This document shows, one piece after another, positions 1-64,000 of a stretch of 64,000 bases of DNA (position 1 is the first letter of the stretch; every line of letters begins with the position of its first letter). A model generated the notes under the pieces. The model saw only the letters and a list, made by a program, of their open reading frames with translations. It was not told where the DNA came from and did not search any database. Origin of the DNA: Paraconexibacter algicola (GTDB lineage Bacteria > Actinomycetota > Thermoleophilia > Solirubrobacterales > Solirubrobacteraceae); the NCBI RefSeq assembly GCF_003044185.1, contig NZ_PYYB01000001.1, positions 372,001 to 436,000 of the forward strand. Direction: 5' to 3'. A program made the position numbers and the translations under genes.

Positions 1-117
1 CTCGAGCTCCTGGGTGCGGGGCCCCATCGTCAGCCAGCCGTCGCGGTAGCAGGCGAGGACCGCCTCGACGTCCTCCTCCGCCACGACGACGTCGGTCAGC
101 GGGACGGTCCAGCTCAT
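1..117 (-). CDS. DegT/DnrJ/EryC1-type sugar aminotransferase, N-terminal fragment
   Basis: Only the first 39 codons are in the window; the gene runs off the left edge. The fragment contains the family's N-terminal block, GWLTMGPRTQELE, almost the same as GWLTLGPRTQEFE in the complete aminotransferase just upstream. The ATG (117-115) overlaps that gene's TGA in an ATGA arrangement, so the two are probably co-translated. By family it should be a PLP enzyme that aminates or dehydrates a nucleotide keto-sugar. The substrate cannot be read from so short a piece. Confidence 0.75.
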   Translation of the reverse strand, partial: MSWTVPLTDVVVAEEDVEAVLACYRDGWLTMGPRTQELE

Positions 118-1283
118 CGCGACACCCCGGCGCGCAGCGCCCGCAGCTCCTGGTCGATCGACCGCACGACGTGGTCCTGCTGCTCCTCGGTGAGGTGCGG
201 GAACAGCGGGATCGTCACCTCGCACCGCGACGCGAGCTCGGTCCGCGGCAGCGACACGCCCGCGAAGCGCTCGCGGTAGGCGGTGAACTCGTGCACCGAC
301 GGGTAGAACAGCGAGGTCTGCACGCCGTGCTTCTCGCGCAGCGCGATCCGCAGCGGGCCCTGCACCTCGGGCGCCACCATGATCGGCAGCACGTAGCAGG
401 AGGACGTGTCGACGTCCTCGTCGCGGTAGGGCAGCGTGACGCCCTCGACCGCGCCGAGCAGCTCGCGGTAGCGGCGCGTCAGCACGCGCCGGCGCGCGAT
501 GTCGTCCTCGAGCCGCCGGAAGCGGCTCGACAGCAGCGCGGCGCGCGGCTCGTCCAGGCGGTAGTTGAAGCCCAGGCCGGTGACGTCGTAGGTCGTGGTC
601 GCGCCGGTGTGCCGCGCCCAGGTCCCGGAGGTCATCGCGTGCGAGCGCAGCGCCCGGGCCTGCTCGGCGACCGCGTCGTCGTCGGTGGACAGCAGGCCGC
701 CCTCGCCGACCGACAGGATCTTGTTCGAGAAGAAGCTGAACGCGCCCGCCAGGCCGAACGAGCCGAGCTTGCGCCCGCCCGCCGTCGCGCTGGGCGCGTG
801 CGCGACGTCCTCGATCAGCGCGAGGCCGTGCTCGCAGCACAGGGCCTGCAGCTCCTGCACGGGGGCCGCGTACCCGGCGAAGTGCACGCACGCGACCGCC
901 TTCGTGCGCGGCGTGATCCTGCGCGCGACGTCCTGCGGGTCGATCGACGGGTCCTCGAGCCCGCGGATGTCGGCGAAGACCGGGGTGCCGCCCGCGTAGA
1001 GCACGGCGGCGGCGGTCGCGGCGAACGTGAACGCGGGCACGATCACCTCGTCCCCGGGGCCGACCCCGGCGGCGAGGTAGGCGAGGTGCAGCGCCGCGGT
1101 GCACGAGCTGACCGCCACCGCGTGGCGGACGCCGAGGTGCGCGGCGAACGTCTCCTCGAACTCCTGCGTGCGCGGCCCGAGGGTCAGCCACCCGGAGCGC
1201 AGGGTCTGGGCGACCGCCTCAAGGTCCTGCGGCTCGAGGCGCAGGTCGAAGAGCGGGATCTCCGGGAAGCCGCCCGCGCTCAC
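114..1283 (-). CDS. DegT/DnrJ/EryC1/StrS-family PLP-dependent sugar aminotransferase
   Basis: This 389-residue protein has the usual length of the family, which transfers an amino group to a nucleotide-linked keto-sugar during surface polysaccharide synthesis. The GWLTLGPRTQEFE block lies near residue 31, the PAFTFAATAAAV segment near residue 83, and the Schiff-base lysine is K188 in SFFSNKILSVGEGG. The GTG start (1283-1281) overlaps the stop of the epimerase gene as GTGA, so translational coupling fixes the start. It is the second gene of a leftward operon: epimerase, this gene, then a second aminotransferase. A StrS-like dehydratase activity is possible, but K188 favours aminotransfer. Confidence 0.9.
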   Translation of the reverse strand: MSAGGFPEIPLFDLRLEPQDLEAVAQTLRSGWLTLGPRTQEFEETFAAHLGVRHAVAVSSCTAALHLAYLAAGVGPGDEVIVPAFTFAATAAAVLYAGGTPVFADIRGLEDPSIDPQDVARRITPRTKAVACVHFAGYAAPVQELQALCCEHGLALIEDVAHAPSATAGGRKLGSFGLAGAFSFFSNKILSVGEGGLLSTDDDAVAEQARALRSHAMTSGTWARHTGATTTYDVTGLGFNYRLDEPRAALLSSRFRRLEDDIARRRVLTRRYRELLGAVEGVTLPYRDEDVDTSSCYVLPIMVAPEVQGPLRIALREKHGVQTSLFYPSVHEFTAYRERFAGVSLPRTELASRCEVTIPLFPHLTEEQQDHVVRSIDQELRALRAGVSR

Positions 1284-2257
1284 GGGATGTTCTTGAACTT
1301 CCCGGCGAACGGGTCCCCGAAGACGCCCTCGTCGAGGCCGCGGAGGATCTCGCCGATGCCGTCGGGCACGGTCATGAGGGTCTCGAAGCCGAGCACCTCG
1401 CGGATCTTGTCGAAGCTCACCTTGTAGTCGCGCGGGTCCTCGTCGCGCTTGACGTAGCTGACCGTGCCGCGGTCGGTCTGCCGGCCGATCTCGTGCACGA
1501 GGTCGAGCTTGCGGTAGTTCTCGCCCGAGCGGCCGACGTTGAAGACCTGCTTGCCGGCGATCGCCGGGTCGGCGGTCAGGGCGGCGACGACCCCGCGCCC
1601 CGCGTCCTTGACGTGCACGTACGGCCGCCAGAACTGCTCGCCGAACACCTCGAGCTCGCGGTCGGCCCACAGGTCGCGGGTGAACTCGTTGACGGTCAGG
1701 TCGAAGCGCATGCGCGGCGCGACGCCGTACACGGTCGCGAACCGCAGGCAGGTCGGGATCATCTGCCCGAAGTCCTCGGTCATCAGCCGCTGCTCGACCC
1801 CGACCTTCTGGCGCGCGTAGAGCGAGACCGGGGCCAGCTCCCCCTCCTCGGTGATCGGCACGGTCGGGTCGGCCATGCGGCCGTAGTTCGAGCAGGTCGA
1901 CGCCATGATCCAGCGCTGCACGCCCGCGGCGGCCGCCTCGTCGATGAGGTCGTGGGAGGCCCGGACGTTCACGTCCTCGGAGAGCTCCGGGTCCAGCGCG
2001 CAGGCGGGGTCGCCGACGATCGCGCCGAGGTGGACGACCGCGTCGGCGCCCTGCAGGGCCTCGGCGCGGGCGGCCTGGTCGCGCAGGTCCCCCTCGACGA
2101 GCGTGACGCCCTTGGCCCGCAGGTCCGCGGCGATGTCGGCCTGCCCGTGCAGCAGGCTGTCCAGCGCGCGGACGGCCTTGCCCTGCGCCAGCAGCTCCTC
2201 GCACAGCGGGGCGCCGATGTATCCGGCTCCTCCCGTGACCAACACCGTCTCGACCAT
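1280..2257 (-). CDS. NAD-dependent epimerase/dehydratase (extended SDR, sugar-nucleotide)
   Basis: This 325-residue extended short-chain dehydrogenase acts on nucleotide sugars. The Rossmann motif GGAGYIG is at residues 9-15 and the catalytic YxxxK is Y147-K151 (YARQK), with T121 or S123 as the third catalytic residue. A GTG sits just before the ATG. The ATG at 2257 is preferred because AAGGAG lies 5 bases before it. It is the first gene of a leftward operon with two sugar aminotransferases, so it probably supplies the keto-sugar they use. A second, more GalE-like epimerase lies at 34191; the exact sugar is unknown. Confidence 0.88.
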   Translation of the reverse strand: MVETVLVTGGAGYIGAPLCEELLAQGKAVRALDSLLHGQADIAADLRAKGVTLVEGDLRDQAARAEALQGADAVVHLGAIVGDPACALDPELSEDVNVRASHDLIDEAAAAGVQRWIMASTCSNYGRMADPTVPITEEGELAPVSLYARQKVGVEQRLMTEDFGQMIPTCLRFATVYGVAPRMRFDLTVNEFTRDLWADRELEVFGEQFWRPYVHVKDAGRGVVAALTADPAIAGKQVFNVGRSGENYRKLDLVHEIGRQTDRGTVSYVKRDEDPRDYKVSFDKIREVLGFETLMTVPDGIGEILRGLDEGVFGDPFAGKFKNIP

Positions 2258-2413
2258 CACGTCTCCTTGGGGTCCGCCGGCGTCCGGGTGCCGGTCTCGA
2301 GTGGATCGTAGACCGAGGTCGTAGACGTCGGAAGTCATGTGTCGCACGACGGTACGCCCGTCCGCCCATCCGCGGCCGTCGCTCGCGCGCACCCGCGTGC
2401 GAGAATCCTGGGG
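2258..2413. promoter_or_regulatory. divergent promoter region of the epimerase and glycosyltransferase operons
   Basis: This 156-bp spacer separates two divergent polysaccharide operons. On the minus strand a TACGAT hexamer lies some 45 bases before the epimerase start, followed by a good AAGGAG ribosome site, so that transcript has a normal leader. On the plus strand GAGAAT stands 7 bases before the glycosyltransferase ATG, which would give a leaderless or near-leaderless message. No clear operator was seen. Confidence 0.4.
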
Positions 2414-3637
2414 ATGACCTCGTCGGCGCACCCCCGGTCCGGACCGCTGGACGATCCGCCCCTGCGCGGGCGGGACATCGTCTGCGTCGGCTTCTCCGAC
2501 TGGGGCAAGGACCTGCTCACCAACGAGCAGCACCTGTTGATCCGCCTCGCGGAGCACAACCGGATCCTGTTCGTCGAGTCGCTCGGCCTGCGCCGCCCGC
2601 AGGTCGCCGGCCGCGACCTCAAGCGGATGGGGCGCCGGCTCGTGCGCGGCGTCATGCCGGCCCGCGAGGTCGACGGCGTCCACGTGCTGTCGCCGCTGGT
2701 CCTGCCGATCCACCACCTCGCGTGGGCCAAGCGCTTCAACGCGTTCGTGCTGCCGCGCCTCGTGCGTCGTGCCGTCCGCCGGCTCGGGCTGCGCGACGTC
2801 GTGCTGTGGACGTTCGTCCCGCAGGCCGAGGTGCTGCTCGAGCCGCTGCAGCCGCGCACCGTCCTCTACTACGTCGACGACGACCACGCCGCGAAGAAGG
2901 GCATCGACGCCGACAGCTTCCGCGCCGCGGAGGAGCGGTTCGCCCGGCGCGCGGACGTCGTGATGGCCAGCGCGCCCGAGCTCGCCGAGCGCATGCGCAC
3001 GCTCAACGACAACGTCCACGAGGCGTTCAACGTCGCCGACACGGCGCTGTTCGCCACCGCGCTGCAGGACGGCCCGGTCGACCCGGCGGTCGCCGCCCTG
3101 CCCGAGCCGCGCGTCGTCTTCGTCGGGGCGATCATCGCGTCGAAGATCGACATCCCGCTGGTGCGCGAGCTGTCGGCGCTGCGTCCCGGCTGGAGCTTCG
3201 CGTTCGTCGGCCCGATCGGTCCCGGGGACCCGACCACGAACGTCGACGGCCTGAAGGGCCTGCCCAACGTGCACCTCCTCGGCCACCGCCCGTACGAGCA
3301 GCTGCCGGAGGTGCTGCGGGGCGGCGCGGTCGCGATCATGCCGTACCACACCGGTGGCGAGATGCGCAGCGTCTTCCCGATGAAGACCTACGAGTACCTC
3401 GGGGCGGGCCTGCCGGTCGTCTCCACCTCCCTGCCCGCGCTCGCCGACGTCGACCTGATCGACAAGGTCGCCACGGCCCAGGAGATGGTCGACCGGATCG
3501 AGGCGGCGATGGCCGCCGACTCCCCGGCGCAGCGCGCCGCGCGGTCCGCGTCGGTCCAGCAGTTCTCGTGGGAGTCGCGGATGGCGCAGCTGGGGCGGCT
3601 GCTCGGGTCGGGGGACCAGCTGGCCGCCGGCGGCTGA
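2414..3637 (+). CDS. GT-B-fold glycosyltransferase (group 1 / GT4-like)
   Basis: This 407-residue cytoplasmic or membrane-associated glycosyltransferase presumably adds one sugar to the lipid-linked exopolysaccharide unit. The N-terminal half opens with DIVCVGFSDWGKDLLTNEQH. The C-terminal nucleotide-sugar-binding half has RVVFVGAIIASK, the LLGHRPYEQLPEVL block and MKTYEYLGAGLPVVST, typical of GT4 enzymes. The ATG at 2414 was chosen over one 75 bases upstream because the extra residues are Arg/Ala-rich and lie in the promoter region. It starts a rightward operon with the next three genes. Confidence 0.82.
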   Translation: MTSSAHPRSGPLDDPPLRGRDIVCVGFSDWGKDLLTNEQHLLIRLAEHNRILFVESLGLRRPQVAGRDLKRMGRRLVRGVMPAREVDGVHVLSPLVLPIHHLAWAKRFNAFVLPRLVRRAVRRLGLRDVVLWTFVPQAEVLLEPLQPRTVLYYVDDDHAAKKGIDADSFRAAEERFARRADVVMASAPELAERMRTLNDNVHEAFNVADTALFATALQDGPVDPAVAALPEPRVVFVGAIIASKIDIPLVRELSALRPGWSFAFVGPIGPGDPTTNVDGLKGLPNVHLLGHRPYEQLPEVLRGGAVAIMPYHTGGEMRSVFPMKTYEYLGAGLPVVSTSLPALADVDLIDKVATAQEMVDRIEAAMAADSPAQRAARSASVQQFSWESRMAQLGRLLGSGDQLAAGG

Positions 3638-3638
3638 C

Positions 3639-4853
3639 GTGCGGATCCTCGTCGTCTCGAACATCTACCCGCCGGTGGTGCGCGGCGGGTACGAGGTCGA
3701 GTGCAGCGGCGTGGTCGACCGGCTGCGCGAGCGCCACGACGTCCACGTGCTGACCTCGACGCTCGAGGGCCCCGCCCCGCGCCCCGGGGTCACCGCCACG
3801 CTCCCGTTCCTGGACCACGACCTGTCCGGGACGCTGCGCGCCCCCGCCGGCGCGTTCGCCGGGGGGCGCGAGACCCGCCGGGTGCTCGAGCGGGTGCGGC
3901 CCGACCTCGTGTGGGTCTGGAACGGCTCGTGCCTGCCGGACACGGCGCTCGGCGCGCTCGCGCACGCCGACGTGCCGCTCGCGTTCCGCGTCTGCGAGCA
4001 CTGGTTCGCCGACGTCCTGCGCGCCGACCGCTTCGGCGCCCACCTGCGGGGCGGCGAGGACGGCCCGCGCGACCGGCTCTGGGGCTCGGCGATGCGCGCG
4101 CTGAACCGGCACCCGCGGCTGCGCCACGACCCCGACCGACGGTTCCGCGCCGCGATCTCGTGGAACTCCGCCGCGATCCGCGGCATGGCGCCCGCCCCGG
4201 CCGCGGTGGACGTGGCGTACGAGACCGTCCTGCACTCCACCTCGCGCAAGCTGCCGCAGCTCGCCGCGCTCCCCCGCGAGCCCGCCGCCACGCCGACCGT
4301 CCTCTTCCTCGGCCGCAAGGACGCGATGAAGGGCGCCGACGTCGCCGTCCGCGCGGTCGCCCGGCTGCGCGACCGGCACGGCGTCACCGCACGGCTCGTC
4401 CTCGCCGGCCCCGACGGCGTCGACGGGCCCGCGTTCGCGACGCGCGTCGCCGCGCAGGAGGGCGTCACCGACCTCGTCGAGGACCGCGGGCCGCTGGACG
4501 CCGACGGGGTCGGCGCGCAGCTCGGCGCCGCCCACGCGCTGGTCGTGCCGTCGGTGTGGCCCGAGCCGTACCCGCTCGTCAGCATCGAGGGGGCGGCCGC
4601 GCGCGTCCCGCTCGTCGCGTCGCGCGCCGGTGGCATCCCCGAGTTCGTGCACGACGACGTCGAGGGCCTGCTGTTCGACGCCGGCGACGCCGACGGCTGC
4701 GCCCTGGCCCTGCACCGCACCCTCACCGACGCGCAGGGGACCGCGCGGCGCGTCGCGGCCGCCGCGCAGGCCGCCGAGCGGCACGGCTGGGAACGCTACC
4801 TCGACGCCTCCGAGGCGTTCGTCGACGACGCGCTGGCCGCGCTGCGGGGCTGA
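3639..4853 (+). CDS. glycosyltransferase family 4
   Basis: This 404-residue GT-B enzyme opens with MRILVVSNIYPPVVRGGYEVE, the acceptor-domain start in which the Gly-Gly loop binds the donor phosphate. The GT4 C-terminal signature VWPEPYPLVSIEGAA is followed by PLVASRAGGIPEFV. It starts with GTG one base after the preceding gene's stop, so the two are probably co-translated. The role is inferred to be sequential sugar addition on undecaprenyl-diphosphate for the exopolysaccharide; sugar and linkage are unknown. Confidence 0.88.
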   Translation: MRILVVSNIYPPVVRGGYEVECSGVVDRLRERHDVHVLTSTLEGPAPRPGVTATLPFLDHDLSGTLRAPAGAFAGGRETRRVLERVRPDLVWVWNGSCLPDTALGALAHADVPLAFRVCEHWFADVLRADRFGAHLRGGEDGPRDRLWGSAMRALNRHPRLRHDPDRRFRAAISWNSAAIRGMAPAPAAVDVAYETVLHSTSRKLPQLAALPREPAATPTVLFLGRKDAMKGADVAVRAVARLRDRHGVTARLVLAGPDGVDGPAFATRVAAQEGVTDLVEDRGPLDADGVGAQLGAAHALVVPSVWPEPYPLVSIEGAAARVPLVASRAGGIPEFVHDDVEGLLFDAGDADGCALALHRTLTDAQGTARRVAAAAQAAERHGWERYLDASEAFVDDALAALRG

Positions 4854-4855
4854 GC

Positions 4856-6319
4856 GTGACCGGCGAGCAGGACGCCCTGGAGGCCGGACGCGGCCGCGCG
4901 GCGCTCGACGTGCTCGTGCAGCTCGTCGGGCGGTTCGGGAACCTCGCGCTCGGCGTCGTCGCCACGGTCGTCCTCGTCCAGGCGCTCGGCATCGAGGGCA
5001 ACGGCCAGTGGGCGACGATCCTCGCCGTCGCCACGCTCGTCGGCGTCGCCGGGGAGTTCGGGCTCGAGCCCTCCGCGGTCCGGCTCGCCGCCCAGGAGCG
5101 CGAGGACGAGGCCCGCTGGATCACGGCGCTGCTGCTCGTGCGCTGCGCGATCGCGCTGCCCGCCTCGCTGCTGGCGGCCGCCATCTGCTTCGCCGTCTCG
5201 ACCGACGGGACCATGGCGCTCGCCGGGGCGCTCGTCAGCGGCACGATCCTCGCCGGGGCGCCGATGTCGCTGCGAACCATCTTCCAGCTGCGCGTGCGCA
5301 ACGACGTCCCGATCGTCGTGATGACCGTCAACAGCGTCGCGTGGCTCGCGGCGATCGTCCTGCTCGCGGTCCTCGACGGCGGGCTCGTCGCGTTCGCCGC
5401 CAGCTTCCTCGCGATCCAGGTCGCGACCACCGGCCTGATGGTCGTCCTCGCGCTGCGCGAGCTCGACCTGCAGGGCGGGGAGCTCGTCGCGCGCGCCCGG
5501 CGGCTCGTGCGGATCGGGTTCGTCGTCGGGATCGGCACCGCGCTGACGACCGCCTACGCGAAGGTCGACCAGGTCATGGTGCTGGAGATCGCCGGCGAGC
5601 GGGACGCCGGCCTCTACGGCAGCGCGTACATCCTGCTCGACCGCCTGCAGTTCATCCCCTCCGCGGTGATGACGACCGCGTTCCCGCTGCTGGCGGCCGC
5701 CTGGCCCGGGGACCGGCCGCGCATCCACGGGCTCGCGCAGCGGATCCTCGAGCTGCTGCTGCTCGCCTCCGCGCCGATCCTCGCCTTCACCGTCGTCGCG
5801 CCCGAGCAGGTCGTGCGGGCCCTGTTCGGCGCCGAGTTCCAGGACGCGGGGGCGGCGCTGCCGATCCTCATGGGCGCCTACGTGCTGGTGGCGTTCGGCT
5901 ACCTCATGGGCTTCATGGCGATCGTCGTCGACGCCCAGCGGATCTTCGTGCGGATCGCGCTCGCCGGGCTCCTGTTCAACGTCGTCGCGAACCTGCTCGT
6001 CATCCCCGACCACGGGTACGTCGGCGCCGCCTGGACGACGCTCGCGACCGAGGTGCTCGTCTGCGGGCTCGCCGCCCGCGCGACGCTCGTCGGGCGGGTC
6101 GGGATGCGGCCCGCCCTGGTGCCGCTGCTGCGGATCGCCGCGGCCGCCGCGGTGATGGGCGTCGCCGTCGCGGCGGCGGAGCGCGCGGGCGCGCCGCTCG
6201 CGGTCCTCGTCCTCACCGCCGCGCTGAGCTACCCGGCCGCCGTGCTGGCGCTGCGGGCCGTCCCCCGCTCCGACGTCACACGCGCCGTCGGGGCCGTCCG
6301 CGGCCGGCTCGGCGGATGA
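4856..6319 (+). CDS. Wzx-type polysaccharide flippase (MOP superfamily)
   Basis: This 487-residue polytopic membrane protein has the usual length of flippases that turn undecaprenyl-linked oligosaccharides across the membrane. Hydrophobic helices run from about residue 20 to the end. The conserved pattern TTAYAKVDQVMVLEIAGERDAGLYGSAYIL is typical of Wzx/RfbX (a long-axis helix with Asp/Gln followed by the G-YG-A turn), as is the later LFNVVANLLVIPDHGYVGAAW-like segment. The GTG start lies 2 bases after the upstream glycosyltransferase stop. Its 3' end overlaps the glycoside hydrolase gene. It is the only flippase seen in the window. Confidence 0.87.
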   Translation: MTGEQDALEAGRGRAALDVLVQLVGRFGNLALGVVATVVLVQALGIEGNGQWATILAVATLVGVAGEFGLEPSAVRLAAQEREDEARWITALLLVRCAIALPASLLAAAICFAVSTDGTMALAGALVSGTILAGAPMSLRTIFQLRVRNDVPIVVMTVNSVAWLAAIVLLAVLDGGLVAFAASFLAIQVATTGLMVVLALRELDLQGGELVARARRLVRIGFVVGIGTALTTAYAKVDQVMVLEIAGERDAGLYGSAYILLDRLQFIPSAVMTTAFPLLAAAWPGDRPRIHGLAQRILELLLLASAPILAFTVVAPEQVVRALFGAEFQDAGAALPILMGAYVLVAFGYLMGFMAIVVDAQRIFVRIALAGLLFNVVANLLVIPDHGYVGAAWTTLATEVLVCGLAARATLVGRVGMRPALVPLLRIAAAAAVMGVAVAAAERAGAPLAVLVLTAALSYPAAVLALRAVPRSDVTRAVGAVRGRLGG

Positions 6320-7446
6320 ACCGGCGCACCGACCGTCCGCCGGGACGGACACTCGGGGAGATGCGCCGCCTGCGACTGCTCGTCCTGCTCGCCGCCGCCC
6401 TCACCCTCGGGACGCTCGGCTGCGCCGCCTCCGACGGCGAGCCGCTGCCCACCGTCCCCCGGCTGGGGCTGGTGTCCAACACGCTGGACTGGGGCACGCA
6501 GATGGCGGCGATGCAGCGTCGCTCCCGCGACCTCGGCGCCGGCTGGCTGCGCGAGGAGATCCGCTGGAACGAGGTCGAGCCCGTCCGCGGCACCCGGCGC
6601 TGGGCGCGCACCGACCGGCTGGTCGCGTCGGCGACCCGCCGCGGCCTGCGGATCCTCCCGCTGCTCATCGGCACGCCCCGGTGGGCCGCCCCCGACCCGA
6701 CGACGATCCCGACCGACCCGCGCCGCTACGCGGCGTTCGCCCGGGACGTCGTGCGCCGGTACGGGCCCGACGGGGCGTTCTGGCGGGCCAACCCGGACCT
6801 CGACCGCCGCTTCGCCATGGCCTGGTTCGAGCTGTGGAACGAGCCGTTCCTGCCCCAGTTCGCCGCCGACCGCCAGGACGCGGGCACCTACGCGCGGCTC
6901 GTCCAGGCGGCGGGCAACGCGATCCACGCCGCGCACCCGCGCGCCAGGGTCCTCGCCGCGATGGAGTACGAGTGGAAGACGCCCGACGGGACGTTCCGCC
7001 GCTGGGTGCGCGACGTGCACGCCGCAGTGCCCGAGCTGGCCGAGAGCTACGACGGGGTCGCCGTCCACCCCTACTCCCCCGGCGCGCCGATCGGCACCGC
7101 CGCCGCCGGCGCCTCCAAGGACCTGCGCCGGATGGAGCTGATCCGCGAGGACCTGCGCGCCGTCGGGGGTCCGACCGACCAGGTCTGGATCACCGAGATC
7201 GGCTGGCCCACCTGCCCGCAGCGCCCGGCGTGCGTGTCCCGCGCGCAGCAGGCCCGCTACCTCGAGCAGGCGATCCGCGCCGCGGGCGGCCGCTACCGCG
7301 GCTGGGTCCGCGCCCTGTTCGCGTACGCCCTGTTCGACTTCCGGCCCGCGAGCGGCGAGCCGCTGCGCGAGGGCGCCTTCGGCCTGCTGGAGCTCGACGG
7401 CCGCGAGAAGCCGGCGGCCGCGGTGCTGCGCCGCGCCGGCCGCTGA
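6316..7446 (+). CDS. secreted glycoside hydrolase, GH5/GH39-like (beta/alpha)8 enzyme
   Basis: This 376-residue protein has a signal-type N-terminus and an LGTLGC site that may be a weak lipobox (-3 is Thr, not Leu). WFELWNEPF carries the acid/base Glu of clan-A hydrolases, and VWITEIGWPTC carries the nucleophile Glu. A Cys pair follows the nucleophile (GWPTC and PACVS). The ATG overlaps the flippase stop as ATGA; an ATG at 6361 would give a shorter signal peptide. It probably trims or releases the polymer made by this locus. A related enzyme lies at 11851. Confidence 0.78.
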   Translation: MNRRTDRPPGRTLGEMRRLRLLVLLAAALTLGTLGCAASDGEPLPTVPRLGLVSNTLDWGTQMAAMQRRSRDLGAGWLREEIRWNEVEPVRGTRRWARTDRLVASATRRGLRILPLLIGTPRWAAPDPTTIPTDPRRYAAFARDVVRRYGPDGAFWRANPDLDRRFAMAWFELWNEPFLPQFAADRQDAGTYARLVQAAGNAIHAAHPRARVLAAMEYEWKTPDGTFRRWVRDVHAAVPELAESYDGVAVHPYSPGAPIGTAAAGASKDLRRMELIREDLRAVGGPTDQVWITEIGWPTCPQRPACVSRAQQARYLEQAIRAAGGRYRGWVRALFAYALFDFRPASGEPLREGAFGLLELDGREKPAAAVLRRAGR

Positions 7447-7453
7447 GCCGCGG

Positions 7454-8866
7454 TCAGTCCCCGAGGACCGCGAGCGCCGCGGGCACCCCGGGACGGGCGG
7501 CGAGGACCGCGCGCATGCGGCGCGCCTCGTCGTCGGTCGTGCGTCCCAGCCGGGCGACGACGAGGCAGGCGTCGACCTCGTCGCGGTCCAGCAGCACGCG
7601 CGCGTCGGCGACCGGCAGCAGCGGCGGCGCGTCGAGCACGAGCACGTCGGCGAGGGCGTGCAGCTCGTCGAGGACGGCGCCGAGCGCCGCGCTGCGCAGC
7701 AGCTCCGGCGCGTTGGGCACGGGCGGCCCGCCGGGCAGGACGACCAGCGAGCGCAGCCCGGGGATGGCGGGCTGCACCAGCTCCCGCACGGGCAGCCCGC
7801 CGACGAGCGCGGTGGTCAGGCCGCGCCCCGGCGCGGGCAGGTCGAAGCGGGTCGCCATGGTGGGACGGCGCAGGTCCATCTCGACCAGCGCGACGCGCAG
7901 CCCCGCGAGCGCGTAGGCGCGCGCGAGCTCCCCGGCGAGGGCGGAGGCGCCCTCCCCGGCCACCGCGCTCGTGACGAGCACGGTGCGCGCGTCCGGCGCG
8001 CGGGCCTCGAGGCCGCTGCGGACGATGCGCAGCGCGTCCAGGCGGGCTGGGCCGTCGGGCTCGGTCGGGACGGTCGCGAGCACCGGCAGCCCGGTCAGGG
8101 CCGCCACCTCCTCCGGGCGGCGCAGCCGCCGGTCGAGCAGCTCGAGCAGCACGACGACGAGCGCGCCGAGCCCGAGCCCCAGGGTGACGCCGACGACCGC
8201 CGAGCGCTTGGGCAGCGGGGCGGCGGGCGTGGACGAGGCGCTGGCGCGACTCGCGACCTCGACGTCCCCCGTCGTCACCGCCTGCAGCGCCCGGACCTTG
8301 CGCAGCGCCTGCAGCAGCTCGCGTCGCTCCCGGGAGTCCCCGTCGGGCAGGGCGGCCAGCTGCTGCTGCAGCGTGCGCGCCCCCGCCCCCGCGAGCCGCC
8401 GGTCGCTCGCGCGGCGGAACACGACGAACTGGTCGGCGAACGCGTTGGCCAGCCGGGCCGCACCCTCCGGGTCCGGGTCGCTCGCCGTCAGGTCGAGCAG
8501 GTCGGTGTCGGGCTCGTTCGTCACGTCGATGCGGTCCAGCAGCCCCGAGACGTCCAGCGGCGAGCGCAGCGAGGCGCGCACGAGCTCGGCGACGTCGTTG
8601 GAGCGCGCGAGCAGCAGGTTCGTCGCCGCGGCCCGGGCCGGGTCCGGCGGCCGCGCGCCCGGGTCGATCAGGGTCAGCAGGCTCGACTGGCGCACGAGGA
8701 CGGTCGCGGTCGCCGTGTAGGTCTTCTCGGTCGTGACCGCCCGCGCGACGAAGACGCCGCCCACGACCGCGGCGGACAGCGCGAGGATCCACCAGCGGGC
8801 GCGCAGCAGCCGCCACGCGTTCTCCAGCGAGGTGGGGGTCGCCGCGGTCGGGCCCGGGCCGGTCAC
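7454..8866 (-). CDS. Wzz/BY-kinase-type chain-length protein with degenerate P-loop
   Basis: This 470-residue membrane protein has two transmembrane helices (about 26-44 and 221-241) flanking an external Wzz domain, then a cytoplasmic tyrosine-kinase-like domain. The P-loop reads AVAGEGASALAGE: A307 (codon GCC) replaces the lysine that binds ATP phosphate. Walker A' (VALVEMDLRRP) and Walker B (VLVLDAPPLLPVAD) are intact. The C-terminus lacks the Tyr cluster of BY-kinases. It is probably a kinase-dead partner of the paralogue at 10318. The GTG overlaps the Wzy gene stop as GTGA. It is the last gene of a three-gene operon. Confidence 0.85.
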   Translation of the reverse strand: MTGPGPTAATPTSLENAWRLLRARWWILALSAAVVGGVFVARAVTTEKTYTATATVLVRQSSLLTLIDPGARPPDPARAAATNLLLARSNDVAELVRASLRSPLDVSGLLDRIDVTNEPDTDLLDLTASDPDPEGAARLANAFADQFVVFRRASDRRLAGAGARTLQQQLAALPDGDSRERRELLQALRKVRALQAVTTGDVEVASRASASSTPAAPLPKRSAVVGVTLGLGLGALVVVLLELLDRRLRRPEEVAALTGLPVLATVPTEPDGPARLDALRIVRSGLEARAPDARTVLVTSAVAGEGASALAGELARAYALAGLRVALVEMDLRRPTMATRFDLPAPGRGLTTALVGGLPVRELVQPAIPGLRSLVVLPGGPPVPNAPELLRSAALGAVLDELHALADVLVLDAPPLLPVADARVLLDRDEVDACLVVARLGRTTDDEARRMRAVLAARPGVPAALAVLGD

Positions 8867-10311
8867 GCGGCGCTCCCCGCCCGGGACGGCAGCCCGCGGT
8901 AGGCGACCGCGAGCAGGCCCATGCTCAACGCGAGAACCGCGGTGCCGCGCTCGTCGGAGCCCATGATCGACGCGGCGAGCTCGACGATCACGAAGCCGAT
9001 CGCGCCGACCGCGGCCGCCAGCGCGGCGCAGCGCACGAGCGGATCGCCGTGGCGGCGCCAGACGCGCAGCCCGGTCCACAGGACCGACCCGAGCACCGCG
9101 AGGTACGCGAGCCCGCCGAGCACCCCGGCCTTCATCCACCACCACAGCAGCCCGAAGTGCGCGTACTGGTGCAGGTCCTGGCCCTCGAACGGCAGCGGGT
9201 AGCGGGTCGGCCAGTCGACGCCGACGCCGATCCCGGTCAGCGGCTCCCGCTCGAGCGCGAGCAGCACGTTGCGCCGCTCCGAGAGCCGGTAGCGGTCCTG
9301 GTCGTTGCGGCTGACCTTCTGCGGCGAGAGCGACTGCGCCCGCTGCACGACCTCGCTGTCGGACCCGCCGAGCAGCCCGCCGGTGAACGCCGCGTACCCG
9401 GTCAGCCCCACGAGCACGACGACCACGGGCAGCAGCCGGCGCAGCTCGCGGCCCGAGCCGAGCAGCAGCAGCACGAGCAGGCAGGCGATCGCCGCCAGCC
9501 AGAAGGAGCGCCGGTAGGAGAGCACCATGCAGGCGACGACGACCGGGACCGTGAGGCGGGCCAGGCGGCTCGTCGGGACCCCCGCGAGGGTCGCCGCGAG
9601 CATGCCCAGGAGGAAGAGGACGAACAGGTAGTTCGTGGCCGGCTCGTAGTACGTGATGCGTCCCAGGCCCGTCGACACCGCGCCGAGCCCGCCGAAGACG
9701 ACGACGAACCCGGCGAGCGCCTTGACGAGCGCGATGACCGGGATCGCCCGCAGCACGCGGCGCAGCTGCTCGTCGGTCCGCACGACGTGCACCACGAGGA
9801 ACGGCATCGTGAACAGCGGGGCGGTCGTCTGGATCGTCGAGACGATGGTGTACGGGATCGCCTTCCCCCCGAGGACGCCGTACAGCGTCCCGAAGACCAG
9901 CGCCGCCGCGACGAGGCCGAGCGCGAGCCCGAACGGCGCGACGCCGCGGAAGCCGACCTCCCGGCGCATCCCGTCGAGGACGACCGCGGCGACGGCGAGG
10001 AGCGTCAGCAGGTTCACCGGGCTGAGCGTCACCGCGGTCGGCGTGTAGAGCGTCTCGAACGCCGGGACGCCCCACTCGCGCGTCGCCTCCGCCCCGATCA
10101 GGACGCCGACCGTGACCGCGACCGCCCAGCCGGGATGCCCGAGCAGGAAGACCGCGGCGGCCAGCGCGACGAGCCCGAGCACCGCCAGGAGCGGACCGGC
10201 GACCACCGCCGCCCCGACGAACCCGACCGCGAGGGCACCGGCGAGCAGGACGGGCAGCGGACCGACGCGAACGTCCCCGGGACGGACGGCCGTGAGGCTG
10301 GGCGTCGCCAC
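8863..10311 (-). CDS. O-antigen ligase/polymerase-like membrane protein (Wzy type)
   Basis: This 482-residue protein has about a dozen hydrophobic segments and a long extracytoplasmic loop around residues 320-380 (SEVVQRAQSLSPQKVSRNDQDRY and GIGVGVDWPTRYP), as in the O-antigen ligase/Wzy family. In that family, loop Arg and His residues are involved in glycan transfer. It should polymerise flipped repeat units on the outer face of the membrane. The GTG start lies 6 bases after the BY-kinase stop, and its own stop overlaps the next gene as GTGA. The grouping kinase, polymerase, pseudo-kinase suggests one polymerisation unit. Confidence 0.82.
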   Translation of the reverse strand: MATPSLTAVRPGDVRVGPLPVLLAGALAVGFVGAAVVAGPLLAVLGLVALAAAVFLLGHPGWAVAVTVGVLIGAEATREWGVPAFETLYTPTAVTLSPVNLLTLLAVAAVVLDGMRREVGFRGVAPFGLALGLVAAALVFGTLYGVLGGKAIPYTIVSTIQTTAPLFTMPFLVVHVVRTDEQLRRVLRAIPVIALVKALAGFVVVFGGLGAVSTGLGRITYYEPATNYLFVLFLLGMLAATLAGVPTSRLARLTVPVVVACMVLSYRRSFWLAAIACLLVLLLLGSGRELRRLLPVVVVLVGLTGYAAFTGGLLGGSDSEVVQRAQSLSPQKVSRNDQDRYRLSERRNVLLALEREPLTGIGVGVDWPTRYPLPFEGQDLHQYAHFGLLWWWMKAGVLGGLAYLAVLGSVLWTGLRVWRRHGDPLVRCAALAAAVGAIGFVIVELAASIMGSDERGTAVLALSMGLLAVAYRGLPSRAGSAA

Positions 10312-10317
10312 CGGACC

Positions 10318-11820
10318 TCAGACCGGGACGCGCCGGCCCGTGCCCGACTGGCCGCTGCCGTAGTAGTCGTAGCCGGCGTCCAGCACGCGGACCCCGTTGA
10401 CCACGAGACCGGCCCGCGCGCCCGGGAAGCGGTCGAGCACGGCACGCGTGCGCCGGACCTCCTCGCGGGTCGTGTGGTACGCGCGGGCCGTGATCAGCAC
10501 CGCGTCGATCTCCGGCCGGTCGAGCAGCACCTGCGAGTCGGCGACCGGCAGCAGCGGCGGCGCGTCGAGCACGATCAGGTCCGCGGTGGCGGCGAGGTCG
10601 TCGAGCACGCGGCCCATCTGCGGGGACCGCAGCAGCTCGGCCGCGTTGGGCGGCATCGGCCCCGAAGGCAGCACCCGCAGCGTCGTCAGGCCGGGCAGCA
10701 CCTGCCGCGCGAGCGTGTCCACCGGCGTGCCGCCGATCAGCGCGGTGGTCAGGCCGCGCGGGTCCCCGGCGAGGTCGAACTGGTCCTGGAACGTCGGCCG
10801 GCGCAGGTCGACCTCGACGAGCACGACCTGCTGGCCGGACAGCGCCGCGGCCCGCGCGAGCCCGGCGGCCGTCGTCGACTTGCCCTCCCCGGGCACGGCG
10901 CTCGTGACGAGCACCACGCGGATCGGGCGGTCCCGCTCGAGCGTCCCGAGGCTGCTGCGCAGGATCCGGAACGGCTCGAGCGCGAGGCTGCGGTCGCGCT
11001 GGGTGGCGGGGTCGCGAGGGCGCTCCGGGATCGTCGTCAGGGCCGGCAGCCGGTAGAGCGCCTCGAAGTCCTCCCCCGCCTTGATGCGCCGGTCGAAGAG
11101 GTCGATCAGGTAGATCAGGACCAGCCCGAGCACGAGCCCGAGGAGCAGGGCGAGCAGCGCCGAGCGGCGCAGATCGGGGGACGCCGCGGAGGTGGGGACG
11201 GTCGCCCGGTCGACGACCTGCGCGCCGCCGGTCGTGACGGCGGACAGCGCGTTGATCGTCTGGAGGGTCTGCTCGAGCTGCGCGCGCTCCGCGGTCGCGG
11301 TCTGCGGCAGCGCGGCGAGGCGGCGGCGCACGAGGTCCTGGCCGTCGGCGATCTGCCGCCGGTCGGCGTCGGCGCGGAAGGCGACGAACTGGTCGGCGAA
11401 CGCGTCGGCGAGGCGCTTGGCGCGGTCCGCCGAGGGATCGGTGACCGTGATCGTGATGATGTCCGCGTCGGGCTCCGCGACGGCGTCGACGCGGTCCAGC
11501 AGCTCCTCGGGGCTCTCGGGCGCGCGGAGCGCGCGCTTGACCCGCTGCGCGACGGCGACCGAGCGGACCAGCAGCACGTTGGTCGAGGCGTCCCGGGTGG
11601 TGTCCTCGGAGGCCTGGGCGCTGGGGTTGATCAGCCCCTGCAGCTGCGACTGGCCCTGGAGCAGGGTGCTGGTCGCCTCGTACTGCTTGGTCTGGGTCGC
11701 GGCGAGGCCGACCCACACGACCACCACCGCGACCGTGACGAGGAGCGCCATCCACCACCGCTCGCGCAGGACGCGAAGCGCGGCGAGTGACGCCGAAGGC
11801 TCGTTCGTCGGGGTGCTCAT
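10318..11820 (-). CDS. polysaccharide co-polymerase / bacterial tyrosine kinase (BY-kinase)
   Basis: This 500-residue single-chain fusion of a Wzz domain and a BY-kinase has transmembrane helices at about 24-42 and 220-240. The cytoplasmic kinase has an intact Walker A, AVPGEGKSTTAAG (K314), a Walker A' ending DLRRP and a Walker B LIVLDAPPLLPVAD. A short C-terminal Tyr cluster (YDYYG) is the expected autophosphorylation tail. It regulates chain length and export of the exopolysaccharide. It is the first gene of a leftward operon, and TAGACT lies 9 bases before the ATG. A low-molecular-weight phosphatase at 52546 is a possible antagonist. Confidence 0.9.
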   Translation of the reverse strand: MSTPTNEPSASLAALRVLRERWWMALLVTVAVVVVWVGLAATQTKQYEATSTLLQGQSQLQGLINPSAQASEDTTRDASTNVLLVRSVAVAQRVKRALRAPESPEELLDRVDAVAEPDADIITITVTDPSADRAKRLADAFADQFVAFRADADRRQIADGQDLVRRRLAALPQTATAERAQLEQTLQTINALSAVTTGGAQVVDRATVPTSAASPDLRRSALLALLLGLVLGLVLIYLIDLFDRRIKAGEDFEALYRLPALTTIPERPRDPATQRDRSLALEPFRILRSSLGTLERDRPIRVVLVTSAVPGEGKSTTAAGLARAAALSGQQVVLVEVDLRRPTFQDQFDLAGDPRGLTTALIGGTPVDTLARQVLPGLTTLRVLPSGPMPPNAAELLRSPQMGRVLDDLAATADLIVLDAPPLLPVADSQVLLDRPEIDAVLITARAYHTTREEVRRTRAVLDRFPGARAGLVVNGVRVLDAGYDYYGSGQSGTGRRVPV

Positions 11821-11829
11821 GCGCCGCGC

Positions 11830-11835
11830 AGTCTA
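11830..11835 (-). promoter_or_regulatory. candidate -10 element of the BY-kinase/Wzy operon
   Basis: TAGACT on the minus strand ends 9 bases before the ATG, so the transcript would start at or very near the start codon. No Shine-Dalgarno sequence is visible between them. Confidence 0.4.
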
Positions 11836-11850
11836 CGAAGCGGTCGCCGG

Positions 11851-13134
11851 TCAGATGCGCTTCGTCGCGCTGGATCCCGACCAGAACTGCCGCACGCGGA
11901 CCTGCAGGCCGCGGGTGCCGAGCTGGCGCGGGAGCCGCACGCGGTAGCTGCGGTCGCGGGCCTGCCGCAGGGTGGCGGTGTAGCGCAGGCGGCCGCCCTG
12001 ACGGACCTCGAGGCCGAGCGCGTCGCCGGCCGGGCCGCTGCCGCTGGCGATCACCGTGCCGCCCGAGCGGCGCAGCCGCAGCGTGACGCGCGCGGCGGTC
12101 CCGCCGCCGCCGAACGCGGTGCGCGCGGCGGCGAACGCGAGCTTGCGCTTCTGCGTGGTGGAGAGCAGCCCGAACCGGTACTGGGCGGTGTCGCGCAGGT
12201 TGTAGACGAGCGCGCCCTGGACGTAGGAGGCGGAGCGCAGCAGCCGGAACGTGTCGCGGAGGTTCGCGGCCTGCACGCCCTGGGTGACGCAGGCGTGCCC
12301 GCCCTCCGTGCTCTTCGGCCGGCAGCTGGTCCAGCCGAACTCGCCGAGGAACAGCGGGGCGCGGTCGCCGGCCGCGCGCTGGGTCTCGCGGATCGCGCGG
12401 ATCGAGGCGAGCACGAGGTCGTAGTAGTGGACCGAGAGCGCGTCATAGCTGCCCTTGGCGCCGTTGGCGTAGAGCGCCTTCAGGAACGCGCCGTTGGCGC
12501 CGACGATCGCGCCGCCGAGCACCTTGACGTCGGGGGCCGCCGCCCGGATCAGGGGGTAGCTGGCCTTCAGCAGCCCCGCGTAGGTCCTGGCCTTGTCCGC
12601 CCCGCCCCAGTAGACCTGGTTGGCGTGGTCGGGCTCGTTCCAGATCTCGATCCAGCCGAGCGTGCCGGTGAAGCGCTGCGCCAGGAACGCCGCCGCGCGC
12701 CCGTAGGCGGCGGGATCGGACGGCGGGTGGAACGGCGCGTCCTGCGGCACGGTGCCCGAGCAGCCCGCGGTGAGCTGCGGCGCCGTCGAGGTCCAGCACG
12801 GGGACCCCAGGAAGGTGACGAGGACGCGGATGCCGCGGGCCTTCGCGGCGGCGAAGACGTCGTCCAGGCGCGCGAGGTAGGCGGCGTCGTAGGTCCCCTG
12901 CGTCGGCTCGAGCAGGTCCCAGCGGATCTCCGTGCGCACGACCTTCGCCCCGAGGGCGCGGGCCTCGTCGAGGTCCCGGACCATCTCGACGCGGTTCTCC
13001 GCGGCACGGATCGGGGCGATCGTGACCCCGGTGACCGGGGCCGCGTGGGCGGCCGGGGCGGCCAGCAGGCCGGCGAGGGCGGCGGCTGCGCCGAGCAGCA
13101 CGGACCGTGGGCGGGAGGAGCGGAGCGCGTTCAT
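11851..13134 (-). CDS. secreted glycoside hydrolase, GH5/GH39-like, with C-terminal beta domain
   Basis: This 427-residue protein has a clear signal peptide (about 1-31, ending APAAHAA). The (beta/alpha)8 catalytic part carries WIEIWNEPDHANQ (acid/base Glu) and LFLGEFGWTSC (nucleophile Glu), then a second Cys (GHACVT), the same Cys arrangement as in the enzyme at 6316. The last 85 or so residues (VTLRLRRSGG onward) form an all-beta module. It lies alone between two leftward polysaccharide operons and probably cleaves the locus's own polymer. Substrate unknown. Confidence 0.78.
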   Translation of the reverse strand: MNALRSSRPRSVLLGAAAALAGLLAAPAAHAAPVTGVTIAPIRAAENRVEMVRDLDEARALGAKVVRTEIRWDLLEPTQGTYDAAYLARLDDVFAAAKARGIRVLVTFLGSPCWTSTAPQLTAGCSGTVPQDAPFHPPSDPAAYGRAAAFLAQRFTGTLGWIEIWNEPDHANQVYWGGADKARTYAGLLKASYPLIRAAAPDVKVLGGAIVGANGAFLKALYANGAKGSYDALSVHYYDLVLASIRAIRETQRAAGDRAPLFLGEFGWTSCRPKSTEGGHACVTQGVQAANLRDTFRLLRSASYVQGALVYNLRDTAQYRFGLLSTTQKRKLAFAAARTAFGGGGTAARVTLRLRRSGGTVIASGSGPAGDALGLEVRQGGRLRYTATLRQARDRSYRVRLPRQLGTRGLQVRVRQFWSGSSATKRI

Positions 13135-13250
13135 GCGCGGACATCAACACCGCCACCCCCTCTTGGTTTCGGTCATTTGTCGCGGTCGGCGCGCCGCCGC
13201 GTCGCCGCGGTCGTCGCCGTGCAGGACCGGGCCGGTCGCGGGGTCGCCGC

Positions 13251-13256
13251 TACCAT
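13251..13256 (+). promoter_or_regulatory. candidate -10 element, leaderless start at 13264
   Basis: TACCAT lies 7 bases before the ATG at 13264, with no ribosome-binding sequence between, consistent with a leaderless message. Confidence 0.4.
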
Positions 13257-13263
13257 CGGGCGC

Positions 13264-13842
13264 ATGAGCACTGCTCCCCACGGCCTGTCCGACCGCGCTC
13301 GCGCCATCGTCGAGGCGGCGGAGGAGGCGGCCCGGGCGGGGCGCGGCGACCGTCCGGCGGCGGAGCGCACCCCCGTCCCGCGCCGCCCGGCGCCGGCCGC
13401 GCTGCGCGCCGTCCAGCCGCCGAGCGCGGCGCCCGCGGACGTCACGGCGATCCCCGATCCCGAGCGGTTGCTGGCGCTGATCCAGCGCATCGCCGTGCAG
13501 GCCGCGGAGGTCCGGCGTCGGCTCGACGCGCTCTCCGAGGAGGTCGCCCGGCGCGAGGCCGAGGCGCCGGCCCCGCAGCCCGCGCCGACCGACGCGCCGC
13601 AGGACGCCCCGCTGCCCGGGCCGACGGACGCCGCCCCGGACGACACGGGTGCGGACGTCGCGGCGGCCCCCGTCGCGGCCGAGCGACCGGCCCCGGCGCC
13701 GCACGGCGAGACCGCGCGGCTCGTGGCGATCGAGATGGCGGTCGGCGGCGCGTCCCGGGCCGAGGTCCGCTCGCGGCTCACCGACGAGTTCGGGATCCGC
13801 GAGGTGGAGGGCCTGCTCGACGAGGTCTACGGCCGGGCCTGA
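13264..13842 (+). CDS. hypothetical Ala/Pro-rich protein with a small C-terminal helical domain
   Basis: I do not recognise this 192-residue protein. It has no signal peptide or membrane segment. Residues 60-100 (PERLLALIQRIAVQAAEVRRRLDALSEEV) form a short coiled coil. Then comes a Pro/Ala/Asp-rich linker, and a compact C-terminal region (ARLVAIEMAVGGASRAEVRSRL and so on) that could be a small helix-turn-helix-like or three-helix fold. Its 3' end overlaps the converging glycosyltransferase gene by 16 bases. Its place inside the polysaccharide locus gives no firm clue to its role. Confidence 0.65.
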   Translation: MSTAPHGLSDRARAIVEAAEEAARAGRGDRPAAERTPVPRRPAPAALRAVQPPSAAPADVTAIPDPERLLALIQRIAVQAAEVRRRLDALSEEVARREAEAPAPQPAPTDAPQDAPLPGPTDAAPDDTGADVAAAPVAAERPAPAPHGETARLVAIEMAVGGASRAEVRSRLTDEFGIREVEGLLDEVYGRA

Positions 13843-14975
13843 CCCCCTGCCGTCCCCGTGAGCACCGCGGCCATCCGGTCGCGGAACACCTCGGGGGCGA
13901 AGCCGCGCGCGTGCGCGCGCAGGTCCTCGTCGCGCAACGTCAGGCCCTCGAACCGCTCGATCGCCGCCGCCAGCCCCGCCGGGCTCGGGTCGTCGTAGAG
14001 CACCCCGGTCACCCCGTCGACGACCGAGTCGCGGGCGCCACCGACGCCGTAGGCGATCACGGGCAGGCCCGCGGCCTGCGCCTCGACCGGCACGATCCCG
14101 AAGTCCTCGGTCCCCGGGAACAGCAGCGCCCGCGCGCGCGAGAACAGCGAGGCGACCTCCGCGTCGTCGACCCGGCCGGGGAAGCGCGCGCCGGACCCGG
14201 CGACCGCCCGGACGCGATCGAGGTCGCGGCCGGTGCCCGCGATGACGACGTCACGGCCCAGGAGCTCGCACGCGGCCGCCGCGACGTCCGCCTTCTTGTA
14301 GGGCACGACGCGCCCGAACACGAGGTAGAAGTCCTCCGGGACGCGCGGCGCGTCGAGGAACCGGTCGACGTCCACGGGCGGGTGCACGACGTGCGCGGGC
14401 ACCCCGTAGGTGCTGCGGATGCGCTCCGCGACGAACGTCGAGTTGGCGACGAACTCGTCGACCTGGCGGGCGCCGCGCAGGTCGGCGCGGCGCAGCCGCC
14501 CCAGCAGCGCGCGGAAGACGAGGCCGCCGACGCGGCCGAGGTCCTCGCCCTCCAGGAACGACGGGTCCCAGGCGTAGCGCATCGGCGTGTGGCAGTAGCA
14601 GACGTGCCGCACCTGACGGCCGCGACGCGGGTGCGTGCGGACGTTCTTCGCGTTGGCGTGGTTGCTCGACACGACGAGGTCGTAGCCGGAGACGTCGAAG
14701 GCGCGGAACGCGCGGTCCATCAGCGGCAGGAGCTTCGGGTAGTGCTCGCGGGCGCCCGGCAGGCGATCGAGGAACGACGGGTGGATCGGCCGGTCGGTCA
14801 GCGCCCGCGGCCACGGTCCGTCGGGGTCGTAGACGGTCGTGAGGATCTCGGCGTGCGGGAGGAGGTCCAGCAGCGCGAGCACGACCTTCTCCGAGCCGCC
14901 GGGGATCGTCAGCCACTCGTGGGAGATCGCGACGCGCCGGTCGGCGAGCGCGGTGATCGGGGCGGGGTCGGTCAT
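13827..14975 (-). CDS. glycosyltransferase family 4 (mannosyltransferase-like)
   Basis: This 382-residue GT-B enzyme opens with VAISHEWLTIPGGSEKVV, the Gly-Gly loop of GT4 enzymes that build surface polysaccharides. A CHTPMRYAWDP block, typical of WbaZ-like mannosyl/rhamnosyltransferases, lies around residue 125. The donor-binding C-terminal half contains FGRVVPYKKAD and TEDFGIVPVEAQAAGLPVIAYGVGG, the E-x7-E signature. It is the last gene of a leftward operon (small surface protein, initiating transferase, O-antigen-ligase-like protein, this gene). The donor sugar is not determined. Confidence 0.88.
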   Translation of the reverse strand: MTDPAPITALADRRVAISHEWLTIPGGSEKVVLALLDLLPHAEILTTVYDPDGPWPRALTDRPIHPSFLDRLPGAREHYPKLLPLMDRAFRAFDVSGYDLVVSSNHANAKNVRTHPRRGRQVRHVCYCHTPMRYAWDPSFLEGEDLGRVGGLVFRALLGRLRRADLRGARQVDEFVANSTFVAERIRSTYGVPAHVVHPPVDVDRFLDAPRVPEDFYLVFGRVVPYKKADVAAAACELLGRDVVIAGTGRDLDRVRAVAGSGARFPGRVDDAEVASLFSRARALLFPGTEDFGIVPVEAQAAGLPVIAYGVGGARDSVVDGVTGVLYDDPSPAGLAAAIERFEGLTLRDEDLRAHARGFAPEVFRDRMAAVLTGTAGGQARP

Positions 14976-14992
14976 CGGGTGGGTGGAGGGTC

Positions 14993-17011
14993 TCAGGACA
15001 GGGAGGCGGCGCCGCGCAGGATCGCCGCCGAGAGCGCGTCGAGGTCGACGACGCCGCCGTCGCGGACGATCGCGAGGCTCTCGCGCGCGATCGGGTCGCG
15101 CGGCGCCAGCGCCACCGCGCGGCGCAGCAGACGCAGGGCGCGCGGCCGGTCGCGCTGGACGGCGGCGATCGCGCCGAGCTGCAGGGTCGCGTACTGGCCG
15201 TCGGGCACGCGCTCCAGCGCGTCCTCGAACGCGCGGCGCGCCCGCGGCAGGTCGCCGTAGCGCAGGGCGATGCTGCCCTCCAGCAGCGACGCCCGGTCGG
15301 ACAGCGGGTCGAGCGTGCGGGCGCGGTCCAGGCGCGAGTAGGACTCCAGCGGCCGGGTCGCGAAGACGGCGGCGGCGCGGTCGATCTCGCGCTGGGCGCT
15401 CCACGGCGACAGGACGGTGAGCGCGGCCGCCCCGAGCACGAGGGCGAGGACGGCGAGCTCGCCGGCGCCGCGGGCGCGCATCAGCGGGGCGCGCGGCGGG
15501 TCGTGGCGGGGGGCCAGCGAGCAGGCGAGCCCGAGCATCGCCACCGCCGGCAGCCCGAGCCCGGCGAACTCCCAGAACCAGTCGGCCGAGCCGTGCACCA
15601 GCCAGTAGCCGGTCACCCCGAGCGCCCCGGCGACGACCGCACGCGTGAGCGGGTCCCCGGCGCGCACCGCCCGCGCGGCCGCCCACGCGGCCCCGCCGAG
15701 CCACAGGAGCAGCAGCAGCGCGCCGACGAGGCCGAGCTCGCCCAGGACGCGCAGCTCGACGCTGTGCGGGTAGCGGGGGGTCTCGGTGCTCGTGCCGTCG
15801 CGCAGGTAGCTCTGGCGGAAGCTCTCGGCGCCCTGCCCGACGAGCGGCGCGGCGGTGAAGCCGTCGAGCGCGACGCGGTAGAAGTCGTAGCGGTTGGAGC
15901 CCAGCCCGGACGCGAGGCGGTTGCCCGAGCCGGAGTCCTCGGCGTAGCCGCCCTGGAACGAGGTCCAGGCGCGGTCGAGCCGGTCGACGGGGTCGCCGAC
16001 GGCGACGAGGCCGCCGACGAGGCCGACGGCGACGACCGCGGCGGCGGCGAGCCGGCCGGCCCGGTGCAGCGCCGCGACGCGCGGGTCCCCGGACGGGCGT
16101 GCGGCCTCCCAGCGGGCGACGGCGGCGACGATCGCACCGGCCACGAGCCCGCCGCCGAGCGCCAGCACCGCGACCGCCCGGAGGTCCGAGGACGGGTCGG
16201 CGCCCGGGGTGGTGAGGACGTCGCCGACGTCGAGCGCGGCGAGCAGTCCCGGGGTGGCGGCGGCCGCGACGAGCAGCAGCGTGCCGAGGTGGCGCAGGCG
16301 GCCAGGCAGCAGCACGAGCAGCAGCAGCGCGGTGAGCGGGACGGCGATGAGCGACCCGCGGCTGACGCTCAGCAGCGCGAGCGGCAGGACCACGACCGCT
16401 CCGGCGGCGAACGCGCCGCGCGCCACCCAGGGCACGCGCGCGGAGGCGGCGAGGGCGACGGCGGGCCAGAGGACCATGAGCCACGTCGCGGCGGACGCGT
16501 TCGGGTAGCCGGCGGGGGAGCGCAGCCGGTCGTCGAGGAACAGGTCGACCGCGGCCTGCCCGCCCGCCCCGACGCGCACCGTCCAGGCGGCGGCGAGCAC
16601 GAGCATCAGGGCCGTCCAGGCGCCGAGCACGAGCGCCGCGGTGCGGGCGCGCTGCCGCCAGAGCGCGAAGAGGAGGAAGACCGCCGCGTAGAGGACGGTG
16701 CGGCCGCCGGCCTCCAGCGCGGCACCGCGGTCGGGCGTCCAGAGGATCGACAGGAACGTCCAGGCGGTGAGGCCGACGAGGCCGGCGGCCGCGACCCGCA
16801 CGGGCGTCGGGACGTCGCCCCAGGCGTTGGGCAGCGTGGCGACGGCGACCCCGAGCAGGCCGAGGACGAGGACGGTGGCGGGCGCCCACGCGGTGAGCGG
16901 GTAGCCGACGTCGTCGAACACCAGCGCGACCGAGACGAGCACGACGACGAGCGACGGCACCGTCACCGGCGCCGCGCGCACGAGCAGCTCGAGGGGACGC
17001 CCGGACCTCAC
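14993..17011 (-). CDS. O-antigen ligase/Wzy-like membrane protein with C-terminal TPR region
   Basis: This 672-residue protein has roughly a dozen transmembrane segments over the first 450 residues. A large external loop has FYRVALDGFTAAPLVGQGAESFRQSY, the conserved polymerase/ligase loop with a GxGxxxF-like turn. The C-terminal 170 residues form soluble TPR-like helices (ALRYGDLPRARRAFEDALERVPDG). It probably polymerises or ligates the glycan. The starts and ends leave 17-25 base gaps to its operon neighbours. This second Wzy-like protein implies either two polymers or separate polymerase and ligase steps. Confidence 0.82.
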   Translation of the reverse strand: MRSGRPLELLVRAAPVTVPSLVVVLVSVALVFDDVGYPLTAWAPATVLVLGLLGVAVATLPNAWGDVPTPVRVAAAGLVGLTAWTFLSILWTPDRGAALEAGGRTVLYAAVFLLFALWRQRARTAALVLGAWTALMLVLAAAWTVRVGAGGQAAVDLFLDDRLRSPAGYPNASAATWLMVLWPAVALAASARVPWVARGAFAAGAVVVLPLALLSVSRGSLIAVPLTALLLLVLLPGRLRHLGTLLLVAAAATPGLLAALDVGDVLTTPGADPSSDLRAVAVLALGGGLVAGAIVAAVARWEAARPSGDPRVAALHRAGRLAAAAVVAVGLVGGLVAVGDPVDRLDRAWTSFQGGYAEDSGSGNRLASGLGSNRYDFYRVALDGFTAAPLVGQGAESFRQSYLRDGTSTETPRYPHSVELRVLGELGLVGALLLLLWLGGAAWAAARAVRAGDPLTRAVVAGALGVTGYWLVHGSADWFWEFAGLGLPAVAMLGLACSLAPRHDPPRAPLMRARGAGELAVLALVLGAAALTVLSPWSAQREIDRAAAVFATRPLESYSRLDRARTLDPLSDRASLLEGSIALRYGDLPRARRAFEDALERVPDGQYATLQLGAIAAVQRDRPRALRLLRRAVALAPRDPIARESLAIVRDGGVVDLDALSAAILRGAASLS

Positions 17012-17036
17012 CGCCTGGACCTTACGTCGGCGTGCG

Positions 17037-18520
<1,484 letters not shown>

Positions 18521-18524
<4 letters not shown>

Positions 18525-19135
18525 GACCCGCCCAGGTCGCGCGGCTGCCAGCGGGTGAGGGGGCGCAGGCCGAGGACGAGCAGCCCGAGCAGCAGCGCGG
18601 TGCCGAGCAGCAGGAGCAGGTCGCGCCGGTCCAGCGGCAGCGTCGAGGCGGCGTCGCCGGACGGGTAGGCGGTGCGGACGGGGGCGCCGGGCGCGCGGTC
18701 CGCGGCGACGGTCGCGGTGTCACCGCCCGCGGCGGCCGGAGCGCTCGCGGCGCCGTCGCGGTCGGTCCGGGCACCGTCGCCGGATCCGCGGCGCTGCGAG
18801 CCGCGGGTGCCGGGGCGCGGGTCGTCGCCGCGCGTGGCGGGCGCGGTCGCGCCGGGCGCGGGGGCCGCAGCGGTCGGGGCGGCCGAGGGCGCGGGAGCGG
18901 CGGCCCGCAGCGGCGCCGGGGCCGCGGGACGGGCGCCCGTCCCGGAGCCGGAGCCGCTCGCGGTCGAGCCCGAGCCCCCCGGGCCGCCGAGCAGCTGGGA
19001 GCCGAGGATGACCTGCTCCCCGCCGCCCGGCCCGCCGTAGCCGCTCAGCAGCGAGCCCTTGGCCTGGGCGGCGGTGGGCGTGAGGGCGAGCGCCGCGACG
19101 GCGGCGAGGAGGATCCGGGAGCGTGGACGGGGCAT
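18521..19135 (-). CDS. small secreted/membrane-anchored low-complexity protein of the polysaccharide operon
   Basis: I do not recognise this 204-residue protein. It has a signal peptide (about 1-24, ending TAAQAKG), then a Gly-rich stretch (GYGGPGGGEQVILGSQLLGGPGG) and a long Ala/Pro/Gly/Arg low-complexity region. A single transmembrane helix (LLLLLGTALLLGLLVLGL) lies near residue 180, with a short basic tail. No LPxTG or PEP-CTERM motif is present. It is the first gene of the leftward operon and overlaps the initiating transferase, so a link to polymer attachment or export is likely but unproven. Confidence 0.7.
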
Positions 19136-19262
19136 CGGCACAAGGAACACCGGCGGGACCGGAAGGTTGGCCCGCACGGGAGCGGCGACGCGCCGAATGT
19201 TGCACGCCACCTACGTCATCGAGCCTATCGGACGGCGCGCCCGCCGACGGATCGGTCGTCCG

Positions 19263-19730
19263 TCACTCGCCCCGCAACGTCCGGTTGATCGCGTCGATCG
19301 TCTGGTTGATGCGCACGCTGGTGCGCGCGACGTCGGTGCTGAGCTGCGTGCGGGCCGCGAGGATCTCGGTCGCGTCCTTGGAGCGGAACGCGGCCCGCGC
19401 CTTCGTCACCGTGGTGCCGTAGCTGCGGATCGCGGCGACGAGCTGCTCGTGCTGCTGGCGCACGGAGTCCGGCGGGTCGACGCGGCGCAGGTCGGCGACC
19501 ACGTCGTCGATCGCGGCGCGGAAGCGGCCCAGCGTCGCGCTGTCCTGCGCCGGGGTGCTCGACGTCGTGATCTGCGACTGCAGGCGGTCGAAGGTCTGCG
19601 CGAACGAGGTCTGCGCGGCGTTGACCGCGCGCACGTAGTCGTTGCTGCGCTCCACGTCCTCCCCACCGCAGGCGGCGAGCGTCAGCGCGAGCAGCGCGGT
19701 GGCGATGGCCGAAACGACGAGGCGGTGCAC
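19263..19730 (-). CDS. small helical lipoprotein
   Basis: This 155-residue protein has a signal peptide ending in the lipobox LAACGG, so it should be lipid-anchored on the outer face of the membrane. The rest is helical (AAQTSFAQTFDRLQSQITTSS, then helices to the end), like four-helix-bundle lipoproteins of unknown role. The GTG at 19730 gives a proper signal peptide; in-frame starts further upstream run through the neighbouring gene. TACTCT lies 6 bases before the start. It diverges from the serine protease with only 25 bases between. Confidence 0.78.
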   Translation of the reverse strand: MHRLVVSAIATALLALTLAACGGEDVERSNDYVRAVNAAQTSFAQTFDRLQSQITTSSTPAQDSATLGRFRAAIDDVVADLRRVDPPDSVRQQHEQLVAAIRSYGTTVTKARAAFRSKDATEILAARTQLSTDVARTSVRINQTIDAINRTLRGE

Positions 19731-19736
19731 GCGCGG

Positions 19737-19746
19737 AGAGTAGCCT
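19737..19746. promoter_or_regulatory. overlapping divergent -10 elements (lipoprotein / serine protease)
   Basis: On the minus strand TACTCT (19742-19737) lies 6 bases before the lipoprotein GTG. On the plus strand TAGCCT (19741-19746) lies 9 bases before the protease ATG. They share two bases, so RNA polymerase cannot occupy both promoters at once. Confidence 0.35.
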
Positions 19747-19755
19747 GCGGGGTCG

Positions 19756-21381
19756 ATGTCGCGCGCACGCTGTCCGGTCGTCCTCGCGGTCCTGGCGGGC
19801 CTGCTGTCCGCCGCCGCGCCGAGCGCCCTCGCGGCGCCGTCCTCGTGGCGGATCATCGGCGGCACGAGCGTGCCGATCACCACCCAGCCGCACCAGGTCG
19901 CGCTCGTCGTCACCGGGCGCACGCCGTCGGCCGGCCAGTACTGCGGCGGCACGCTCGTCTCGCCGCGGATCGTCGTGACCGCCGCGCACTGCGTCGAGCT
20001 GCCCGGCTCCTCGACCTACCCGGGCGACGTGCAGGTGTTCGCCGGCCACGAGCGGCTGGACCAGCCCGCCTCCGGGCAGACCGTGGACGTGGCCCGCGTG
20101 TCGTTCTCCCCCGCCTGGGATCCCGTCTCCAACCGCAACGACGTCGCCGTGCTCGAGCTGGCACAGGACGTCGTCGACCCGCAGGCCCTCCCCGCCACGC
20201 CCGCCACCACCGCGGACGCCGCGCTGCTCGCCGCCGGGGCGGCGGTGACGACGAGCGGCTGGGGCAACACGGTCGCGAGCGGCACGCCCGCCTACCCGAA
20301 CGACCTGCGCGCGGTCGGCCTGAACGCGATCGCCGACGCGACCTGCAACGCCCCGTCGAGCTACGCCGGGGCGGTCGACCCCGCCTCGATGGTCTGCGCG
20401 GGCGCCCCCGGCAAGGACTCCTGCCAGGGCGACTCCGGCGGCCCGCTCGTGTCCGGCACGGTCGGCTCGTTCCGGCTCGTCGGGATCGTCAGCTGGGGCG
20501 TCGGCTGCGCCTCCGCCTCGTTCCCCGGCGTGTACACCGACCTCACCGCCCCGGCGATCGACGGCTTCCTCGCACAGCGCGCGACGCTGCCCAACCGCCC
20601 GAACTTCGCCAGCGCCACCGCCGCCGGGATCACGGGGACCCCACGGGCGGGCGAGACGCTCACCTGCACCCACGACGCCGGGACCGGGACCGGGCCGCTG
20701 ACCGTCTCCTACCTGTGGGCGCGCGCGGGTCGCACGATGTCCGAGGCGGACGTCGCGATCCCGGGCGCGACCGCCGCGACCTACGTGCCGGGCAGCGCCG
20801 ACGTCGGCCGCACGCTCTTCTGCCGCGTGCGCGTGACGAACGCGGGCGGCTACGCCGAGCGCTTCTCGGCCGACACCACGGAGATCCTCGCCGCGTCGAC
20901 CGCCCCCGCCCCGGCGCCGACCCCCGCCCCGCGACCGGCGGACACCACGGCCACACCGTCCCCGACGCCCACGCCGGCCGCGACGCCGACGCCGACGGCT
21001 CCGACGCCCACCACCTCGACGACCGTCCCGCTGGTCGACCGCACGCCGCCGACCGCGACGCTGCGGCGCCGCTCGTGCACCACCGTCGCCTGCACGCTGA
21101 CGCTGCGGATCACCGACCCGGCCGCGGTCGTGCCGCTGCGCTCCGTCACCGCCCGGGCGACCACGACGGTGCGCCGCCGCTGCGGCAGCGCGTCCCGGCC
21201 CCGGACCTGCCGCCGCACCGAGGCGCGCACCGTGGCCGTGCGCTTCCTCGGCGCCGACACCTACCGGCTGACCGCCCGCGGCCTGCGTCGCGGCGCGCGC
21301 TACCGCGTCACCGTGACGGCCACCGACGCCGCCAACAACCGCCGCATCCAGCACTTCACCGCGACCACGAGGAGGCGCTGA
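19756..21381 (+). CDS. secreted trypsin-like serine protease (S1A) with C-terminal beta domains
   Basis: This 541-residue protein has a signal peptide (1-27) and a very short propeptide that ends at R32 before IIGG, the usual chymotrypsin-fold activation site. The triad is H78 (TAAHC), the Asp of NDVAVLEL near residue 128, and the Ser of GDSGGP near 226; Cys residues match family disulphides. After residue 280 an Ig/PKD-like domain (GETLTC and WARAGRTMSEADV) is followed by a Thr/Pro-rich linker and a final beta module. It is secreted; substrate unknown. Its stop overlaps the next gene's ATG by one base. Confidence 0.88.
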   Translation: MSRARCPVVLAVLAGLLSAAAPSALAAPSSWRIIGGTSVPITTQPHQVALVVTGRTPSAGQYCGGTLVSPRIVVTAAHCVELPGSSTYPGDVQVFAGHERLDQPASGQTVDVARVSFSPAWDPVSNRNDVAVLELAQDVVDPQALPATPATTADAALLAAGAAVTTSGWGNTVASGTPAYPNDLRAVGLNAIADATCNAPSSYAGAVDPASMVCAGAPGKDSCQGDSGGPLVSGTVGSFRLVGIVSWGVGCASASFPGVYTDLTAPAIDGFLAQRATLPNRPNFASATAAGITGTPRAGETLTCTHDAGTGTGPLTVSYLWARAGRTMSEADVAIPGATAATYVPGSADVGRTLFCRVRVTNAGGYAERFSADTTEILAASTAPAPAPTPAPRPADTTATPSPTPTPAATPTPTAPTPTTSTTVPLVDRTPPTATLRRRSCTTVACTLTLRITDPAAVVPLRSVTARATTTVRRRCGSASRPRTCRRTEARTVAVRFLGADTYRLTARGLRRGARYRVTVTATDAANNRRIQHFTATTRRR

Positions 21382-22331
21382 TGGCGCCCGCGCAGTTCTC
21401 CGCCGAGTCCGACGACGACGGCCGCTTCGTCCGCCAGGTCAGCGCGTTCCGCGACCGCGTCACCGCCGACGGGTCCTCCGGCTACCCGGCGGCCGCCGGC
21501 CGGTACCACCTGTACGTCAGCCTCGCCTGCCCGTGGGCGCACCGGGCGGTCATCGTCCGCGAGCTGAAGGGCCTGCAGGACGCGATCGGGATGACGATCG
21601 TCGACCCGATCCGCGACGAGCTCGGCTGGCGCTTCCGCCCCGGCGCGGGCAGCGAGGCGCACCCCGCGCAGGCCGACCCGCTGCACGGCTGGGACTACCT
21701 CTCACAGGGCTACACGCAGAGCGACGCTGCGTTCGTCGGCCGCGTCACCGTGCCGGTCCTGTGGGACACCGAGCGCGGCCGCATCGTCAACAACGAGTCC
21801 TCCGAGATCATCGAGATGCTCGCCCGCGAGTTCGACGCCGTCGCGGCGAACCCCGGGCTCGACCTGCTGCCCGACGACCTCCGCGAGGAGATGGGCCCGC
21901 TGAACGACCGCATCTACGAGTACGTCAACAACGGCGTGTACCGGTCCGGCTTCGCGGCGTCGCAGCACGCCTACGAGGAGGCGGTGCTCCCGCTCTTCGA
22001 GGTCCTCGACGAGCTCGACGCGCGGCTCGCCGACCGCCGCTACCTGCTGGGCGACCGGCTGACCCTCGCGGACATCCGGCTGTTCACGACGCTCGTGCGC
22101 TTCGACGCCGTCTACGTCGGCCACTTCAAGTGCAACGTCCGGCGGATCGCCGACTACGCGCACCTCTCGGGCTACCTGCGCGACCTGTACCAGACCCCCG
22201 GGATCGCGCCGACCGTCGACTTCGAGCACATCAAGCGCCACTACTACGAGACGCACGACTCGATCAACCCGACCGGGATCGTGCCGGTCGGGCCGGAGCT
22301 CGACCTCGACGCGCCGCACGGGCGCGGCTGA
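21381..22331 (+). CDS. glutathionyl-hydroquinone reductase-like protein (GST Xi class)
   Basis: This 316-residue cytoplasmic protein has the YqjG/ECM4 signature SLACPWAHR with catalytic C50, then a thioredoxin-fold N-terminal half (VPVLWDTERGRIVNNESSEII) and an all-helical C-terminal half (GDRLTLADIRLFTTLVRFD). The family removes thiol adducts from quinones. GAGGAGG lies 6 bases before the ATG, and the ATG overlaps the protease TGA by one base. Actinobacteria usually use mycothiol instead of glutathione, so the thiol partner is open. Confidence 0.88.
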   Translation: MAPAQFSAESDDDGRFVRQVSAFRDRVTADGSSGYPAAAGRYHLYVSLACPWAHRAVIVRELKGLQDAIGMTIVDPIRDELGWRFRPGAGSEAHPAQADPLHGWDYLSQGYTQSDAAFVGRVTVPVLWDTERGRIVNNESSEIIEMLAREFDAVAANPGLDLLPDDLREEMGPLNDRIYEYVNNGVYRSGFAASQHAYEEAVLPLFEVLDELDARLADRRYLLGDRLTLADIRLFTTLVRFDAVYVGHFKCNVRRIADYAHLSGYLRDLYQTPGIAPTVDFEHIKRHYYETHDSINPTGIVPVGPELDLDAPHGRG

Positions 22332-24596
22332 TCAGCCGGGCAGGACGACCGTCACCACGGTCCCGCGGCCCGGCGTCGCGTCGAGCGTGAGCGTGCCGCC
22401 ACGGCGGCGCACGCGGTCGCGCGCCGCCGCCAGGCCGATGTGCCCCTCCGCGAGCGCCGCCGCCGCCCGGTCGGGCGCCATGCCGCGTCCGTCGTCGGCG
22501 ACCACGAGCACGTGGGCTCCGCGGCCGTCCGCGCCGAGCGTCACCGTGAGCCGCCGGGCCTGCGCGTGGCGGACGGCGTTCGTGACGAGCTCGCGCGCGA
22601 GACCGAGGATGAGGCCGCCGTCCGCGACGGCCGCGACCGCCGGGTCGATCGCGCGGACGACGAGCAGCTCCGACTCGGACTCCGCCTCCCGCACGAGCGC
22701 CTCGAGCGCCGTCGCCAGCCCCCCCTGCGGCGCGCGGTCGACCTCCTGCCGCAGCGACGCGCGGTCGAGCTGCGCCTCGACCTCGCCGAGCGCGAGGCGC
22801 GCCCGCTGCGCGCCGTCGGCGCCGATCGCCGGGTCGGCGGCCTGCGCGGCCTCCTCGGCGTCCTGCCGGGCGGTCAGCAGCAGCTGCAGCGCGTCGTCGT
22901 GGAGGCGGCGCGCGACCGACCGCCGCACCGCCTCCTCGGAGGCGAGCAGCGACAGGAAGGCCTCGCGGCGGCACTCCAGGAGGACCGTGGCGAGCGCGAT
23001 CGCCCGCTCGGTCGCGACGGCGAGCGCGACCGCGATGACGGCCGCGGCGCCGTAGCCGATCACGAAGGCCTGGTCCCAGCCGATCACCGCCAGCGTGCCG
23101 AGGCCGAGCCCGGCGACGAACACCGCCACGATCCGCGGCGCGAAGATCGACGCGTAGACCGGCGCGAAGCCGACGACCAGCAGCAGCAGCTCGTCGCGGG
23201 CCGGCCCCGCGAGGGCGACCGCGGAGACGATCAGCGCCGCGTCGATCGCGGTCATGGCGATGCGGCCGCGCACGGGCAGGGGGCGGCGGGCGATCGCGAT
23301 CTCCGAGGCGACGACGGCGACGAACCCGATCGCGGTGGGGATCCAGAACGAGGCGGCGCTCGTCCCGCAGATGAGCGCGATCACCGGCACGGCGAGCGCT
23401 CCGAGCCGTCGGGAGGCGCGCGCGGCGCTCGGGGTGCCGGGCGGGGGCGGGACCTCGCGTGCGGGCTCGTCCTCGAGGATCGCCGTCACGAGCCCGTCGC
23501 CGACGACCAGGACCGCGCCGGGGACGCCGAGCAGCCGCTCCCGCACCAGCGCCAGGCCGAGCTCGTCGAAGGCGGCGAGCGGCGCGCCGCGCACCGCGAC
23601 CTCGAAGCCGCGGTCACCGGCCGCGACCGTGACGGTCAGGTCCGCCGGGGCGCTCCCGTGGGTCGTGATCGCGTCGAGCAGGTCCCGCACGAGCACGAGG
23701 ACGAGGTCGTCGCGCGTTCCCTCGACGGCGTCGTCGACGCGCACCGCGATGGTGCGACCGGTCTGCTCGGCCCGTCGCGCGGCGACCGCGCCGACCGCGG
23801 CGCGCAGCGCGATCGGTCGCGCCGACAGCGCGTGCAGCTCGCTGACGAGGCCGCGGATGCGGCCGGCCGCCGAGCGCGTCAGCTCGGCGGCGCGCCCTGC
23901 GCCCCCGGGCAGGACGAGCGCGGTCCGGGCGGCGCGCACGTCGTCGAGCGCGCCGAGCCGCAGCTCGTCGACGGCGCGGTCGCGCTCGCGGGCGGCGGCG
24001 CCGTCGTGCGCCTCCAGCAGGCGCTCGCGGACCTCCGCGAGCCGGCGCATCCGCCCGACGAGGCGGCGGCGGTCCCGCACGAGCGCCAGGCCGACGGCGG
24101 TCGACCACGCCCCGACGACGAGGTTGACCGCGAGGCCGCCGGGGTCGTCCAGGCCGGAGGGGATCAGCAGCGCGCCGCCACCGACGCCGATCCCGACGAC
24201 GACCGGCGCGCGGAACGCGAACGCCATCGCCAGCGGCAGGACGCCGAGCAGGAGCCGCATGCGGCTGTCCGCGCCGCCCGAGGCCGCGATCCCCGCGGCG
24301 ACGATCGCGACGTCCACGGCGGCGAGCACCAGCGCCTCGCGGCGGCCGAGGCCGCGCCGGCTCATCCGCCGGTTCGTCGCGAGGATCCAGCAGATCGCGA
24401 CGGCGCTGATCGCCAGCGCCGGCTCCCAGGCGACGTCGGCGGACGTGAGCCCGAGCGCGATGCCGGTCGGCAGGGCCGCGAGGCGGGCGAGGACGAGGGC
24501 GCGCACGCCGAGGGCCCCGACCGCGTGACGGGGGTCCTCTCCGTCACGTCGCGCTCGAGGGGATCCATCCCCACCTGCCAAGGCTCCCGTGCCCAT
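22332..24596 (-). CDS. NarL-type sensor histidine kinase, internally duplicated, first half degenerate
   Basis: This 754-residue protein has two successive modules, each with 5-6 transmembrane helices followed by a kinase-like region. In the second module the HisKA_3 site is H566 (ARRLHDDALQ), the N box has N673 (ELVTNAVRHA), and DDGRGM (701-705) is the ATP-lid start. At the matching place in the first module (ELRLGALDDV) Arg213 replaces His, and the ATPase boxes are lost. TAGATT lies 9 bases before the ATG at 24596, supporting that start. No response regulator gene is adjacent, so its partner lies elsewhere. Confidence 0.85.
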   Translation of the reverse strand: MGTGALAGGDGSPRARRDGEDPRHAVGALGVRALVLARLAALPTGIALGLTSADVAWEPALAISAVAICWILATNRRMSRRGLGRREALVLAAVDVAIVAAGIAASGGADSRMRLLLGVLPLAMAFAFRAPVVVGIGVGGGALLIPSGLDDPGGLAVNLVVGAWSTAVGLALVRDRRRLVGRMRRLAEVRERLLEAHDGAAARERDRAVDELRLGALDDVRAARTALVLPGGAGRAAELTRSAAGRIRGLVSELHALSARPIALRAAVGAVAARRAEQTGRTIAVRVDDAVEGTRDDLVLVLVRDLLDAITTHGSAPADLTVTVAAGDRGFEVAVRGAPLAAFDELGLALVRERLLGVPGAVLVVGDGLVTAILEDEPAREVPPPPGTPSAARASRRLGALAVPVIALICGTSAASFWIPTAIGFVAVVASEIAIARRPLPVRGRIAMTAIDAALIVSAVALAGPARDELLLLVVGFAPVYASIFAPRIVAVFVAGLGLGTLAVIGWDQAFVIGYGAAAVIAVALAVATERAIALATVLLECRREAFLSLLASEEAVRRSVARRLHDDALQLLLTARQDAEEAAQAADPAIGADGAQRARLALGEVEAQLDRASLRQEVDRAPQGGLATALEALVREAESESELLVVRAIDPAVAAVADGGLILGLARELVTNAVRHAQARRLTVTLGADGRGAHVLVVADDGRGMAPDRAAAALAEGHIGLAAARDRVRRRGGTLTLDATPGRGTVVTVVLPG

Positions 24597-24605
24597 GCCC
24601 CTACC

Positions 24606-24611
24606 AATCTA
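24606..24611 (-). promoter_or_regulatory. candidate -10 element of the duplicated histidine kinase gene
   Basis: TAGATT on the minus strand lies 9 bases before the ATG at 24596. On the plus strand CAGACT (24633-24638) lies 6 bases before the GTG of hemW, so the 48-bp spacer holds two divergent promoters. Confidence 0.35.
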
Positions 24612-24644
24612 CGCCAGACCGGTGCGAGTCGGCAGACTGGGACC

Positions 24645-25868
24645 GTGCCCGCGCAGCTCCCCACCGGCGATCCCGCCCCGGCCGACGGTCGGCTGCCCGG
24701 CCCGGCGCGGGACCGCGTGGGCGACCGTCCGCTGGGGATCTACGTGCACGTCCCGTTCTGCGCCGCGCGCTGCGGCTACTGCGACTTCAACACCTACACC
24801 CCGCGGGAGGCCGGGGGCGGCGACGCGACCGAGGCGTACGTCCGCGCGGCGATCGCCGAGACCCGACTGGCGGCGCAGGTGCTCGGCGAGCGACGCCCAC
24901 CGGCCCGGACCGTGCACGTCGGCGGCGGAACCCCGACGCTGCTCTCGCCCGCCCAGCTCGGGCGGATCCTCGACGCGGTACGGGACGAGATCGGCGTCGC
25001 CGCCGGCGCGGAGATCACGGTCGAGGCCAACCCCGAGAGCGTCGAGGCGGCCTCCCTCGCCGCGCTGCGGGAGGCGGGCGTCGACCGGATCTCGCTGGGG
25101 ATGCAGTCGGCGGCGCCGCACGTCCTCGCCACCCTCGACCGCGCCCACACGCCGGGCCGCGCGGAGGCCGCCGCCCGGGAGGCGCGCGCCGCCGGCTTCA
25201 CCGTCGTCGGCCTGGACCTCATCCTCGGGACGCCGGGCGAGACCGACGAGGACTGGGCGCGCACCGTCGACGCGGCGCTCGCCACCGGGCCGGACCGGCT
25301 GAGCGTGTACGCGCTCACCGTCGAGCCGGGCACCGCGCTCGCCGCGCGCGTGCGCCGGGGCGCGGTGCCCGCGCCGGACCCGGACGCCGCTGCCCGCCGC
25401 TACGAGCACGCGGACGCGGCGCTCGCGGCCGCCGGCCTGCACTGGTACGAGGTCGCGAACTGGTCGACCGGCCCGGCGACCCGCAGCACCCACAACCACG
25501 GGTACTGGATGGGCGACGACTGGTGGGGCATCGGCCCCGGCGCGCACAGCCACGTCGCCGGCGTGCGCTGGTGGAACGTGCTGCGGCCCGCGAGCCACGC
25601 GCGGGCCCTCGCGGAGGGGCGCTCGCCCGCGGCGGGCCGCGAGGTGCTCGACGAGGAGAGCCGCCGGGTCGAGCGCGTGATGCTCGAGCTGCGCCTCGTC
25701 GAGGGCCTGCCCGCGACGGTGCTGCATCCCGCCGGGCGGGCCGCCGCGGAGCGTGCCGCCGCGGCCGGCCTGCTGGACGGACGGGCGCTGCGCGAGCGGG
25801 ACCGCTGCGTCCTGACGCTCCCCGGCCGGCTCGTCGCCGACGCCCTCACCCGCGACCTCGTCGACTGA
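24645..25868 (+). CDS. hemW: HemW-type radical SAM protein
   Basis: This 407-residue radical SAM protein is of the oxygen-independent coproporphyrinogen oxidase-like group. The cluster motif is C39-A-A-R-C43-G-Y-C46 followed by DF, in the typical HVPFC context. GGGTPT follows near residue 95 and the HemN C-terminal domain covers the last 120 residues. HemW is known as a heme chaperone or heme-insertion protein and lacks the extra Cys of true HemN. The GTG start is supported by CAGACT 6 bases upstream. In this heme-importing organism it may help deliver heme to apoproteins. Confidence 0.9.
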   Translation: MPAQLPTGDPAPADGRLPGPARDRVGDRPLGIYVHVPFCAARCGYCDFNTYTPREAGGGDATEAYVRAAIAETRLAAQVLGERRPPARTVHVGGGTPTLLSPAQLGRILDAVRDEIGVAAGAEITVEANPESVEAASLAALREAGVDRISLGMQSAAPHVLATLDRAHTPGRAEAAAREARAAGFTVVGLDLILGTPGETDEDWARTVDAALATGPDRLSVYALTVEPGTALAARVRRGAVPAPDPDAAARRYEHADAALAAAGLHWYEVANWSTGPATRSTHNHGYWMGDDWWGIGPGAHSHVAGVRWWNVLRPASHARALAEGRSPAAGREVLDEESRRVERVMLELRLVEGLPATVLHPAGRAAAERAAAAGLLDGRALRERDRCVLTLPGRLVADALTRDLVD

Positions 25869-25904
25869 CCGCCCCGAGTTCATCGGCCCGTTAGGGGCGA
25901 GGAG

Positions 25905-25910
25905 TACCGT
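25905..25910 (+). promoter_or_regulatory. candidate -10 element of msrA
   Basis: TACCGT lies 6 bases before the msrA ATG, consistent with a leaderless transcript. A GAGGAG-like run just upstream is too far from the ATG to be a good ribosome site. Confidence 0.4.
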
Positions 25911-25916
25911 CTGGAC

Positions 25917-26594
25917 ATGCTCTTCTCCCGCAAGCCCGCGACCATCCCCAGCGCGCAGGACGCCCTCCCGGGGCGCGACGCGGAGATGCCGGTCGCCGCC
26001 ACCCATCTCGTCACCGGTGCGCCGCTGAAGCCGCCGTTCCCGCCCGGCACCGAGGTCGCCGTCGTCGGCATGGGCTGCTTCTGGGGCGCCGAGCGGATGT
26101 TCTGGCAGACGCCGGGGGTCCTCAGCACCGCGGTCGGCTACGCGGGCGGTCACACGCCCAACCCCACCTACCGCGAGGTCTGCTCCGGCCGGACCGGCCA
26201 CACGGAGGTCGTGCTCGTCGCGTTCGACCCGCAGACGATCAGCTACGAGCAGGTCCTGAAGGTGTTCTGGGAGGGCCACGACCCGACCCAGGGCATGCGC
26301 CAGGGCAACGACGTCGGCACCCAGTACCGGTCGGCGATCTACACGACCTCGCCCGAGCAGGAGCGCGTCGCGCTCGAGACGCGCGACCGGTTCCAGGCGG
26401 CGCTGCGCGCGGCCGGCCGCGACGCCGAGATCACCACGGAGATCGCCCCGGACCGCGGCTTCTACTACGCCGAGGACGAGCACCAGCAGTACCTCGCGAA
26501 GAACCCGAACGGCTACTGCGGTCTCGGCGGGACCGGCGTCTCGTGCCCGGTCGGGGTCGGCGTCAGCGCGTCCCCGGACGCGTCCGTCGCCTGA
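25917..26594 (+). CDS. msrA: peptide-methionine (S)-S-oxide reductase MsrA
   Basis: This 225-residue protein is close to the usual length of MsrA, which reduces methionine-S-sulfoxide in oxidised proteins. The catalytic Cys is C54 in [10 protein letters not shown]201 and C210 ([12 protein letters not shown]) are the recycling cysteines that pass electrons to thioredoxin. The TGHTEVV and [13 protein letters not shown] blocks are conserved. There is no signal peptide, so it is cytoplasmic. It follows hemW by 48 bases and has its own candidate promoter. Confidence 0.95.
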
Positions 26595-26621
26595 CCCGCG
26601 GTCCGGCATGATGGGCGGTCG

Positions 26622-27986
26622 ATGACCGCCCCGCTGTTCGTCCTCGGAGCGTCCGCCGACGGCGCCGACGTGCTCGCCGCCTCCCTGCGCGAGGTGGCGG
26701 GCGCCGCGCCCGTCGCGGTCTCCGACGTCGACGCGGACGGCGCCCGCGCGCTCGCGCGGACGCCGGGCGCCCGGCTCGTCGCGCCGTCGCCGTGGCTGGC
26801 CCGCACCGGCGCGGGCGAGGGTCCCTGGACGGCCGTGGACCTCGCCGCGCTGCTCGCCGCCCCGGCCGACGGGATGCGCGCGCTGTGCGCAGCCCTCGGG
26901 ATCGCCTACGACCAGGCGGCGCTCGGCCCCGTCGAGGACGCCGCGCGGCTCGCCGCCGGCCGCGACGGCGACACCGCGTTCGCCAGCACGTACACCCCGT
27001 CGATGGCCGCGGCGCTGCGCGCGCTCGGCGGGGCGCTCCTCGTCTCGACCTACCAGTCTGGACGGCTCGTCTGCCTGCGGGCCACCGAGGACGGCCTCAA
27101 CACCCACTTCCGCCCGGTCGACAAGCCGATGGGGATCGCGGTCGGCCCCGGGCGCTTCTCGCTCGGCACGCGGACCGAGATCTGGGACCTGCGCGACGTG
27201 CCGGGCATCGCCGCGCACCTCGACCCTCCCGGCGCGCACGACGCGTGCTTCCTCCCCCGCCACCGGCACGTCACCGGGGACGTCGCGGTCCACGAGATGG
27301 GGTTCGCGGGCGGCGAGCTGTGGCTCGTCGCGACCGCGTTCTCGTGTCTCGCCACGCTCGACGCGGACCACAGCATCGTGCCGCGCTGGACGCCGCCGTG
27401 GATCAGCGCGGTGGCCGCCGGCGATCGCTGCCACCTCAACGGGATGTGCGTCGTCGACGACCGCGTCCGCTACGTCACGGCGCTGGGGCGCACGGACGAG
27501 CCCCGTGGCTGGCACGCCGGGAAGGCGACCGGCGGGGTCCTCTACGACGTCGTCGCCGAGGAGGTCGTGGCGGCCGGGCTGTCGATGCCGCACTCGCCGC
27601 GCGTGTGGGACGACCGGCTGTGGGTGCTCCAGTCCGGCCTCGGGGCGCTCGGCGTCGTGGACCCGGCCGACGGGACCGTGGAGGTCGTCTGCGAGCTGCC
27701 CGGCTTCACGCGCGGGCTGACGATCGTCGGCGGCTACGCGTTCGTCGGGCTGTCGCAGATCCGCGAGACCTCCACGTTCGGCGACCTGCCGGTCGTGCAG
27801 CGGCTCGACGAGCGCCAGAGCGGGGTGTGGATGGTCGACCTGCGCAGCGGCGCGATCGCCGGGTTCCTGCGCTTCGAGGACCTCGTCCAGGAGGTCTTCG
27901 ACGTGGCGCTCCTGCCCGGGACCCGGTACCCGGAGATCGCGGACCCGTCGAGCACCGCGGTGGCGCGCACGGTCCAGCTGCCCTGA
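26622..27986 (+). CDS. TIGR03032-family protein with sulfotransferase-like N-terminal remnant
   Basis: This 454-residue protein matches the TIGR03032 (DUF4915) family from about residue 125: FASTYTPSMAAALRALGGALLVSTYQSGRLV, then a seven-bladed-propeller-like repeat with VHEMGFAGGELWLVAT and FSCLATLDADHSIVPRW. The function of the family is unknown. The first 110 residues begin FVLGASADGADVLAASL, reminiscent of a sulfotransferase start, and end with a helix like the sulfotransferase C-terminus (DGMRALCAALGIAYDQ). The core between them is missing. No signal peptide is present. Confidence 0.8.
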   Translation: MTAPLFVLGASADGADVLAASLREVAGAAPVAVSDVDADGARALARTPGARLVAPSPWLARTGAGEGPWTAVDLAALLAAPADGMRALCAALGIAYDQAALGPVEDAARLAAGRDGDTAFASTYTPSMAAALRALGGALLVSTYQSGRLVCLRATEDGLNTHFRPVDKPMGIAVGPGRFSLGTRTEIWDLRDVPGIAAHLDPPGAHDACFLPRHRHVTGDVAVHEMGFAGGELWLVATAFSCLATLDADHSIVPRWTPPWISAVAAGDRCHLNGMCVVDDRVRYVTALGRTDEPRGWHAGKATGGVLYDVVAEEVVAAGLSMPHSPRVWDDRLWVLQSGLGALGVVDPADGTVEVVCELPGFTRGLTIVGGYAFVGLSQIRETSTFGDLPVVQRLDERQSGVWMVDLRSGAIAGFLRFEDLVQEVFDVALLPGTRYPEIADPSSTAVARTVQLP

Positions 27987-28042
27987 GCCGGACCCGCACG
28001 CCGCGAAACGCGACAGTCGGTGCACCAGCCGTCGCAGCTCGG

Positions 28043-28048
28043 TAGCGT
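28043..28048 (+). promoter_or_regulatory. candidate -10 element of the first anchor-Q protein gene
   Basis: TAGCGT lies 44 bases before the ATG at 28093. Here the message has a leader, and GAGG lies just before the ATG, unlike the leaderless genes nearby. The paralogue at 31940 has the same layout. Confidence 0.35.
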
Positions 28049-28092
28049 GCCCGACGCAGGTCCAGGTCCAGCCCCTTCCTCACGAGGTCCCC

Positions 28093-30360
28093 ATGTCGCA
28101 GCGCTCGGTCCGCCGTGCCCATCGGCGTCGTCTCGACGCCGCAACCCGTCGCGAGGCGCGCCTGCGCCGCGCCGGCCTCACCGCGGGCGTCGTCCTCGGC
28201 GCCGCCGCCGTCACCGCCCCGGCCGCCCACGCCGACACGTTCGTGGTGACCTCCACCGCGGATCCGGCCCGCTGGGTCGGCGGCGAGCGCACGCAGCGCG
28301 CCGCCGAGGACGAGCTGACCCTGCGCGACGCGATCATGCGGGCCAACGGCACCGACGGCGCCGACACGATCACGTTCGCCAGCGGCCTCACCGGCACCAT
28401 CCGGCTGCAGTCGGGTCCCCTCACCGTCCGGCCCGGCGGCCTCACGATCACCGGCCCCGGCTCGCAGGTCCTCACGATCAGCGGCGACGCCGACGCCGAC
28501 GGCGAGGCGTCGCCGGGGGACACGTCGCTCTTCTCGATCACCGCGGACGCCGCGCTGGAGCTCAGCGGCATCACCGGCTCGCACGGGCGCTCGGGCGACT
28601 CGGGCTCCAAGTACGCCGGGGCGATCACGGTCGAGCCCGACGCGACGCTCGACCTCCACGACGCCGCGCTGACGCAGAACGGACGCCTCACGTCCGAGTC
28701 CGGGCCGCAGGAGTTCACGATCGGCGGCGCGATCCTCACCGGGGGCCGGACGACCGTCACGCGGACGACCTTCTCCGGCAACAGCGGCCTCTTCGGCGGC
28801 GCGATCGCGCAGCTGCCCTCGACCGAGGACGCCCAGCGACCGTCGTCGCTGACGATCAGCGACTCGAGCTTCTCCGGCAACGCCGGCTTCGTCGGCGGCG
28901 CGGTCGCCGGCATCGGCGCGGCGATCAAGTACGCGCCGGACGACCGGCAGCGCGCCGCCCCGCTGACCGTCACGACCTCGACGTTCACCGGCAACGAGGC
29001 GCAGGCCGGCGGGGCGATCCTCGCGGCACCCGCGCCCGACAGCGACGACCTCGCCATCACCGACAGCACCTTCAGCGCGAACACCGCCGACCAGGGCGGC
29101 GCGATCGCCGTCCAGGCCGGGAGCGCGTCGGGCCCGTCCGGCGGGCTTCCCGGTGGCGGCGGGACGCTGGACCGCAACACGTTCGTCGACAACACCGCCA
29201 CCGACCTCGGCGGTGGCGTCGCGATCTCCGGCGCGGCCGACTCGGCCCTCGCGCTCACCCGCTCGACGTTCACCGGCAACCAGGCGGGCCGCGGCGGCGC
29301 GATCGCGATCCCGGCCCAGACACCCGGCCCGGCGCCGATGGCCCGTGCCGCGGCCTCGACCACCGGGGTGGCGCTCGACGCGCTCACGGTCACCGGCAAC
29401 CGCGCGACCGAGCGCGGCGGTGGCATCTACCTGGCCCCCGCGCAGGTGCCGACGCAGGACGGCACCACGAGCGCGCCCGGCACCCAGGTGCTGTCGAGCT
29501 CGATCGTCGCTGGGAACGTCGTCGTGGAGCCGCTGGAGCAGCGCGCGGGCCGCGCCCCCGGCGACACCACGCCCGACGACCTCGGCCAGGAGCCGGCCGG
29601 CGGCCCCGGCGACGGGTTCGCGCTGCGCCACAGCCTCGTGCAGGCGCCGATCGCCGCCGCCTACACGACCGATCCGGCGGCCCCGAGCCTGCTCGGCGTC
29701 GACCCGAAGCTCGGCGCGCTCGCCCCGGCCGGCGGGCCGACCGCGACGATCCTGCCCGCCGCCGACAGCCCCGTGATCGACGCGGGCCGCGCCGCACCCG
29801 GGATCACCAGCGACCAGCGCGGCGCGCCTCGGCCCGCCGACCAGCCCGGCGTCGCCGACGCGGTCGGCGGTGACGGCAGCGACATCGGCGCGGTCGAGCT
29901 GCCCGCGCCCGGGACGCCCCCGGCCCCGCCGAGCCCGCAGCCGCAGCCGGCCGCCCCGGCCGCCCCGGTGCCGCCCGCGACCATCCCGACCACCCCCGCC
30001 GGGACGACCGCGGTCGCGCCGCCCGCGCCGTTCAGCCGGCCCGGGGTGCTCCCGGCACGGACCCGGCAGCCGATCACCCTGCGCGGCACCGCGGGGCGCG
30101 GCACGTCCAAGGTGCGCGTCTCGGTCGCCCGCAAGGTCGGCAAGCGGTGCCGGTTCCTCCTGCCCGGCGGGACGTTCTCCGCGACCCGCGACTGCCGCCG
30201 CACGCTCTACGTCACCGCGCAGGGCACGACCTCGTGGCGGCTGACGCTGCCGAAGCTGCCGAAGGGCCGCTACACGGTCTGGTCGCGCGCGATCGTCCAG
30301 GGCAAGCTCGTCGAGCGCAAGAAGACCAGCCGCAACTTCCGTCGCTTCGAGGTCAGGTAG
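28093..30360 (+). CDS. secreted Pmp-repeat (choice-of-anchor Q-type) surface protein, copy 1
   Basis: This 755-residue protein has an unusually Arg-rich N-terminal region before the signal sequence (about 28-47, ending APAAHAD). It is followed by a right-handed beta-helix made of repeats with F-x-x-N and GGAI motifs, such as FSGNSGLFGGAI, FSGNAGFVGGAV and FTGNQAGRGGAIAI. A Pro-rich linker at about 615-660 leads to a conserved C-terminal beta domain (QPITLRGTAGRG to NFRRFEVR). It is probably an adhesin or surface structural protein. The paralogue at 31940 has the same plan. Confidence 0.83.
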   Translation: MSQRSVRRAHRRRLDAATRREARLRRAGLTAGVVLGAAAVTAPAAHADTFVVTSTADPARWVGGERTQRAAEDELTLRDAIMRANGTDGADTITFASGLTGTIRLQSGPLTVRPGGLTITGPGSQVLTISGDADADGEASPGDTSLFSITADAALELSGITGSHGRSGDSGSKYAGAITVEPDATLDLHDAALTQNGRLTSESGPQEFTIGGAILTGGRTTVTRTTFSGNSGLFGGAIAQLPSTEDAQRPSSLTISDSSFSGNAGFVGGAVAGIGAAIKYAPDDRQRAAPLTVTTSTFTGNEAQAGGAILAAPAPDSDDLAITDSTFSANTADQGGAIAVQAGSASGPSGGLPGGGGTLDRNTFVDNTATDLGGGVAISGAADSALALTRSTFTGNQAGRGGAIAIPAQTPGPAPMARAAASTTGVALDALTVTGNRATERGGGIYLAPAQVPTQDGTTSAPGTQVLSSSIVAGNVVVEPLEQRAGRAPGDTTPDDLGQEPAGGPGDGFALRHSLVQAPIAAAYTTDPAAPSLLGVDPKLGALAPAGGPTATILPAADSPVIDAGRAAPGITSDQRGAPRPADQPGVADAVGGDGSDIGAVELPAPGTPPAPPSPQPQPAAPAAPVPPATIPTTPAGTTAVAPPAPFSRPGVLPARTRQPITLRGTAGRGTSKVRVSVARKVGKRCRFLLPGGTFSATRDCRRTLYVTAQGTTSWRLTLPKLPKGRYTVWSRAIVQGKLVERKKTSRNFRRFEVR

Positions 30361-30853
30361 CGCGCGGCGGGTCGGGCGCGAGCGCGCCCGCGAACCAGCG
30401 GACCCGCAGCTCCCCACCGGGGCTGCGGGTCACGTACGACATCGGGATCCGCGGCCACACCGCCTCGCGGTGCGCGGCGCGCAGCCCGTCGTTCTGCAGC
30501 CGGAACGCGATCCCGGCGCCGCGCCGGTCGCGGCCGTCCTGCCAGCGCGCCTCGAGCAGCTCGACCGTCGTGCGCAGCAGACCCTCGGCGACCGTGGACC
30601 GGCGGTGACGGACCCCGACGTAGGTCCGGTAGAACCACAGGTCGGCGCGCAGCTGCGGGTCCTCGTGCAGGTGGACCGTGGAGACCGCGGCGAGCTCGCC
30701 CGCGGACGTGACTGCGACGTGCAGGACCTCGGGCAGCCGCGCCTGCGCCTGCGCGGCGTCCAGGGCGCCCTCCCCGACCCAGAGATCGAGCACGTCCTGC
30801 GGGCCGACCTGCGGATGGCCCTCCAGGGGCAGGTACGTGCAGGGCCCGGTCAC
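30353..30853 (-). CDS. GNAT-like small protein, third gene of the three-gene cluster
   Basis: This 166-residue protein has no signal or membrane segment. It aligns with its upstream neighbour along most of its length: FYRTYVGVRHRRSTVAEGLL corresponds to the acetyl-CoA-binding region of GNAT folds, and RLQNDGL to a conserved strand-helix. The tail is ELRVRWFAGALAPDPP. The GTG overlaps the upstream stop as GTGA, and its 3' end overlaps the converging anchor-Q gene by 8 bases. Acetyltransferase activity is an inference from fold-like patterns only. Confidence 0.68.
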   Translation of the reverse strand: MTGPCTYLPLEGHPQVGPQDVLDLWVGEGALDAAQAQARLPEVLHVAVTSAGELAAVSTVHLHEDPQLRADLWFYRTYVGVRHRRSTVAEGLLRTTVELLEARWQDGRDRRGAGIAFRLQNDGLRAAHREAVWPRIPMSYVTRSPGGELRVRWFAGALAPDPPRAT

Positions 30854-31368
30854 GACGGGGGCTCCGGGGCGAGCGCGCCGTCGAACCAGTGGACGCGCAG
30901 GTCCTGCCCGGCGACGTTGCGCGCGTAGAAGCGAAAGCCCATGGTCGGCCAGACCGCCATCGGGAACGCGCGCGCGAGCTCCTCGTTCTCGAGCTGGAAC
31001 AGCACGCCGGAGCCGCGCGTGTCCGCCCCCTCGGCGAAGCGGCGGGCGAGCACCTCGCGCGAGCGCACCCCCAGCCAGTAGCCGACGGCGCTGCCGCGGT
31101 GCGCCGCTCCGACGAGGCCACGCACCCACCACATCGTCGCGCCGAGCTGCGGCTCGCGCTCCAGGTACGCGGTCGTCACGCCGGCGAGCGTGCCGTCGGG
31201 GGCGCGGGCGACGAGCAGCAGCTCGTGGACGCGCTCCTCGCGCTCCTGCGCGCTCAGCACGCCCTCCGCCTCCCAGAAGGCGACCACGTCGGCGGCGGCG
31301 ATCTCGTCCTGTCCTTCGAACGGCTCGACCCGGTAGCCGTCGGCCAGGCGCCACGGCCCGATCCTCAC
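30850..31368 (-). CDS. GNAT-like small protein, second gene of the three-gene cluster
   Basis: This 172-residue protein contains a GNAT-like core: AGVTTAYLEREPQLGATMWW, then VRGLVGAAHRGSAVGYWLG, where the HRGSAVG turn resembles the acetyl-CoA pyrophosphate loop, and VLFQLENEELARAFPMAVW. The tail DLRVHWFDGALAPEPP is shared with its two neighbours. The GTG overlaps the first gene's stop, and its stop overlaps the third gene's start, each as GTGA, so the three are one translational unit. Substrate unknown. Confidence 0.7.
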   Translation of the reverse strand: MRIGPWRLADGYRVEPFEGQDEIAAADVVAFWEAEGVLSAQEREERVHELLLVARAPDGTLAGVTTAYLEREPQLGATMWWVRGLVGAAHRGSAVGYWLGVRSREVLARRFAEGADTRGSGVLFQLENEELARAFPMAVWPTMGFRFYARNVAGQDLRVHWFDGALAPEPPS

Positions 31369-31817
31369 GTGGTCACCGGCGGGCGCAGCAGCGCCCCCTC
31401 GAAGTACGCGACGCGCACCTGACGGCGGTCGCCGAGGTAGCCGACGTAGAGCATCGGCGGGTCCTCCCACTGCGCCTGCGGTCGGCGGCGCATCTCGGCG
31501 CGGTCGGCGATCAGCAGGCAGAGGCCGATCGGCTCCCCGTCCCGGCCGGGCTCGTGCTCGGCGTCGAGGGCGGCGTAGGTGGCGCTCAGCAGCCGGTCGG
31601 CCTCCTCGGGCAGCAGCCCGGTCGCGGCGGCCGCGTAGAGGTAGAGGTCCTGCCCGCCGACGAGCTCGACCCGTGCCGGACGGACCGCGGTCGCGGCGCG
31701 CACCCCGTCCGGACCGTCCTCGAGCACGAGCACGACCCGCTCGCCCGCCAGGCCGAGCCGCTCGAGCACCGGGCCGTCCTGCGGCCGTGGGGGGCGGATC
31801 GTCGCCGGGGGAGCCAT
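31365..31817 (-). CDS. small protein sharing the cluster's C-terminal motif, first gene
   Basis: This 150-residue protein is unrecognised. It starts with a Pro-rich stretch, then alternating strands and helices (LYLYAAAATGLLPEEADRLLSATYAALDAE). It lacks the acetyl-CoA loop of the two downstream genes, but ends in the same motif (VRVAYFEGALLRPP). The ATG at 31817 was chosen because TAGCGT lies 7 bases before it; in-frame upstream ATGs would extend into the neighbouring promoter. It diverges from the second anchor-Q gene. Confidence 0.66.
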   Translation of the reverse strand: MAPPATIRPPRPQDGPVLERLGLAGERVVLVLEDGPDGVRAATAVRPARVELVGGQDLYLYAAAATGLLPEEADRLLSATYAALDAEHEPGRDGEPIGLCLLIADRAEMRRRPQAQWEDPPMLYVGYLGDRRQVRVAYFEGALLRPPVTT

Positions 31818-31824
31818 GGTGCAG

Positions 31825-31830
31825 ACGCTA
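31825..31830 (-). promoter_or_regulatory. candidate -10 element of the three-gene cluster
   Basis: TAGCGT on the minus strand lies 7 bases before the ATG at 31817, with no ribosome-binding site, suggesting a leaderless operon transcript. Confidence 0.4.
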
Positions 31831-31882
31831 CTGCGTCGCGCCCGGATCTCGGACGCGGGTCGCAGATGACCGCCGGACCGGC

Positions 31883-31888
31883 TAGGGT
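31883..31888 (+). promoter_or_regulatory. candidate -10 element of the second anchor-Q protein gene
   Basis: TAGGGT lies 51 bases before the ATG at 31940, and AGAGG stands just before that ATG. This is the same leadered arrangement as for the paralogue at 28093. Confidence 0.35.
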
Positions 31889-31939
31889 TCCCGGCCTTCC
31901 GGGCCGTCATGGTCCCCCTACGTCAGCACAGAGGTCCAG

Positions 31940-34144
31940 ATGTCCAACCGTTCCGTGCGCCGGGCCCATCGGCGCCGCGTCCTGTCCGCCGCCAAGCGCG
32001 AGCAGCGCCTGCGCCGCGCCGGCCTGATCGCCGGCGGCGTCGCCGGCGCGTCCGCCGTCGCCGCCTCCGGGGCGCACGCGGCCACGTTCGTGGTCACCAC
32101 CACCGCGGACCGCAAGCCGGCGATCGAGACCCGGCAGGCGCCGGGCGACGAGCTGACCCTGCGCTCCGCCGTCGAGCAGGCCAACGCCACCGACGGTCCC
32201 GACACGATCACGTTCGCCAGCGGCCTGACCGGCACGATCCGCCTCGTCGGCGGCCAGCTCGACGTCGCTCCCGGCGGGCTGACGATCACCGGTCCCGGCA
32301 GCCAGCTGCTGTCGATCAGCGGCGACAGCGACGGCAGCGGCACGACCGGCCAGGGCGACACGCGGATCCTCGAGGTGTCGCCCGACGCGACGCTGGCGCT
32401 CAGCGGCCTGACGCTCACGCGCGGCTGGGTGAACGACCTCAGCAAGTACGGCGGCGGCGACGGCGGCGGCGCCATCCTCGTGCGGGCGGGCGCGACGCTC
32501 GATCTGCGCGACGCGGCGCTCACGGCGAACAGCACCACCGGCACGGGCGGCGCGATCGCGGCGGGCGGGACGACCACGGTCGCGCGCACGACCTTCCAGG
32601 GCAACGGCGCGACCGGCCCCGGCGGCGCCATCGCGCAGTTCGTCCCCGGATCGGACTTCGGCCCGGACGCCGCGGTCGGCGCCCTGACCATCGAGGACTC
32701 CGCCTTCAGCGGCAACGCCAGCGCGTTCTCGGGCGGCGCCGTCGCCCGCTCGAAGTACGGCCGCAACGAGACACAGGCCCCGCTGACGATCCGCGGGTCG
32801 CGCTTCGCCGCGAACACCGCCGGGGCCTCCGGCGGCGCGGTCGGCGTCAACCGCGTCGACGACACGACCCCGCTGACGGTCACGACGTCGACCTTCGCCG
32901 ACAACACGGCCGGGGACGACGACACCGACGGCACGGGCGGTGGCCTCCTCGTCGGCCTCGTCCGCGAGGGCGCGACGGCGACCGTCGACCGCTCCACCTT
33001 CTCCGGGAACGTCGCCGGCAGCGGCGGCGGCCTCACCGTCCTCGCCGAGGCGGCGGCGGACGCGAACGTGACCCGGTCGACCTTCACCGGCAACCGCGCC
33101 GGGCAGGGTGCCGCGATCGGGATCCAGGACGCGCAGCTGCGCGCGCGCCGCGGGACCCGCGCGGCGGCCCCGACCGACACGGGCGTCACCCTCGACGCGC
33201 TGACGGTCGCGGGCAACACCGCCACCGACGCGGACGGCGGCGCCGTGCGCCTCGACGCGCGGCCGGCGGAGGACCCGCAGACCCAGCAGGAGATCCTCGT
33301 CGCGCCGACGCAGGTGCTGCGCTCGTCGGTCGTGGCCGGCAACACCACCAACGGCGCCCCCGGCGACCTCGGCATCGCCCCCGGCACCCAGGACACGCCG
33401 GGCACCGGCTTCGTGCTCCAGCACAGCCTCGTGCAGGTCCCGGGCACGCCGCGGGTGCGCACGGACGCCGCGCGTCCGAGCCTGATCGGCGTCGACCCGC
33501 AGCTCGGCGCGCTCGCCGACAACGGCGGCCCGACCGCCACGCAGCTGCCGTCCGCGACGAGCCCGGCACTGGACGCCGGCAGCGCCGCGCCGGGCGTGAC
33601 CGCCGACCAGCGCGGCGCCGCCCGCACCGTCGACCTCGCCGACGTCGCCAACGCGACGGGCGGCGACGGCACCGACATCGGCGCCGTCGAGCGCGACGCG
33701 CCGCCGGCGCCCGCGCCACAGCCGCAGCCCGCCGCCCCGGCGGCAGCGGTCCCGGCCGCCGTGCCGCCCGCGCCGACGATCCCGGCGGGCTCGACGGCGA
33801 TCGCCCTGCCGCAGCCGATCAGCCGGCCCGCGGTCGTCCGCGCACCGCGCCAGCCGATCACGATCCGCGGAACCGCCGGGCGCGGCACCACGAAGGTGCG
33901 CGTGTCCGTCGCCCGCAAGGTCGGGTCGAAGTGCCGCTTCCTGCGGCCCGACCAGCGGTTCTCGGCGCTGCGCGACTGCCGTCGCACGCTCTACGTCACC
34001 GCCGAGGGCACGCGGACCTGGCGGCTCGCGCTGCCGGTGCTGGCGAAGGGCCGCTACACGATCTGGTCGCGCGCGATCGTCGCGGGCCGGCTCGTCGAGG
34101 CGAAGAAGACGACGCAGAACTTCCGGCGCTTCGAGATCGAGTAG
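31940..34144 (+). CDS. secreted Pmp-repeat (choice-of-anchor Q-type) surface protein, copy 2
   Basis: This 734-residue protein is a close paralogue of the one at 28093. It has the same Arg-rich start (RSVRRAHRRR), a signal sequence ending SGAHAA, the opening ATFVVTTTADRK, and a beta-helix with F-x-x-N/GGA repeats (FQGNGATGPGGAI, FSGNASAFSGGAV, FTGNRAGQGAAI). The C-terminal domain (QPITIRGTAGRGTTKVRVSV to NFRRFEIE) is almost identical to copy 1, while the repeats have diverged. It is probably exported to the cell surface. No LPxTG or transmembrane anchor is seen. Confidence 0.83.
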   Translation: MSNRSVRRAHRRRVLSAAKREQRLRRAGLIAGGVAGASAVAASGAHAATFVVTTTADRKPAIETRQAPGDELTLRSAVEQANATDGPDTITFASGLTGTIRLVGGQLDVAPGGLTITGPGSQLLSISGDSDGSGTTGQGDTRILEVSPDATLALSGLTLTRGWVNDLSKYGGGDGGGAILVRAGATLDLRDAALTANSTTGTGGAIAAGGTTTVARTTFQGNGATGPGGAIAQFVPGSDFGPDAAVGALTIEDSAFSGNASAFSGGAVARSKYGRNETQAPLTIRGSRFAANTAGASGGAVGVNRVDDTTPLTVTTSTFADNTAGDDDTDGTGGGLLVGLVREGATATVDRSTFSGNVAGSGGGLTVLAEAAADANVTRSTFTGNRAGQGAAIGIQDAQLRARRGTRAAAPTDTGVTLDALTVAGNTATDADGGAVRLDARPAEDPQTQQEILVAPTQVLRSSVVAGNTTNGAPGDLGIAPGTQDTPGTGFVLQHSLVQVPGTPRVRTDAARPSLIGVDPQLGALADNGGPTATQLPSATSPALDAGSAAPGVTADQRGAARTVDLADVANATGGDGTDIGAVERDAPPAPAPQPQPAAPAAAVPAAVPPAPTIPAGSTAIALPQPISRPAVVRAPRQPITIRGTAGRGTTKVRVSVARKVGSKCRFLRPDQRFSALRDCRRTLYVTAEGTRTWRLALPVLAKGRYTIWSRAIVAGRLVEAKKTTQNFRRFEIE

Positions 34145-34177
34145 CCCGGCTCCGAGGAAGCTCCCAGGTCACCGCCC

Positions 34178-34183
34178 TAGACT
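34178..34183 (+). promoter_or_regulatory. candidate -10 element of galE
   Basis: TAGACT lies 7 bases before the GTG at 34191, consistent with leaderless transcription of galE. Confidence 0.4.
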
Positions 34184-34190
34184 TGGCGCG

Positions 34191-35159
34191 GTGACCTGGC
34201 TTCTCACCGGCGGCGCCGGCTACATCGGCTCGCACATCATCCTCGCCCTCCAGCGGGCGGGGAAGGACGTCGTCGTCCTCGACGACCTCTCCACCGGATA
34301 CCGCGCCTTCGTGCCCGAAGACGTGCCGCTCGTGGAGGGCTCGGTCACCGACCGCGCCGCCGTCGACCGGGCCCTGGACCACGACGTCACGGGCATCGTG
34401 CACCTCGCCGGCTGGAAGTACGCGGGCGTGTCCGTCGACCGGCCGCTGCACTTCTACCGCGAGAACGTCACCGGCATGCAGGTGCTGCTCGAGGCGGTCG
34501 TCGACCGCGGCATCGAGCGGTTCGTGTTCTCCTCGAGCTCCTCGGTCTACGGCACGCCGGCGGAGGAGATCGTCGGCGAGGACGCGGTCGTCGGTCGCCC
34601 CGAGAGCCCGTACGGGGAGTCGAAGCTCATCAGCGAGTGGCTGCTGCGCGACGTCGCGCACGTGACCCCGGGCCTGCGCCACACGTCGCTGCGGTACTTC
34701 AACGTCGTCGGCTCCGGTCCGCCGCACCTCGCCGACCACAGCCCGTACAACCTCTTCCCGCTCGTGCTCGGCGCGGTCGCCGAGGGCCGGCGTCCCGCCG
34801 TGTTCGGGACCGACTACCCGACGCGCGACGGCTCCTGCATCCGCGACTACGTCCACGTCGTCGACCTCGCCGACGCGCACGTCGCCGCCGCGTCGCGGCT
34901 CGACGACGGGCTGCCGTGCGGGCAGGCATACAACGTCGGCCGCGGCGAGGGCGTCAGCGTCCTGGAGATCATGGACACCGTGCGGCGGGTCACCGGGATC
35001 GACTTCGAGCCCGAGCGGCACGAGCGGCGCCCGGGGGATCCCGCACGGATCGTCGGCAGCACCGCGCGGATCGAGCGGGACTTCGGCTGGCGCGCCACGC
35101 ACGGGCTCGACGAGATGGTCGCGAGCGCGTGGGCGGCGGTCAGCGCCGCGCGAACGTGA
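34191..35159 (+). CDS. galE: UDP-glucose 4-epimerase
   Basis: This 322-residue extended SDR has the GalE length and motifs: GGAGYIGSHI at the start, the SSSSVYG segment with the catalytic Ser, SPYGESKLISEW with YxxxK, and LRYFNVVG. It should interconvert UDP-glucose and UDP-galactose, which would feed the polysaccharide pathway. It starts with GTG. It converges on the FkbM methyltransferase gene with a 20-base 3' overlap. Its catalytic Tyr-Lys pair is intact, so a related UDP-sugar specificity is the only real alternative. Confidence 0.9.
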   Translation: MTWLLTGGAGYIGSHIILALQRAGKDVVVLDDLSTGYRAFVPEDVPLVEGSVTDRAAVDRALDHDVTGIVHLAGWKYAGVSVDRPLHFYRENVTGMQVLLEAVVDRGIERFVFSSSSSVYGTPAEEIVGEDAVVGRPESPYGESKLISEWLLRDVAHVTPGLRHTSLRYFNVVGSGPPHLADHSPYNLFPLVLGAVAEGRRPAVFGTDYPTRDGSCIRDYVHVVDLADAHVAAASRLDDGLPCGQAYNVGRGEGVSVLEIMDTVRRVTGIDFEPERHERRPGDPARIVGSTARIERDFGWRATHGLDEMVASAWAAVSAART

Positions 35160-35841
35160 CCTTCCAGTTGTAGGGGACCGCCCGGGTCCACACGGCGTCG
35201 TACCCGGCCTCGCGCATCCGCGCGACCTCGGCGAGCGCGACCGCGGGCGCGACGGGCGTCGCGAACTCGACGGTCACGACACGCACGTCGAGGCCCGACC
35301 GCCGGACGTCCGCCAGGATCGCGTACTCGCTGCCCTCCGCGGAGATCTTCAGCAGGTCGACGCGGTCGTGACCGCGCTGCGCCATCAGCGTCGAGAGCCG
35401 GCACGCGGGGGCGGTGAACGCCACCGGGGTGCCGTGCATGTCGGTCGCGGAGTGGCTGATGTAGCCGGCGACACGGGGCGCGTGGAAGTCGAGCGTCGTG
35501 TCCTCGTCCCACAGCGCGACCGGCAGGAACTCGTGGCGCGGCTCGTCGGCGGCGGCGCGCGCGACGAACGCGGCCGCGTCGGGCACCGGGTCGAGCGCCA
35601 GGACGCGGCAGCCGAACCGCTCGATCAGCGCGAGGTCGAAGCTGATGTCGGTGCCCGTGCCGCAGAGGACGACGACGCTGTCCGGGCCCAGGCCGCCGGT
35701 CGGCACGACGTAGCCGCCGTAGCCGGGGTCCGCGATCGTCGCCGCGTCGGGGCGCGGGCGGACCTCGAGCGCACGGCGGAACCGGCGCGACTGGACGCGC
35801 AGCACGACGGCGTCACGCAGACGGGGGAGCAGGCTCGGCAT
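35140..35841 (-). CDS. FkbM-family SAM-dependent methyltransferase
   Basis: This 233-residue protein has the FkbM layout: a SAM-binding region (VVLCGTGTDISFDLALIERFGCRVLALDP), then LLKISAEGSEYAIL, matching the family's K-I-D-x-E-G-x-E motif except that Asp is replaced by Ser. The family O-methylates sugars and other hydroxyl groups, so surface-glycan methylation is plausible next to galE. TACGGT lies 9 bases before the ATG. No signal peptide is present. Confidence 0.78.
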   Translation of the reverse strand: MPSLLPRLRDAVVLRVQSRRFRRALEVRPRPDAATIADPGYGGYVVPTGGLGPDSVVVLCGTGTDISFDLALIERFGCRVLALDPVPDAAAFVARAAADEPRHEFLPVALWDEDTTLDFHAPRVAGYISHSATDMHGTPVAFTAPACRLSTLMAQRGHDRVDLLKISAEGSEYAILADVRRSGLDVRVVTVEFATPVAPAVALAEVARMREAGYDAVWTRAVPYNWKVTFARR

Positions 35842-35850
35842 CGGGCCGGG

Positions 35851-35885
35851 ACCGTACCGCAGGCCGCCCGCGCAGCCCGTACCCT
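35851..35885. promoter_or_regulatory. divergent candidate promoters (FkbM gene / yaaA)
   Basis: On the minus strand TACGGT (35856-35851) lies 9 bases before the FkbM gene ATG. On the plus strand TACCCT (35880-35885) lies 10 bases before the yaaA ATG. Neither start has a Shine-Dalgarno sequence. Confidence 0.35.
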
Positions 35886-35895
35886 CGGCGGCCGC

Positions 35896-36684
35896 ATGCT
35901 CGTCCTCCTGCCGCCCTCCGAGGGCAAGACCGCCCCGGCCGACGGGGCGCCCGTCGACGTCGCCGCGCTCGTCCACGACGCCGAGCTCGGGCCCGTGCGG
36001 GCACGGGTGCTCGACGCGCTCGTGCGGCTCTGCGCGGGCCGCTCGCGCACCCGCGCGCTCGACCTGCTCGGCCTCTCCCCCGGCCTCGCCGGGGAGCTCG
36101 ACCGCAACGCCACCCTGCGTGACGCGCCCGCGGGCCCGGCGGCCGACGTGTACAGCGGCGTGCTCTACCAGCACCTCGACCTCGGCTCGCTGACCCCGCG
36201 CGCCCGCGAGCGCGCGGCCGAGCGGGTGCTCGTCGCCAGCGCGCTGTGGGGCGTCGTACGGCTCGAGGACCGCATCCCCGCCTACCGCCTCTCGATCGGC
36301 GCGACGATGCCCGCGCTGCGGCGCACGCTCGCCGCCACCTGGAAACCCGCGCTGACGGCGGCGCTCCCCCCGGAGGACCTCGTGGTCGACTGCCGCTCGG
36401 GCGGCTACGCGGCCGCGTGGAAGCCGGCGGGCGGCACGCTCGTGGCGGTGCGCGCGTTCTCGCAGGCCGCCGACGGGACCCGCAAGCCGATCAGCCACAT
36501 GGCGAAGGCGACGCGCGGCGACGTGGCCCGGCTCGTCGCGCAGGCGCGGACCGATCCCCGCAGCCCCGAGGACCTGGCGACGCTGGTCGAGCGCTCCGGG
36601 CGCACGGTCGAGCTCGCGCGGTCCGGCAGGCCGGGGGCGGCGGGCGCCGCGACGTGGACGCTCGACGTGATCGAGACCGCCTGA
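35896..36684 (+). CDS. yaaA: YaaA-family protein (peroxide stress / DNA-binding family, DUF328)
   Basis: This 262-residue protein opens with the family signature MLVLLPPSEGK and carries YSGVLYQHLDL, VASALWGVVRLEDRIPAYRL and the later PISHMAKATRG motif. In E. coli, YaaA lowers free intracellular iron under peroxide stress and is reported to bind DNA. Length is normal for the family. It converges on manA with a 24-base gap. The iron link is noteworthy because of the heme locus in the same window, but there is no shared operon. Confidence 0.88.
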   Translation: MLVLLPPSEGKTAPADGAPVDVAALVHDAELGPVRARVLDALVRLCAGRSRTRALDLLGLSPGLAGELDRNATLRDAPAGPAADVYSGVLYQHLDLGSLTPRARERAAERVLVASALWGVVRLEDRIPAYRLSIGATMPALRRTLAATWKPALTAALPPEDLVVDCRSGGYAAAWKPAGGTLVAVRAFSQAADGTRKPISHMAKATRGDVARLVAQARTDPRSPEDLATLVERSGRTVELARSGRPGAAGAATWTLDVIETA

Positions 36685-36708
36685 GCGGCGCGGCCGCGAG
36701 CGCGCGCG

Positions 36709-37671
36709 TCAGGCGCGCGGCGCGAGCATGATCCGCAGCACGGTCGCGGTGCCGCTGACCGTGGCGGCGTGCGCCGGCGTGTCCGCGGGCACGAGCGCGA
36801 ACTCGCCGGCGGCGAGCGCCTCGCCGTCGAGCTCGACGGCACCGTCGAGCGGCACGACGATCGCGCACTCGCCCGGGTCGGTGACGCGGCGCGCGCCGTC
36901 CAGGGCCCAGCGCTCGACGACGAACAGCTCGCCGGCGACGAGCGTCTCGCCGTCGGGCTGCACGAGCGCGGGCTCGACGTCGTCCCAGTCGATCGAGCGC
37001 ATCGACTCCTCGACGTGCAGCTCGCGCGGGCGGCCGTCGAGGCCGGGCCGGTCGAAGTCGTAGACGCGGTAGGTCGTGTCGGAGTTCTGCTGGATCTCGA
37101 CGATGAGGTTGCCGGCGCCGATCGCGTGCACGCGGCCAGACGGCAGGAACATCACGTCGCCGGCGGCGACGTCGATGCGGTGGAGCATCGCGCTGACGTC
37201 CTCGCCCGCGCGCAGCGCGGCGTCGAACGCCTCGCGGGTGACCCCGGCGCGCAGGCCGGCGAACAGGTGGGCGTCGGGGGTGGCGTCGGCGACGACCCAC
37301 ATCTCGGTCTTCGGCTCGCCCCCGAGGGCGGGCGCGAGGTCGGCGGGCGGGTGCACCTGCACGGACAGGGTCTCGACGCAGTCGAGGACCTTCACGAGCA
37401 GCGGGAAGCGGTCGCCCCAGCCGTCGGCGCGGGCGCCGAAGATGCGGGTGCGCTCGGGACCGCGCCAGAGCTCGCCGAGGGTGCGGCCGGCGAGCGGGCC
37501 GGCGGCGACGACGCTCTCCTCGCCGGGGCGGTCGACGAGCTCCCAGGACTCGCCGTAGGTGCCCTGCGGCAGCGGCTTGCCGTAGACGCTCTCGAGCCGC
37601 CGCCCGCCCCAGACCCGCTCGTGGTATCCGGGGAGGAAGCGCAGGGGCGCGAGGGCCGTCGAGGTCATCAT
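36709..37671 (-). CDS. manA: mannose-6-phosphate isomerase, class I
   Basis: This 320-residue protein is a class I zinc enzyme that interconverts fructose-6-P and mannose-6-P, supplying GDP-mannose precursors. Zinc-ligand regions are VQVHPPAD, KTEMWVV and FLPSGRVHAIGAGNLIVEIQQNSDTTYRVYDFDR. Two successive ATGs (37671, 37668) are equally good starts. It is divergent from the GntR/FadR-type regulator, whose operators lie 58 bases upstream, so shared control is possible but not shown. Confidence 0.9.
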   Translation of the reverse strand: MMTSTALAPLRFLPGYHERVWGGRRLESVYGKPLPQGTYGESWELVDRPGEESVVAAGPLAGRTLGELWRGPERTRIFGARADGWGDRFPLLVKVLDCVETLSVQVHPPADLAPALGGEPKTEMWVVADATPDAHLFAGLRAGVTREAFDAALRAGEDVSAMLHRIDVAAGDVMFLPSGRVHAIGAGNLIVEIQQNSDTTYRVYDFDRPGLDGRPRELHVEESMRSIDWDDVEPALVQPDGETLVAGELFVVERWALDGARRVTDPGECAIVVPLDGAVELDGEALAAGEFALVPADTPAHAATVSGTATVLRIMLAPRA

Positions 37672-37709
37672 CGGCAACGGTATCGGCTGAACGTCGTAGG
37701 GACATGAGC

Positions 37710-37765
37710 TTGCACGCGCCGGTGCGCAACTGGTACAACCAGTCCCGATGACTGGTCCAACCAGC
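37710..37765 (+). promoter_or_regulatory. promoter with two FadR-type operators before the GntR regulator gene
   Basis: Operator 1 (37729-37743) is a perfect palindrome, ACTGGT-ACA-ACCAGT. Operator 2 (37751-37765) is ACTGGT-CCA-ACCAGC. Their centres are 22 bases apart, about two helical turns. The form TGGT-N3-ACCA matches known FadR-subfamily sites. A -10-like TACAAC (37734-37739), with TTGCAC (37710-37715) as -35, lies inside operator 1. This is the layout of an autorepressed promoter. Confidence 0.72.
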
Positions 37766-38461
37766 ATGGCGTCCACGGTGTCCGGGTCGATCTTCGACCG
37801 CCTCCGGGCCGACATCCTCGGCAACACCCTCCACGCGGGCGACCCGCTGCCCAGCGAGCGCGCGCTCGCCGAGGAGCTCGGCTGCAACCGCCACGCCGTC
37901 CGCGAGGCCGTCAAGCGCCTGCAGCAGGCCGGGCTCGTCGAGGTCGCGCAGGGCGGCGCCACCCGCGTGCGCGACTGGCGCGCCACCGGCGGCCTGGACC
38001 TCCTCACCCAGCTCACCGGCGCCACCGCCGACGGCACCGTCGACCCGCGCCTCGCCGTCGCCGTGCTGCCCGGCGTCCTCGAGATGCGCGCCTGCATCGG
38101 CACCGACGTCGCCGGCCGCGCCGCCGAGCGCGCCGACGCCGACACCCTCCTGGCGCTCCCGGGTCACCTCGCCGCCGTCACCGCCTGCGCCCCCGACGAC
38201 CTCGCCGCCCGCGAGACCGCCTACGCGCACCTCTGGACCACCCTGGTCGACGGCGCGCAGAACCTCGCCTACCGCCTCGCCTTCAACAGCCTCGTCGCCG
38301 GCGTCGGCGCCATCGGCGCCCCCGCCCTCGCCCTGCTCGCCGACGAGCTGCGCGACGACGACGGCCACGTCGCGCTCGTCGACGCGGTCGTGCGCCGCGA
38401 CGCCCCCGCCGCCGAGATCGCCGCCCGCGCCCTCCTCACCACCGTCCCGTCGGAGGACTGA
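37748..38461 (+). CDS. GntR/FadR-family transcriptional regulator
   Basis: This 237-residue regulator has an N-terminal winged helix (IFDRLRADILGNTLHAGDPLPSERALAEELGCNRHAVREAVKRLQQAGLVEV) and an all-helical effector domain of the FadR/FCD type. Acidic and His residues that bind ligand or metal are not clearly assignable. The ATG at 37748 lies between two operators; an ATG at 37766 would place both upstream. A desaturase-like gene follows by 5 bases. It probably represses itself and that gene in response to an unknown, perhaps lipid, ligand. Confidence 0.88.
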   Translation: MTGPTSMASTVSGSIFDRLRADILGNTLHAGDPLPSERALAEELGCNRHAVREAVKRLQQAGLVEVAQGGATRVRDWRATGGLDLLTQLTGATADGTVDPRLAVAVLPGVLEMRACIGTDVAGRAAERADADTLLALPGHLAAVTACAPDDLAARETAYAHLWTTLVDGAQNLAYRLAFNSLVAGVGAIGAPALALLADELRDDDGHVALVDAVVRRDAPAAEIAARALLTTVPSED

Positions 38462-38466
38462 TCCCC

Positions 38467-39381
38467 GTGTCCGAGCTCATCACCTACGCGATCCCCTTCT
38501 TCGTCCTGCTGCTCGCGCTCGAGGCGCTGAGCTACCACCTGCTCGGCCACGACCACCACGACGACGAGCCCGCCACCCCGCTGAAGGGCTACGAGCGACG
38601 TGACACCGTCACGAGCCTGACGATGGGCCTCGGGAACGTCGCGATCAACGTCGGCTGGAAGCTCGTCGTCGTCGCGCTCTACGTGACGCTCTACGAGCTC
38701 ACGCCGATCCGGATGCCGCAGGACGCCTGGTGGGCGTTCGTCCTGCTGTTCGTCGCCGACGACCTCGCGTTCTACTGGTACCACCGCGTCGGGCACCGCG
38801 TGCGGATCGGCTGGGCCTCCCACGTCGTGCACCACTCCAGCGAGCACTACAACCTCTCCACCGCGCTGCGCCAGCCCTGGGTGCCGATGACCGCGCTGCC
38901 GTTCTGGCTGCCGCTGGCGCTGCTCGGCTTCGCCCCCTGGATGATCCTCATGCAGCAGGCGATCTCGCTGATCTACCAGTTCGGGCTGCACACCGAGCGG
39001 ATCGGCCGCCTGCCCCGCCCGGTCGAGTGGGTCTTCAACACCCCCTCGCACCACCGCGTCCACCACGGCGCCAACGCCCGCTACCTCGACAAGAACTACG
39101 GCGGCATCCTCATCGTCTGGGACCGCCTGTTCGGCACCTTCGAGCCCGAGGGCGAGCGCGTCCGCTACGGCCTGACCACGAACATCGGGACGTTCAACCC
39201 CGTGCAGGTCGCCACGCACGAGTGGAAGGCGATCTGGGCGGACATGCAGCGCGCCGACCGCCTCGCCGACAAGCTCCGCTACACGGTCAAGCCGCCCGGC
39301 TGGCGCCACGACGAGCAGCCCGGGACGACCGCCGCGGCGACGGCGCCCGAGCCGCCCGTCACGGCTGCAGCCGGTCGATGA
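38467..39381 (+). CDS. sterol desaturase/fatty acid hydroxylase-family membrane protein
   Basis: This 304-residue integral membrane protein has the three His motifs of the di-iron hydroxylase/desaturase superfamily: WYHRVGH (H-x3-H), HVVHHSSEHYN (H-x2-HH) and HHRVHHG (H-x2-HH). There are four or so transmembrane helices. The substrate is probably a lipid, carotenoid or sterol-like compound. It starts with GTG 5 bases after the FadR-type regulator, so the two are co-transcribed. Its 3' end overlaps pdxH by 23 bases. Confidence 0.9.
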   Translation: MSELITYAIPFFVLLLALEALSYHLLGHDHHDDEPATPLKGYERRDTVTSLTMGLGNVAINVGWKLVVVALYVTLYELTPIRMPQDAWWAFVLLFVADDLAFYWYHRVGHRVRIGWASHVVHHSSEHYNLSTALRQPWVPMTALPFWLPLALLGFAPWMILMQQAISLIYQFGLHTERIGRLPRPVEWVFNTPSHHRVHHGANARYLDKNYGGILIVWDRLFGTFEPEGERVRYGLTTNIGTFNPVQVATHEWKAIWADMQRADRLADKLRYTVKPPGWRHDEQPGTTAAATAPEPPVTAAAGR

Positions 39382-40018
39382 CCCAGGCCGCGTCGGCGCC
39401 GTCCCGGCGGTAGCGGACGCGGTCGTGCAGGCGGTCGCGCCGGCCCTGCCAGAACTCGACCTCCAGCGCGACGACGCGGTAGCCGCCCCAGAACGGCGGG
39501 ACCGGGATCGCGTCGTCGTCCGGGAAGCGCTGCGCGATCTCCTCCTCGGCGGTCTCCAGCGCGGCGCGGTCGGCGATCGGCCGCGACTGCGCCGACGCCC
39601 ACGCCCCGCGGCGGCTACCCGCCGGACGGGTCGAGAAGTACGCCTCGGTCTCCTCGTCGGACACGCGCTCGACGGTCCCGACGATCCGGACCTGACGCTC
39701 CAGCTGCCCCCAGTGGAAGACGAGCGCGGCGCGCGGGTTGGCCGCGAGCTCCTCGCCCTTGCGGCTCTCCCGGTTGGTGTAGAAGACGAAGCCCCGCTCG
39801 TCGACCGCCTTCAGCAGGACGATGCGGGCGGACGGCAGGCCGTCCGGGGACGCGGTCGCGAGCGTCATCGCGTTGGCCTCCCACGGCACCGCGTCGGACG
39901 GCAGCGCCTCCTGCACCTCGGTGAACCAGCGCTCGAACTGGGCGACGGGATCGCCCGCCACCTCCGACGGGTCGAGCGTGGCGTGCAGGTAGCTGCGGCG
40001 GAGTTCTCCGAGGTCCAT
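39359..40018 (-). CDS. pdxH: pyridoxamine/pyridoxine 5'-phosphate oxidase
   Basis: This 219-residue FMN enzyme makes pyridoxal 5'-phosphate, the cofactor of the aminotransferases found here. Conserved features are ANAMTLATASPDGLPSARIVLLK and FVFYTNRESRKGEELAANPRAALVFHW for FMN binding, and the C-terminal PdxH domain EFWQGRRDRLHDRVRYRR. The ATG at 40018 starts MDLGELRRSY, the usual N-terminus. Its 3' end overlaps the desaturase-like gene by 23 bases. Confidence 0.95.
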   Translation of the reverse strand: MDLGELRRSYLHATLDPSEVAGDPVAQFERWFTEVQEALPSDAVPWEANAMTLATASPDGLPSARIVLLKAVDERGFVFYTNRESRKGEELAANPRAALVFHWGQLERQVRIVGTVERVSDEETEAYFSTRPAGSRRGAWASAQSRPIADRAALETAEEEIAQRFPDDDAIPVPPFWGGYRVVALEVEFWQGRRDRLHDRVRYRRDGADAAWVIDRLQP

Positions 40019-40039
40019 GCACCAGAGCATCCCATCCGG

Positions 40040-40057
40040 GCCCCCGCGGTCGGGGGC
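40040..40057 (-). terminator. GC-rich hairpin, candidate terminator after htrA
   Basis: A perfect 7-bp stem (GCCCCCG/CGGGGGC) with a 4-base loop lies 44 bases downstream of the htrA stop, before pdxH on the same strand. There is no T-run, as is common for actinobacterial hairpin terminators. Confidence 0.45.
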
Positions 40058-40100
40058 GGGGCGCGCCAGGATGCCCGGCCGACGCGCCCCGTTGCGCCCG

Positions 40101-41378
40101 CTACGGCAGGCTCGGCTGGGCCTGCTCGCGGCTGCCCTGCCCGGCCGCGGTCTGCGGGCGGGTGCCGAGCGTCACGGTGACGTCGCGGCCGCTCGCGGTG
40201 ATCGTCACCCGGTCGCCGGGCTCGTGCGCGTCGATCAGGCGCGACACGTCCCCGGACTCGGTGACGGCCTTGCCGTCGACCGCGGTGATGAGGTCCCCGG
40301 TGCGCAGGCCGGCGTCGGCGGCGGGCCCGCCGTCGGCGACCGAGGCGACCGTCGCCCCCGGCTTGCCGGTCGTGCTGTCACCCGTGCTCACGCCGAGGTA
40401 GGCGTGCTCGGCGGTGCCGTCGGCGCGCAGCTGCGCGACCACGCGCTTGACCGTGCTCGACGGGACCGCGAAGCCCAGGCCCGTGTTCGCGGGCGAGGAG
40501 CCGGAGCTCTCGATCTGCGAGTTCACGCCGATCACGCGCCCGGACGCGTCGAGCAGCGGGCCGCCCGAGTTGCCCGGGTTGAGCGCCGCGTCGGTCTGCA
40601 GCACGTCGGAGATCGAGTAGCCGTTCGGGGACTCGATCGTGCGGGCCAGCGCGGACACGACGCCCGTGGTCAGCGTGCGGTCCAGGCCGAACGGGTTGCC
40701 GATCGCGACCGTCGCGTCACCGACCTGCACGCCCGCGGAGTCGCCGAGCAGCAGGACCGGCAGGTCGTCGGTGCCGTCGACCTTCAGCAGCGCGATGTCG
40801 GTGGAGGCGTCCTGCCCGACGACGCGCGCGGTCTGCGCGGGCCGGTCGCCGATCTCCACGCGCACGGTGGACGCGCCGTCGATGACGTGCTGGTTGGTGA
40901 CGATGTAGCCGTCCTTGGAGATCACGAAGCCCGAGCCCGTCGCCTGCCCCTGCGACTGGCGCGGGCCGAACGGCGTCTGCTGCGTCTCGGTGACGTTCGC
41001 GGTGATGAACACGACCGCGTCCTTGGACTGCTGGTAGATCTCGCCGGCCGTCTTGGCGCCCCCGCTCGTGGACGCCGCGAAGGCGCGCGTGCCGGTGCCC
41101 GAGGAGGCCTCGGTGATCGTGGTGGTCGTGGTCTTCGACGGCTGGAACGCCGCGACCGCGAGCGCACCGCCCGCCCCCCCGATCAGGGCGGTGGCACCGA
41201 GCGCCGCGAGGCTGCGCGCACCGAGACGGCGGCGGGCCGGCGCGGCCGCCGCGGCGGCGGGCGGCTCGGGACGGGCGTGCTGCGCGGTGGGCTCGTCGGC
41301 CACGCGCGTCGGCTCGTCGTCCGGATCGCGGTAGGGGGCCTGCCAGAGGGGATCGTGCGGTGAGGGGGGCATGTCCAC
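40101..41378 (-). CDS. membrane-anchored HtrA-family serine protease with PDZ domain (PepD-like)
   Basis: This 425-residue protein has a Pro/Ala-rich cytoplasmic N-terminus of about 50 residues, one transmembrane helix (LGATALIGGAGGALAVAAF), an extracytoplasmic trypsin-like protease and a PDZ domain (about 330-410). The triad is His in VTNQHVID, Asp in STDIALLKV and Ser in NPGNSGGPLL. It degrades or refolds misfolded envelope proteins. GTG at 41378 is favoured by GGGGGA 5 bases before it; an ATG lies 6 bases later. It follows a two-component pair on the same strand, as mycobacterial pepD follows mprAB. Confidence 0.92.
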   Translation of the reverse strand: MDMPPSPHDPLWQAPYRDPDDEPTRVADEPTAQHARPEPPAAAAAAPARRRLGARSLAALGATALIGGAGGALAVAAFQPSKTTTTTITEASSGTGTRAFAASTSGGAKTAGEIYQQSKDAVVFITANVTETQQTPFGPRQSQGQATGSGFVISKDGYIVTNQHVIDGASTVRVEIGDRPAQTARVVGQDASTDIALLKVDGTDDLPVLLLGDSAGVQVGDATVAIGNPFGLDRTLTTGVVSALARTIESPNGYSISDVLQTDAALNPGNSGGPLLDASGRVIGVNSQIESSGSSPANTGLGFAVPSSTVKRVVAQLRADGTAEHAYLGVSTGDSTTGKPGATVASVADGGPAADAGLRTGDLITAVDGKAVTESGDVSRLIDAHEPGDRVTITASGRDVTVTLGTRPQTAAGQGSREQAQPSLP

Positions 41379-41410
41379 AGGATTCCCCCGGGACCTTGCC
41401 CCGACCTTCG

Positions 41411-41432
41411 GGAAACCTCAGAGGTTCCTGAG
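41411..41432 (-). promoter_or_regulatory. candidate response-regulator box upstream of htrA
   Basis: CTCAGGAACC, identical to a 10-mer in the promoter of the response-regulator gene (43652-43643), lies at 41432-41423, followed 11 bases later by a weaker repeat (CTGAGGTTTCC). It overlaps the last codons of the histidine-kinase gene and ends some 33 bases before the htrA start. Its use as a binding site is an inference. Confidence 0.45.
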
Positions 41433-42902
41433 GACCACCGTCTGCTCGGCGTAGGCGGGCAGCTCGACGACGAAGCGGGCGCCGCCGCCGTCGGCGTTCT
41501 CGGCGCGGACGGTGCCGCCGTGCGCGTCGACGATCCCGGCGACGATCGCGAGCCCCAGGCCCGCGCCCGCCGGGCCCTGCTTGCGCCCGCCGCCGCCGGC
41601 GCGCCAGAACCGCTCGAACAGGGTCGACGGGTCGTCGACCGGCAGCCCCGGCCCGTGGTCGCGGACGCTCAGCGCGACGCGCCCGCCGGGGCCCTGGGCG
41701 CTGCCGGCGTGGACCTCGATCGCCGTGCCCGCGGGCGTGTGCACGAGCGCGTTGCGCAGGAGGTTCGCGAGCACCTGGCGCAACTGGTCGGGGTCGGCGC
41801 TGACGATCGGGTCGTCGTCGGCGGCGACGTGCAGCCGGATCTCGCGATCCGGCGCGGTGGCCTTCGCGTCCTCGACCGCGTCCGCGGCCAGGTCCCCGAC
41901 GTCGACCGGCTCGCGCACCACCGCGCGGGTCTCGTCCAGCCGCGCGAGCGCGAGCAGGTCCTCGACGAGGACGCCCATGCGCCGGGCCTCCTCCTCGATG
42001 CGGCGCATCGCGGTGCTCGTGTCCGCCTCGCTCTGGGCGGCGCCCATGCGGAACAGCTCGGCGTAGCCGCGGATCGACGCCAGCGGCGTGCGGAGCTCGT
42101 GCGAGGCGTCGGCCACGAACTGCCGCAGCCGCTCCTCGCTCTGGCGCTGCCCCGCGAACGCGGTCTCGATCCCGCCGAGCATCGTGTTGAGCGCGAGGCC
42201 CAGGCGGCCGACCTCGGTCGCGTCGTCGGCGGGCTCGACGCGCCGCGAGAGGTCGCCGGCGCGGATCTCGTCCGCGGTCGCCGCCATCTCGTCCAGCGGG
42301 CGCAGCCCGATCCGCACGACGAGGAACGCGATGCCGCCGAGCACGCCGAGCACCGCGACGATCACGATGCCCTCGACGAGCAGCAGGCGGCTGAGCGTCG
42401 AGTTCATCTCGGCCAGCGGGACGGCGATGACGTTGAGGTTCGCGTCGCTGCGGCTGAGGTCGACGGCGATCCGGTACGGCTCGTCGGCGATCGACACGGT
42501 CCGCAGCTGGCCGGCCTGCAGGTCGTCGGGCAGCTCGAGGCTCGGCGCGTCGCTCTCACCCCGGTAGGAGGAGATCCCCGCGGCCAGCACCTCGCCGGTC
42601 GTGGTGACGCGCGCGCCGTAGGTGCCGGGCGGCAGGCTCGCCGGGGGCGGCCCCTCCCCCGGGCGGCGGAAGCCGCGGCCGTAGGGGAAGCGGGCGGAGC
42701 GCGGGTCCAGGCCGAGGTCCTCGTCGAGCTCGCGGCCGATCGCCGGGAGCCCGTCACGCGCCTGCTGGTCGATGCGGTCCTGCAGGAACGAGCGCTGGCT
42801 CGCGTACGTGACCGCGGCGAGCGTCAGCAGTCCGACCGCGGCGACGGCGAGCAGGATCGCGACGAGCCGGCCGCGCAGCGTCTGCGGGGCGAACCGGGAC
42901 AC
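41418..42902 (-). CDS. membrane sensor histidine kinase (MprB-like, HAMP-HisKA)
   Basis: This 494-residue kinase has two transmembrane helices, about 10-32 and 177-199, enclosing an extracytoplasmic sensor region. HAMP follows, then the H box FVADASHELRTPLASIRGY and an ATPase domain with N box LRNALVHT and DHGPGLPVDD. It signals to the OmpR-type regulator one base upstream. The GTG start sits just after that gene's stop. The trio with htrA suggests sensing of envelope stress. The C-terminal codons coincide with a candidate binding site for htrA control. Confidence 0.92.
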   Translation of the reverse strand: MSRFAPQTLRGRLVAILLAVAAVGLLTLAAVTYASQRSFLQDRIDQQARDGLPAIGRELDEDLGLDPRSARFPYGRGFRRPGEGPPPASLPPGTYGARVTTTGEVLAAGISSYRGESDAPSLELPDDLQAGQLRTVSIADEPYRIAVDLSRSDANLNVIAVPLAEMNSTLSRLLLVEGIVIVAVLGVLGGIAFLVVRIGLRPLDEMAATADEIRAGDLSRRVEPADDATEVGRLGLALNTMLGGIETAFAGQRQSEERLRQFVADASHELRTPLASIRGYAELFRMGAAQSEADTSTAMRRIEEEARRMGVLVEDLLALARLDETRAVVREPVDVGDLAADAVEDAKATAPDREIRLHVAADDDPIVSADPDQLRQVLANLLRNALVHTPAGTAIEVHAGSAQGPGGRVALSVRDHGPGLPVDDPSTLFERFWRAGGGGRKQGPAGAGLGLAIVAGIVDAHGGTVRAENADGGGARFVVELPAYAEQTVVLRNL

Positions 42903-42903
42903 G

Positions 42904-43614
42904 TCAGCTCCGCGGCAGGCGCAGCGCGTAGCCGACGCCGCGCGCGGTCTGGATCAGCGACGGGCCGTGCGCGTCGAGCTTCTTGCGCAGGTAGGAGACG
43001 TAGGTCTCCAGCACGCGGGCGTCGCCGCCGAAGTCGTAGTCCCAGACGTGGTCGAGGATCTGCGCGCGCGTGAGCACGCGGCGCGGGTTGCGCAGGAAGT
43101 AGCGCAGCAGCCGGTACTCGGTGGCGGTGAGGTCGATCGGGTTGCCGGCGCGGGTGACCTCGCGGGTCTCCTCGTCCATCTCGACGTCCTCGAACACGAG
43201 CCGGTGCGACTCGGGCTGCGCGAGTCCGGCGCGGCGCAGGATCGTGCGGATGCGCGCGACGAGCTCCTCGAGGCTGAACGGCTTGGTGACGTAGTCGTCG
43301 CCGCCGGTGGTCAGCCCGCGGACCTTGTCCTCGGTGCTGTCGCGGGCGGTGAGGAAGACGATCGGCAGCGAGGCCCGCTGGGCGCCGAGCCGCTCGGCGA
43401 CCTCGAAGCCCTCCATGTCGGGGAGCATGATGTCGAGCACCATGAGGTCGGGCTTGAAGCTCCGCACGGCGTCCAGGGCGGCCTTGCCGTCGCCGGCGGT
43501 CTCGACCTCGAAGCCCTGGTAGCGCAGGGCCATCGCGACGACGTCGGCGATGTTCGGCTCGTCGTCGACGACGAGGACGCGGTGGGACGACTCGGACGCG
43601 GTGCTCGTGCTCAC
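42904..43614 (-). CDS. OmpR-family response regulator (MprA-like)
   Basis: This 236-residue regulator has a receiver domain with D17, D18 and phosphoacceptor D61 (LMVLDIMLPD), Thr in LTARD and Lys in VTKPFS, then a winged-helix DNA-binding domain (ATEYRLLRYFLRNPRRVLTR and ARVLETYVSYLRKKLD). The GTG at 43614 follows GATAAT by 6 bases. It leads an operon with the histidine kinase and probably activates htrA. Its closest well-known counterpart by arrangement is MprA of mycobacteria; identity was not tested. Confidence 0.93.
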   Translation of the reverse strand: MSTSTASESSHRVLVVDDEPNIADVVAMALRYQGFEVETAGDGKAALDAVRSFKPDLMVLDIMLPDMEGFEVAERLGAQRASLPIVFLTARDSTEDKVRGLTTGGDDYVTKPFSLEELVARIRTILRRAGLAQPESHRLVFEDVEMDEETREVTRAGNPIDLTATEYRLLRYFLRNPRRVLTRAQILDHVWDYDFGGDARVLETYVSYLRKKLDAHGPSLIQTARGVGYALRLPRS

Positions 43615-43620
43615 GCCGGG

Positions 43621-43652
43621 ATTATCGGTCAGGTTCCTGTGCGGTTCCTGAG
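43621..43652 (-). promoter_or_regulatory. autoregulated promoter of the response-regulator operon
   Basis: Two direct repeats, CAGGAACC at 43650-43643 and 43639-43632, are 11 bases apart, the spacing OmpR-family dimers use. The first extends to CTCAGGAACC. They end 5 bases before a -10 element GATAAT (43626-43621), which lies 6 bases before the GTG. The repeats thus take the place of a -35 box, as in activator-dependent promoters. Confidence 0.6.
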
Positions 43653-43677
43653 AGCCTGCTGTGAGGACGGCGCCCCG

Positions 43678-43683
43678 TAGGCT
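43678..43683 (+). promoter_or_regulatory. candidate -10 element of the first hugZ-like gene
   Basis: TAGGCT lies 6 bases before the ATG at 43690 and no ribosome site is present, consistent with a leaderless message. Confidence 0.42.
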
Positions 43684-43689
43684 GCGGTC

Positions 43690-44445
43690 ATGTCCTCCGT
43701 GCCGCAGACCGCCCCGACCGCCGCCGAGCAGGCCCGCACCCTGACCGAGCACGGCCGCGTGGCGACGCTCGCGACCGTCGGCGGGGACGGCGCGCCCTGG
43801 GCGTCCTACCTCGCGTACGCGCTGCTGGCCGACGGCTCGCCGGTGCTGTGCGTCTCGACGATGGCCGAGCACGGCCGCAACCTCGTCGACGACCAGCGCG
43901 CGTCGCTGTGCGTGCTGGACCAGACGCCGGCCGCCGACCCGGTGGAGACCGCGCGCGTGACGCTCGCGGGCGTCGCGCGGCGCGCGCGGGACGCCGACGA
44001 GGAGGCCGCGGCGCGCGCCGCGTTCCTCGCCGCGCACCCGGGCACCGACTTCCTCGACTTCCACGGCTTCTCGATCTGGATCGTCGACGTCGAGCGCGTC
44101 CGCTGGGTCGGCGGCTTCGCGCGCATGGACTCCGCCGACGGCGCCTCATACGCGACGGCGACCGCCGACCCGGTCTCGCCGCATGCGGCCGGCGCGGTCG
44201 CCCACCTCAACGAGGACCACGCCGACGCGCTGCTGCTGATCGCCCGGGCGCTCGCCGACCTGCCGGACGCCGTGTCCGCCGAGTGCCTGCGCTGCGACCG
44301 CTACGGCATGGACCTCGCGGTGACGCGGGCGGACGGGTCGCGCGAGTGGCCGCGGGTCGGCTGGCCGCAGCGGCTCGACGAGCCGGCGCAGCTGCGCGCC
44401 GCGAGCGTCGAGCTGGTCACGCGCGCGCGGGCGGCGCTCGCCTGA
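43690..44445 (+). CDS. HugZ-type heme-degrading protein (split-barrel plus DUF2470), copy 1
   Basis: This 251-residue protein has an N-terminal PNPOx-like split barrel (RVATLATVGGDGAPWASYLAYALLADGSPVLCVS), then ARMDSADGASYA and a C-terminal DUF2470 domain with HLNEDHADALLLIARAL, the layout of HugZ and related heme oxygenases that bind heme rather than flavin. It probably opens imported heme to release iron. It sits beside the heme-uptake operon and converges on the first HtaA gene, with a long hairpin between. Copy 2 is at 49546. Confidence 0.85.
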   Translation: MSSVPQTAPTAAEQARTLTEHGRVATLATVGGDGAPWASYLAYALLADGSPVLCVSTMAEHGRNLVDDQRASLCVLDQTPAADPVETARVTLAGVARRARDADEEAAARAAFLAAHPGTDFLDFHGFSIWIVDVERVRWVGGFARMDSADGASYATATADPVSPHAAGAVAHLNEDHADALLLIARALADLPDAVSAECLRCDRYGMDLAVTRADGSREWPRVGWPQRLDEPAQLRAASVELVTRARAALA

Positions 44446-44499
44446 GCGCGTGATGCGCCCACCGGCGGGGCGGCCGACACGCGGATCCTGCCCCTGGCC

Positions 44500-44535
44500 G
44501 TCCATCTCCTGCCCCCATGGGGGCCGAAGATGGAC
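44500..44535. terminator. bidirectional hairpin terminator between hugZ-like and htaA-like genes
   Basis: A 36-base palindrome has an outer 8-bp stem (GTCCATCT/AGATGGAC), a 3-base internal mismatch and an inner perfect 14-base palindrome (GCCCCCATGGGGGC). It lies in the 135-bp gap between two converging genes and could end both transcripts. There is no T-run. Confidence 0.55.
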
Positions 44536-44580
44536 AGCCTCGCGGGGCGTGCGGCGTCGCGCCCGCCGCTCGCGGTCGCG

Positions 44581-45618
44581 CTAGCCGCCGACGGTCAGGG
44601 TGCGGCGACCGAGCTCGCGGCCGCGCGCGTCCTGCAGGACGAACGCGAGGCGGCGGCGCTTGCGCGGCAGCTCGACGCGGGCGACGCCGCCGCGGACGGC
44701 GGCCCGGCCGACGCGGCGGCCCTGGAAGGTGACGGCCACCCGGCGGACGGTCGTCGCGGTGGTGATCGTGCAGGTGGTGCGCGGCGCGCCGCCCCGGCGC
44801 GTGCGCGCGCAGCGGATCCGCGGCGTGCCGAGCCGCGCCGGAGCGGTGGTGGTCCCCGGCGTCGTGGCGACGGGGGCGACCGGTTGCACGACCGCGGGCG
44901 GGGTCGGGGCGGCGACGGGGGCGGCCGCCGCGGCGGTGTCCACCCGGACGGTGAAGCGCCCGAACGTGTTCGGGGTGCGGTCGGGGCCCGCGCCCGCCGG
45001 GTAGCTGCCGCCGGGCCAGACCATGTCGGCGGTGGCGATCGCGGGCGCGGCGCCGGCGATCGTCGTGACGGTGCCCTCGGTGCTCACCGGCGGGAGCGCG
45101 AGGTCGAAGACCGGGCGGCTGCGGTCGTAGGTGGCACCCGCGGAGGAGGACTGCCCGGACCCCGAGGAGCCGGAGCCGGAGGCGAACAGCTGCGCGCGGC
45201 CGGCGGCGACGACGACGCGCGGGTTGGAGACGGTGATCGTGAAGCCGTGCGCGGCGGAGGTGAAGCTGAGCGTCCCGGCGAACTCGAGCGTGCCCTCGCC
45301 GGTCGTCGCGTCCCAGCTGCCGCCCGCGGCGACGGGGAAGCTCGTGGTGGCGGTCGCGTCGGCGCCGCGCGCGCTCTGCGCGGTGACGGTCGGCCCGGTG
45401 GCGGGCGCGGTGGGGCGGGCGGTGCCGTTGGTGAACGGCGGGCCGAGCGCGGTCGTGTACCCGAGCCAGGTGCGGTTGGTGCCGTCGGGGGCGCCGGTCT
45501 CGTAGACGTTGGCCTGGGTCCACTCGAGCGCGCCGCCGGTCACCGGGGCGGGAGCGGCGGTGGCGGTCGCCGCGCACCCGAGGACACCCACGGTAGTAAG
45601 GCCGATCAGAAGTCGCAT
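44581..45618 (-). CDS. secreted HtaA-domain heme-binding protein, copy 1
   Basis: This 345-residue protein has a signal peptide (about 1-22) and then one HtaA-like domain starting LEWTQANVYETG, with the family's SAAHGFTITVSNPRVVV stretch, whose His is a candidate heme ligand by analogy with corynebacterial HtaA. A Pro/Ala/Thr linker leads to a C-terminal beta module (IRCARTRRGGAPRTTCTITT, with two Cys). No transmembrane or LPxTG anchor is present. It is divergent from the hmuTUV operon with 36 bases between, so iron- or heme-responsive co-regulation is likely. Confidence 0.8.
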   Translation of the reverse strand: MRLLIGLTTVGVLGCAATATAAPAPVTGGALEWTQANVYETGAPDGTNRTWLGYTTALGPPFTNGTARPTAPATGPTVTAQSARGADATATTSFPVAAGGSWDATTGEGTLEFAGTLSFTSAAHGFTITVSNPRVVVAAGRAQLFASGSGSSGSGQSSSAGATYDRSRPVFDLALPPVSTEGTVTTIAGAAPAIATADMVWPGGSYPAGAGPDRTPNTFGRFTVRVDTAAAAAPVAAPTPPAVVQPVAPVATTPGTTTAPARLGTPRIRCARTRRGGAPRTTCTITTATTVRRVAVTFQGRRVGRAAVRGGVARVELPRKRRRLAFVLQDARGRELGRRTLTVGG

Positions 45619-45626
45619 GTCAGGGC

Positions 45627-45647
45627 ACCCTAACATTGCGCTAGGCT
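45627..45647. promoter_or_regulatory. overlapping divergent promoters of the heme locus
   Basis: TAGGGT on the minus strand (45632-45627) lies 8 bases before the htaA-like ATG, and TAGGCT on the plus strand (45642-45647) lies 7 bases before the hmuT ATG. The two -10 elements are 9 bases apart, so the promoters overlap and each excludes the other. Confidence 0.5.
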
Positions 45648-45654
45648 CGGCGCC

Positions 45655-46515
45655 ATGGCACCCACCGCTCTCCGGACGATCGCGGCCACCGCCGTCGCCC
45701 TCGCGCTCGGCGCGGCCGCCGCCGACGCCGCCCCCCGCCGCGTCGTCGCGCTCACTCCGTTCACCGCGAACACCGCCGCCCGCATCGGCCTCACCCCCAT
45801 CGCCATCGGCCAGACGCTCGGCGGCCAGGACCGCTTCGCGCCCGAGCTGCGCGGCGTGCCGCGGCTCGCGCTCAGCCACCCCAGCGGCCCGAACATCGAG
45901 CAGCTCGCCGCCCGCCGGCCCCAGCTCGTGCTCTCCGCCCCCGTCTGGCGCAAGGGCCACGGCGCGATGCGCCGGCTGAAGATGCCCGTGCTCGAGTCCG
46001 AGCCGCGCACCGTCGCCCAGGTCGCCACGCAGACCCGCCGCATCGGCCGCGCCCTCGGCCGCTCCGCCGCCGCGAACCGCCGCGCCGCGTTCATCGACCG
46101 CCGCGTCGCCGCGATCACCCGCGGCATCCGCCGCCGCCCCACCGTCCTGCTGGTCCTCGGGGTCGGCCGCACCTCCTACGCGATGCTCGCCAACAGCTGG
46201 GGCGGCGACGTCGTCCGGCGCGCCGGCGGCCGCCTGCTCACCCAGGGCCTGCGCGCCGGGGACGGGTACGCGCGGATCTCCGACGAGGCCGTCGTCGCCC
46301 GCAACCCGGACATCATCATCGCCGTCCCCCACGGCGAGTCCAAGGACTACGCCCGGCAGGCCGCGTACCTGCGCACCAAAGCCGGCTGGCGGACCACCCG
46401 CGCCGCCCGCAACGGCCGCGTCTACGTCGCCACCGGCAACTCGCTGCTGCAGCCCTACGACGACGTCTACCTCACGATCCGCGACGTCCGCCGGCTGTTC
46501 CTGAAGAACCTGTAG
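45655..46515 (+). CDS. hmuT: heme ABC transporter substrate-binding protein (HmuT-like), without lipobox
   Basis: This 286-residue periplasmic-binding-type protein starts with a signal peptide (ATAVALALGAAAADA, cleavage before APRR). The class III binding fold follows (LALSHPSGPNIEQLAARRPQLVLS, and SWGGDVVRRAGGRLLTQG). The mature protein contains no Cys at all, so unlike usual Gram-positive binding proteins it cannot be lipid-anchored. It delivers heme or another iron chelate to the permease encoded directly downstream (stop TAG then ATG). Confidence 0.85.
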   Translation: MAPTALRTIAATAVALALGAAAADAAPRRVVALTPFTANTAARIGLTPIAIGQTLGGQDRFAPELRGVPRLALSHPSGPNIEQLAARRPQLVLSAPVWRKGHGAMRRLKMPVLESEPRTVAQVATQTRRIGRALGRSAAANRRAAFIDRRVAAITRGIRRRPTVLLVLGVGRTSYAMLANSWGGDVVRRAGGRLLTQGLRAGDGYARISDEAVVARNPDIIIAVPHGESKDYARQAAYLRTKAGWRTTRAARNGRVYVATGNSLLQPYDDVYLTIRDVRRLFLKNL

Positions 46516-47574
46516 ATGAGCACGGTCGTCGCCCGCCCGCCCGCGTCCACCAGCGGTCCCGCGCCGGACGCCACGCCCGCCCGCCGGCGGCGGCTGCGCC
46601 GTTCCGCGGTCGTCGCGGTCGCGTTCGCGGTGCTCGTCGGGGCGACCGCCGCCTCGCTGGCGTTCGGCGCGGTCGACGTGCCGCTGGGGACCGTCCTCGA
46701 CGCGCTCCTGGGCCGCGCGCAGGAGGGCCCGCTGAAGGAGATCGTCCTGCAGCTGCGGCTCCCCCGCACCGTCGAGGCGCTGACCGTCGGCGCCGCCCTC
46801 GGCGTCGCCGGGGCGATGCTCCAGGGCGCCCTCGCCAACCCGCTCGCGTCCCCCGAGGTGCTCGGCGTCACCGCCGGATCCGGGTTCGGCGCGGTCCTCG
46901 TGCTGCTCGCCTTCCCCACCGCCGTGGCGCTGCTGCCGGTCGGGGCGCTCGCCTTCGGGGCGCTCGCCATCGTGCTCGTGATGGCGTTCGCCTGGGGCGG
47001 TCGCGGCGGCGGCTCCACCCAGCGCCTGATCCTCGCCGGGATCGCGGTCAGCGCGATGTTCGGCGCCGGGACCACGTCGCTGATGGTCGCCTTCAGCGAC
47101 CGCGTGCAGGGCGCCGTCCTGTTCCTCGCGGGCGGCTTCTCCTCCGACGGCTGGGAGGGCATGGACGTCGCCTGGCCGTTCTTCCTCGCCGGCTTCGCGC
47201 TCGCGCTCGTGCTCTGCGGGCCGCTCGACCGGCTGGCGCTCGGCGACGACGTCGCCGCCTCGCTGGGCTCGCGCCCCCGCCTCGTGCGGCTCGGCGCCGC
47301 GGTCGCCGCCGCGTTCCTCGCCTCCGCCTCCGCCGCGATCGCGGGCCTGCTCGGCTTCGTCGGGCTCGTCGTCCCCCACCTCGTGCGGCTCGTCGCGGGC
47401 ACCGCGCGCCACCGCTACGTCGTGCCCGTCAGCGCCGCGATCGGTGCCGGGCTCGTGCTCACCGCCGACACGATCGCCCGGATCGTCGTCGCCCCGATCG
47501 AGCTGCCCGTCGGCCCGATCATGGTCCTCCTCGGCGTCCCCCTGTTCCTCGTGCTGCTGCGACGGGAGACGTGA
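46516..47574 (+). CDS. hmuU: heme/iron-chelate ABC transporter permease, FecCD family (HmuU-like)
   Basis: This 352-residue polytopic permease has about ten helices and the FecCD marks RLPRTVEALTVGAALGVAGAMLQGALANPLASPEVLGVTAGSG and GLLGFVGLVVPHLVRL, the latter being the ATPase coupling helix. It moves heme across the membrane with the ATPase HmuV. The ATG abuts the hmuT stop and its TGA overlaps the hmuV GTG, so the three are one translational unit. Specificity for heme is inferred from the HtaA and HugZ neighbours. Confidence 0.9.
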   Translation: MSTVVARPPASTSGPAPDATPARRRRLRRSAVVAVAFAVLVGATAASLAFGAVDVPLGTVLDALLGRAQEGPLKEIVLQLRLPRTVEALTVGAALGVAGAMLQGALANPLASPEVLGVTAGSGFGAVLVLLAFPTAVALLPVGALAFGALAIVLVMAFAWGGRGGGSTQRLILAGIAVSAMFGAGTTSLMVAFSDRVQGAVLFLAGGFSSDGWEGMDVAWPFFLAGFALALVLCGPLDRLALGDDVAASLGSRPRLVRLGAAVAAAFLASASAAIAGLLGFVGLVVPHLVRLVAGTARHRYVVPVSAAIGAGLVLTADTIARIVVAPIELPVGPIMVLLGVPLFLVLLRRET

Positions 47575-48389
47575 GCGTGGACCGGCCCGACCCGCTGCTC
47601 GAGGTCCGCGGCGTCGACGTGCGGATCGGCGGCACCGCGATCCTGCACGGCTGCGACCTCACCGCCCGTGCCGGCGAGCTCGTCGCGGTCGTCGGCCCCA
47701 ACGGCGCGGGCAAGTCCACGCTCGGCCGCGTCGCCGCCGGGCTGCTCGCCCCCGCCGCCGGGACCGTGCGCTGGGGCGGGCAGGACGTCGGCGCCGTCCG
47801 CGCGCGGCGCCGTCCGCACCACCGGGCCTACGTGCCGCAGCGCGGACGCGTCCCCGACGGCATCCGCGTCCGCGAGGCCGTCGAGCTCGGCCGCGCCCCG
47901 CACGTCGGGCTGCTCGGGCGACCCACGACCACCGACCACGACGCGATCGACCGGGCGCTCGCCCGCACGCGCATGACCGGGTTCGCGCAGCGCCGCCTCT
48001 CCACGCTCAGCGGCGGCGAGCTCCAGCGCGCGCAGCTGTCCGTCGCGCTCGCGCAGGAGGCCCCGCTGCTGCTCGCCGACGAGCCGACCGCCAGCCTCGA
48101 CCTCGGGGCCGCCGTCACCGTCGCCCGGCTGCTGCGCGCGCTCGCCGACGACGGGCTCGCCGTCGTCCTCGTCGTCCACGACCTGGCGCTCGCCGCCGCC
48201 ATCGCCGACACCGTCGTCGTCGTCCACCGCGGACGGACCGTTGCCACCGGACCCGCCGAGGAGGTGCTCACCCCCGACCGGCTCGCCGCCGTCTGGGAGG
48301 TCGACGCCGAGCTCGACCCGGGCGACGGCGCCCGGACCGCGCTGCGCGTCGGCTGGCGCCCCGTCCCCCACGCCCTGGAGGGCCGCTGA
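47571..48389 (+). CDS. hmuV: heme/iron-chelate ABC transporter ATPase (HmuV-like)
   Basis: This 272-residue ATPase has Walker A GPNGAGKST, the signature LSGGELQRAQLSVAL, Walker B LLLADEPTASLD and the switch His in VVHDLALAA. It powers heme import through HmuU. The GTG at 47571 overlaps the permease stop as GTGA; a second GTG two codons later is possible. The gene stop is followed at once by the second HtaA gene, confirming operon structure. Confidence 0.92.
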   Translation: MSVDRPDPLLEVRGVDVRIGGTAILHGCDLTARAGELVAVVGPNGAGKSTLGRVAAGLLAPAAGTVRWGGQDVGAVRARRRPHHRAYVPQRGRVPDGIRVREAVELGRAPHVGLLGRPTTTDHDAIDRALARTRMTGFAQRRLSTLSGGELQRAQLSVALAQEAPLLLADEPTASLDLGAAVTVARLLRALADDGLAVVLVVHDLALAAAIADTVVVVHRGRTVATGPAEEVLTPDRLAAVWEVDAELDPGDGARTALRVGWRPVPHALEGR

Positions 48390-49544
48390 ATGCCCCGCAC
48401 CCTGCCGACCGCGCTCGTCCTCGCGCTCCTCGCCGTCCTCGCCACCGCCGGCGCCGCGCACGCCGGCCCCGGGGAGGGCAGCGCCACCCTCACGCTCGAC
48501 GGCCCCGCCGGAACCCGGCTCACCGACCGCGACGTCCGGCTCGCGGGCAGCGGCGGCGCCGAGGCGTTCGGGACCCGCGTCGTGCTGCCCGTCACCGGCG
48601 GCCGGGTCGGCTCCTCGATCTTCGCGCTCGGCACCCGCGGCGCGATCCGGCTGGTGCGCGGCGGCCGATCGATCACGCTGCGCGACGTCGAGCTGCAGCT
48701 CGGCAGCAGCGTCTGGATCACCGCCCGGCTGGGCGGACGGCGGCGGCCCGTGCTCGTCTCCACCACCGGGGTGCGCCCCGTACTGGACCGCCGCAGCGGC
48801 CGCGCGCGGCTGCGCAGCGGGAAGCTGCGGCTCGCCGTCCCCGCCGCCGGGATCGTGCGGCGCGCGCTCGGGATCCGTGAGATCGGCCTCGGCTCGCTCG
48901 GGACGCTGACGCTCGACGCGACGGTCGCCCCGGACCTCGCCGGGACCGCCGCCGGCGCGGGCACCAGCGCCCCCGCCCGCCCCGCGACCGCGGTCGACGT
49001 CACCGCCGCCACGCTCGACTGGCACGTGCGCGAGTCGTTCATCCGCTACGTGAACACCGGGGAGGGCACGCGCGTCCTCGGCGGCGCCGTCGCGCCCGGG
49101 AAGACCGTGCGGCCCGGCACCTCCGTGCCGCTGGACTACGACTTCCGGTTCCCGTTCGCCAGCGGCTGGTACGACCCCGCGAGCGACCTCGCGGTGCTGA
49201 CGTTCCGCGGCGGGGTCGGGTTCTCCTACCGCGACCACGGCATCCAGTTCGAGACCAGCGACCCGCAGCTCGAGCTGCGCGGCGCCGGCAGCGGGTCCCG
49301 CGCGACGTTCTCGTTCACCGGCCGCGACGGCACCCCGTTCGACGGCCGCCGCGCGACGCTGCTGGACCTCGACCCCGCCGCCGCCACGCGCAGCGGCTCC
49401 GCCGACGGAGCGACCCGCACCCTGACCGACGTCCCGGGCGCCGTGCCCGCACAGACGCAGGGCTCGGTCTTCAACGGCTTCTACGCGCCCGGCGACCCGT
49501 TCGGCGCCATGACCGTCACGTTCACCACGACCCCAGGTTCCTGA
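48390..49544 (+). CDS. secreted HtaA-domain heme-binding protein, copy 2
   Basis: This 384-residue protein has a signal peptide (1-27, ending AHAG). Its N-terminal 190 residues form a beta-rich domain (TRVVLPVTGGRVGSSIFALGTRG) of HtaA-like build. The C-terminal HtaA domain starts LDWHVRESFIRYVNTG, where the Tyr is the candidate heme-coordinating residue, and includes FSYRDHGIQFETSDPQLEL. No membrane anchor is seen. It lies between hmuV and the second hugZ-like gene, so it probably hands heme to HmuT. Confidence 0.85.
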   Translation: MPRTLPTALVLALLAVLATAGAAHAGPGEGSATLTLDGPAGTRLTDRDVRLAGSGGAEAFGTRVVLPVTGGRVGSSIFALGTRGAIRLVRGGRSITLRDVELQLGSSVWITARLGGRRRPVLVSTTGVRPVLDRRSGRARLRSGKLRLAVPAAGIVRRALGIREIGLGSLGTLTLDATVAPDLAGTAAGAGTSAPARPATAVDVTAATLDWHVRESFIRYVNTGEGTRVLGGAVAPGKTVRPGTSVPLDYDFRFPFASGWYDPASDLAVLTFRGGVGFSYRDHGIQFETSDPQLELRGAGSGSRATFSFTGRDGTPFDGRRATLLDLDPAAATRSGSADGATRTLTDVPGAVPAQTQGSVFNGFYAPGDPFGAMTVTFTTTPGS

Positions 49545-49545
49545 C

Positions 49546-50379
49546 ATGACCGACACCGCCACGTCGTTCCCGACCGACCACGCCGCTCCCGCGGAGGTCC
49601 TCAACCCGCCGATGCCCGAGCCGATCGGCCCGACCCACGAGGGCCGGCGCCGCTCCGCCGCCGAGGAGGCCCGCACGCTCGTCGCCCAGACGAACGTCGC
49701 CACGCTCGCGACGCTGTCCGAGGACGGCCACCCGTGGGGCTCGCTGGTGAGCTACGCCACGCTGGCCGACGGCTCCCCCGTGCTGTGCGTGTCGCTGCTG
49801 GCCGAGCACGGCCGCAACCTCCGCGCCGACCAGCGCGCCTCGCTCGTCGTCGCCGAGCCCGCCCGCGGCGGCGACCCGCTGAACAGCGGCCGCGTCACCC
49901 TCGCCGGGGTCGCGCAGCGGCCGACCGGGACGCTCGAGGCGACCGCCCGCGACGCGTACGTGCAGGCCCATCCGCCCGCACGGCTCTACGCGGGCTTCGG
50001 CGACTTCTCGCTCTGGGTGCTGCGCGTCGACCGCGTCCGCTGGGTCGGCGGCTACGGGCGCATGGACTCGGCCGACGCCGCGAGCTACCGCGCCGCCGAG
50101 CCCGACCCCGTGCAGGGCCAGACCGCGTACGCGATCGCGCACCTCAACGCCGACCACGCGGACGCGCTGCTGCTGATGGCCCGGGCCTTCGGCGGCCACC
50201 CCGACGCCCTGTCGGCCACCTGCACCGGCGCGGACCGCTACGGCATCGAGCTGCGCGTCGTCACGCCGCGCGGGGAGACCCGCGCGCGGATCGGGTTCGC
50301 GGAGCCGATCGTCGAGCCCGACGGGCTGCGCGGCGCCACCGTCGAGCTGACGCGCCGCTCGCGCGCCGCGCTGGCCTGA
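49546..50379 (+). CDS. HugZ-type heme-degrading protein (split-barrel plus DUF2470), copy 2
   Basis: This 277-residue paralogue of the protein at 43690 has an N-terminal extension of about 35 residues. Shared blocks include NVATLATLSEDGHPWGSLVSYATLADGSPVLCVS, LLAEHGRNLRADQRASLVV, YGRMDSADAASY and the DUF2470 motif HLNADHADALLLMARAF. It is the last gene of the hmuTUV operon, one base after the HtaA stop, fitting a role in breaking down imported heme. The two copies may differ in regulation or partner reductase. Confidence 0.85.
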   Translation: MTDTATSFPTDHAAPAEVLNPPMPEPIGPTHEGRRRSAAEEARTLVAQTNVATLATLSEDGHPWGSLVSYATLADGSPVLCVSLLAEHGRNLRADQRASLVVAEPARGGDPLNSGRVTLAGVAQRPTGTLEATARDAYVQAHPPARLYAGFGDFSLWVLRVDRVRWVGGYGRMDSADAASYRAAEPDPVQGQTAYAIAHLNADHADALLLMARAFGGHPDALSATCTGADRYGIELRVVTPRGETRARIGFAEPIVEPDGLRGATVELTRRSRAALA

Positions 50380-50403
50380 GACCGGGCCGCGCGGAGCGAT
50401 CCG

Positions 50404-50409
50404 TAGGGT
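50404..50409 (+). promoter_or_regulatory. candidate -10 element of the thioesterase gene
   Basis: TAGGGT lies 8 bases before the ATG. A GGAGG run directly abuts the ATG, too close to act as a normal ribosome site. Confidence 0.4.
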
Positions 50410-50417
50410 GCCGGAGG

Positions 50418-51242
50418 ATGACCGCGGATCCCACCCTGGACGAGATGCTCGACGGCGCCGCGACCGGCGCGACCACGGTCGCGCCCGGCTGGGGGCAGGG
50501 CCGCGCGACCTACGGCGGCCTCGTCGCGGGCCTGCTCGTCGCGCGCGCCGAGACGCTCACGGCCGACCCGGCGCGACGGCTGCGCTCCGCGGCCGTGTCG
50601 TTCGTCGGGCCGGTCACCCCCGGCACCGCCGAGCTCCAGGGCACCGTCCTGCGCGCCGGCGGCTCGGCGACGACCGTGGACGTCAAGCTCGTGCAGGACG
50701 GGACCGTGCGCGCCGCGATGCTCGCCACGCTCGGGCAGGACCGCGCCACCGCGATCGCGTTCCCCGCCGACAGGCGCAACCCGCCGCCCGACCTCCCCGA
50801 GCCGGACGAGCTGCAGCCGATCCCGTACCTCGAGGGCCTCACCCCCGAGTTCATCCGCCACGTCGAGCTGCGCTACGGCAGCGGCGGGTTCCCGCTCAGC
50901 GGTGCAGCGGAGCCCGACTTCGGCGGCTGGTTCCGCTTCCGCGAGCCCCCCGCGCGGATGGGCGACCGCGAGCTCATCGCGCTCGTCGACGCCTGGCCGC
51001 CCGCGATCGCCCCGATGTTCGGCGGCCCGGCACCGATCAGCACGATGAGCTGGAGCTACGAGCCCGTCACCGCACCGGACCCGACCGTGCCCGACCGGCC
51101 CGACGCGCTCTGGCGGTACGCCGTGCACACGCACGTCGCCCGCGACGGGTACACGCAGGCGGCCGCCCGCGTGTGGGACGCCGACGGGCATCTGCGCGCG
51201 ATCAGCAACCAGACCGTCTCGTACTTCGACCCGCGCGGCTGA
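50418..51242 (+). CDS. acyl-CoA thioesterase, double hot-dog (TesB/4HBT-like)
   Basis: This 274-residue protein has the two-hot-dog plan of TesB-type thioesterases. The first half runs from GWGQGRATYGGLVAGLLVARAET with AAVSFVGPVTPGTAEL; the second ends VHTHVARDGYTQAAARVWDADGHLRAISNQTVSYFD, a clear hot-dog C-terminus. It hydrolyses acyl-CoA esters in the cytoplasm; substrate unknown. It abuts the convergent CcdA-like gene with no spacer (its TGA is followed directly by the other gene's stop). Confidence 0.8.
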   Translation: MTADPTLDEMLDGAATGATTVAPGWGQGRATYGGLVAGLLVARAETLTADPARRLRSAAVSFVGPVTPGTAELQGTVLRAGGSATTVDVKLVQDGTVRAAMLATLGQDRATAIAFPADRRNPPPDLPEPDELQPIPYLEGLTPEFIRHVELRYGSGGFPLSGAAEPDFGGWFRFREPPARMGDRELIALVDAWPPAIAPMFGGPAPISTMSWSYEPVTAPDPTVPDRPDALWRYAVHTHVARDGYTQAAARVWDADGHLRAISNQTVSYFDPRG

Positions 51243-51986
51243 CTACCCGTCCAGCGACTCCTCCAGGTCGCTGATCGGGTCGTACCAGCCACGCTCCAGC
51301 ACGAACGCCTGGAGGTCGCGGTCCAGCCCGAGCATCACGGCCACGCCCACGAACACGAACAGCGCGCCGGTCACGCGGCGGAAGACGCCGTGCGGGTTCG
51401 CCAGCCAGCCGAGCCGCTCGGCCGCCGCACGACCGAGCACCGCGAGCAGCAGCAGGATCACGGCCAGTCCGACCGCGTACGCCACCAGATACGCCAGGCC
51501 CTCGCCGAACGACGCGGGCAGCACCGTGGCCACGATCAGCGCGTAGGTCGGGCTGCAGCTGCTGAACACGGGACCGAGCGACGCGCCGATCAGCACGTCC
51601 CGGCTGCGGCCACTGCGTGCCGCGGAGCGCTCCAGGAGGGCGGCCGCCTGCCGCTGACCGCCGCTGGCGGCCATCCCCCGCTCCCAGAGCCCGGGCGCCA
51701 GCAGGCTGACGCCCAGTCCGAGGACGACGAGCCCGGACAGCGTGCTCCAGACCTCCTGCGGGACGCCGAGGAGCGCGCTGGTGGCCTTCAGCAGCAGCGT
51801 GAAGACCACCACCGACGCTCCCAGCGAGGCCACGATGACCACCGGCCGGGCGATGTCTCCCCGGCCCGTCGCACCGTCCGTCGCCGTGACGACCGCACCC
51901 CCGACGACCACCGGCAGCAGCGGTAGGACGCACGGCGCCGCAGCCGTCAGGACCCCGGCCATGAAGCTGACGACCAGGAGCTCCAC
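51243..51986 (-). CDS. CcdA/DsbD-family transmembrane thiol reductant transporter
   Basis: This 247-residue membrane protein has six helices and two conserved Cys: AAPCVLPLLPVVVGG in helix 1 and GPVFSSCSPTYALI in helix 4, the electron-carrying pair of CcdA. It passes reducing power from cytoplasmic thioredoxin to extracytoplasmic thiol proteins, for example for cytochrome c maturation. GTG at 51986 is the likely start, 5 bases after the thioredoxin-like gene's stop. The two form a pair. Confidence 0.85.
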   Translation of the reverse strand: MELLVVSFMAGVLTAAAPCVLPLLPVVVGGAVVTATDGATGRGDIARPVVIVASLGASVVVFTLLLKATSALLGVPQEVWSTLSGLVVLGLGVSLLAPGLWERGMAASGGQRQAAALLERSAARSGRSRDVLIGASLGPVFSSCSPTYALIVATVLPASFGEGLAYLVAYAVGLAVILLLLAVLGRAAAERLGWLANPHGVFRRVTGALFVFVGVAVMLGLDRDLQAFVLERGWYDPISDLEESLDG

Positions 51987-51991
51987 GGCCG

Positions 51992-52489
51992 TCAGGCGAG
52001 CTCGTCGAGGACCTTCGTGATCTGCGGGTCGTCGTACGGGACGACGCTGCCCGTCTTCCGACCTTCGGCGTCCACGCGGACCACGGTGGTCTGGAGGGTC
52101 ACCCCGTAGCGCTGACGCAGGTCCTGTCGCTCGTCGTAGTCGACCTTCAGCACGGTGACGCCGGCCGGCAGCCCCTCGTCCCGGATCGACTGCTCCAGCG
52201 CGCGGCACTGCGTGCACCACGACGCGTGGAAGAACAGCAGTCGCGTGCCGTCCGCCGCGGCCAGCGCCGCCGGCGAGTACTCGACGTAGGTCCCGGACCG
52301 TTCGGCGACCGCCGCATCCGGCGTGGCCCGGGAGGCCCCGTAGGGCGGGACGGACACGGTCGGCGGGGTCCGCGAGAGCGCCGGGGCCGAGCGACCGTCG
52401 GGGTCGTCCGATCCACCGACGGCGAGGAACACGCCGGCTGCTGCGATCAGCACGCAGATCGAGGCCGCCAGGTACGCCGTCCGATTCAT
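51992..52489 (-). CDS. membrane-anchored thioredoxin-like protein
   Basis: This 165-residue protein has an uncleaved N-terminal helix (about 4-25) and an extracytoplasmic thioredoxin domain with the active site SWCTQC, then VTVLKVDYDERQDLRQRYGV, with TTVV where the cis-Pro loop is usually found (no cis-Pro visible). It is probably the external electron acceptor of the CcdA-like protein downstream. The ATG start at 52489 gives a normal signal anchor. Gene order and spacing indicate co-transcription. Confidence 0.85.
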   Translation of the reverse strand: MNRTAYLAASICVLIAAAGVFLAVGGSDDPDGRSAPALSRTPPTVSVPPYGASRATPDAAVAERSGTYVEYSPAALAAADGTRLLFFHASWCTQCRALEQSIRDEGLPAGVTVLKVDYDERQDLRQRYGVTLQTTVVRVDAEGRKTGSVVPYDDPQITKVLDELA

Positions 52490-52545
52490 GCCCTCATGGT
52501 GGAGCGGACCGGTCGGCGCGTCGATTACGACGCGGTGAACGTGGT

Positions 52546-53052
52546 TCAGACGAGACCGCGCGCCCGCAGCTCGGCGAGCAGGCCCACGCAGCCCGCCTCG
52601 ACGACGTCGAGGACCACGTCGAACCCGTCCGGTCCCCCGTAGTAGGGGTCGGGCACGTCGGTGTCGCCGGCGGCGACCGCGGCCGGGTCGAGCTCGCGCA
52701 GCAGCACGACCCTGTCGCGCGCCGCCGCGTCGTCCCCGGCGAGCGCGAGCAGGTCGCGGCGGTTGCTCGCGTCCATCGCGACGAGCAGGTCGTGGTCCGC
52801 GAAGTCGCGGCGGGTGACCTGCTGGGCGGCGCCGCGCAGGTGCACCCCGCGGCGCGCGGCCGCGGCGGTGCTGCGCGCGTCCGGCGGGTCGCCGACGTGC
52901 CAGTCACCGGTGCCCGCGGACGCGACCTCGACGCGGTCGGCCAGCCCCTCGCGCTCCAGCAGCGCGACCATCACCGCCTCCGCGGTCGGCGAGCGGCAGA
53001 TGTTCCCCAGGCACACCATGAGGATCCGCACCGGGCGGTCGGGCGCGCTCAT
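52546..53052 (-). CDS. low-molecular-weight protein tyrosine phosphatase
   Basis: This 168-residue phosphatase has the P-loop VCLGNICRSPTAE (catalytic C14, R20) and the general-acid Asp in PDPYYGG near the C-terminal third. The family dephosphorylates Tyr, including that of BY-kinases controlling polysaccharide export, and a BY-kinase is encoded at 10318. It is cytoplasmic. It is the second gene after the amidase, and its ATG overlaps the amidase TGA as ATGA. Confidence 0.92.
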   Translation of the reverse strand: MSAPDRPVRILMVCLGNICRSPTAEAVMVALLEREGLADRVEVASAGTGDWHVGDPPDARSTAAAARRGVHLRGAAQQVTRRDFADHDLLVAMDASNRRDLLALAGDDAAARDRVVLLRELDPAAVAAGDTDVPDPYYGGPDGFDVVLDVVEAGCVGLLAELRARGLV

Positions 53053-54503
53053 GCCGCGGGCGGGACCCAGCCGCCGAACGCCCGCTCGAGCTCCAGCGCG
53101 ACCGCGATCGCCACGTGGTCGTGGTCGCGCGGCGCCGCCACCTGGACGCCGAGCGGCAGGCCCTGCGCGTTCAGGCCCAGCGGCGTCTGCACCACCGGCA
53201 GGCCGAGGAGGTTGAAGATCGCGGCGTGGTGGATCGACCACGGGCGACCGACGGTGCGGCCGTGGCGCGGCGCGACGCGCCCGAACGGCGGGTGCAGCAG
53301 GACCCCGTCCCCGATCACCTCCTCGACCTCCGCGGCCAGGCGCCGCCCCGCCTCCAGCGACCGGCGCGTCATCCCGGCCGGCAGGACGCCCGAGGCGCGC
53401 TCGGCCCCGAGCAGCAGCGCGCTCGCCACCGTGTGCGGCCCGCGGCCGCGGACCGCGCCGCCGAGCGCGCGGCGGACCGTGACATCGCCGCCGAGCTCCG
53501 CGGCGAACGTCACGTCGGCGCCGGACTGCAGCGCAGCGAGGTAGCCGTCCATCACGCGGCGCAACGGCTTCAGCGACAGCTCGCGCACGCGCGCGCCGGA
53601 GGCCTCGAGGGCGCGCGCGGCCCGCTCGCGCGCCTCGCGCAGGTCGCGGCGCAGCGGCCAGGCGCTCGTGTCCTGCGTGACGATCACGTCCAGGGCGGCG
53701 AGGTCGACGTCCGCCGGGTCGCCGAGCGCGACGTCGCGCGCCCGCGCGTCGAGGCCGTCGGGTCCGGCGATGATCCGCAGCAGCCCGATCAGGTCCTCCG
53801 CCCGGCGCGCGAGCGGGCCCATCGTCAGCAGGCGCGCCGCCTCCCCGTGCGTGACCGGGAACTGCCCGGTGTTCGGCACGAGCCCCGGGGACGGCTTGAG
53901 CCCGAAGACGCCGTTGAAGAACGCCGGCAGCCGGATCGACCCGCCGATGTCCGAGCCCAGGCCGAAGGGCGAGCCGCCACTGCCGACCGCGGAGCCCTCC
54001 CCGCCACTGGAGCCGCCCGCGATGCGCGTCGGGTCGTAGGCGTTGGAGGTCCGACCGTAGACGTGGTTCTGCGACTCGATCCACATGCACAGCTCGGACG
54101 TGTTCGTCACCCCGAGCGGGATCGCGCCCGCGTCCAGCAGGCGCTGCACGGCGGGCGCGGACCCGGGCGCGCGGTGGTCGCGGCGGCTGACGAGGCCCGC
54201 GCAGTTCGGCATCCCGGCGAGCTCGATCGACTCCTTGACCGTGCAGGGCACGCCCAACAGCGGCGGCAGCTGCTCGTCCGGGTCCGCGGCGGCGATCCGG
54301 GCGTCCGCCGCGTCGGCGTCGGCGAGCGCGGCGTCGAAGCGGTCGTGCGCGACCGCACGCAGCGCCGGATGGCGGCGGCGCAGCAGCGCGACGTGCGCCT
54401 CGACGACGGCGCGCGAGGAGGTCTCCCCCGTGCGGATCGCGTCCGCGAGCGCGGTGGCGGACCGCTCGGTGAGGGCGGTGGCGGGGACGGATGCGGCGGA
54501 CAT
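53049..54503 (-). CDS. amidase (amidase-signature family)
   Basis: This 484-residue hydrolase has the Ser-cisSer-Lys catalytic set: Lys in VPCTVKESIELAG, the GGSSGGEGSAVGSGG stretch with the cis-Ser, and the nucleophile Ser in LGSDIGGSIRLPAFF. It resembles FAAH-like or general amidases; substrate unknown. TACCGT lies 9 bases before the ATG. It overlaps the phosphatase gene downstream as ATGA, which is unusual company for an amidase. Confidence 0.9.
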   Translation of the reverse strand: MSAASVPATALTERSATALADAIRTGETSSRAVVEAHVALLRRRHPALRAVAHDRFDAALADADAADARIAAADPDEQLPPLLGVPCTVKESIELAGMPNCAGLVSRRDHRAPGSAPAVQRLLDAGAIPLGVTNTSELCMWIESQNHVYGRTSNAYDPTRIAGGSSGGEGSAVGSGGSPFGLGSDIGGSIRLPAFFNGVFGLKPSPGLVPNTGQFPVTHGEAARLLTMGPLARRAEDLIGLLRIIAGPDGLDARARDVALGDPADVDLAALDVIVTQDTSAWPLRRDLREARERAARALEASGARVRELSLKPLRRVMDGYLAALQSGADVTFAAELGGDVTVRRALGGAVRGRGPHTVASALLLGAERASGVLPAGMTRRSLEAGRRLAAEVEEVIGDGVLLHPPFGRVAPRHGRTVGRPWSIHHAAIFNLLGLPVVQTPLGLNAQGLPLGVQVAAPRDHDHVAIAVALELERAFGGWVPPAA

Positions 54504-54512
54504 CGACGATGA

Positions 54513-54522
54513 ACGGTAGCGT
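54513..54522. promoter_or_regulatory. overlapping divergent -10 elements (amidase / DUF6351 gene)
   Basis: TACCGT on the minus strand (54518-54513) lies 9 bases before the amidase ATG. TAGCGT on the plus strand (54517-54522) would give a leader of about 30 bases for the DUF6351 gene, which has a good GGGAGG ribosome site. The two share two bases. Confidence 0.38.
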
Positions 54523-54561
54523 TCAGCCGGACGGGTCGGGAGAGCCACGGGAGGTTTCGTG

Positions 54562-56952
54562 ATGGGACGAGGGACGGTCGCGCTGCTGGCGCTGGCCACG
54601 ACGCTGCTGACGCCGGGAGCCGCGCTCGCGGCGGGCGTCGAGATCGACGTGCTGAGCAACCGCGCGGACCTGCTGTCCGGCGGCGACGCGCTCGTCGCGA
54701 TCGCCGTGCCCGAGGGCCGGCGCGTCCAGGACCTGCGCGTGACGCTCGGGTCCACCGACGTGACGAAGCAGTTCGCCGTCCGCGCCGACGGCCGCTTCGG
54801 CGCGCTGCTCACCGGGATCCCCGACGGTCCCGTCCGCCTCGCCGCCCGGCTCCCCGACCGCACCGGCGCGTCGATCCGGCTCGTCGGGCATCCCAACGGC
54901 GGCCCCGTGTTCGCCGGCCCGCAGGTCCAGCCATGGGCCTGCCAGTCCGGCGCCCGCGACGCGCAGTGCAACCAGCCGGCGAGCTACCAGCTGCTCTACC
55001 GCGGCGACCGCGGCTTCCGGCCCTACGACCCGGCGAGCCCGCCGCGCGACCTGCGCTCGACCACGACCGACGGCGGGCGCACCGTCCCGTTCGTCGTGCG
55101 CGTCGAGACCGGCTACCAGGACCGCGACCAGTACCGGATCGCCACCCTGCACGATCCCGCCCGGGAGTGGGACCCGTGGGCGCCCCAGCCGCAGTGGAAC
55201 CGCAAGCTCGTCATCACGCACGGCGGCTCGTGCGGCGTCGATCGCGCCGTCGGCAGCGCCCCGGACGTGCTCAACGAGGAGCTGCTCGGCAAGGGCTTCA
55301 TGGTCATGAGCACCGCCCTGAACAACCTCGGGCACAACTGCAACCCGGCGCTGATCGCCGAGTCGGAGATCATGGCCCGTGAGCGGATCGTCGAGCAGTA
55401 CGGCGAGGTCCGGCGCACGATCGGCACCGGCAGCTCCGGCGGCGCGATCGCGCAGCTCATGATCGCCCACGCCTACCCGGGCTTCTACGACGGCATCACC
55501 ACCGGTGCGACGTTCGCGGACCTCCTCACCACCGGACGCCACGCGGTCCACGGGCACCTGTTCAAGGAGCTCTTCCGCGGGATCAGCGACGGTCCCGGCG
55601 GGCTCTACACGCCGCTGGACCAGGCGGAGGTGTCCGGCTCCCCGCTCGCCACGCTGGACGACCAGCTGTTCGACCTCGCGTTCTGGTCGAACATCACCGG
55701 CGAGAGCGGGTGCGGCGGCATGGACCCGGCGCTGAAGTGGTCGCCGTCCAACCCCGGCGGGGTGCGCTGCGGCGTGCTGGACCACAACATCGCCGTCTTC
55801 GGCAAGGGCGAGAGCGGCTACGCGGGCGTCCCGCTGGACAACGTCGGGATCGAGTACGGGCGCAAGGCGCTCCTCGCCGGCCGGCTCACGCCGGCGAAGT
55901 TCGTGGACGTCAACGCGCGGATCGGCGGGCTCGACAAGACGACCTTCGGCGCGGCACCGGGCCGCACGAGCGCCGACCCGCAGGCGCTGCGCAACGCGTA
56001 CCGGTCCGGCTACATGGCGATCGGCAACACCCTCGGGCAGACCCCGCACATCGAGTACCGCGGCTCCAACGAGGTGACCGCGCACGTCACCTACCCGAGC
56101 CTCGCGCTGAACGCGCGCCTGGATCGCTTCGAGGGCACGCACGCCAGCCACGTCCTCTGGCAGGGCCCGGTCCCGCTGATCGGCAACATCACGTTCCCGA
56201 ACCGGTCCGTGCTCGAGATCGACCGCTGGATCGCGCGCATCCAGGACGACCGGTCGGGTCGCACGCAGGCCGAGAAGGTCCGGGCCAACCGGCCCGCGGA
56301 CCTCACCGACCGCTGCGAGCTCGCCACCGGTCTCGAGCAGCAGGGCACCGACTGCCCGCTGCTGACCCGCTTCTACGACTCGCCGACGAACGTCGCCGGT
56401 GAGGGACCGCGCAACGACGTGCTCAAGTGCCAGCTCAAGCCGCTGCGCCGTGAGGACTACCCGGGCGTGACGTTCACCGACGCGCAGTGGGCGACGCTGC
56501 AGGCGACGTTCCCGACCGGTGTCTGCGACTGGAGCAAGCCGGGCGTCGAGGAGACCCCGACCGTGCCCTGGCTCACCTACGAGGACGGTCCCGGCGGCCG
56601 CGAGCTCGGCCCGGTCCCCGCCGCCGTGCCGTTCGCGGGCGTGCGCGCGCTGCGCGTCGGGTCGACCGTCCGGCGGCTCGGCCGTCCCGGCGTGCGGTCG
56701 GTGCGGATCGTGCTCGAGAAGGCGCGCGGCTCGGTCGCCGCGCGCCGTGTCGCCGTGCGCGTGCTCGACGCGCGCGGTCGACTCGTCGCGTCGTCCCGGC
56801 CGCGGACCCTGCGCGGCCCTAGGACCGGCGTGCAGCTGCGTCGCCTGCGCCGCGTCGCGCCGGGCAGCACCCTGAGCGTGACCGTCCGGTCGGTCGACGC
56901 CGCGGGCGCCCCGGTCGACGCCGGCACCGTGCGCGTGCGCCTCGCGCGCTGA
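54562..56952 (+). CDS. secreted DUF6351-family putative alpha/beta hydrolase
   Basis: This 796-residue protein has a signal peptide (about 1-24) and a beta-rich start. The large central part bears ETGYQDRDQYRIATLHDPA, KLVITHGGSCG and TIGTGSSGGAIAQLMIAHAYPG. The GSSGG is a G-x-S-x-G nucleophile elbow, so it is probably a secreted hydrolase; I recognise the layout as DUF6351, which is uncharacterised. The last 110 residues form a beta module (VRALRVGSTVRRLGRPGVRSV) like those of other secreted proteins here. The ATG at 54562 is chosen over the GTG 3 bases before, because GGGAGG lies 7 bases upstream. Confidence 0.8.
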   Translation: MGRGTVALLALATTLLTPGAALAAGVEIDVLSNRADLLSGGDALVAIAVPEGRRVQDLRVTLGSTDVTKQFAVRADGRFGALLTGIPDGPVRLAARLPDRTGASIRLVGHPNGGPVFAGPQVQPWACQSGARDAQCNQPASYQLLYRGDRGFRPYDPASPPRDLRSTTTDGGRTVPFVVRVETGYQDRDQYRIATLHDPAREWDPWAPQPQWNRKLVITHGGSCGVDRAVGSAPDVLNEELLGKGFMVMSTALNNLGHNCNPALIAESEIMARERIVEQYGEVRRTIGTGSSGGAIAQLMIAHAYPGFYDGITTGATFADLLTTGRHAVHGHLFKELFRGISDGPGGLYTPLDQAEVSGSPLATLDDQLFDLAFWSNITGESGCGGMDPALKWSPSNPGGVRCGVLDHNIAVFGKGESGYAGVPLDNVGIEYGRKALLAGRLTPAKFVDVNARIGGLDKTTFGAAPGRTSADPQALRNAYRSGYMAIGNTLGQTPHIEYRGSNEVTAHVTYPSLALNARLDRFEGTHASHVLWQGPVPLIGNITFPNRSVLEIDRWIARIQDDRSGRTQAEKVRANRPADLTDRCELATGLEQQGTDCPLLTRFYDSPTNVAGEGPRNDVLKCQLKPLRREDYPGVTFTDAQWATLQATFPTGVCDWSKPGVEETPTVPWLTYEDGPGGRELGPVPAAVPFAGVRALRVGSTVRRLGRPGVRSVRIVLEKARGSVAARRVAVRVLDARGRLVASSRPRTLRGPRTGVQLRRLRRVAPGSTLSVTVRSVDAAGAPVDAGTVRVRLAR

Positions 56953-57026
56953 CGCCCGGGCGCCTGCGGCGGCGCCACGGGCGCGGCCGGAGGCGTGATT
57001 GGCGCCCGCGGCGGCGCCGCACGGCC

Positions 57027-57074
57027 GTTCTGGGTGATCTGCGTGCCACATATGGCCTCGAGATCACCCAGGAC
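57027..57074. repeat. 48-bp palindromic repeat, copy 1
   Basis: Left arm GTTCTGGGTGATC and right arm GATCACCCAGGAC (one G-T mismatch), enclosing an inner small palindrome GCCACATATGGC. The AT-rich centre stands out in this GC-rich DNA. Confidence 0.85.
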
Positions 57075-57099
57075 GACGCCGGGCGGGCGCGCTCGACCC

Positions 57100-57147
57100 G
57101 TTCTGGGTGACCTCGACGCCATATCTGGGTCCCGGATCACCCAGAAC
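57100..57147. repeat. 48-bp palindromic repeat, copy 2
   Basis: Left arm GTTCTGGGTGACC, right arm GATCACCCAGAAC, centre GCCATATCTGGG. It has the same length and plan as copy 1, with changes on one arm only. Confidence 0.85.
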
Positions 57148-57200
57148 CCGGGCGCCCGCCGTGATGAGCGCGGGCGGGCCGGCGGGCGCCGTCCACGGGC

Positions 57201-57248
57201 GTTCTGGGTGATTCGCGACCCATATCTGGCACGCAGATCACCCAGAAC
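57201..57248. repeat. 48-bp palindromic repeat, copy 3
   Basis: Left arm GTTCTGGGTGATT, right arm GATCACCCAGAAC, centre CCCATATCTGGC. The distance from the start of copy 2 is 101 bases. Confidence 0.85.
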
Positions 57249-57284
57249 CCGCGGGAGAGCAGCGAGGCCCGCCCCGCCACCGTC

Positions 57285-57332
57285 GAACTGGGTGATCTCG
57301 ACGCCAGATGTGGCACTCAGATCACCCAGAAC
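57285..57332. repeat. 48-bp palindromic repeat, copy 4
   Basis: Left arm GAACTGGGTGATC, right arm GATCACCCAGAAC, centre GCCAGATGTGGC. Here the outer two pairs are lost, leaving a 10-bp outer stem. The inner centre is a different but still self-complementary version. Confidence 0.85.
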
Positions 57333-57440
57333 TGGCACGGGCGTCATGGGGTCGGCACGGGTGTCACGGGGTGTCACGGGGCGGCACGGGGTGTCACGGG
57401 GTGGCACGGGCGTCACGGGGTCGGCGCGGGGTCCGCACGG
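57331..57440. repeat. tandem decamer repeat
   Basis: About eleven units of 10 bases, mostly GTGTCACGGG, GCGGCACGGG and GTGGCACGGG, run head to tail right after the last palindromic element. The period equals roughly one DNA turn. There is no open frame of its own. Confidence 0.8.
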
Positions 57441-57497
57441 GCGGCGCGAGCGCCTGGGCGGCGCTCGGCCACGCCGCCGCGCGGTAGCGTGCGGGGC

Positions 57498-57995
57498 GTG
57501 GCGTCCCTCGCGCGTGATCGACCGTCCTGCCGCGCCCGGCGAGCGCGCGCGGGCCGGGGGCTGCTCGCGGCGAACGGGCTCGCCGTGGTCGCCTCCGCCG
57601 TTCCCGCGACCGCGGCGGCGCCGACGCCGACGGTGCGGATCACCGCGTTCACGCTCACCCAGGTGAACATGGAGCAGCAGCGCGTCGCGCCCGGCGGTCG
57701 GGCGTCGCTGTGCCAGGCGATCCCGTTCACCGAGCTCGCGCCGCACGTGCGCTGGTCGGGCGGGGCGCTGCGCGCGGTCGTGTCGGTGAGCGCGCCCGAG
57801 CACCGCAGCCGGCCCGCGCGCCGCACGCTGCGGGCCACCCCGCGCGCGGGCACCCGGCGCGTGACGTTCACGCCCGCCGCGCTCGACGACGCCGCCTTCC
57901 CGCAGGGCGTCTACGTCGTGCGCGTCACGATCGGCGGCCGCACGCGGGCGACCGCGCGGCTCACGCTCGACCGTCCGGTCGCGAGCACCTGCTGA
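57498..57995 (+). CDS. small secreted protein of unknown function
   Basis: I do not recognise this 165-residue protein. An Arg-rich start is followed by a signal-like helix (GLLAANGLAVVASAVPATAAA), then a beta-rich domain with VRITAFTLTQVNMEQQRVAPGG, a lone Cys in SLCQAIPF and a C-terminal Cys. It resembles an Ig-like fold (VYVVRVTIGGRTRATARLTL). GTG at 57498 was chosen because TAGCGT (57485-57490) ends 7 bases before it; a GTG at 57489 overlaps that element. Confidence 0.6.
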   Translation: MASLARDRPSCRARRARAGRGLLAANGLAVVASAVPATAAAPTPTVRITAFTLTQVNMEQQRVAPGGRASLCQAIPFTELAPHVRWSGGALRAVVSVSAPEHRSRPARRTLRATPRAGTRRVTFTPAALDDAAFPQGVYVVRVTIGGRTRATARLTLDRPVASTC

Positions 57996-58041
57996 CCCGG
58001 CGCCCCGCCGCCACCCCGCCGCCGCACCGCGCCGGCCCGCC

Positions 58042-59280
58042 TCACCGCGACGCGCGCTTGCGCCACGCGCTGAACGACCCGATCGAGCCGGTGTGCGGGC
58101 GCACGAGCCACGGCCAGGGGTGCACGACCGCCGGCCGGATCGCGGCCGCGCGGCGGCGCCAGCCGGGCACGGGCGTGAAGGTCGCCGCGACCGGCCGGCC
58201 CGACAGCACGGAGACGGGATCGCCGAGCCACACCTCCAGCGGCCGGCGCGCACCGAGGTCGGCGAGCGTCTGGGCGAGGAACACGAGCCGCTTGCCGGAC
58301 AGCTGCCAGCCGCGGAGCAGCTCGCGGTCGAGCACGAACACCGCGGGCAGGTCGGGGTGCGCGGCGAGCGCCGGGTCCTCGTCCCCCAGCGACTCGGCGG
58401 TCAGCCACACGGCCTCGGGCTCGCCGAGCTCCGCGGTCGTGCTGGGGCCGGCGGTGCGCTCCACGTCGGGGTCGCTGCGCAGCAGCGGCGACGGCTCGGG
58501 CAGCCGGGCGGGTGCCGTGGCGTCGTCGGGCCAGTCCTCGATCGGGCACGCGTCCCGCAGCGCGCAGCGGCCGCACAGGCCCGGGGCGCGCTTCTCGGTC
58601 TGCCAGCGGCTGAAGCCGTACGCCTTGCCGGTGCCCGCGCCGATCGTCCACTGCCAGCCCAGGCGGTTCGCGGCCCGCGAGCCGTCGAGCAGGTGCGTGA
58701 AGAACCGGTCCTCCCCGGCCCGCCAGTCCCAGCCGGCGCGCACGGTCCAGTGCGCGGACATCCACATGCGGGTCTGGTTCACGAGCCAGCCGTCGTCCTC
58801 GAGCTCCCCGACGACGAGGTCCATGCACGCCATGTCCCGCGGCCACGGGTCCTCCCACGGCGTGCCCGCCGCGACCGCGGGCGCGTATCGCAGCGGCCGC
58901 GCGGTCGCCGCGCCGAGCCGCGCGTAGAGGTGGCGGGAGTACTCCTGCCAGAGCAGCTCGTCGCGGAACTTCGTGCGGTCGCGCGCGGGACCGTCCCCCA
59001 CCGCCGCCCAGACGCGCGGCAGCGGCAGCAGCCCGTGCCGGATGTACGGGGACAGCCGGGAGGCACCGCGCCGCCCGACGGGCAGGACCTCGCTGCGCGT
59101 GCGCGCGTAGCCGCTGACGTCGTAGAGCCCGAGCGCGGCGTCGGCGGCCGCCTGCCCGCCGGTGAACGCGCCGCTCACGGGCACGGGACCCGGGGACTCG
59201 GCGTACAGGCCGCCGAGGTGCTCGGCGACCCAGGCGGGCGCGTCGTCGATCGTGGGGACGGGGAGCGGCAGATCGGCCAT
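58042..59280 (-). CDS. photolyase/cryptochrome-like flavoprotein with swapped domain order
   Basis: This 412-residue protein carries the photolyase FAD-binding domain at its N-terminus (residues 60-225): ASRLSPYIRHGLLPLPRVW, DELLWQEYSRHL, RMWMSAHWTVRAGWDW, and LLDGSRAANRLGWQWTIGAGTG. A Cys cluster follows (C236, C239, C245 in LCGRCALRDACPI). The C-terminal 120 residues (AVWLTAES to GSFSAWRK) resemble the antenna alpha/beta domain that normally comes first: AVFVLDRELL, KRLVFLAQTLADLG and VWLGDPVSVL. This is the reverse of the usual order. It probably binds FAD; DNA-repair or light-sensing function is not shown. Confidence 0.78.
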   Translation of the reverse strand: MADLPLPVPTIDDAPAWVAEHLGGLYAESPGPVPVSGAFTGGQAAADAALGLYDVSGYARTRSEVLPVGRRGASRLSPYIRHGLLPLPRVWAAVGDGPARDRTKFRDELLWQEYSRHLYARLGAATARPLRYAPAVAAGTPWEDPWPRDMACMDLVVGELEDDGWLVNQTRMWMSAHWTVRAGWDWRAGEDRFFTHLLDGSRAANRLGWQWTIGAGTGKAYGFSRWQTEKRAPGLCGRCALRDACPIEDWPDDATAPARLPEPSPLLRSDPDVERTAGPSTTAELGEPEAVWLTAESLGDEDPALAAHPDLPAVFVLDRELLRGWQLSGKRLVFLAQTLADLGARRPLEVWLGDPVSVLSGRPVAATFTPVPGWRRRAAAIRPAVVHPWPWLVRPHTGSIGSFSAWRKRASR

Positions 59281-59312
59281 CCCCCGGGGTCCGGGCGCCG
59301 GGCGCCCCGGGA

Positions 59313-59657
59313 TCAGCCGGAGGTGGCGGTGTCCGCCCCGCGGGCGTCCGGGCTCTCGAGCGGCTCGAGCACCCCGAGGAGCTCCCCGACGCGGCAGACC
59401 AGCAGGCGCTCCTCGTCGACCTCGACCCACGCGCCCGCGGAGGCGGGGAAGACGACGTGGTCCCCGGCGCTCACGGGCATCGCGACCCCGGCCTGCGCCC
59501 ACCAGTCCAGGCCGGGCCCGACGGCGAGCACGATGCCGTGCTGCGGCGGCGGTTCGTGCGTGCCGGGCGGCACGAGCAGGCCCGACTGGCGCATGCGGTC
59601 GGGCTCGAGCTCCTTGATGACGATGCGGTCGAAGAGCGGGCGGAGCTGGTGTCGCAC
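59313..59657 (-). CDS. GroES-like co-chaperonin (Cpn10 family)
   Basis: This 114-residue protein has the Cpn10 beta-barrel pattern: LRPLFDRIVIKELEPD at the start, the mobile loop QSGLLVPPGTHEPPPQHGIVLAVGPG and GDHVVFPASAGAWVEVDEERLLVCRVGELLGVL. It is longer than typical GroES (about 97-100) by a C-terminal tail, and no groEL lies beside it, so it may be a divergent paralogue. TACCCT lies 7 bases before the GTG start. Confidence 0.82.
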   Translation of the reverse strand: MRHQLRPLFDRIVIKELEPDRMRQSGLLVPPGTHEPPPQHGIVLAVGPGLDWWAQAGVAMPVSAGDHVVFPASAGAWVEVDEERLLVCRVGELLGVLEPLESPDARGADTATSG

Positions 59658-59664
59658 GCCCTCC

Positions 59665-59670
59665 AGGGTA
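59665..59670 (-). promoter_or_regulatory. candidate -10 element of the groES-like gene
   Basis: TACCCT on the minus strand lies 7 bases before the GTG at 59657. The GGAGGGC between could also serve as a ribosome site. Confidence 0.38.
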
Positions 59671-59696
59671 CGACGGCCCGGCCGCGGACGCGGACG

Positions 59697-60545
59697 TCAG
59701 CGCATCGACAGCAGCACGACCCCGACGATCGTGCCGAGCACGCCGAGCGCCTGCGGTGCGCTCAGCCGCTCGCGGTCGAGGCCGAGCGCGAGCGCGACCG
59801 TCACGACGGGGAACAGCGACCCGAGGACGGACACGACGCTGAGATCGCCCTCGCGCGTGGCGATCGCGTAGGAGAACGTGCCGAGGAACAGCAGGATCCC
59901 GGGGACCGCGAGCACGGGCAGGCGCCGCGCGCCGACCGACCGCAGGACCCCGAGGCGCACGCAGAAGACCACGAGGACGCTCAGCAGCGAGACGCGGCTG
60001 AACAGCACCGCCCAGCCGGCCGCGTCCTCGGCGGCGGGGGCGATCGCGGCGAGGAACACGCCGAAGCAGAACGCGGAGGCGACCGAGAGGAGGATCGCCG
60101 CGCGGCGGTCGGCGTGCTCGTCGGGGTGGGCGTCCGGGTCGACGGGGCGGCGGGCGACGAGCACCACGCCGGTGAGCGCGAGCAGGATCCCGACGCCCTC
60201 CAGTGCGGTGACGGTCTCCCCGCCCGCGATGCCGACGGCGACCGGGAGTGCGGCGCCGAGCGCCCCGATCGGGGTGACGATGCTCAGCGGCCCGACCTGT
60301 GCGGCCCGGTAGAAGAGCACGAGGCCACCGGCGTTCCCGAGCCCGGCGAGCAGCGCGAACGCGACCGCGTCCGCGGCCGGGAACGGGTCGCCGCCCGCCG
60401 CGACGACGACCGCGGCGAGCACGAGCGAGCAGGTCTGCCCGGCGAGCAGCAGCAGGTACAGCGACACGCCGCGCGCCAGCCGCGGCCCGACGTAGTTCGA
60501 CACGCCGTAGGCGACCGAGGTGAACAGCGCGAGCGCGACCGCCAT
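59697..60545 (-). CDS. DMT-superfamily transporter (EamA family)
   Basis: This 282-residue polytopic protein has ten predicted helices in two EamA repeats: the first covers AVALALFTSVAYGVSNYVGP to VVLVARR, then a charged loop (DPDAHPDEHADRR), the second runs to the end (LGTIVGVVLLSMR). The family exports metabolites such as amino acids or nucleotide sugars. The substrate cannot be told. The gene stands alone between the groES-like gene and the carboxypeptidase, which is divergent from it. Confidence 0.82.
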   Translation of the reverse strand: MAVALALFTSVAYGVSNYVGPRLARGVSLYLLLLAGQTCSLVLAAVVVAAGGDPFPAADAVAFALLAGLGNAGGLVLFYRAAQVGPLSIVTPIGALGAALPVAVGIAGGETVTALEGVGILLALTGVVLVARRPVDPDAHPDEHADRRAAILLSVASAFCFGVFLAAIAPAAEDAAGWAVLFSRVSLLSVLVVFCVRLGVLRSVGARRLPVLAVPGILLFLGTFSYAIATREGDLSVVSVLGSLFPVVTVALALGLDRERLSAPQALGVLGTIVGVVLLSMR

Positions 60546-60635
60546 CCCCGGATCCTGTCACGCGCCCGGTCCCGGCCCGGGGAGCACGACGCACCGACGC
60601 CCGGTCGGTTGCGTCCGGCGGCCCGCTCGGGAACG

Positions 60636-63191
60636 ATGCCCGCCATGCACCCGTCCGCGCGCCGCCTGGCGCTGTCCGTCGCCTGCGCCGCTCTCGCCCT
60701 GCCGGCCGCGGCCGCCGCCCACGAGCGCGGCGCCACCTCCCGCTCCGCCGGGACGTCCGCCACGGCACCGGCCGCCCCGGCGACGACGGTCCGCGTGCTC
60801 GGCACCGACGGCCCGCTGCGCACGGCGCTGCGCAGCACGCGCGCGGTCCGTCGCAGCTGCGTGACACGTCCGCTCACCGGCGCGGGGGTCGCGCAGCACC
60901 GCTGGATCGCCCCGGCCGACGGCGAGGCCGCCCTGCGCCTGCGCGCCGCGCGCGGCGACTGGGACCTCGCGGTGTTCGAGTCCACGTCCGGGAAGCTCGT
61001 CGGCTCCTCGGCCGCGTTCGGCGCCGACGAGGTCGTCACGCTGACCCTGCGCGAGGGCGCGTCGCTGCTGGTGCAGGCCTGCCGTCGCACGGCGGCCGCC
61101 CCCGCCGCCGCGTCGCTGACGACGACGTTCACGCGCCTGGACCTCAGCGGCCTGCCGCGCACGGCGCCGCGCCTGTCGCTCGTCGACGTGCCGTTGGAGG
61201 GCCGCGGCGCGCTCGCGCGGCTGGAGGCCACCGGGGTCGACGTCACGCACGACATCGACGCGGACAGCGCGAAGGTCCTCGTCGCCGACGACCACGACCG
61301 GGACGCGCTGCGCGCCGCGGGCTTCACGCTGCGCACGGTGATCGCGGACGTGATCGCGGCGAGCCGCCGGGACGCCGCCCGCGGCGCCGCGACGCTGCGC
61401 CAGGCGCCCGCCAGCGCCCTGCCGACGGGACGCACCGGGTACCGCGTCTACGAGGACTACCAGGCGGAGCTGAAGCAGATCGTCGAGCAGCACCCGGCGA
61501 TCGCGCGGCCCGTGCGGCTGCGCGGCCGCACGTTCCAGGGGCGCGAGCTCGGCGTGGTGGAGATCGCCGGGAACGTCGCGCGCCGCGACGACGGCCGCCC
61601 GACGTTCATCCTCAACGGGCTGCACCATGCGCGCGAGTGGCCGGCGGCCGAGTCGATCATGGAGTTCGCCCACGACCTCGTGCGCGGCTACGGGAAGGAC
61701 CCGCGGATCACGAAGCTCCTGGACGAGGTCCGCGTCGTCGTGATGCCGATCACCAACGCGGATGGGTTCATCGTCTCGCGCGCCTCCCCCGACCCCGATC
61801 CCGACGAGGAGCTCGGCGTCGGCACGGTCTACTCGCTGGCCACCGGCGTGATCGTGCTGGGCGGCTCGCTCTCCTACAAGCGCAAGAACTGCAACCCGGG
61901 CTTCGCGGTCCCGTCGTTCCCGTGCGAGCTGGCGATCGGCACCGACCCGAACCGCAACTACGCGTCGTCGTGGGGCGGGCCGGGGGCGTCGTCGAACCCC
62001 AACGACCAGACCTACCGGGGGACCGGCCCGTTCTCCGAGCCGGAGACGCAGGCGGTCCGCGAGCTGACGAGCACGGTGAACCCGACGTCGTTCCTGACGA
62101 TCCACAACGTCGCCGCGCTGATCCTGCGCCCGCCGGGCCTGAAGGCGGACGGGTTCGCGCCGGACGAGGAGGCGCTGAAGGCGCTCGGTCAGCGCATGGC
62201 CGACGCGACCGGCTACACGAACCAGTACGGCTTCGAGCTCTACGACACGTCCGGCACGACCGACGACTGGACCTACGCGACCACCGGCGGGTTCGGGTAC
62301 ACGATCGAGCTCGGTCCCGAGGACGGCTTGTTCCACGGCAACTACCAGCGCCACGTGATCGACCAGTACGTGGGCACCGGGGAGCGCGCCGGCAAGGGGA
62401 TCCGCGAGGCGTACCTGCTCGCCGCGGAGGCCGCCCGCAATCCCGCCTACACCTCACGGGTGGCGGGCCGCGCGCCGGCCGGGCGGACGCTGCGCCTGAC
62501 CAAGACGTTCGACACGCTCACCAGCGACGTGTGCGCGATCGCCGACCCGCTGCCGGTCAGCCTGCCGCTGCAGCTCGGGGAGGGCGCGGACCCGACCGCG
62601 TGCATCGGCGCGACGGGGGTGCGGCGCAGCCCGGAGAAGCTCGAGTTCACCACCGTGGTGCCGGCCAGCGGCCGGTTCGAGTGGTGGGTCAACCCGTCGA
62701 CGCGGCCGTTCGAGCTGAAGGCCGGCCGCCGCGAGGAGTACACGCTGACCTGCGAGAACGGCGGCAAGGTCGAGCAGTCTCAGCCGCTGTTCGTCGCGCG
62801 CGGCGAGACGGCCCGGGTCGAGCTGCCGTGCGGCGGCACGCTGCCGGCCGAGGGCGGCGCCGCGTCGGCGGGCGCGACCCGGGTGCGGATCGGCCGGCTG
62901 CAGTCGACGCTGCGGACGCTGAACGCGCGGCGCCGCGGGCTCGTGAGCATCGGGGTCCGCGGCGGCCCGGTGCGCAGCGTCCGGCTGGCGCTGCTGCGCG
63001 CCACCGGCTCGCGGGTGCTCGGGGAGGTCCGGGTCGCGCGGCTGTCGCGCACCACGCGGGTCGCGGTGCGGCTGCGCCGCGGCGTGCGGCTGCGTCCGGG
63101 CAGCTACCGGCTGCGGCTGACCGCCCGGCTGCCGAAGGGCTCCCCGGTGACGGTCACGCGCGGGGTCCGGCTCACGACGCCGCGCCGGTAG
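60636..63191 (+). CDS. secreted M14-family zinc carboxypeptidase
   Basis: This 851-residue secreted protease has a signal peptide (about 1-29), a beta-rich propeptide and an M14 catalytic domain. Zinc ligands are H331 and E334 in LHHAREWPAAE, plus the His of FLTIHNVAAL; the TDPNRNYASSWGG stretch supplies the substrate-binding Arg, and FGYTIELGPED the catalytic Glu. The C-terminal part carries beta domains (SGRFEWWVNPSTRPFELKAG, with paired Cys) like other secreted proteins here. ATG at 60636 or 60645 are both possible starts. It digests extracellular peptides. Confidence 0.9.
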   Translation: MPAMHPSARRLALSVACAALALPAAAAAHERGATSRSAGTSATAPAAPATTVRVLGTDGPLRTALRSTRAVRRSCVTRPLTGAGVAQHRWIAPADGEAALRLRAARGDWDLAVFESTSGKLVGSSAAFGADEVVTLTLREGASLLVQACRRTAAAPAAASLTTTFTRLDLSGLPRTAPRLSLVDVPLEGRGALARLEATGVDVTHDIDADSAKVLVADDHDRDALRAAGFTLRTVIADVIAASRRDAARGAATLRQAPASALPTGRTGYRVYEDYQAELKQIVEQHPAIARPVRLRGRTFQGRELGVVEIAGNVARRDDGRPTFILNGLHHAREWPAAESIMEFAHDLVRGYGKDPRITKLLDEVRVVVMPITNADGFIVSRASPDPDPDEELGVGTVYSLATGVIVLGGSLSYKRKNCNPGFAVPSFPCELAIGTDPNRNYASSWGGPGASSNPNDQTYRGTGPFSEPETQAVRELTSTVNPTSFLTIHNVAALILRPPGLKADGFAPDEEALKALGQRMADATGYTNQYGFELYDTSGTTDDWTYATTGGFGYTIELGPEDGLFHGNYQRHVIDQYVGTGERAGKGIREAYLLAAEAARNPAYTSRVAGRAPAGRTLRLTKTFDTLTSDVCAIADPLPVSLPLQLGEGADPTACIGATGVRRSPEKLEFTTVVPASGRFEWWVNPSTRPFELKAGRREEYTLTCENGGKVEQSQPLFVARGETARVELPCGGTLPAEGGAASAGATRVRIGRLQSTLRTLNARRRGLVSIGVRGGPVRSVRLALLRATGSRVLGEVRVARLSRTTRVAVRLRRGVRLRPGSYRLRLTARLPKGSPVTVTRGVRLTTPRR

Positions 63192-63206
63192 CGGCGCGGG
63201 GCGCGG

Positions 63207-63223
63207 GCGGCGCTCAGCGCCGC
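63207..63223. terminator. hairpin between converging genes, candidate bidirectional terminator
   Basis: A perfect 7-bp stem (GCGGCGC/GCGCCGC) with loop TCA lies at the meeting point of the M14 peptidase and cupin genes. The loop contains the cupin stop. It has no T-run. Confidence 0.4.
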
Positions 63224-63654
63224 TCGTCCGCGGGCAGGTCGTCGGGCAGCGGGATCTCCTGCGGCGGCGCGGGCGTCGACGCGTCCCAGTCGGGGAACGC
63301 CTCCCCGTCGCGGCCGCGGTGCTCGGCGCTGCCGCCGAGGGCGAGCAGGACGACCCGGTCGGGCCCGCGGTTGACGAGCTTGCGGCGCAGCTGCGGGGCG
63401 ACGCGCACGACGTCGCCACGGCGCAGCTCGTGGGTCTCCTGCTCGACGACGAGGTCGAGCACGCCGTCGAGGACGACGTAGACCTCCTCCTGCATCGCGT
63501 GCCGGTGGATGCGCCCCTGCTGCCCGGGGTCGAAGGTCATGAGGTTCATCCCGAACGTCGTGATCCCGAGGTCGCGCCGCAGCGGGACGAACCGCTCGTG
63601 CGGCGGGTCGTCGAGATCGACGTGGGTGCGGGAGAGGCCGGGCTCGGGGGACAT
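63214..63654 (-). CDS. cupin-domain protein
   Basis: This 146-residue protein has the cupin 1 motif GRIHRHAMQEEVYVVLDG, with His and Glu residues set to bind a metal, and a shorter second motif (RRKLVNRGPDRVVLLALGG). The role is not evident; small cupins act as isomerases, oxygenases or sensors. The ATG at 63654 follows TACGCT (63666-63661) by 6 bases. It is transcribed away from the reductase fragment's 3' end on the same strand. Confidence 0.78.
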   Translation of the reverse strand: MSPEPGLSRTHVDLDDPPHERFVPLRRDLGITTFGMNLMTFDPGQQGRIHRHAMQEEVYVVLDGVLDLVVEQETHELRRGDVVRVAPQLRRKLVNRGPDRVVLLALGGSAEHRGRDGEAFPDWDASTPAPPQEIPLPDDLPADERR

Positions 63655-63700
63655 CGGCGCAGCGTACGCGCCCCGGAGGGCGCGCCGTGCACCTGCACGT

Positions 63701-64000
63701 TCAGCTGCGGGAGACGCCGACCATCTCGTCGATGTCGACGAGCTTCACGCGCGGCCGGCCGGCAGGCTCCCCGGCGGCGACCTCGTGCGCGTCGATGCGC
63801 CCCCAGGCGGCGTAGTCGATGCGGTCGGGGGCGCGCTCGGCGAGCAGCGCGTCGAGCTCGGCGGCACCCTTGGGCGGGTCGGCGAGCAGGCCGGCCTCCG
63901 CGTCGGCGCGCAGCTCACGCACGGTCTCCTGGGCGCACTTCTTGTTCGTGCCGATGACCCCGCTGGGGCCGCGCTTGACCCAGCCGGCGGTGTAGACGCC
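63701..64000 (-). CDS. FprA-type ferredoxin-NADP+ reductase, C-terminal fragment
   Basis: Only the last 99 residues are in the window; the gene runs off the right edge. The stretch GVYTAGWVKRGPSGVIGTNKKCAQETV is the conserved C-terminal FAD/NADP-binding block of adrenodoxin-reductase-like FprA enzymes, followed by the usual helical tail (AAELDALLAERAPD and so on). Such enzymes pass NADPH electrons to ferredoxin. Heme oxygenases of the HugZ type need such electron donors, so a link to the heme locus is possible, though distance weakens it. Confidence 0.78.
   Translation of the reverse strand, partial: GVYTAGWVKRGPSGVIGTNKKCAQETVRELRADAEAGLLADPPKGAAELDALLAERAPDRIDYAAWGRIDAHEVAAGEPAGRPRVKLVDIDEMVGVSRS

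What the first reader, a model, noticed from the sequence alone, without database searches (positions are those of the whole stretch)
58042..59280. Photolyase-like protein with FAD domain first and antenna-type domain last, plus a Cys cluster
Classical photolyases and cryptochromes have the alpha/beta antenna domain at the N-terminus and the FAD domain after it. Here residues 60-225 carry the FAD-domain motifs (SRLSPYIRHG, WQEYSRHL, LLDGSRAANRLGWQW). Residues 288-408 read like the antenna domain (VFVLDRELL, VFLAQTLADLG, VWLGDPVSVL) and even end in SFSAWRK, like the close of that domain. That is a circular permutation. Three Cys (C236, C239, C245) in the linker could bind metal or an Fe-S cluster with one more ligand. 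I know of no described family with this plan.
Basis: partly seen in the sequence, partly recalled or inferred. Interest (0 to 1): 0.72.

Follow-up and report, generated by a model that had tools for sequence, protein, structure and literature searches.

The report
Domain-swapped Fe-S photolyase (SPL/Phr6 type)

Summary
Window 58042-59280 (minus strand) encodes a 412-residue protein with the photolyase FAD domain first (about 20-262) and the photolyase antenna-type alpha/beta domain last (about 286-410). Evidence: AlphaFold2 models (pLDDT 94 and 91), for whose C-terminal part the 50 best structural matches shown are all N-terminal domains of photolyases or cryptochromes; profile alignment giving two non-collinear blocks, with null shuffled controls; and Deinococcus relatives, one with the domain as a separate gene. 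Every full-length relative examined keeps the order. The claim that no family with this plan is described is wrong: reverse-order photolyases were published as NewPHL (2020) and as Synechococcus/Cyanobium Phr4-Phr5/Phr6 with the same four cysteines (2022), and the class appears as SPL (2021). This is a new member of a known kind, most likely an Fe-S CPD photolyase. Open: CPD or (6-4) substrate, and whether the C-terminal domain binds a pigment.

The parts
58042..59280 (-). whole gene, 412-aa reverse-order Fe-S photolyase (SPL/Phr6 type)
   Evidence: ORF; relatives conserved over the full length
58495..59223 (-). FAD (catalytic) domain, residues about 20-262
   Evidence: PF03441; PDB phmmer match to class I CPD photolyases 70-217; full model aligned over 1-262 to photolyases, best 5kcm Z 16.4
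58825..58827 (-).
   Evidence: 84/84 invariant; aligns with the Cys conserved in 9/9 Fe-S (6-4)-type photolyases
58546..58575 (-). C236, C239, C245, the other three Fe-S ligands
   Evidence: 84/84 invariant; align with C-x2-C-x(n)-C of Fe-S (6-4)-type photolyases, 9/9
58648..58959 (-). active-site residues E108, W111, N168, M172, W186, N205, W209, W211
   Evidence: match E. coli-type class I CPD photolyase residues at equivalent columns; Fe-S (6-4)-type enzymes differ at N168, W186, W209, W211
58426..58494 (-). interdomain linker, residues about 263-285
   Evidence: low conservation; lies between the two aligned domains
58051..58425 (-). antenna-type alpha/beta domain at the C-terminus, residues about 286-410
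   Evidence: AF2 domain model; VIA-align rows are all photolyase/cryptochrome N-terminal domains; hhalign prob 95.5

Best explanation
A DNA photolyase of the reverse-order Fe-S class (SPL, the same plan as Cyanobium Phr6). The N-terminal helical domain binds FAD and takes the lesion into its pocket. Blue light excites FADH-, which donates an electron to split a cyclobutane pyrimidine dimer. FAD is photoreduced through the Trp pair W209-W186. A cluster bound by C152, C236, C239 and C245 stabilises the end of the FAD domain, as in Fe-S (6-4) photolyases. The C-terminal antenna-type domain packs back on the FAD domain, closing or supporting its site, with or without a pigment. Shown here: domain identities and order, the conserved four-Cys set, CPD-type active-site residues. 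Inferred: FAD and cluster occupancy, light-driven CPD repair, Trp-pair electron transfer, packing and role of the C-terminal domain.
For: FAD domain: and hhalign prob 99.8 against canonical FAD domains. C-terminal domain. Active site: N168, W186, W209 and W211 are as in class I CPD photolyases (20/20, 19/20, 20/20, 20/20) whereas Fe-S (6-4)-type enzymes have H, P, M and a variable residue there; E108 and M172 equal E. coli-type residues but class I relatives here often have Q and L, so they discriminate less. Four Cys. The own genome also carries a separate Fe-S (6-4)-type gene (PF04244) and a class I-like gene. 25 of 28 survey genomes with this protein carry PF04244, against 11 of 112 without it, which makes a second (6-4) enzyme less needed. 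The 2021 SPL class is summarised in a citing paper as CPD repair enzymes with an Fe-S cluster.
Against: No activity, cofactor or cluster was measured here. PMC9426592 predicts a (6-4) function for Phr4/Phr5 from the Fe-S cysteines and reads its survival data as consistent with it. The position of E. coli R342 is Q169 here and D374 is S201, so the pocket is not identical to class I. The co-occurrence with PF04244 is not corrected for phylogeny.
Confidence: 0.7

Rival explanations
1. It is a (6-4) photolyase: the Fe-S cluster marks (6-4) specificity, as PMC9426592 proposes for Phr4/Phr5 and Phr6.
For: Four Cys at the same columns as Fe-S (6-4)-type photolyases; that paper's prediction and survival data.
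Against: The His pair of the Fe-S (6-4)-type enzymes (HH at the column of N168 and the one before it, 9/9) is absent; N168, W186, W209, W211 are CPD-type. Genomes with this gene usually carry a separate PF04244 enzyme.
Confidence: 0.15
2. It acts mainly on CPDs in single-stranded DNA or as a photoreceptor, like NewPHL or DASH proteins.
For: NewPHL relatives with the same order are reported to act on CPDs in single-stranded DNA.
Against: No sequence feature tested here separates single-strand from double-strand substrate; catalytic residues are intact.
Confidence: 0.12
3. The C-terminal part is an unrelated Rossmann-like domain that only resembles the antenna domain.
For: Such alpha/beta folds are common; the window protein's own C-terminus has no Pfam match; Foldseek gives no match under E 0.001.
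Against: All 50 VIA-align rows shown are photolyases or cryptochromes over their first 145-170 residues; hhalign 95.5 against at most 1.0 for shuffles; a Deinococcus C-terminus and a separate Deinococcus ORF match PF00875 at E 1e-4 and 2.3e-4, and Deinococcus C-termini reach hhalign 98.4.
Confidence: 0.03

Closest known systems
Phr4/Phr5 and Phr6 of marine Synechococcus/Cyanobium (PMC9426592)
   Same: FAD domain first, photolyase domain last; four Fe-S cysteines, in RS9916 Phr4 C169, C254, C257, C263 (spacing 85/3/6), here 84/3/6.
   Different: Cyanobacterial; often two ORFs; predicted (6-4) by the authors. Sequences were not compared here.
Short photolyase-like proteins, SPL (Xu et al. 2021, Mol Biol Evol 38:4505; paper not held)
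   Same: No N-terminal alpha/beta domain; Fe-S cluster and CPD activity as summarised by citing papers.
   Different: Cited as lacking the alpha/beta domain; here that domain is present at the C-terminus.
NewPHL (Emmerich et al. 2020, NAR 48:12845; paper not held)
   Same: Inverted domain topology; alphaproteobacterial proteins of this type have FAD domains related to this one (hhalign 99.8).
   Different: The alphaproteobacterial sequences lack the four-Cys set, and their C-terminal domain could not be matched to canonical antenna domains (prob 2.1).
Fe-S (6-4) photolyases (FeS-BCP: PhrB, CryB)
   Same: Four Cys at equivalent columns; FAD-domain fold, 5kcm Z 16.4, rmsd 3.6, 248 aligned.
   Different: Antenna-type domain (PF04244) is N-terminal; His pair in the active site; not this gene's family.
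Class I CPD photolyase
   Same: FAD-domain active-site residues.
   Different: Antenna domain N-terminal; no Fe-S cysteines.

Membership tests
Photolyase/cryptochrome superfamily | FAD domain PF03441 above the curated cut-off | tested here: met
   35 bits against cut-off 27
Photolyase/cryptochrome superfamily | alpha/beta antenna-type domain in the same protein | tested here: met
   at the C-terminus
Reverse-order Fe-S photolyase (SPL / Phr6) | FAD domain N-terminal, antenna-type domain C-terminal | tested here: met
   two non-collinear hhalign blocks: 26-225 to 183-389 and 288-360 to 4-85
Reverse-order Fe-S photolyase (SPL / Phr6) | four conserved Fe-S cysteines | tested here: met
   84/84 for all four; also in the five survey loci that a motif scan missed
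Reverse-order Fe-S photolyase (SPL / Phr6) | direct sequence relationship to R. fascians SPL or Cyanobium Phr6 | not tested
   the named reference sequences were not at hand; assignment rests on plan, Cys spacing and lineage
Reverse-order Fe-S photolyase (SPL / Phr6) | light-driven repair with bound FAD and Fe-S cluster | not testable with these tools
   needs an assay
NewPHL in the narrow sense (alphaproteobacterial type) | inverted order without Fe-S cysteines | tested here: not met
   order met, but the four Cys are present
Fe-S (6-4) photolyase (FeS-BCP) | N-terminal DPRP domain PF04244 | tested here: not met
   no PF04244 match in the protein; FAD domain begins at the N-terminus
Fe-S (6-4) photolyase (FeS-BCP) | His pair in the active site | tested here: not met
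   V167-N168 where 9/9 have H-H
Class I CPD photolyase | antenna domain before FAD domain | tested here: not met

The most novel reading that the evidence does not exclude
The Fe-S 'short' photolyases are not short ancestral enzymes that lack the alpha/beta domain. They are full two-domain photolyases with the domain order swapped and a CPD-type active site, so arguments that place them at the root of the family because they lack that domain lose their basis. The 2020 and 2021 papers could not be read here and may already say part of this.
Probability: 0.55. Interest if true: 0.42.

Novelty: new member of a known kind. Interest (0 to 1): 0.28.

Why it matters
It is a well-supported case of domain order being reversed in an ancient DNA-repair enzyme in many Actinomycetota, with relatives in Deinococcus. 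It ties the SPL, Phr4-6 and NewPHL literature together, bears on whether SPL is a primitive form, and gives a clear testable disagreement: CPD-type active-site residues against a published (6-4) prediction for the same plan.

Tried and rejected
Unrelated C-terminal domain: rejected. Three-ligand metal site: rejected, C152 is the fourth. Membership of the Fe-S (6-4) family: rejected. Pfam on the window protein's own C-terminus found nothing, so the case rests on profiles, structure and Deinococcus relatives. Alphaproteobacterial C-termini against canonical antenna domains: no match (prob 2.1), although they reach 28-51 against Deinococcus C-termini. Phylogeny did not resolve whether all reverse-order proteins form one clade (AU p 0.32; bootstrap not settled). 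The 2020 and 2021 primary papers are not held. The full-length model against PDB covers 1-262 only, so packing of the two domains was not tested.

Full report
Check of the observation. The ORF lies on the minus strand at 58042-59280, starts with ATG at 59280 and encodes 412 residues. In the protein itself Pfam recognises only the FAD domain (PF03441, E 1.2e-8). The best PDB sequence matches are class I CPD photolyases over residues 70-217.

The family. Full-length relatives at 56-69% identity were found in 80 loci, mostly Actinomycetota plus some metagenome bins labelled otherwise, and in close relatives of the source genome. In an even sample of 396 genomes of the phylum, 28 carry it over essentially the full profile; in the family of a Williamsia genome, 8 of 81 do. 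Every full-length member examined has the same order. In 84 aligned sequences C152, C236, C239 and C245 are all invariant.

The domain order. AlphaFold2 on 83 aligned relatives gave pLDDT 94.4 and pTM 0.93. The full model matches photolyase FAD domains over residues 1-262 (best 5kcm, Z 16.4, rmsd 3.6, 248 aligned). The C-terminal part folded alone gave pLDDT 90.7 and pTM 0.84. The 50 VIA-align rows shown for it are all photolyases or cryptochromes, aligned over roughly their first 145-170 residues (Z 7.9-9.4, rmsd 2.6-3.5, 121-133 aligned). Foldseek's nine best are class II photolyases, E 1.3e-3 to 2.1e-2, and no match is under 1e-3. hhalign of the C-terminal family against canonical antenna domains gave 95.5 (E 1.5e-8); 30 column-shuffled versions reached at most 1.0, reversed versions 0.5, and the FAD part of the family 2.6. 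Whole against whole, hhalign returned two non-collinear blocks, 26-225 to 183-389 and 288-360 to 4-85, which is the signature of a permutation. The swap is of whole domains; neither domain is cut.

Independent support from Deinococcus. Reverse-order relatives lie on Deinococcus plasmids. The C-terminal part of the D. psychrotolerans protein matches PF00875, the canonical antenna family, at E 1e-4 when scanned alone, and that of D. wulumuqiensis at only 0.15. In Deinococcus sp. QL22 the two domains are separate, overlapping ORFs (ATGA junction); the second, 173 aa, matches PF00875 at E 2.3e-4 and the family profile at E 2.6e-16. These PF00875 scores are below Pfam's own cut-off of 26.6 bits.

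Fe-S site and substrate. On a joint alignment the four Cys of this family and of Deinococcus relatives fall on the four Cys of Fe-S (6-4)-type photolyases (9/9), and the set is absent from class I and from alphaproteobacterial relatives. The active site, however, is of the CPD type at the columns that discriminate: N168, W186, W209 and W211, without the HH pair of the Fe-S (6-4)-type enzymes. E108 and M172 also equal E. coli-type residues but class I relatives here often have Q and L there, so they weigh less. PMC9426592 predicts (6-4) activity for reverse-order Phr4/Phr5 from the cysteines; the residues here argue the other way. The source genome also holds a PF04244 gene and a class I-like gene. 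25 of 28 survey genomes with this protein also hold PF04244, against 11 of 112 without it (Fisher p 5e-16; relatedness of genomes not corrected, and the 112 assumes that no unlisted genome of that sample carries this gene).

Comparison with what is known. Reverse-order photolyases are published: PMC9426592 describes Phr4/Phr5 and Phr6 with the domains reversed and the same four Cys, and calls Phr7, the NewPHL type, an FAD domain followed by a Z-domain. PMC13274461 cites NewPHL/SPL as having inverted domain topology and single-strand CPD repair. [quoted passage not shown] The primary 2020 and 2021 papers were not held, so what they say about the C-terminal domain was not checked. From memory, not checked here: the 2021 paper characterised a Rhodococcus fascians protein, also an actinomycete. 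The finding is therefore a new member of a known kind.

Evolution. The FAD-domain tree does not reject a single clade of all reverse-order proteins (AU p 0.32) nor a grouping of the Fe-S reverse-order forms with Fe-S (6-4)-type photolyases (p 0.44); the bootstrap had not settled. Whether the swap happened once is open.

Surroundings. In the window the gene starts 32 bases after a Cpn10 gene on the same strand, with an EamA transporter gene further upstream. Among 80 relatives the commonest neighbour, in 24 loci and usually adjacent, is a family whose representative in L075 is a DUF2256-DUF3253 protein.

Noticed in passing
L116:2360-3651: Deinococcus sp. QL22 encodes the FAD domain and the antenna-type domain as two overlapping ORFs (ATGA), like Synechococcus phr4/phr5; natural split or frameshift not decided.
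   Followed up: partly
L032-L111 flanks, e.g. L075: A family whose L075 member is a DUF2256-DUF3253 protein is the commonest neighbour of the gene (24 of 80 loci, 22 within 150 bp). The own genome has one DUF2256 match, on another contig.
   Followed up: partly
G158:C25:30616-33332 and G220:C3:436595-438429: The gene lies next to a PF04244 photolyase gene on the same strand in two genomes.
   Followed up: no
L130, L142, L143: Three survey matches carry one TGA inside the matched stretch; a motif scan still finds C152 to the C-terminal domain in one open frame, so the place of the TGA was not determined.
   Followed up: no
L006: A second, more distant four-Cys relative (38% identity) in the same taxonomic family, cut by the contig end; it does not join the main group in the tree.
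   Followed up: partly
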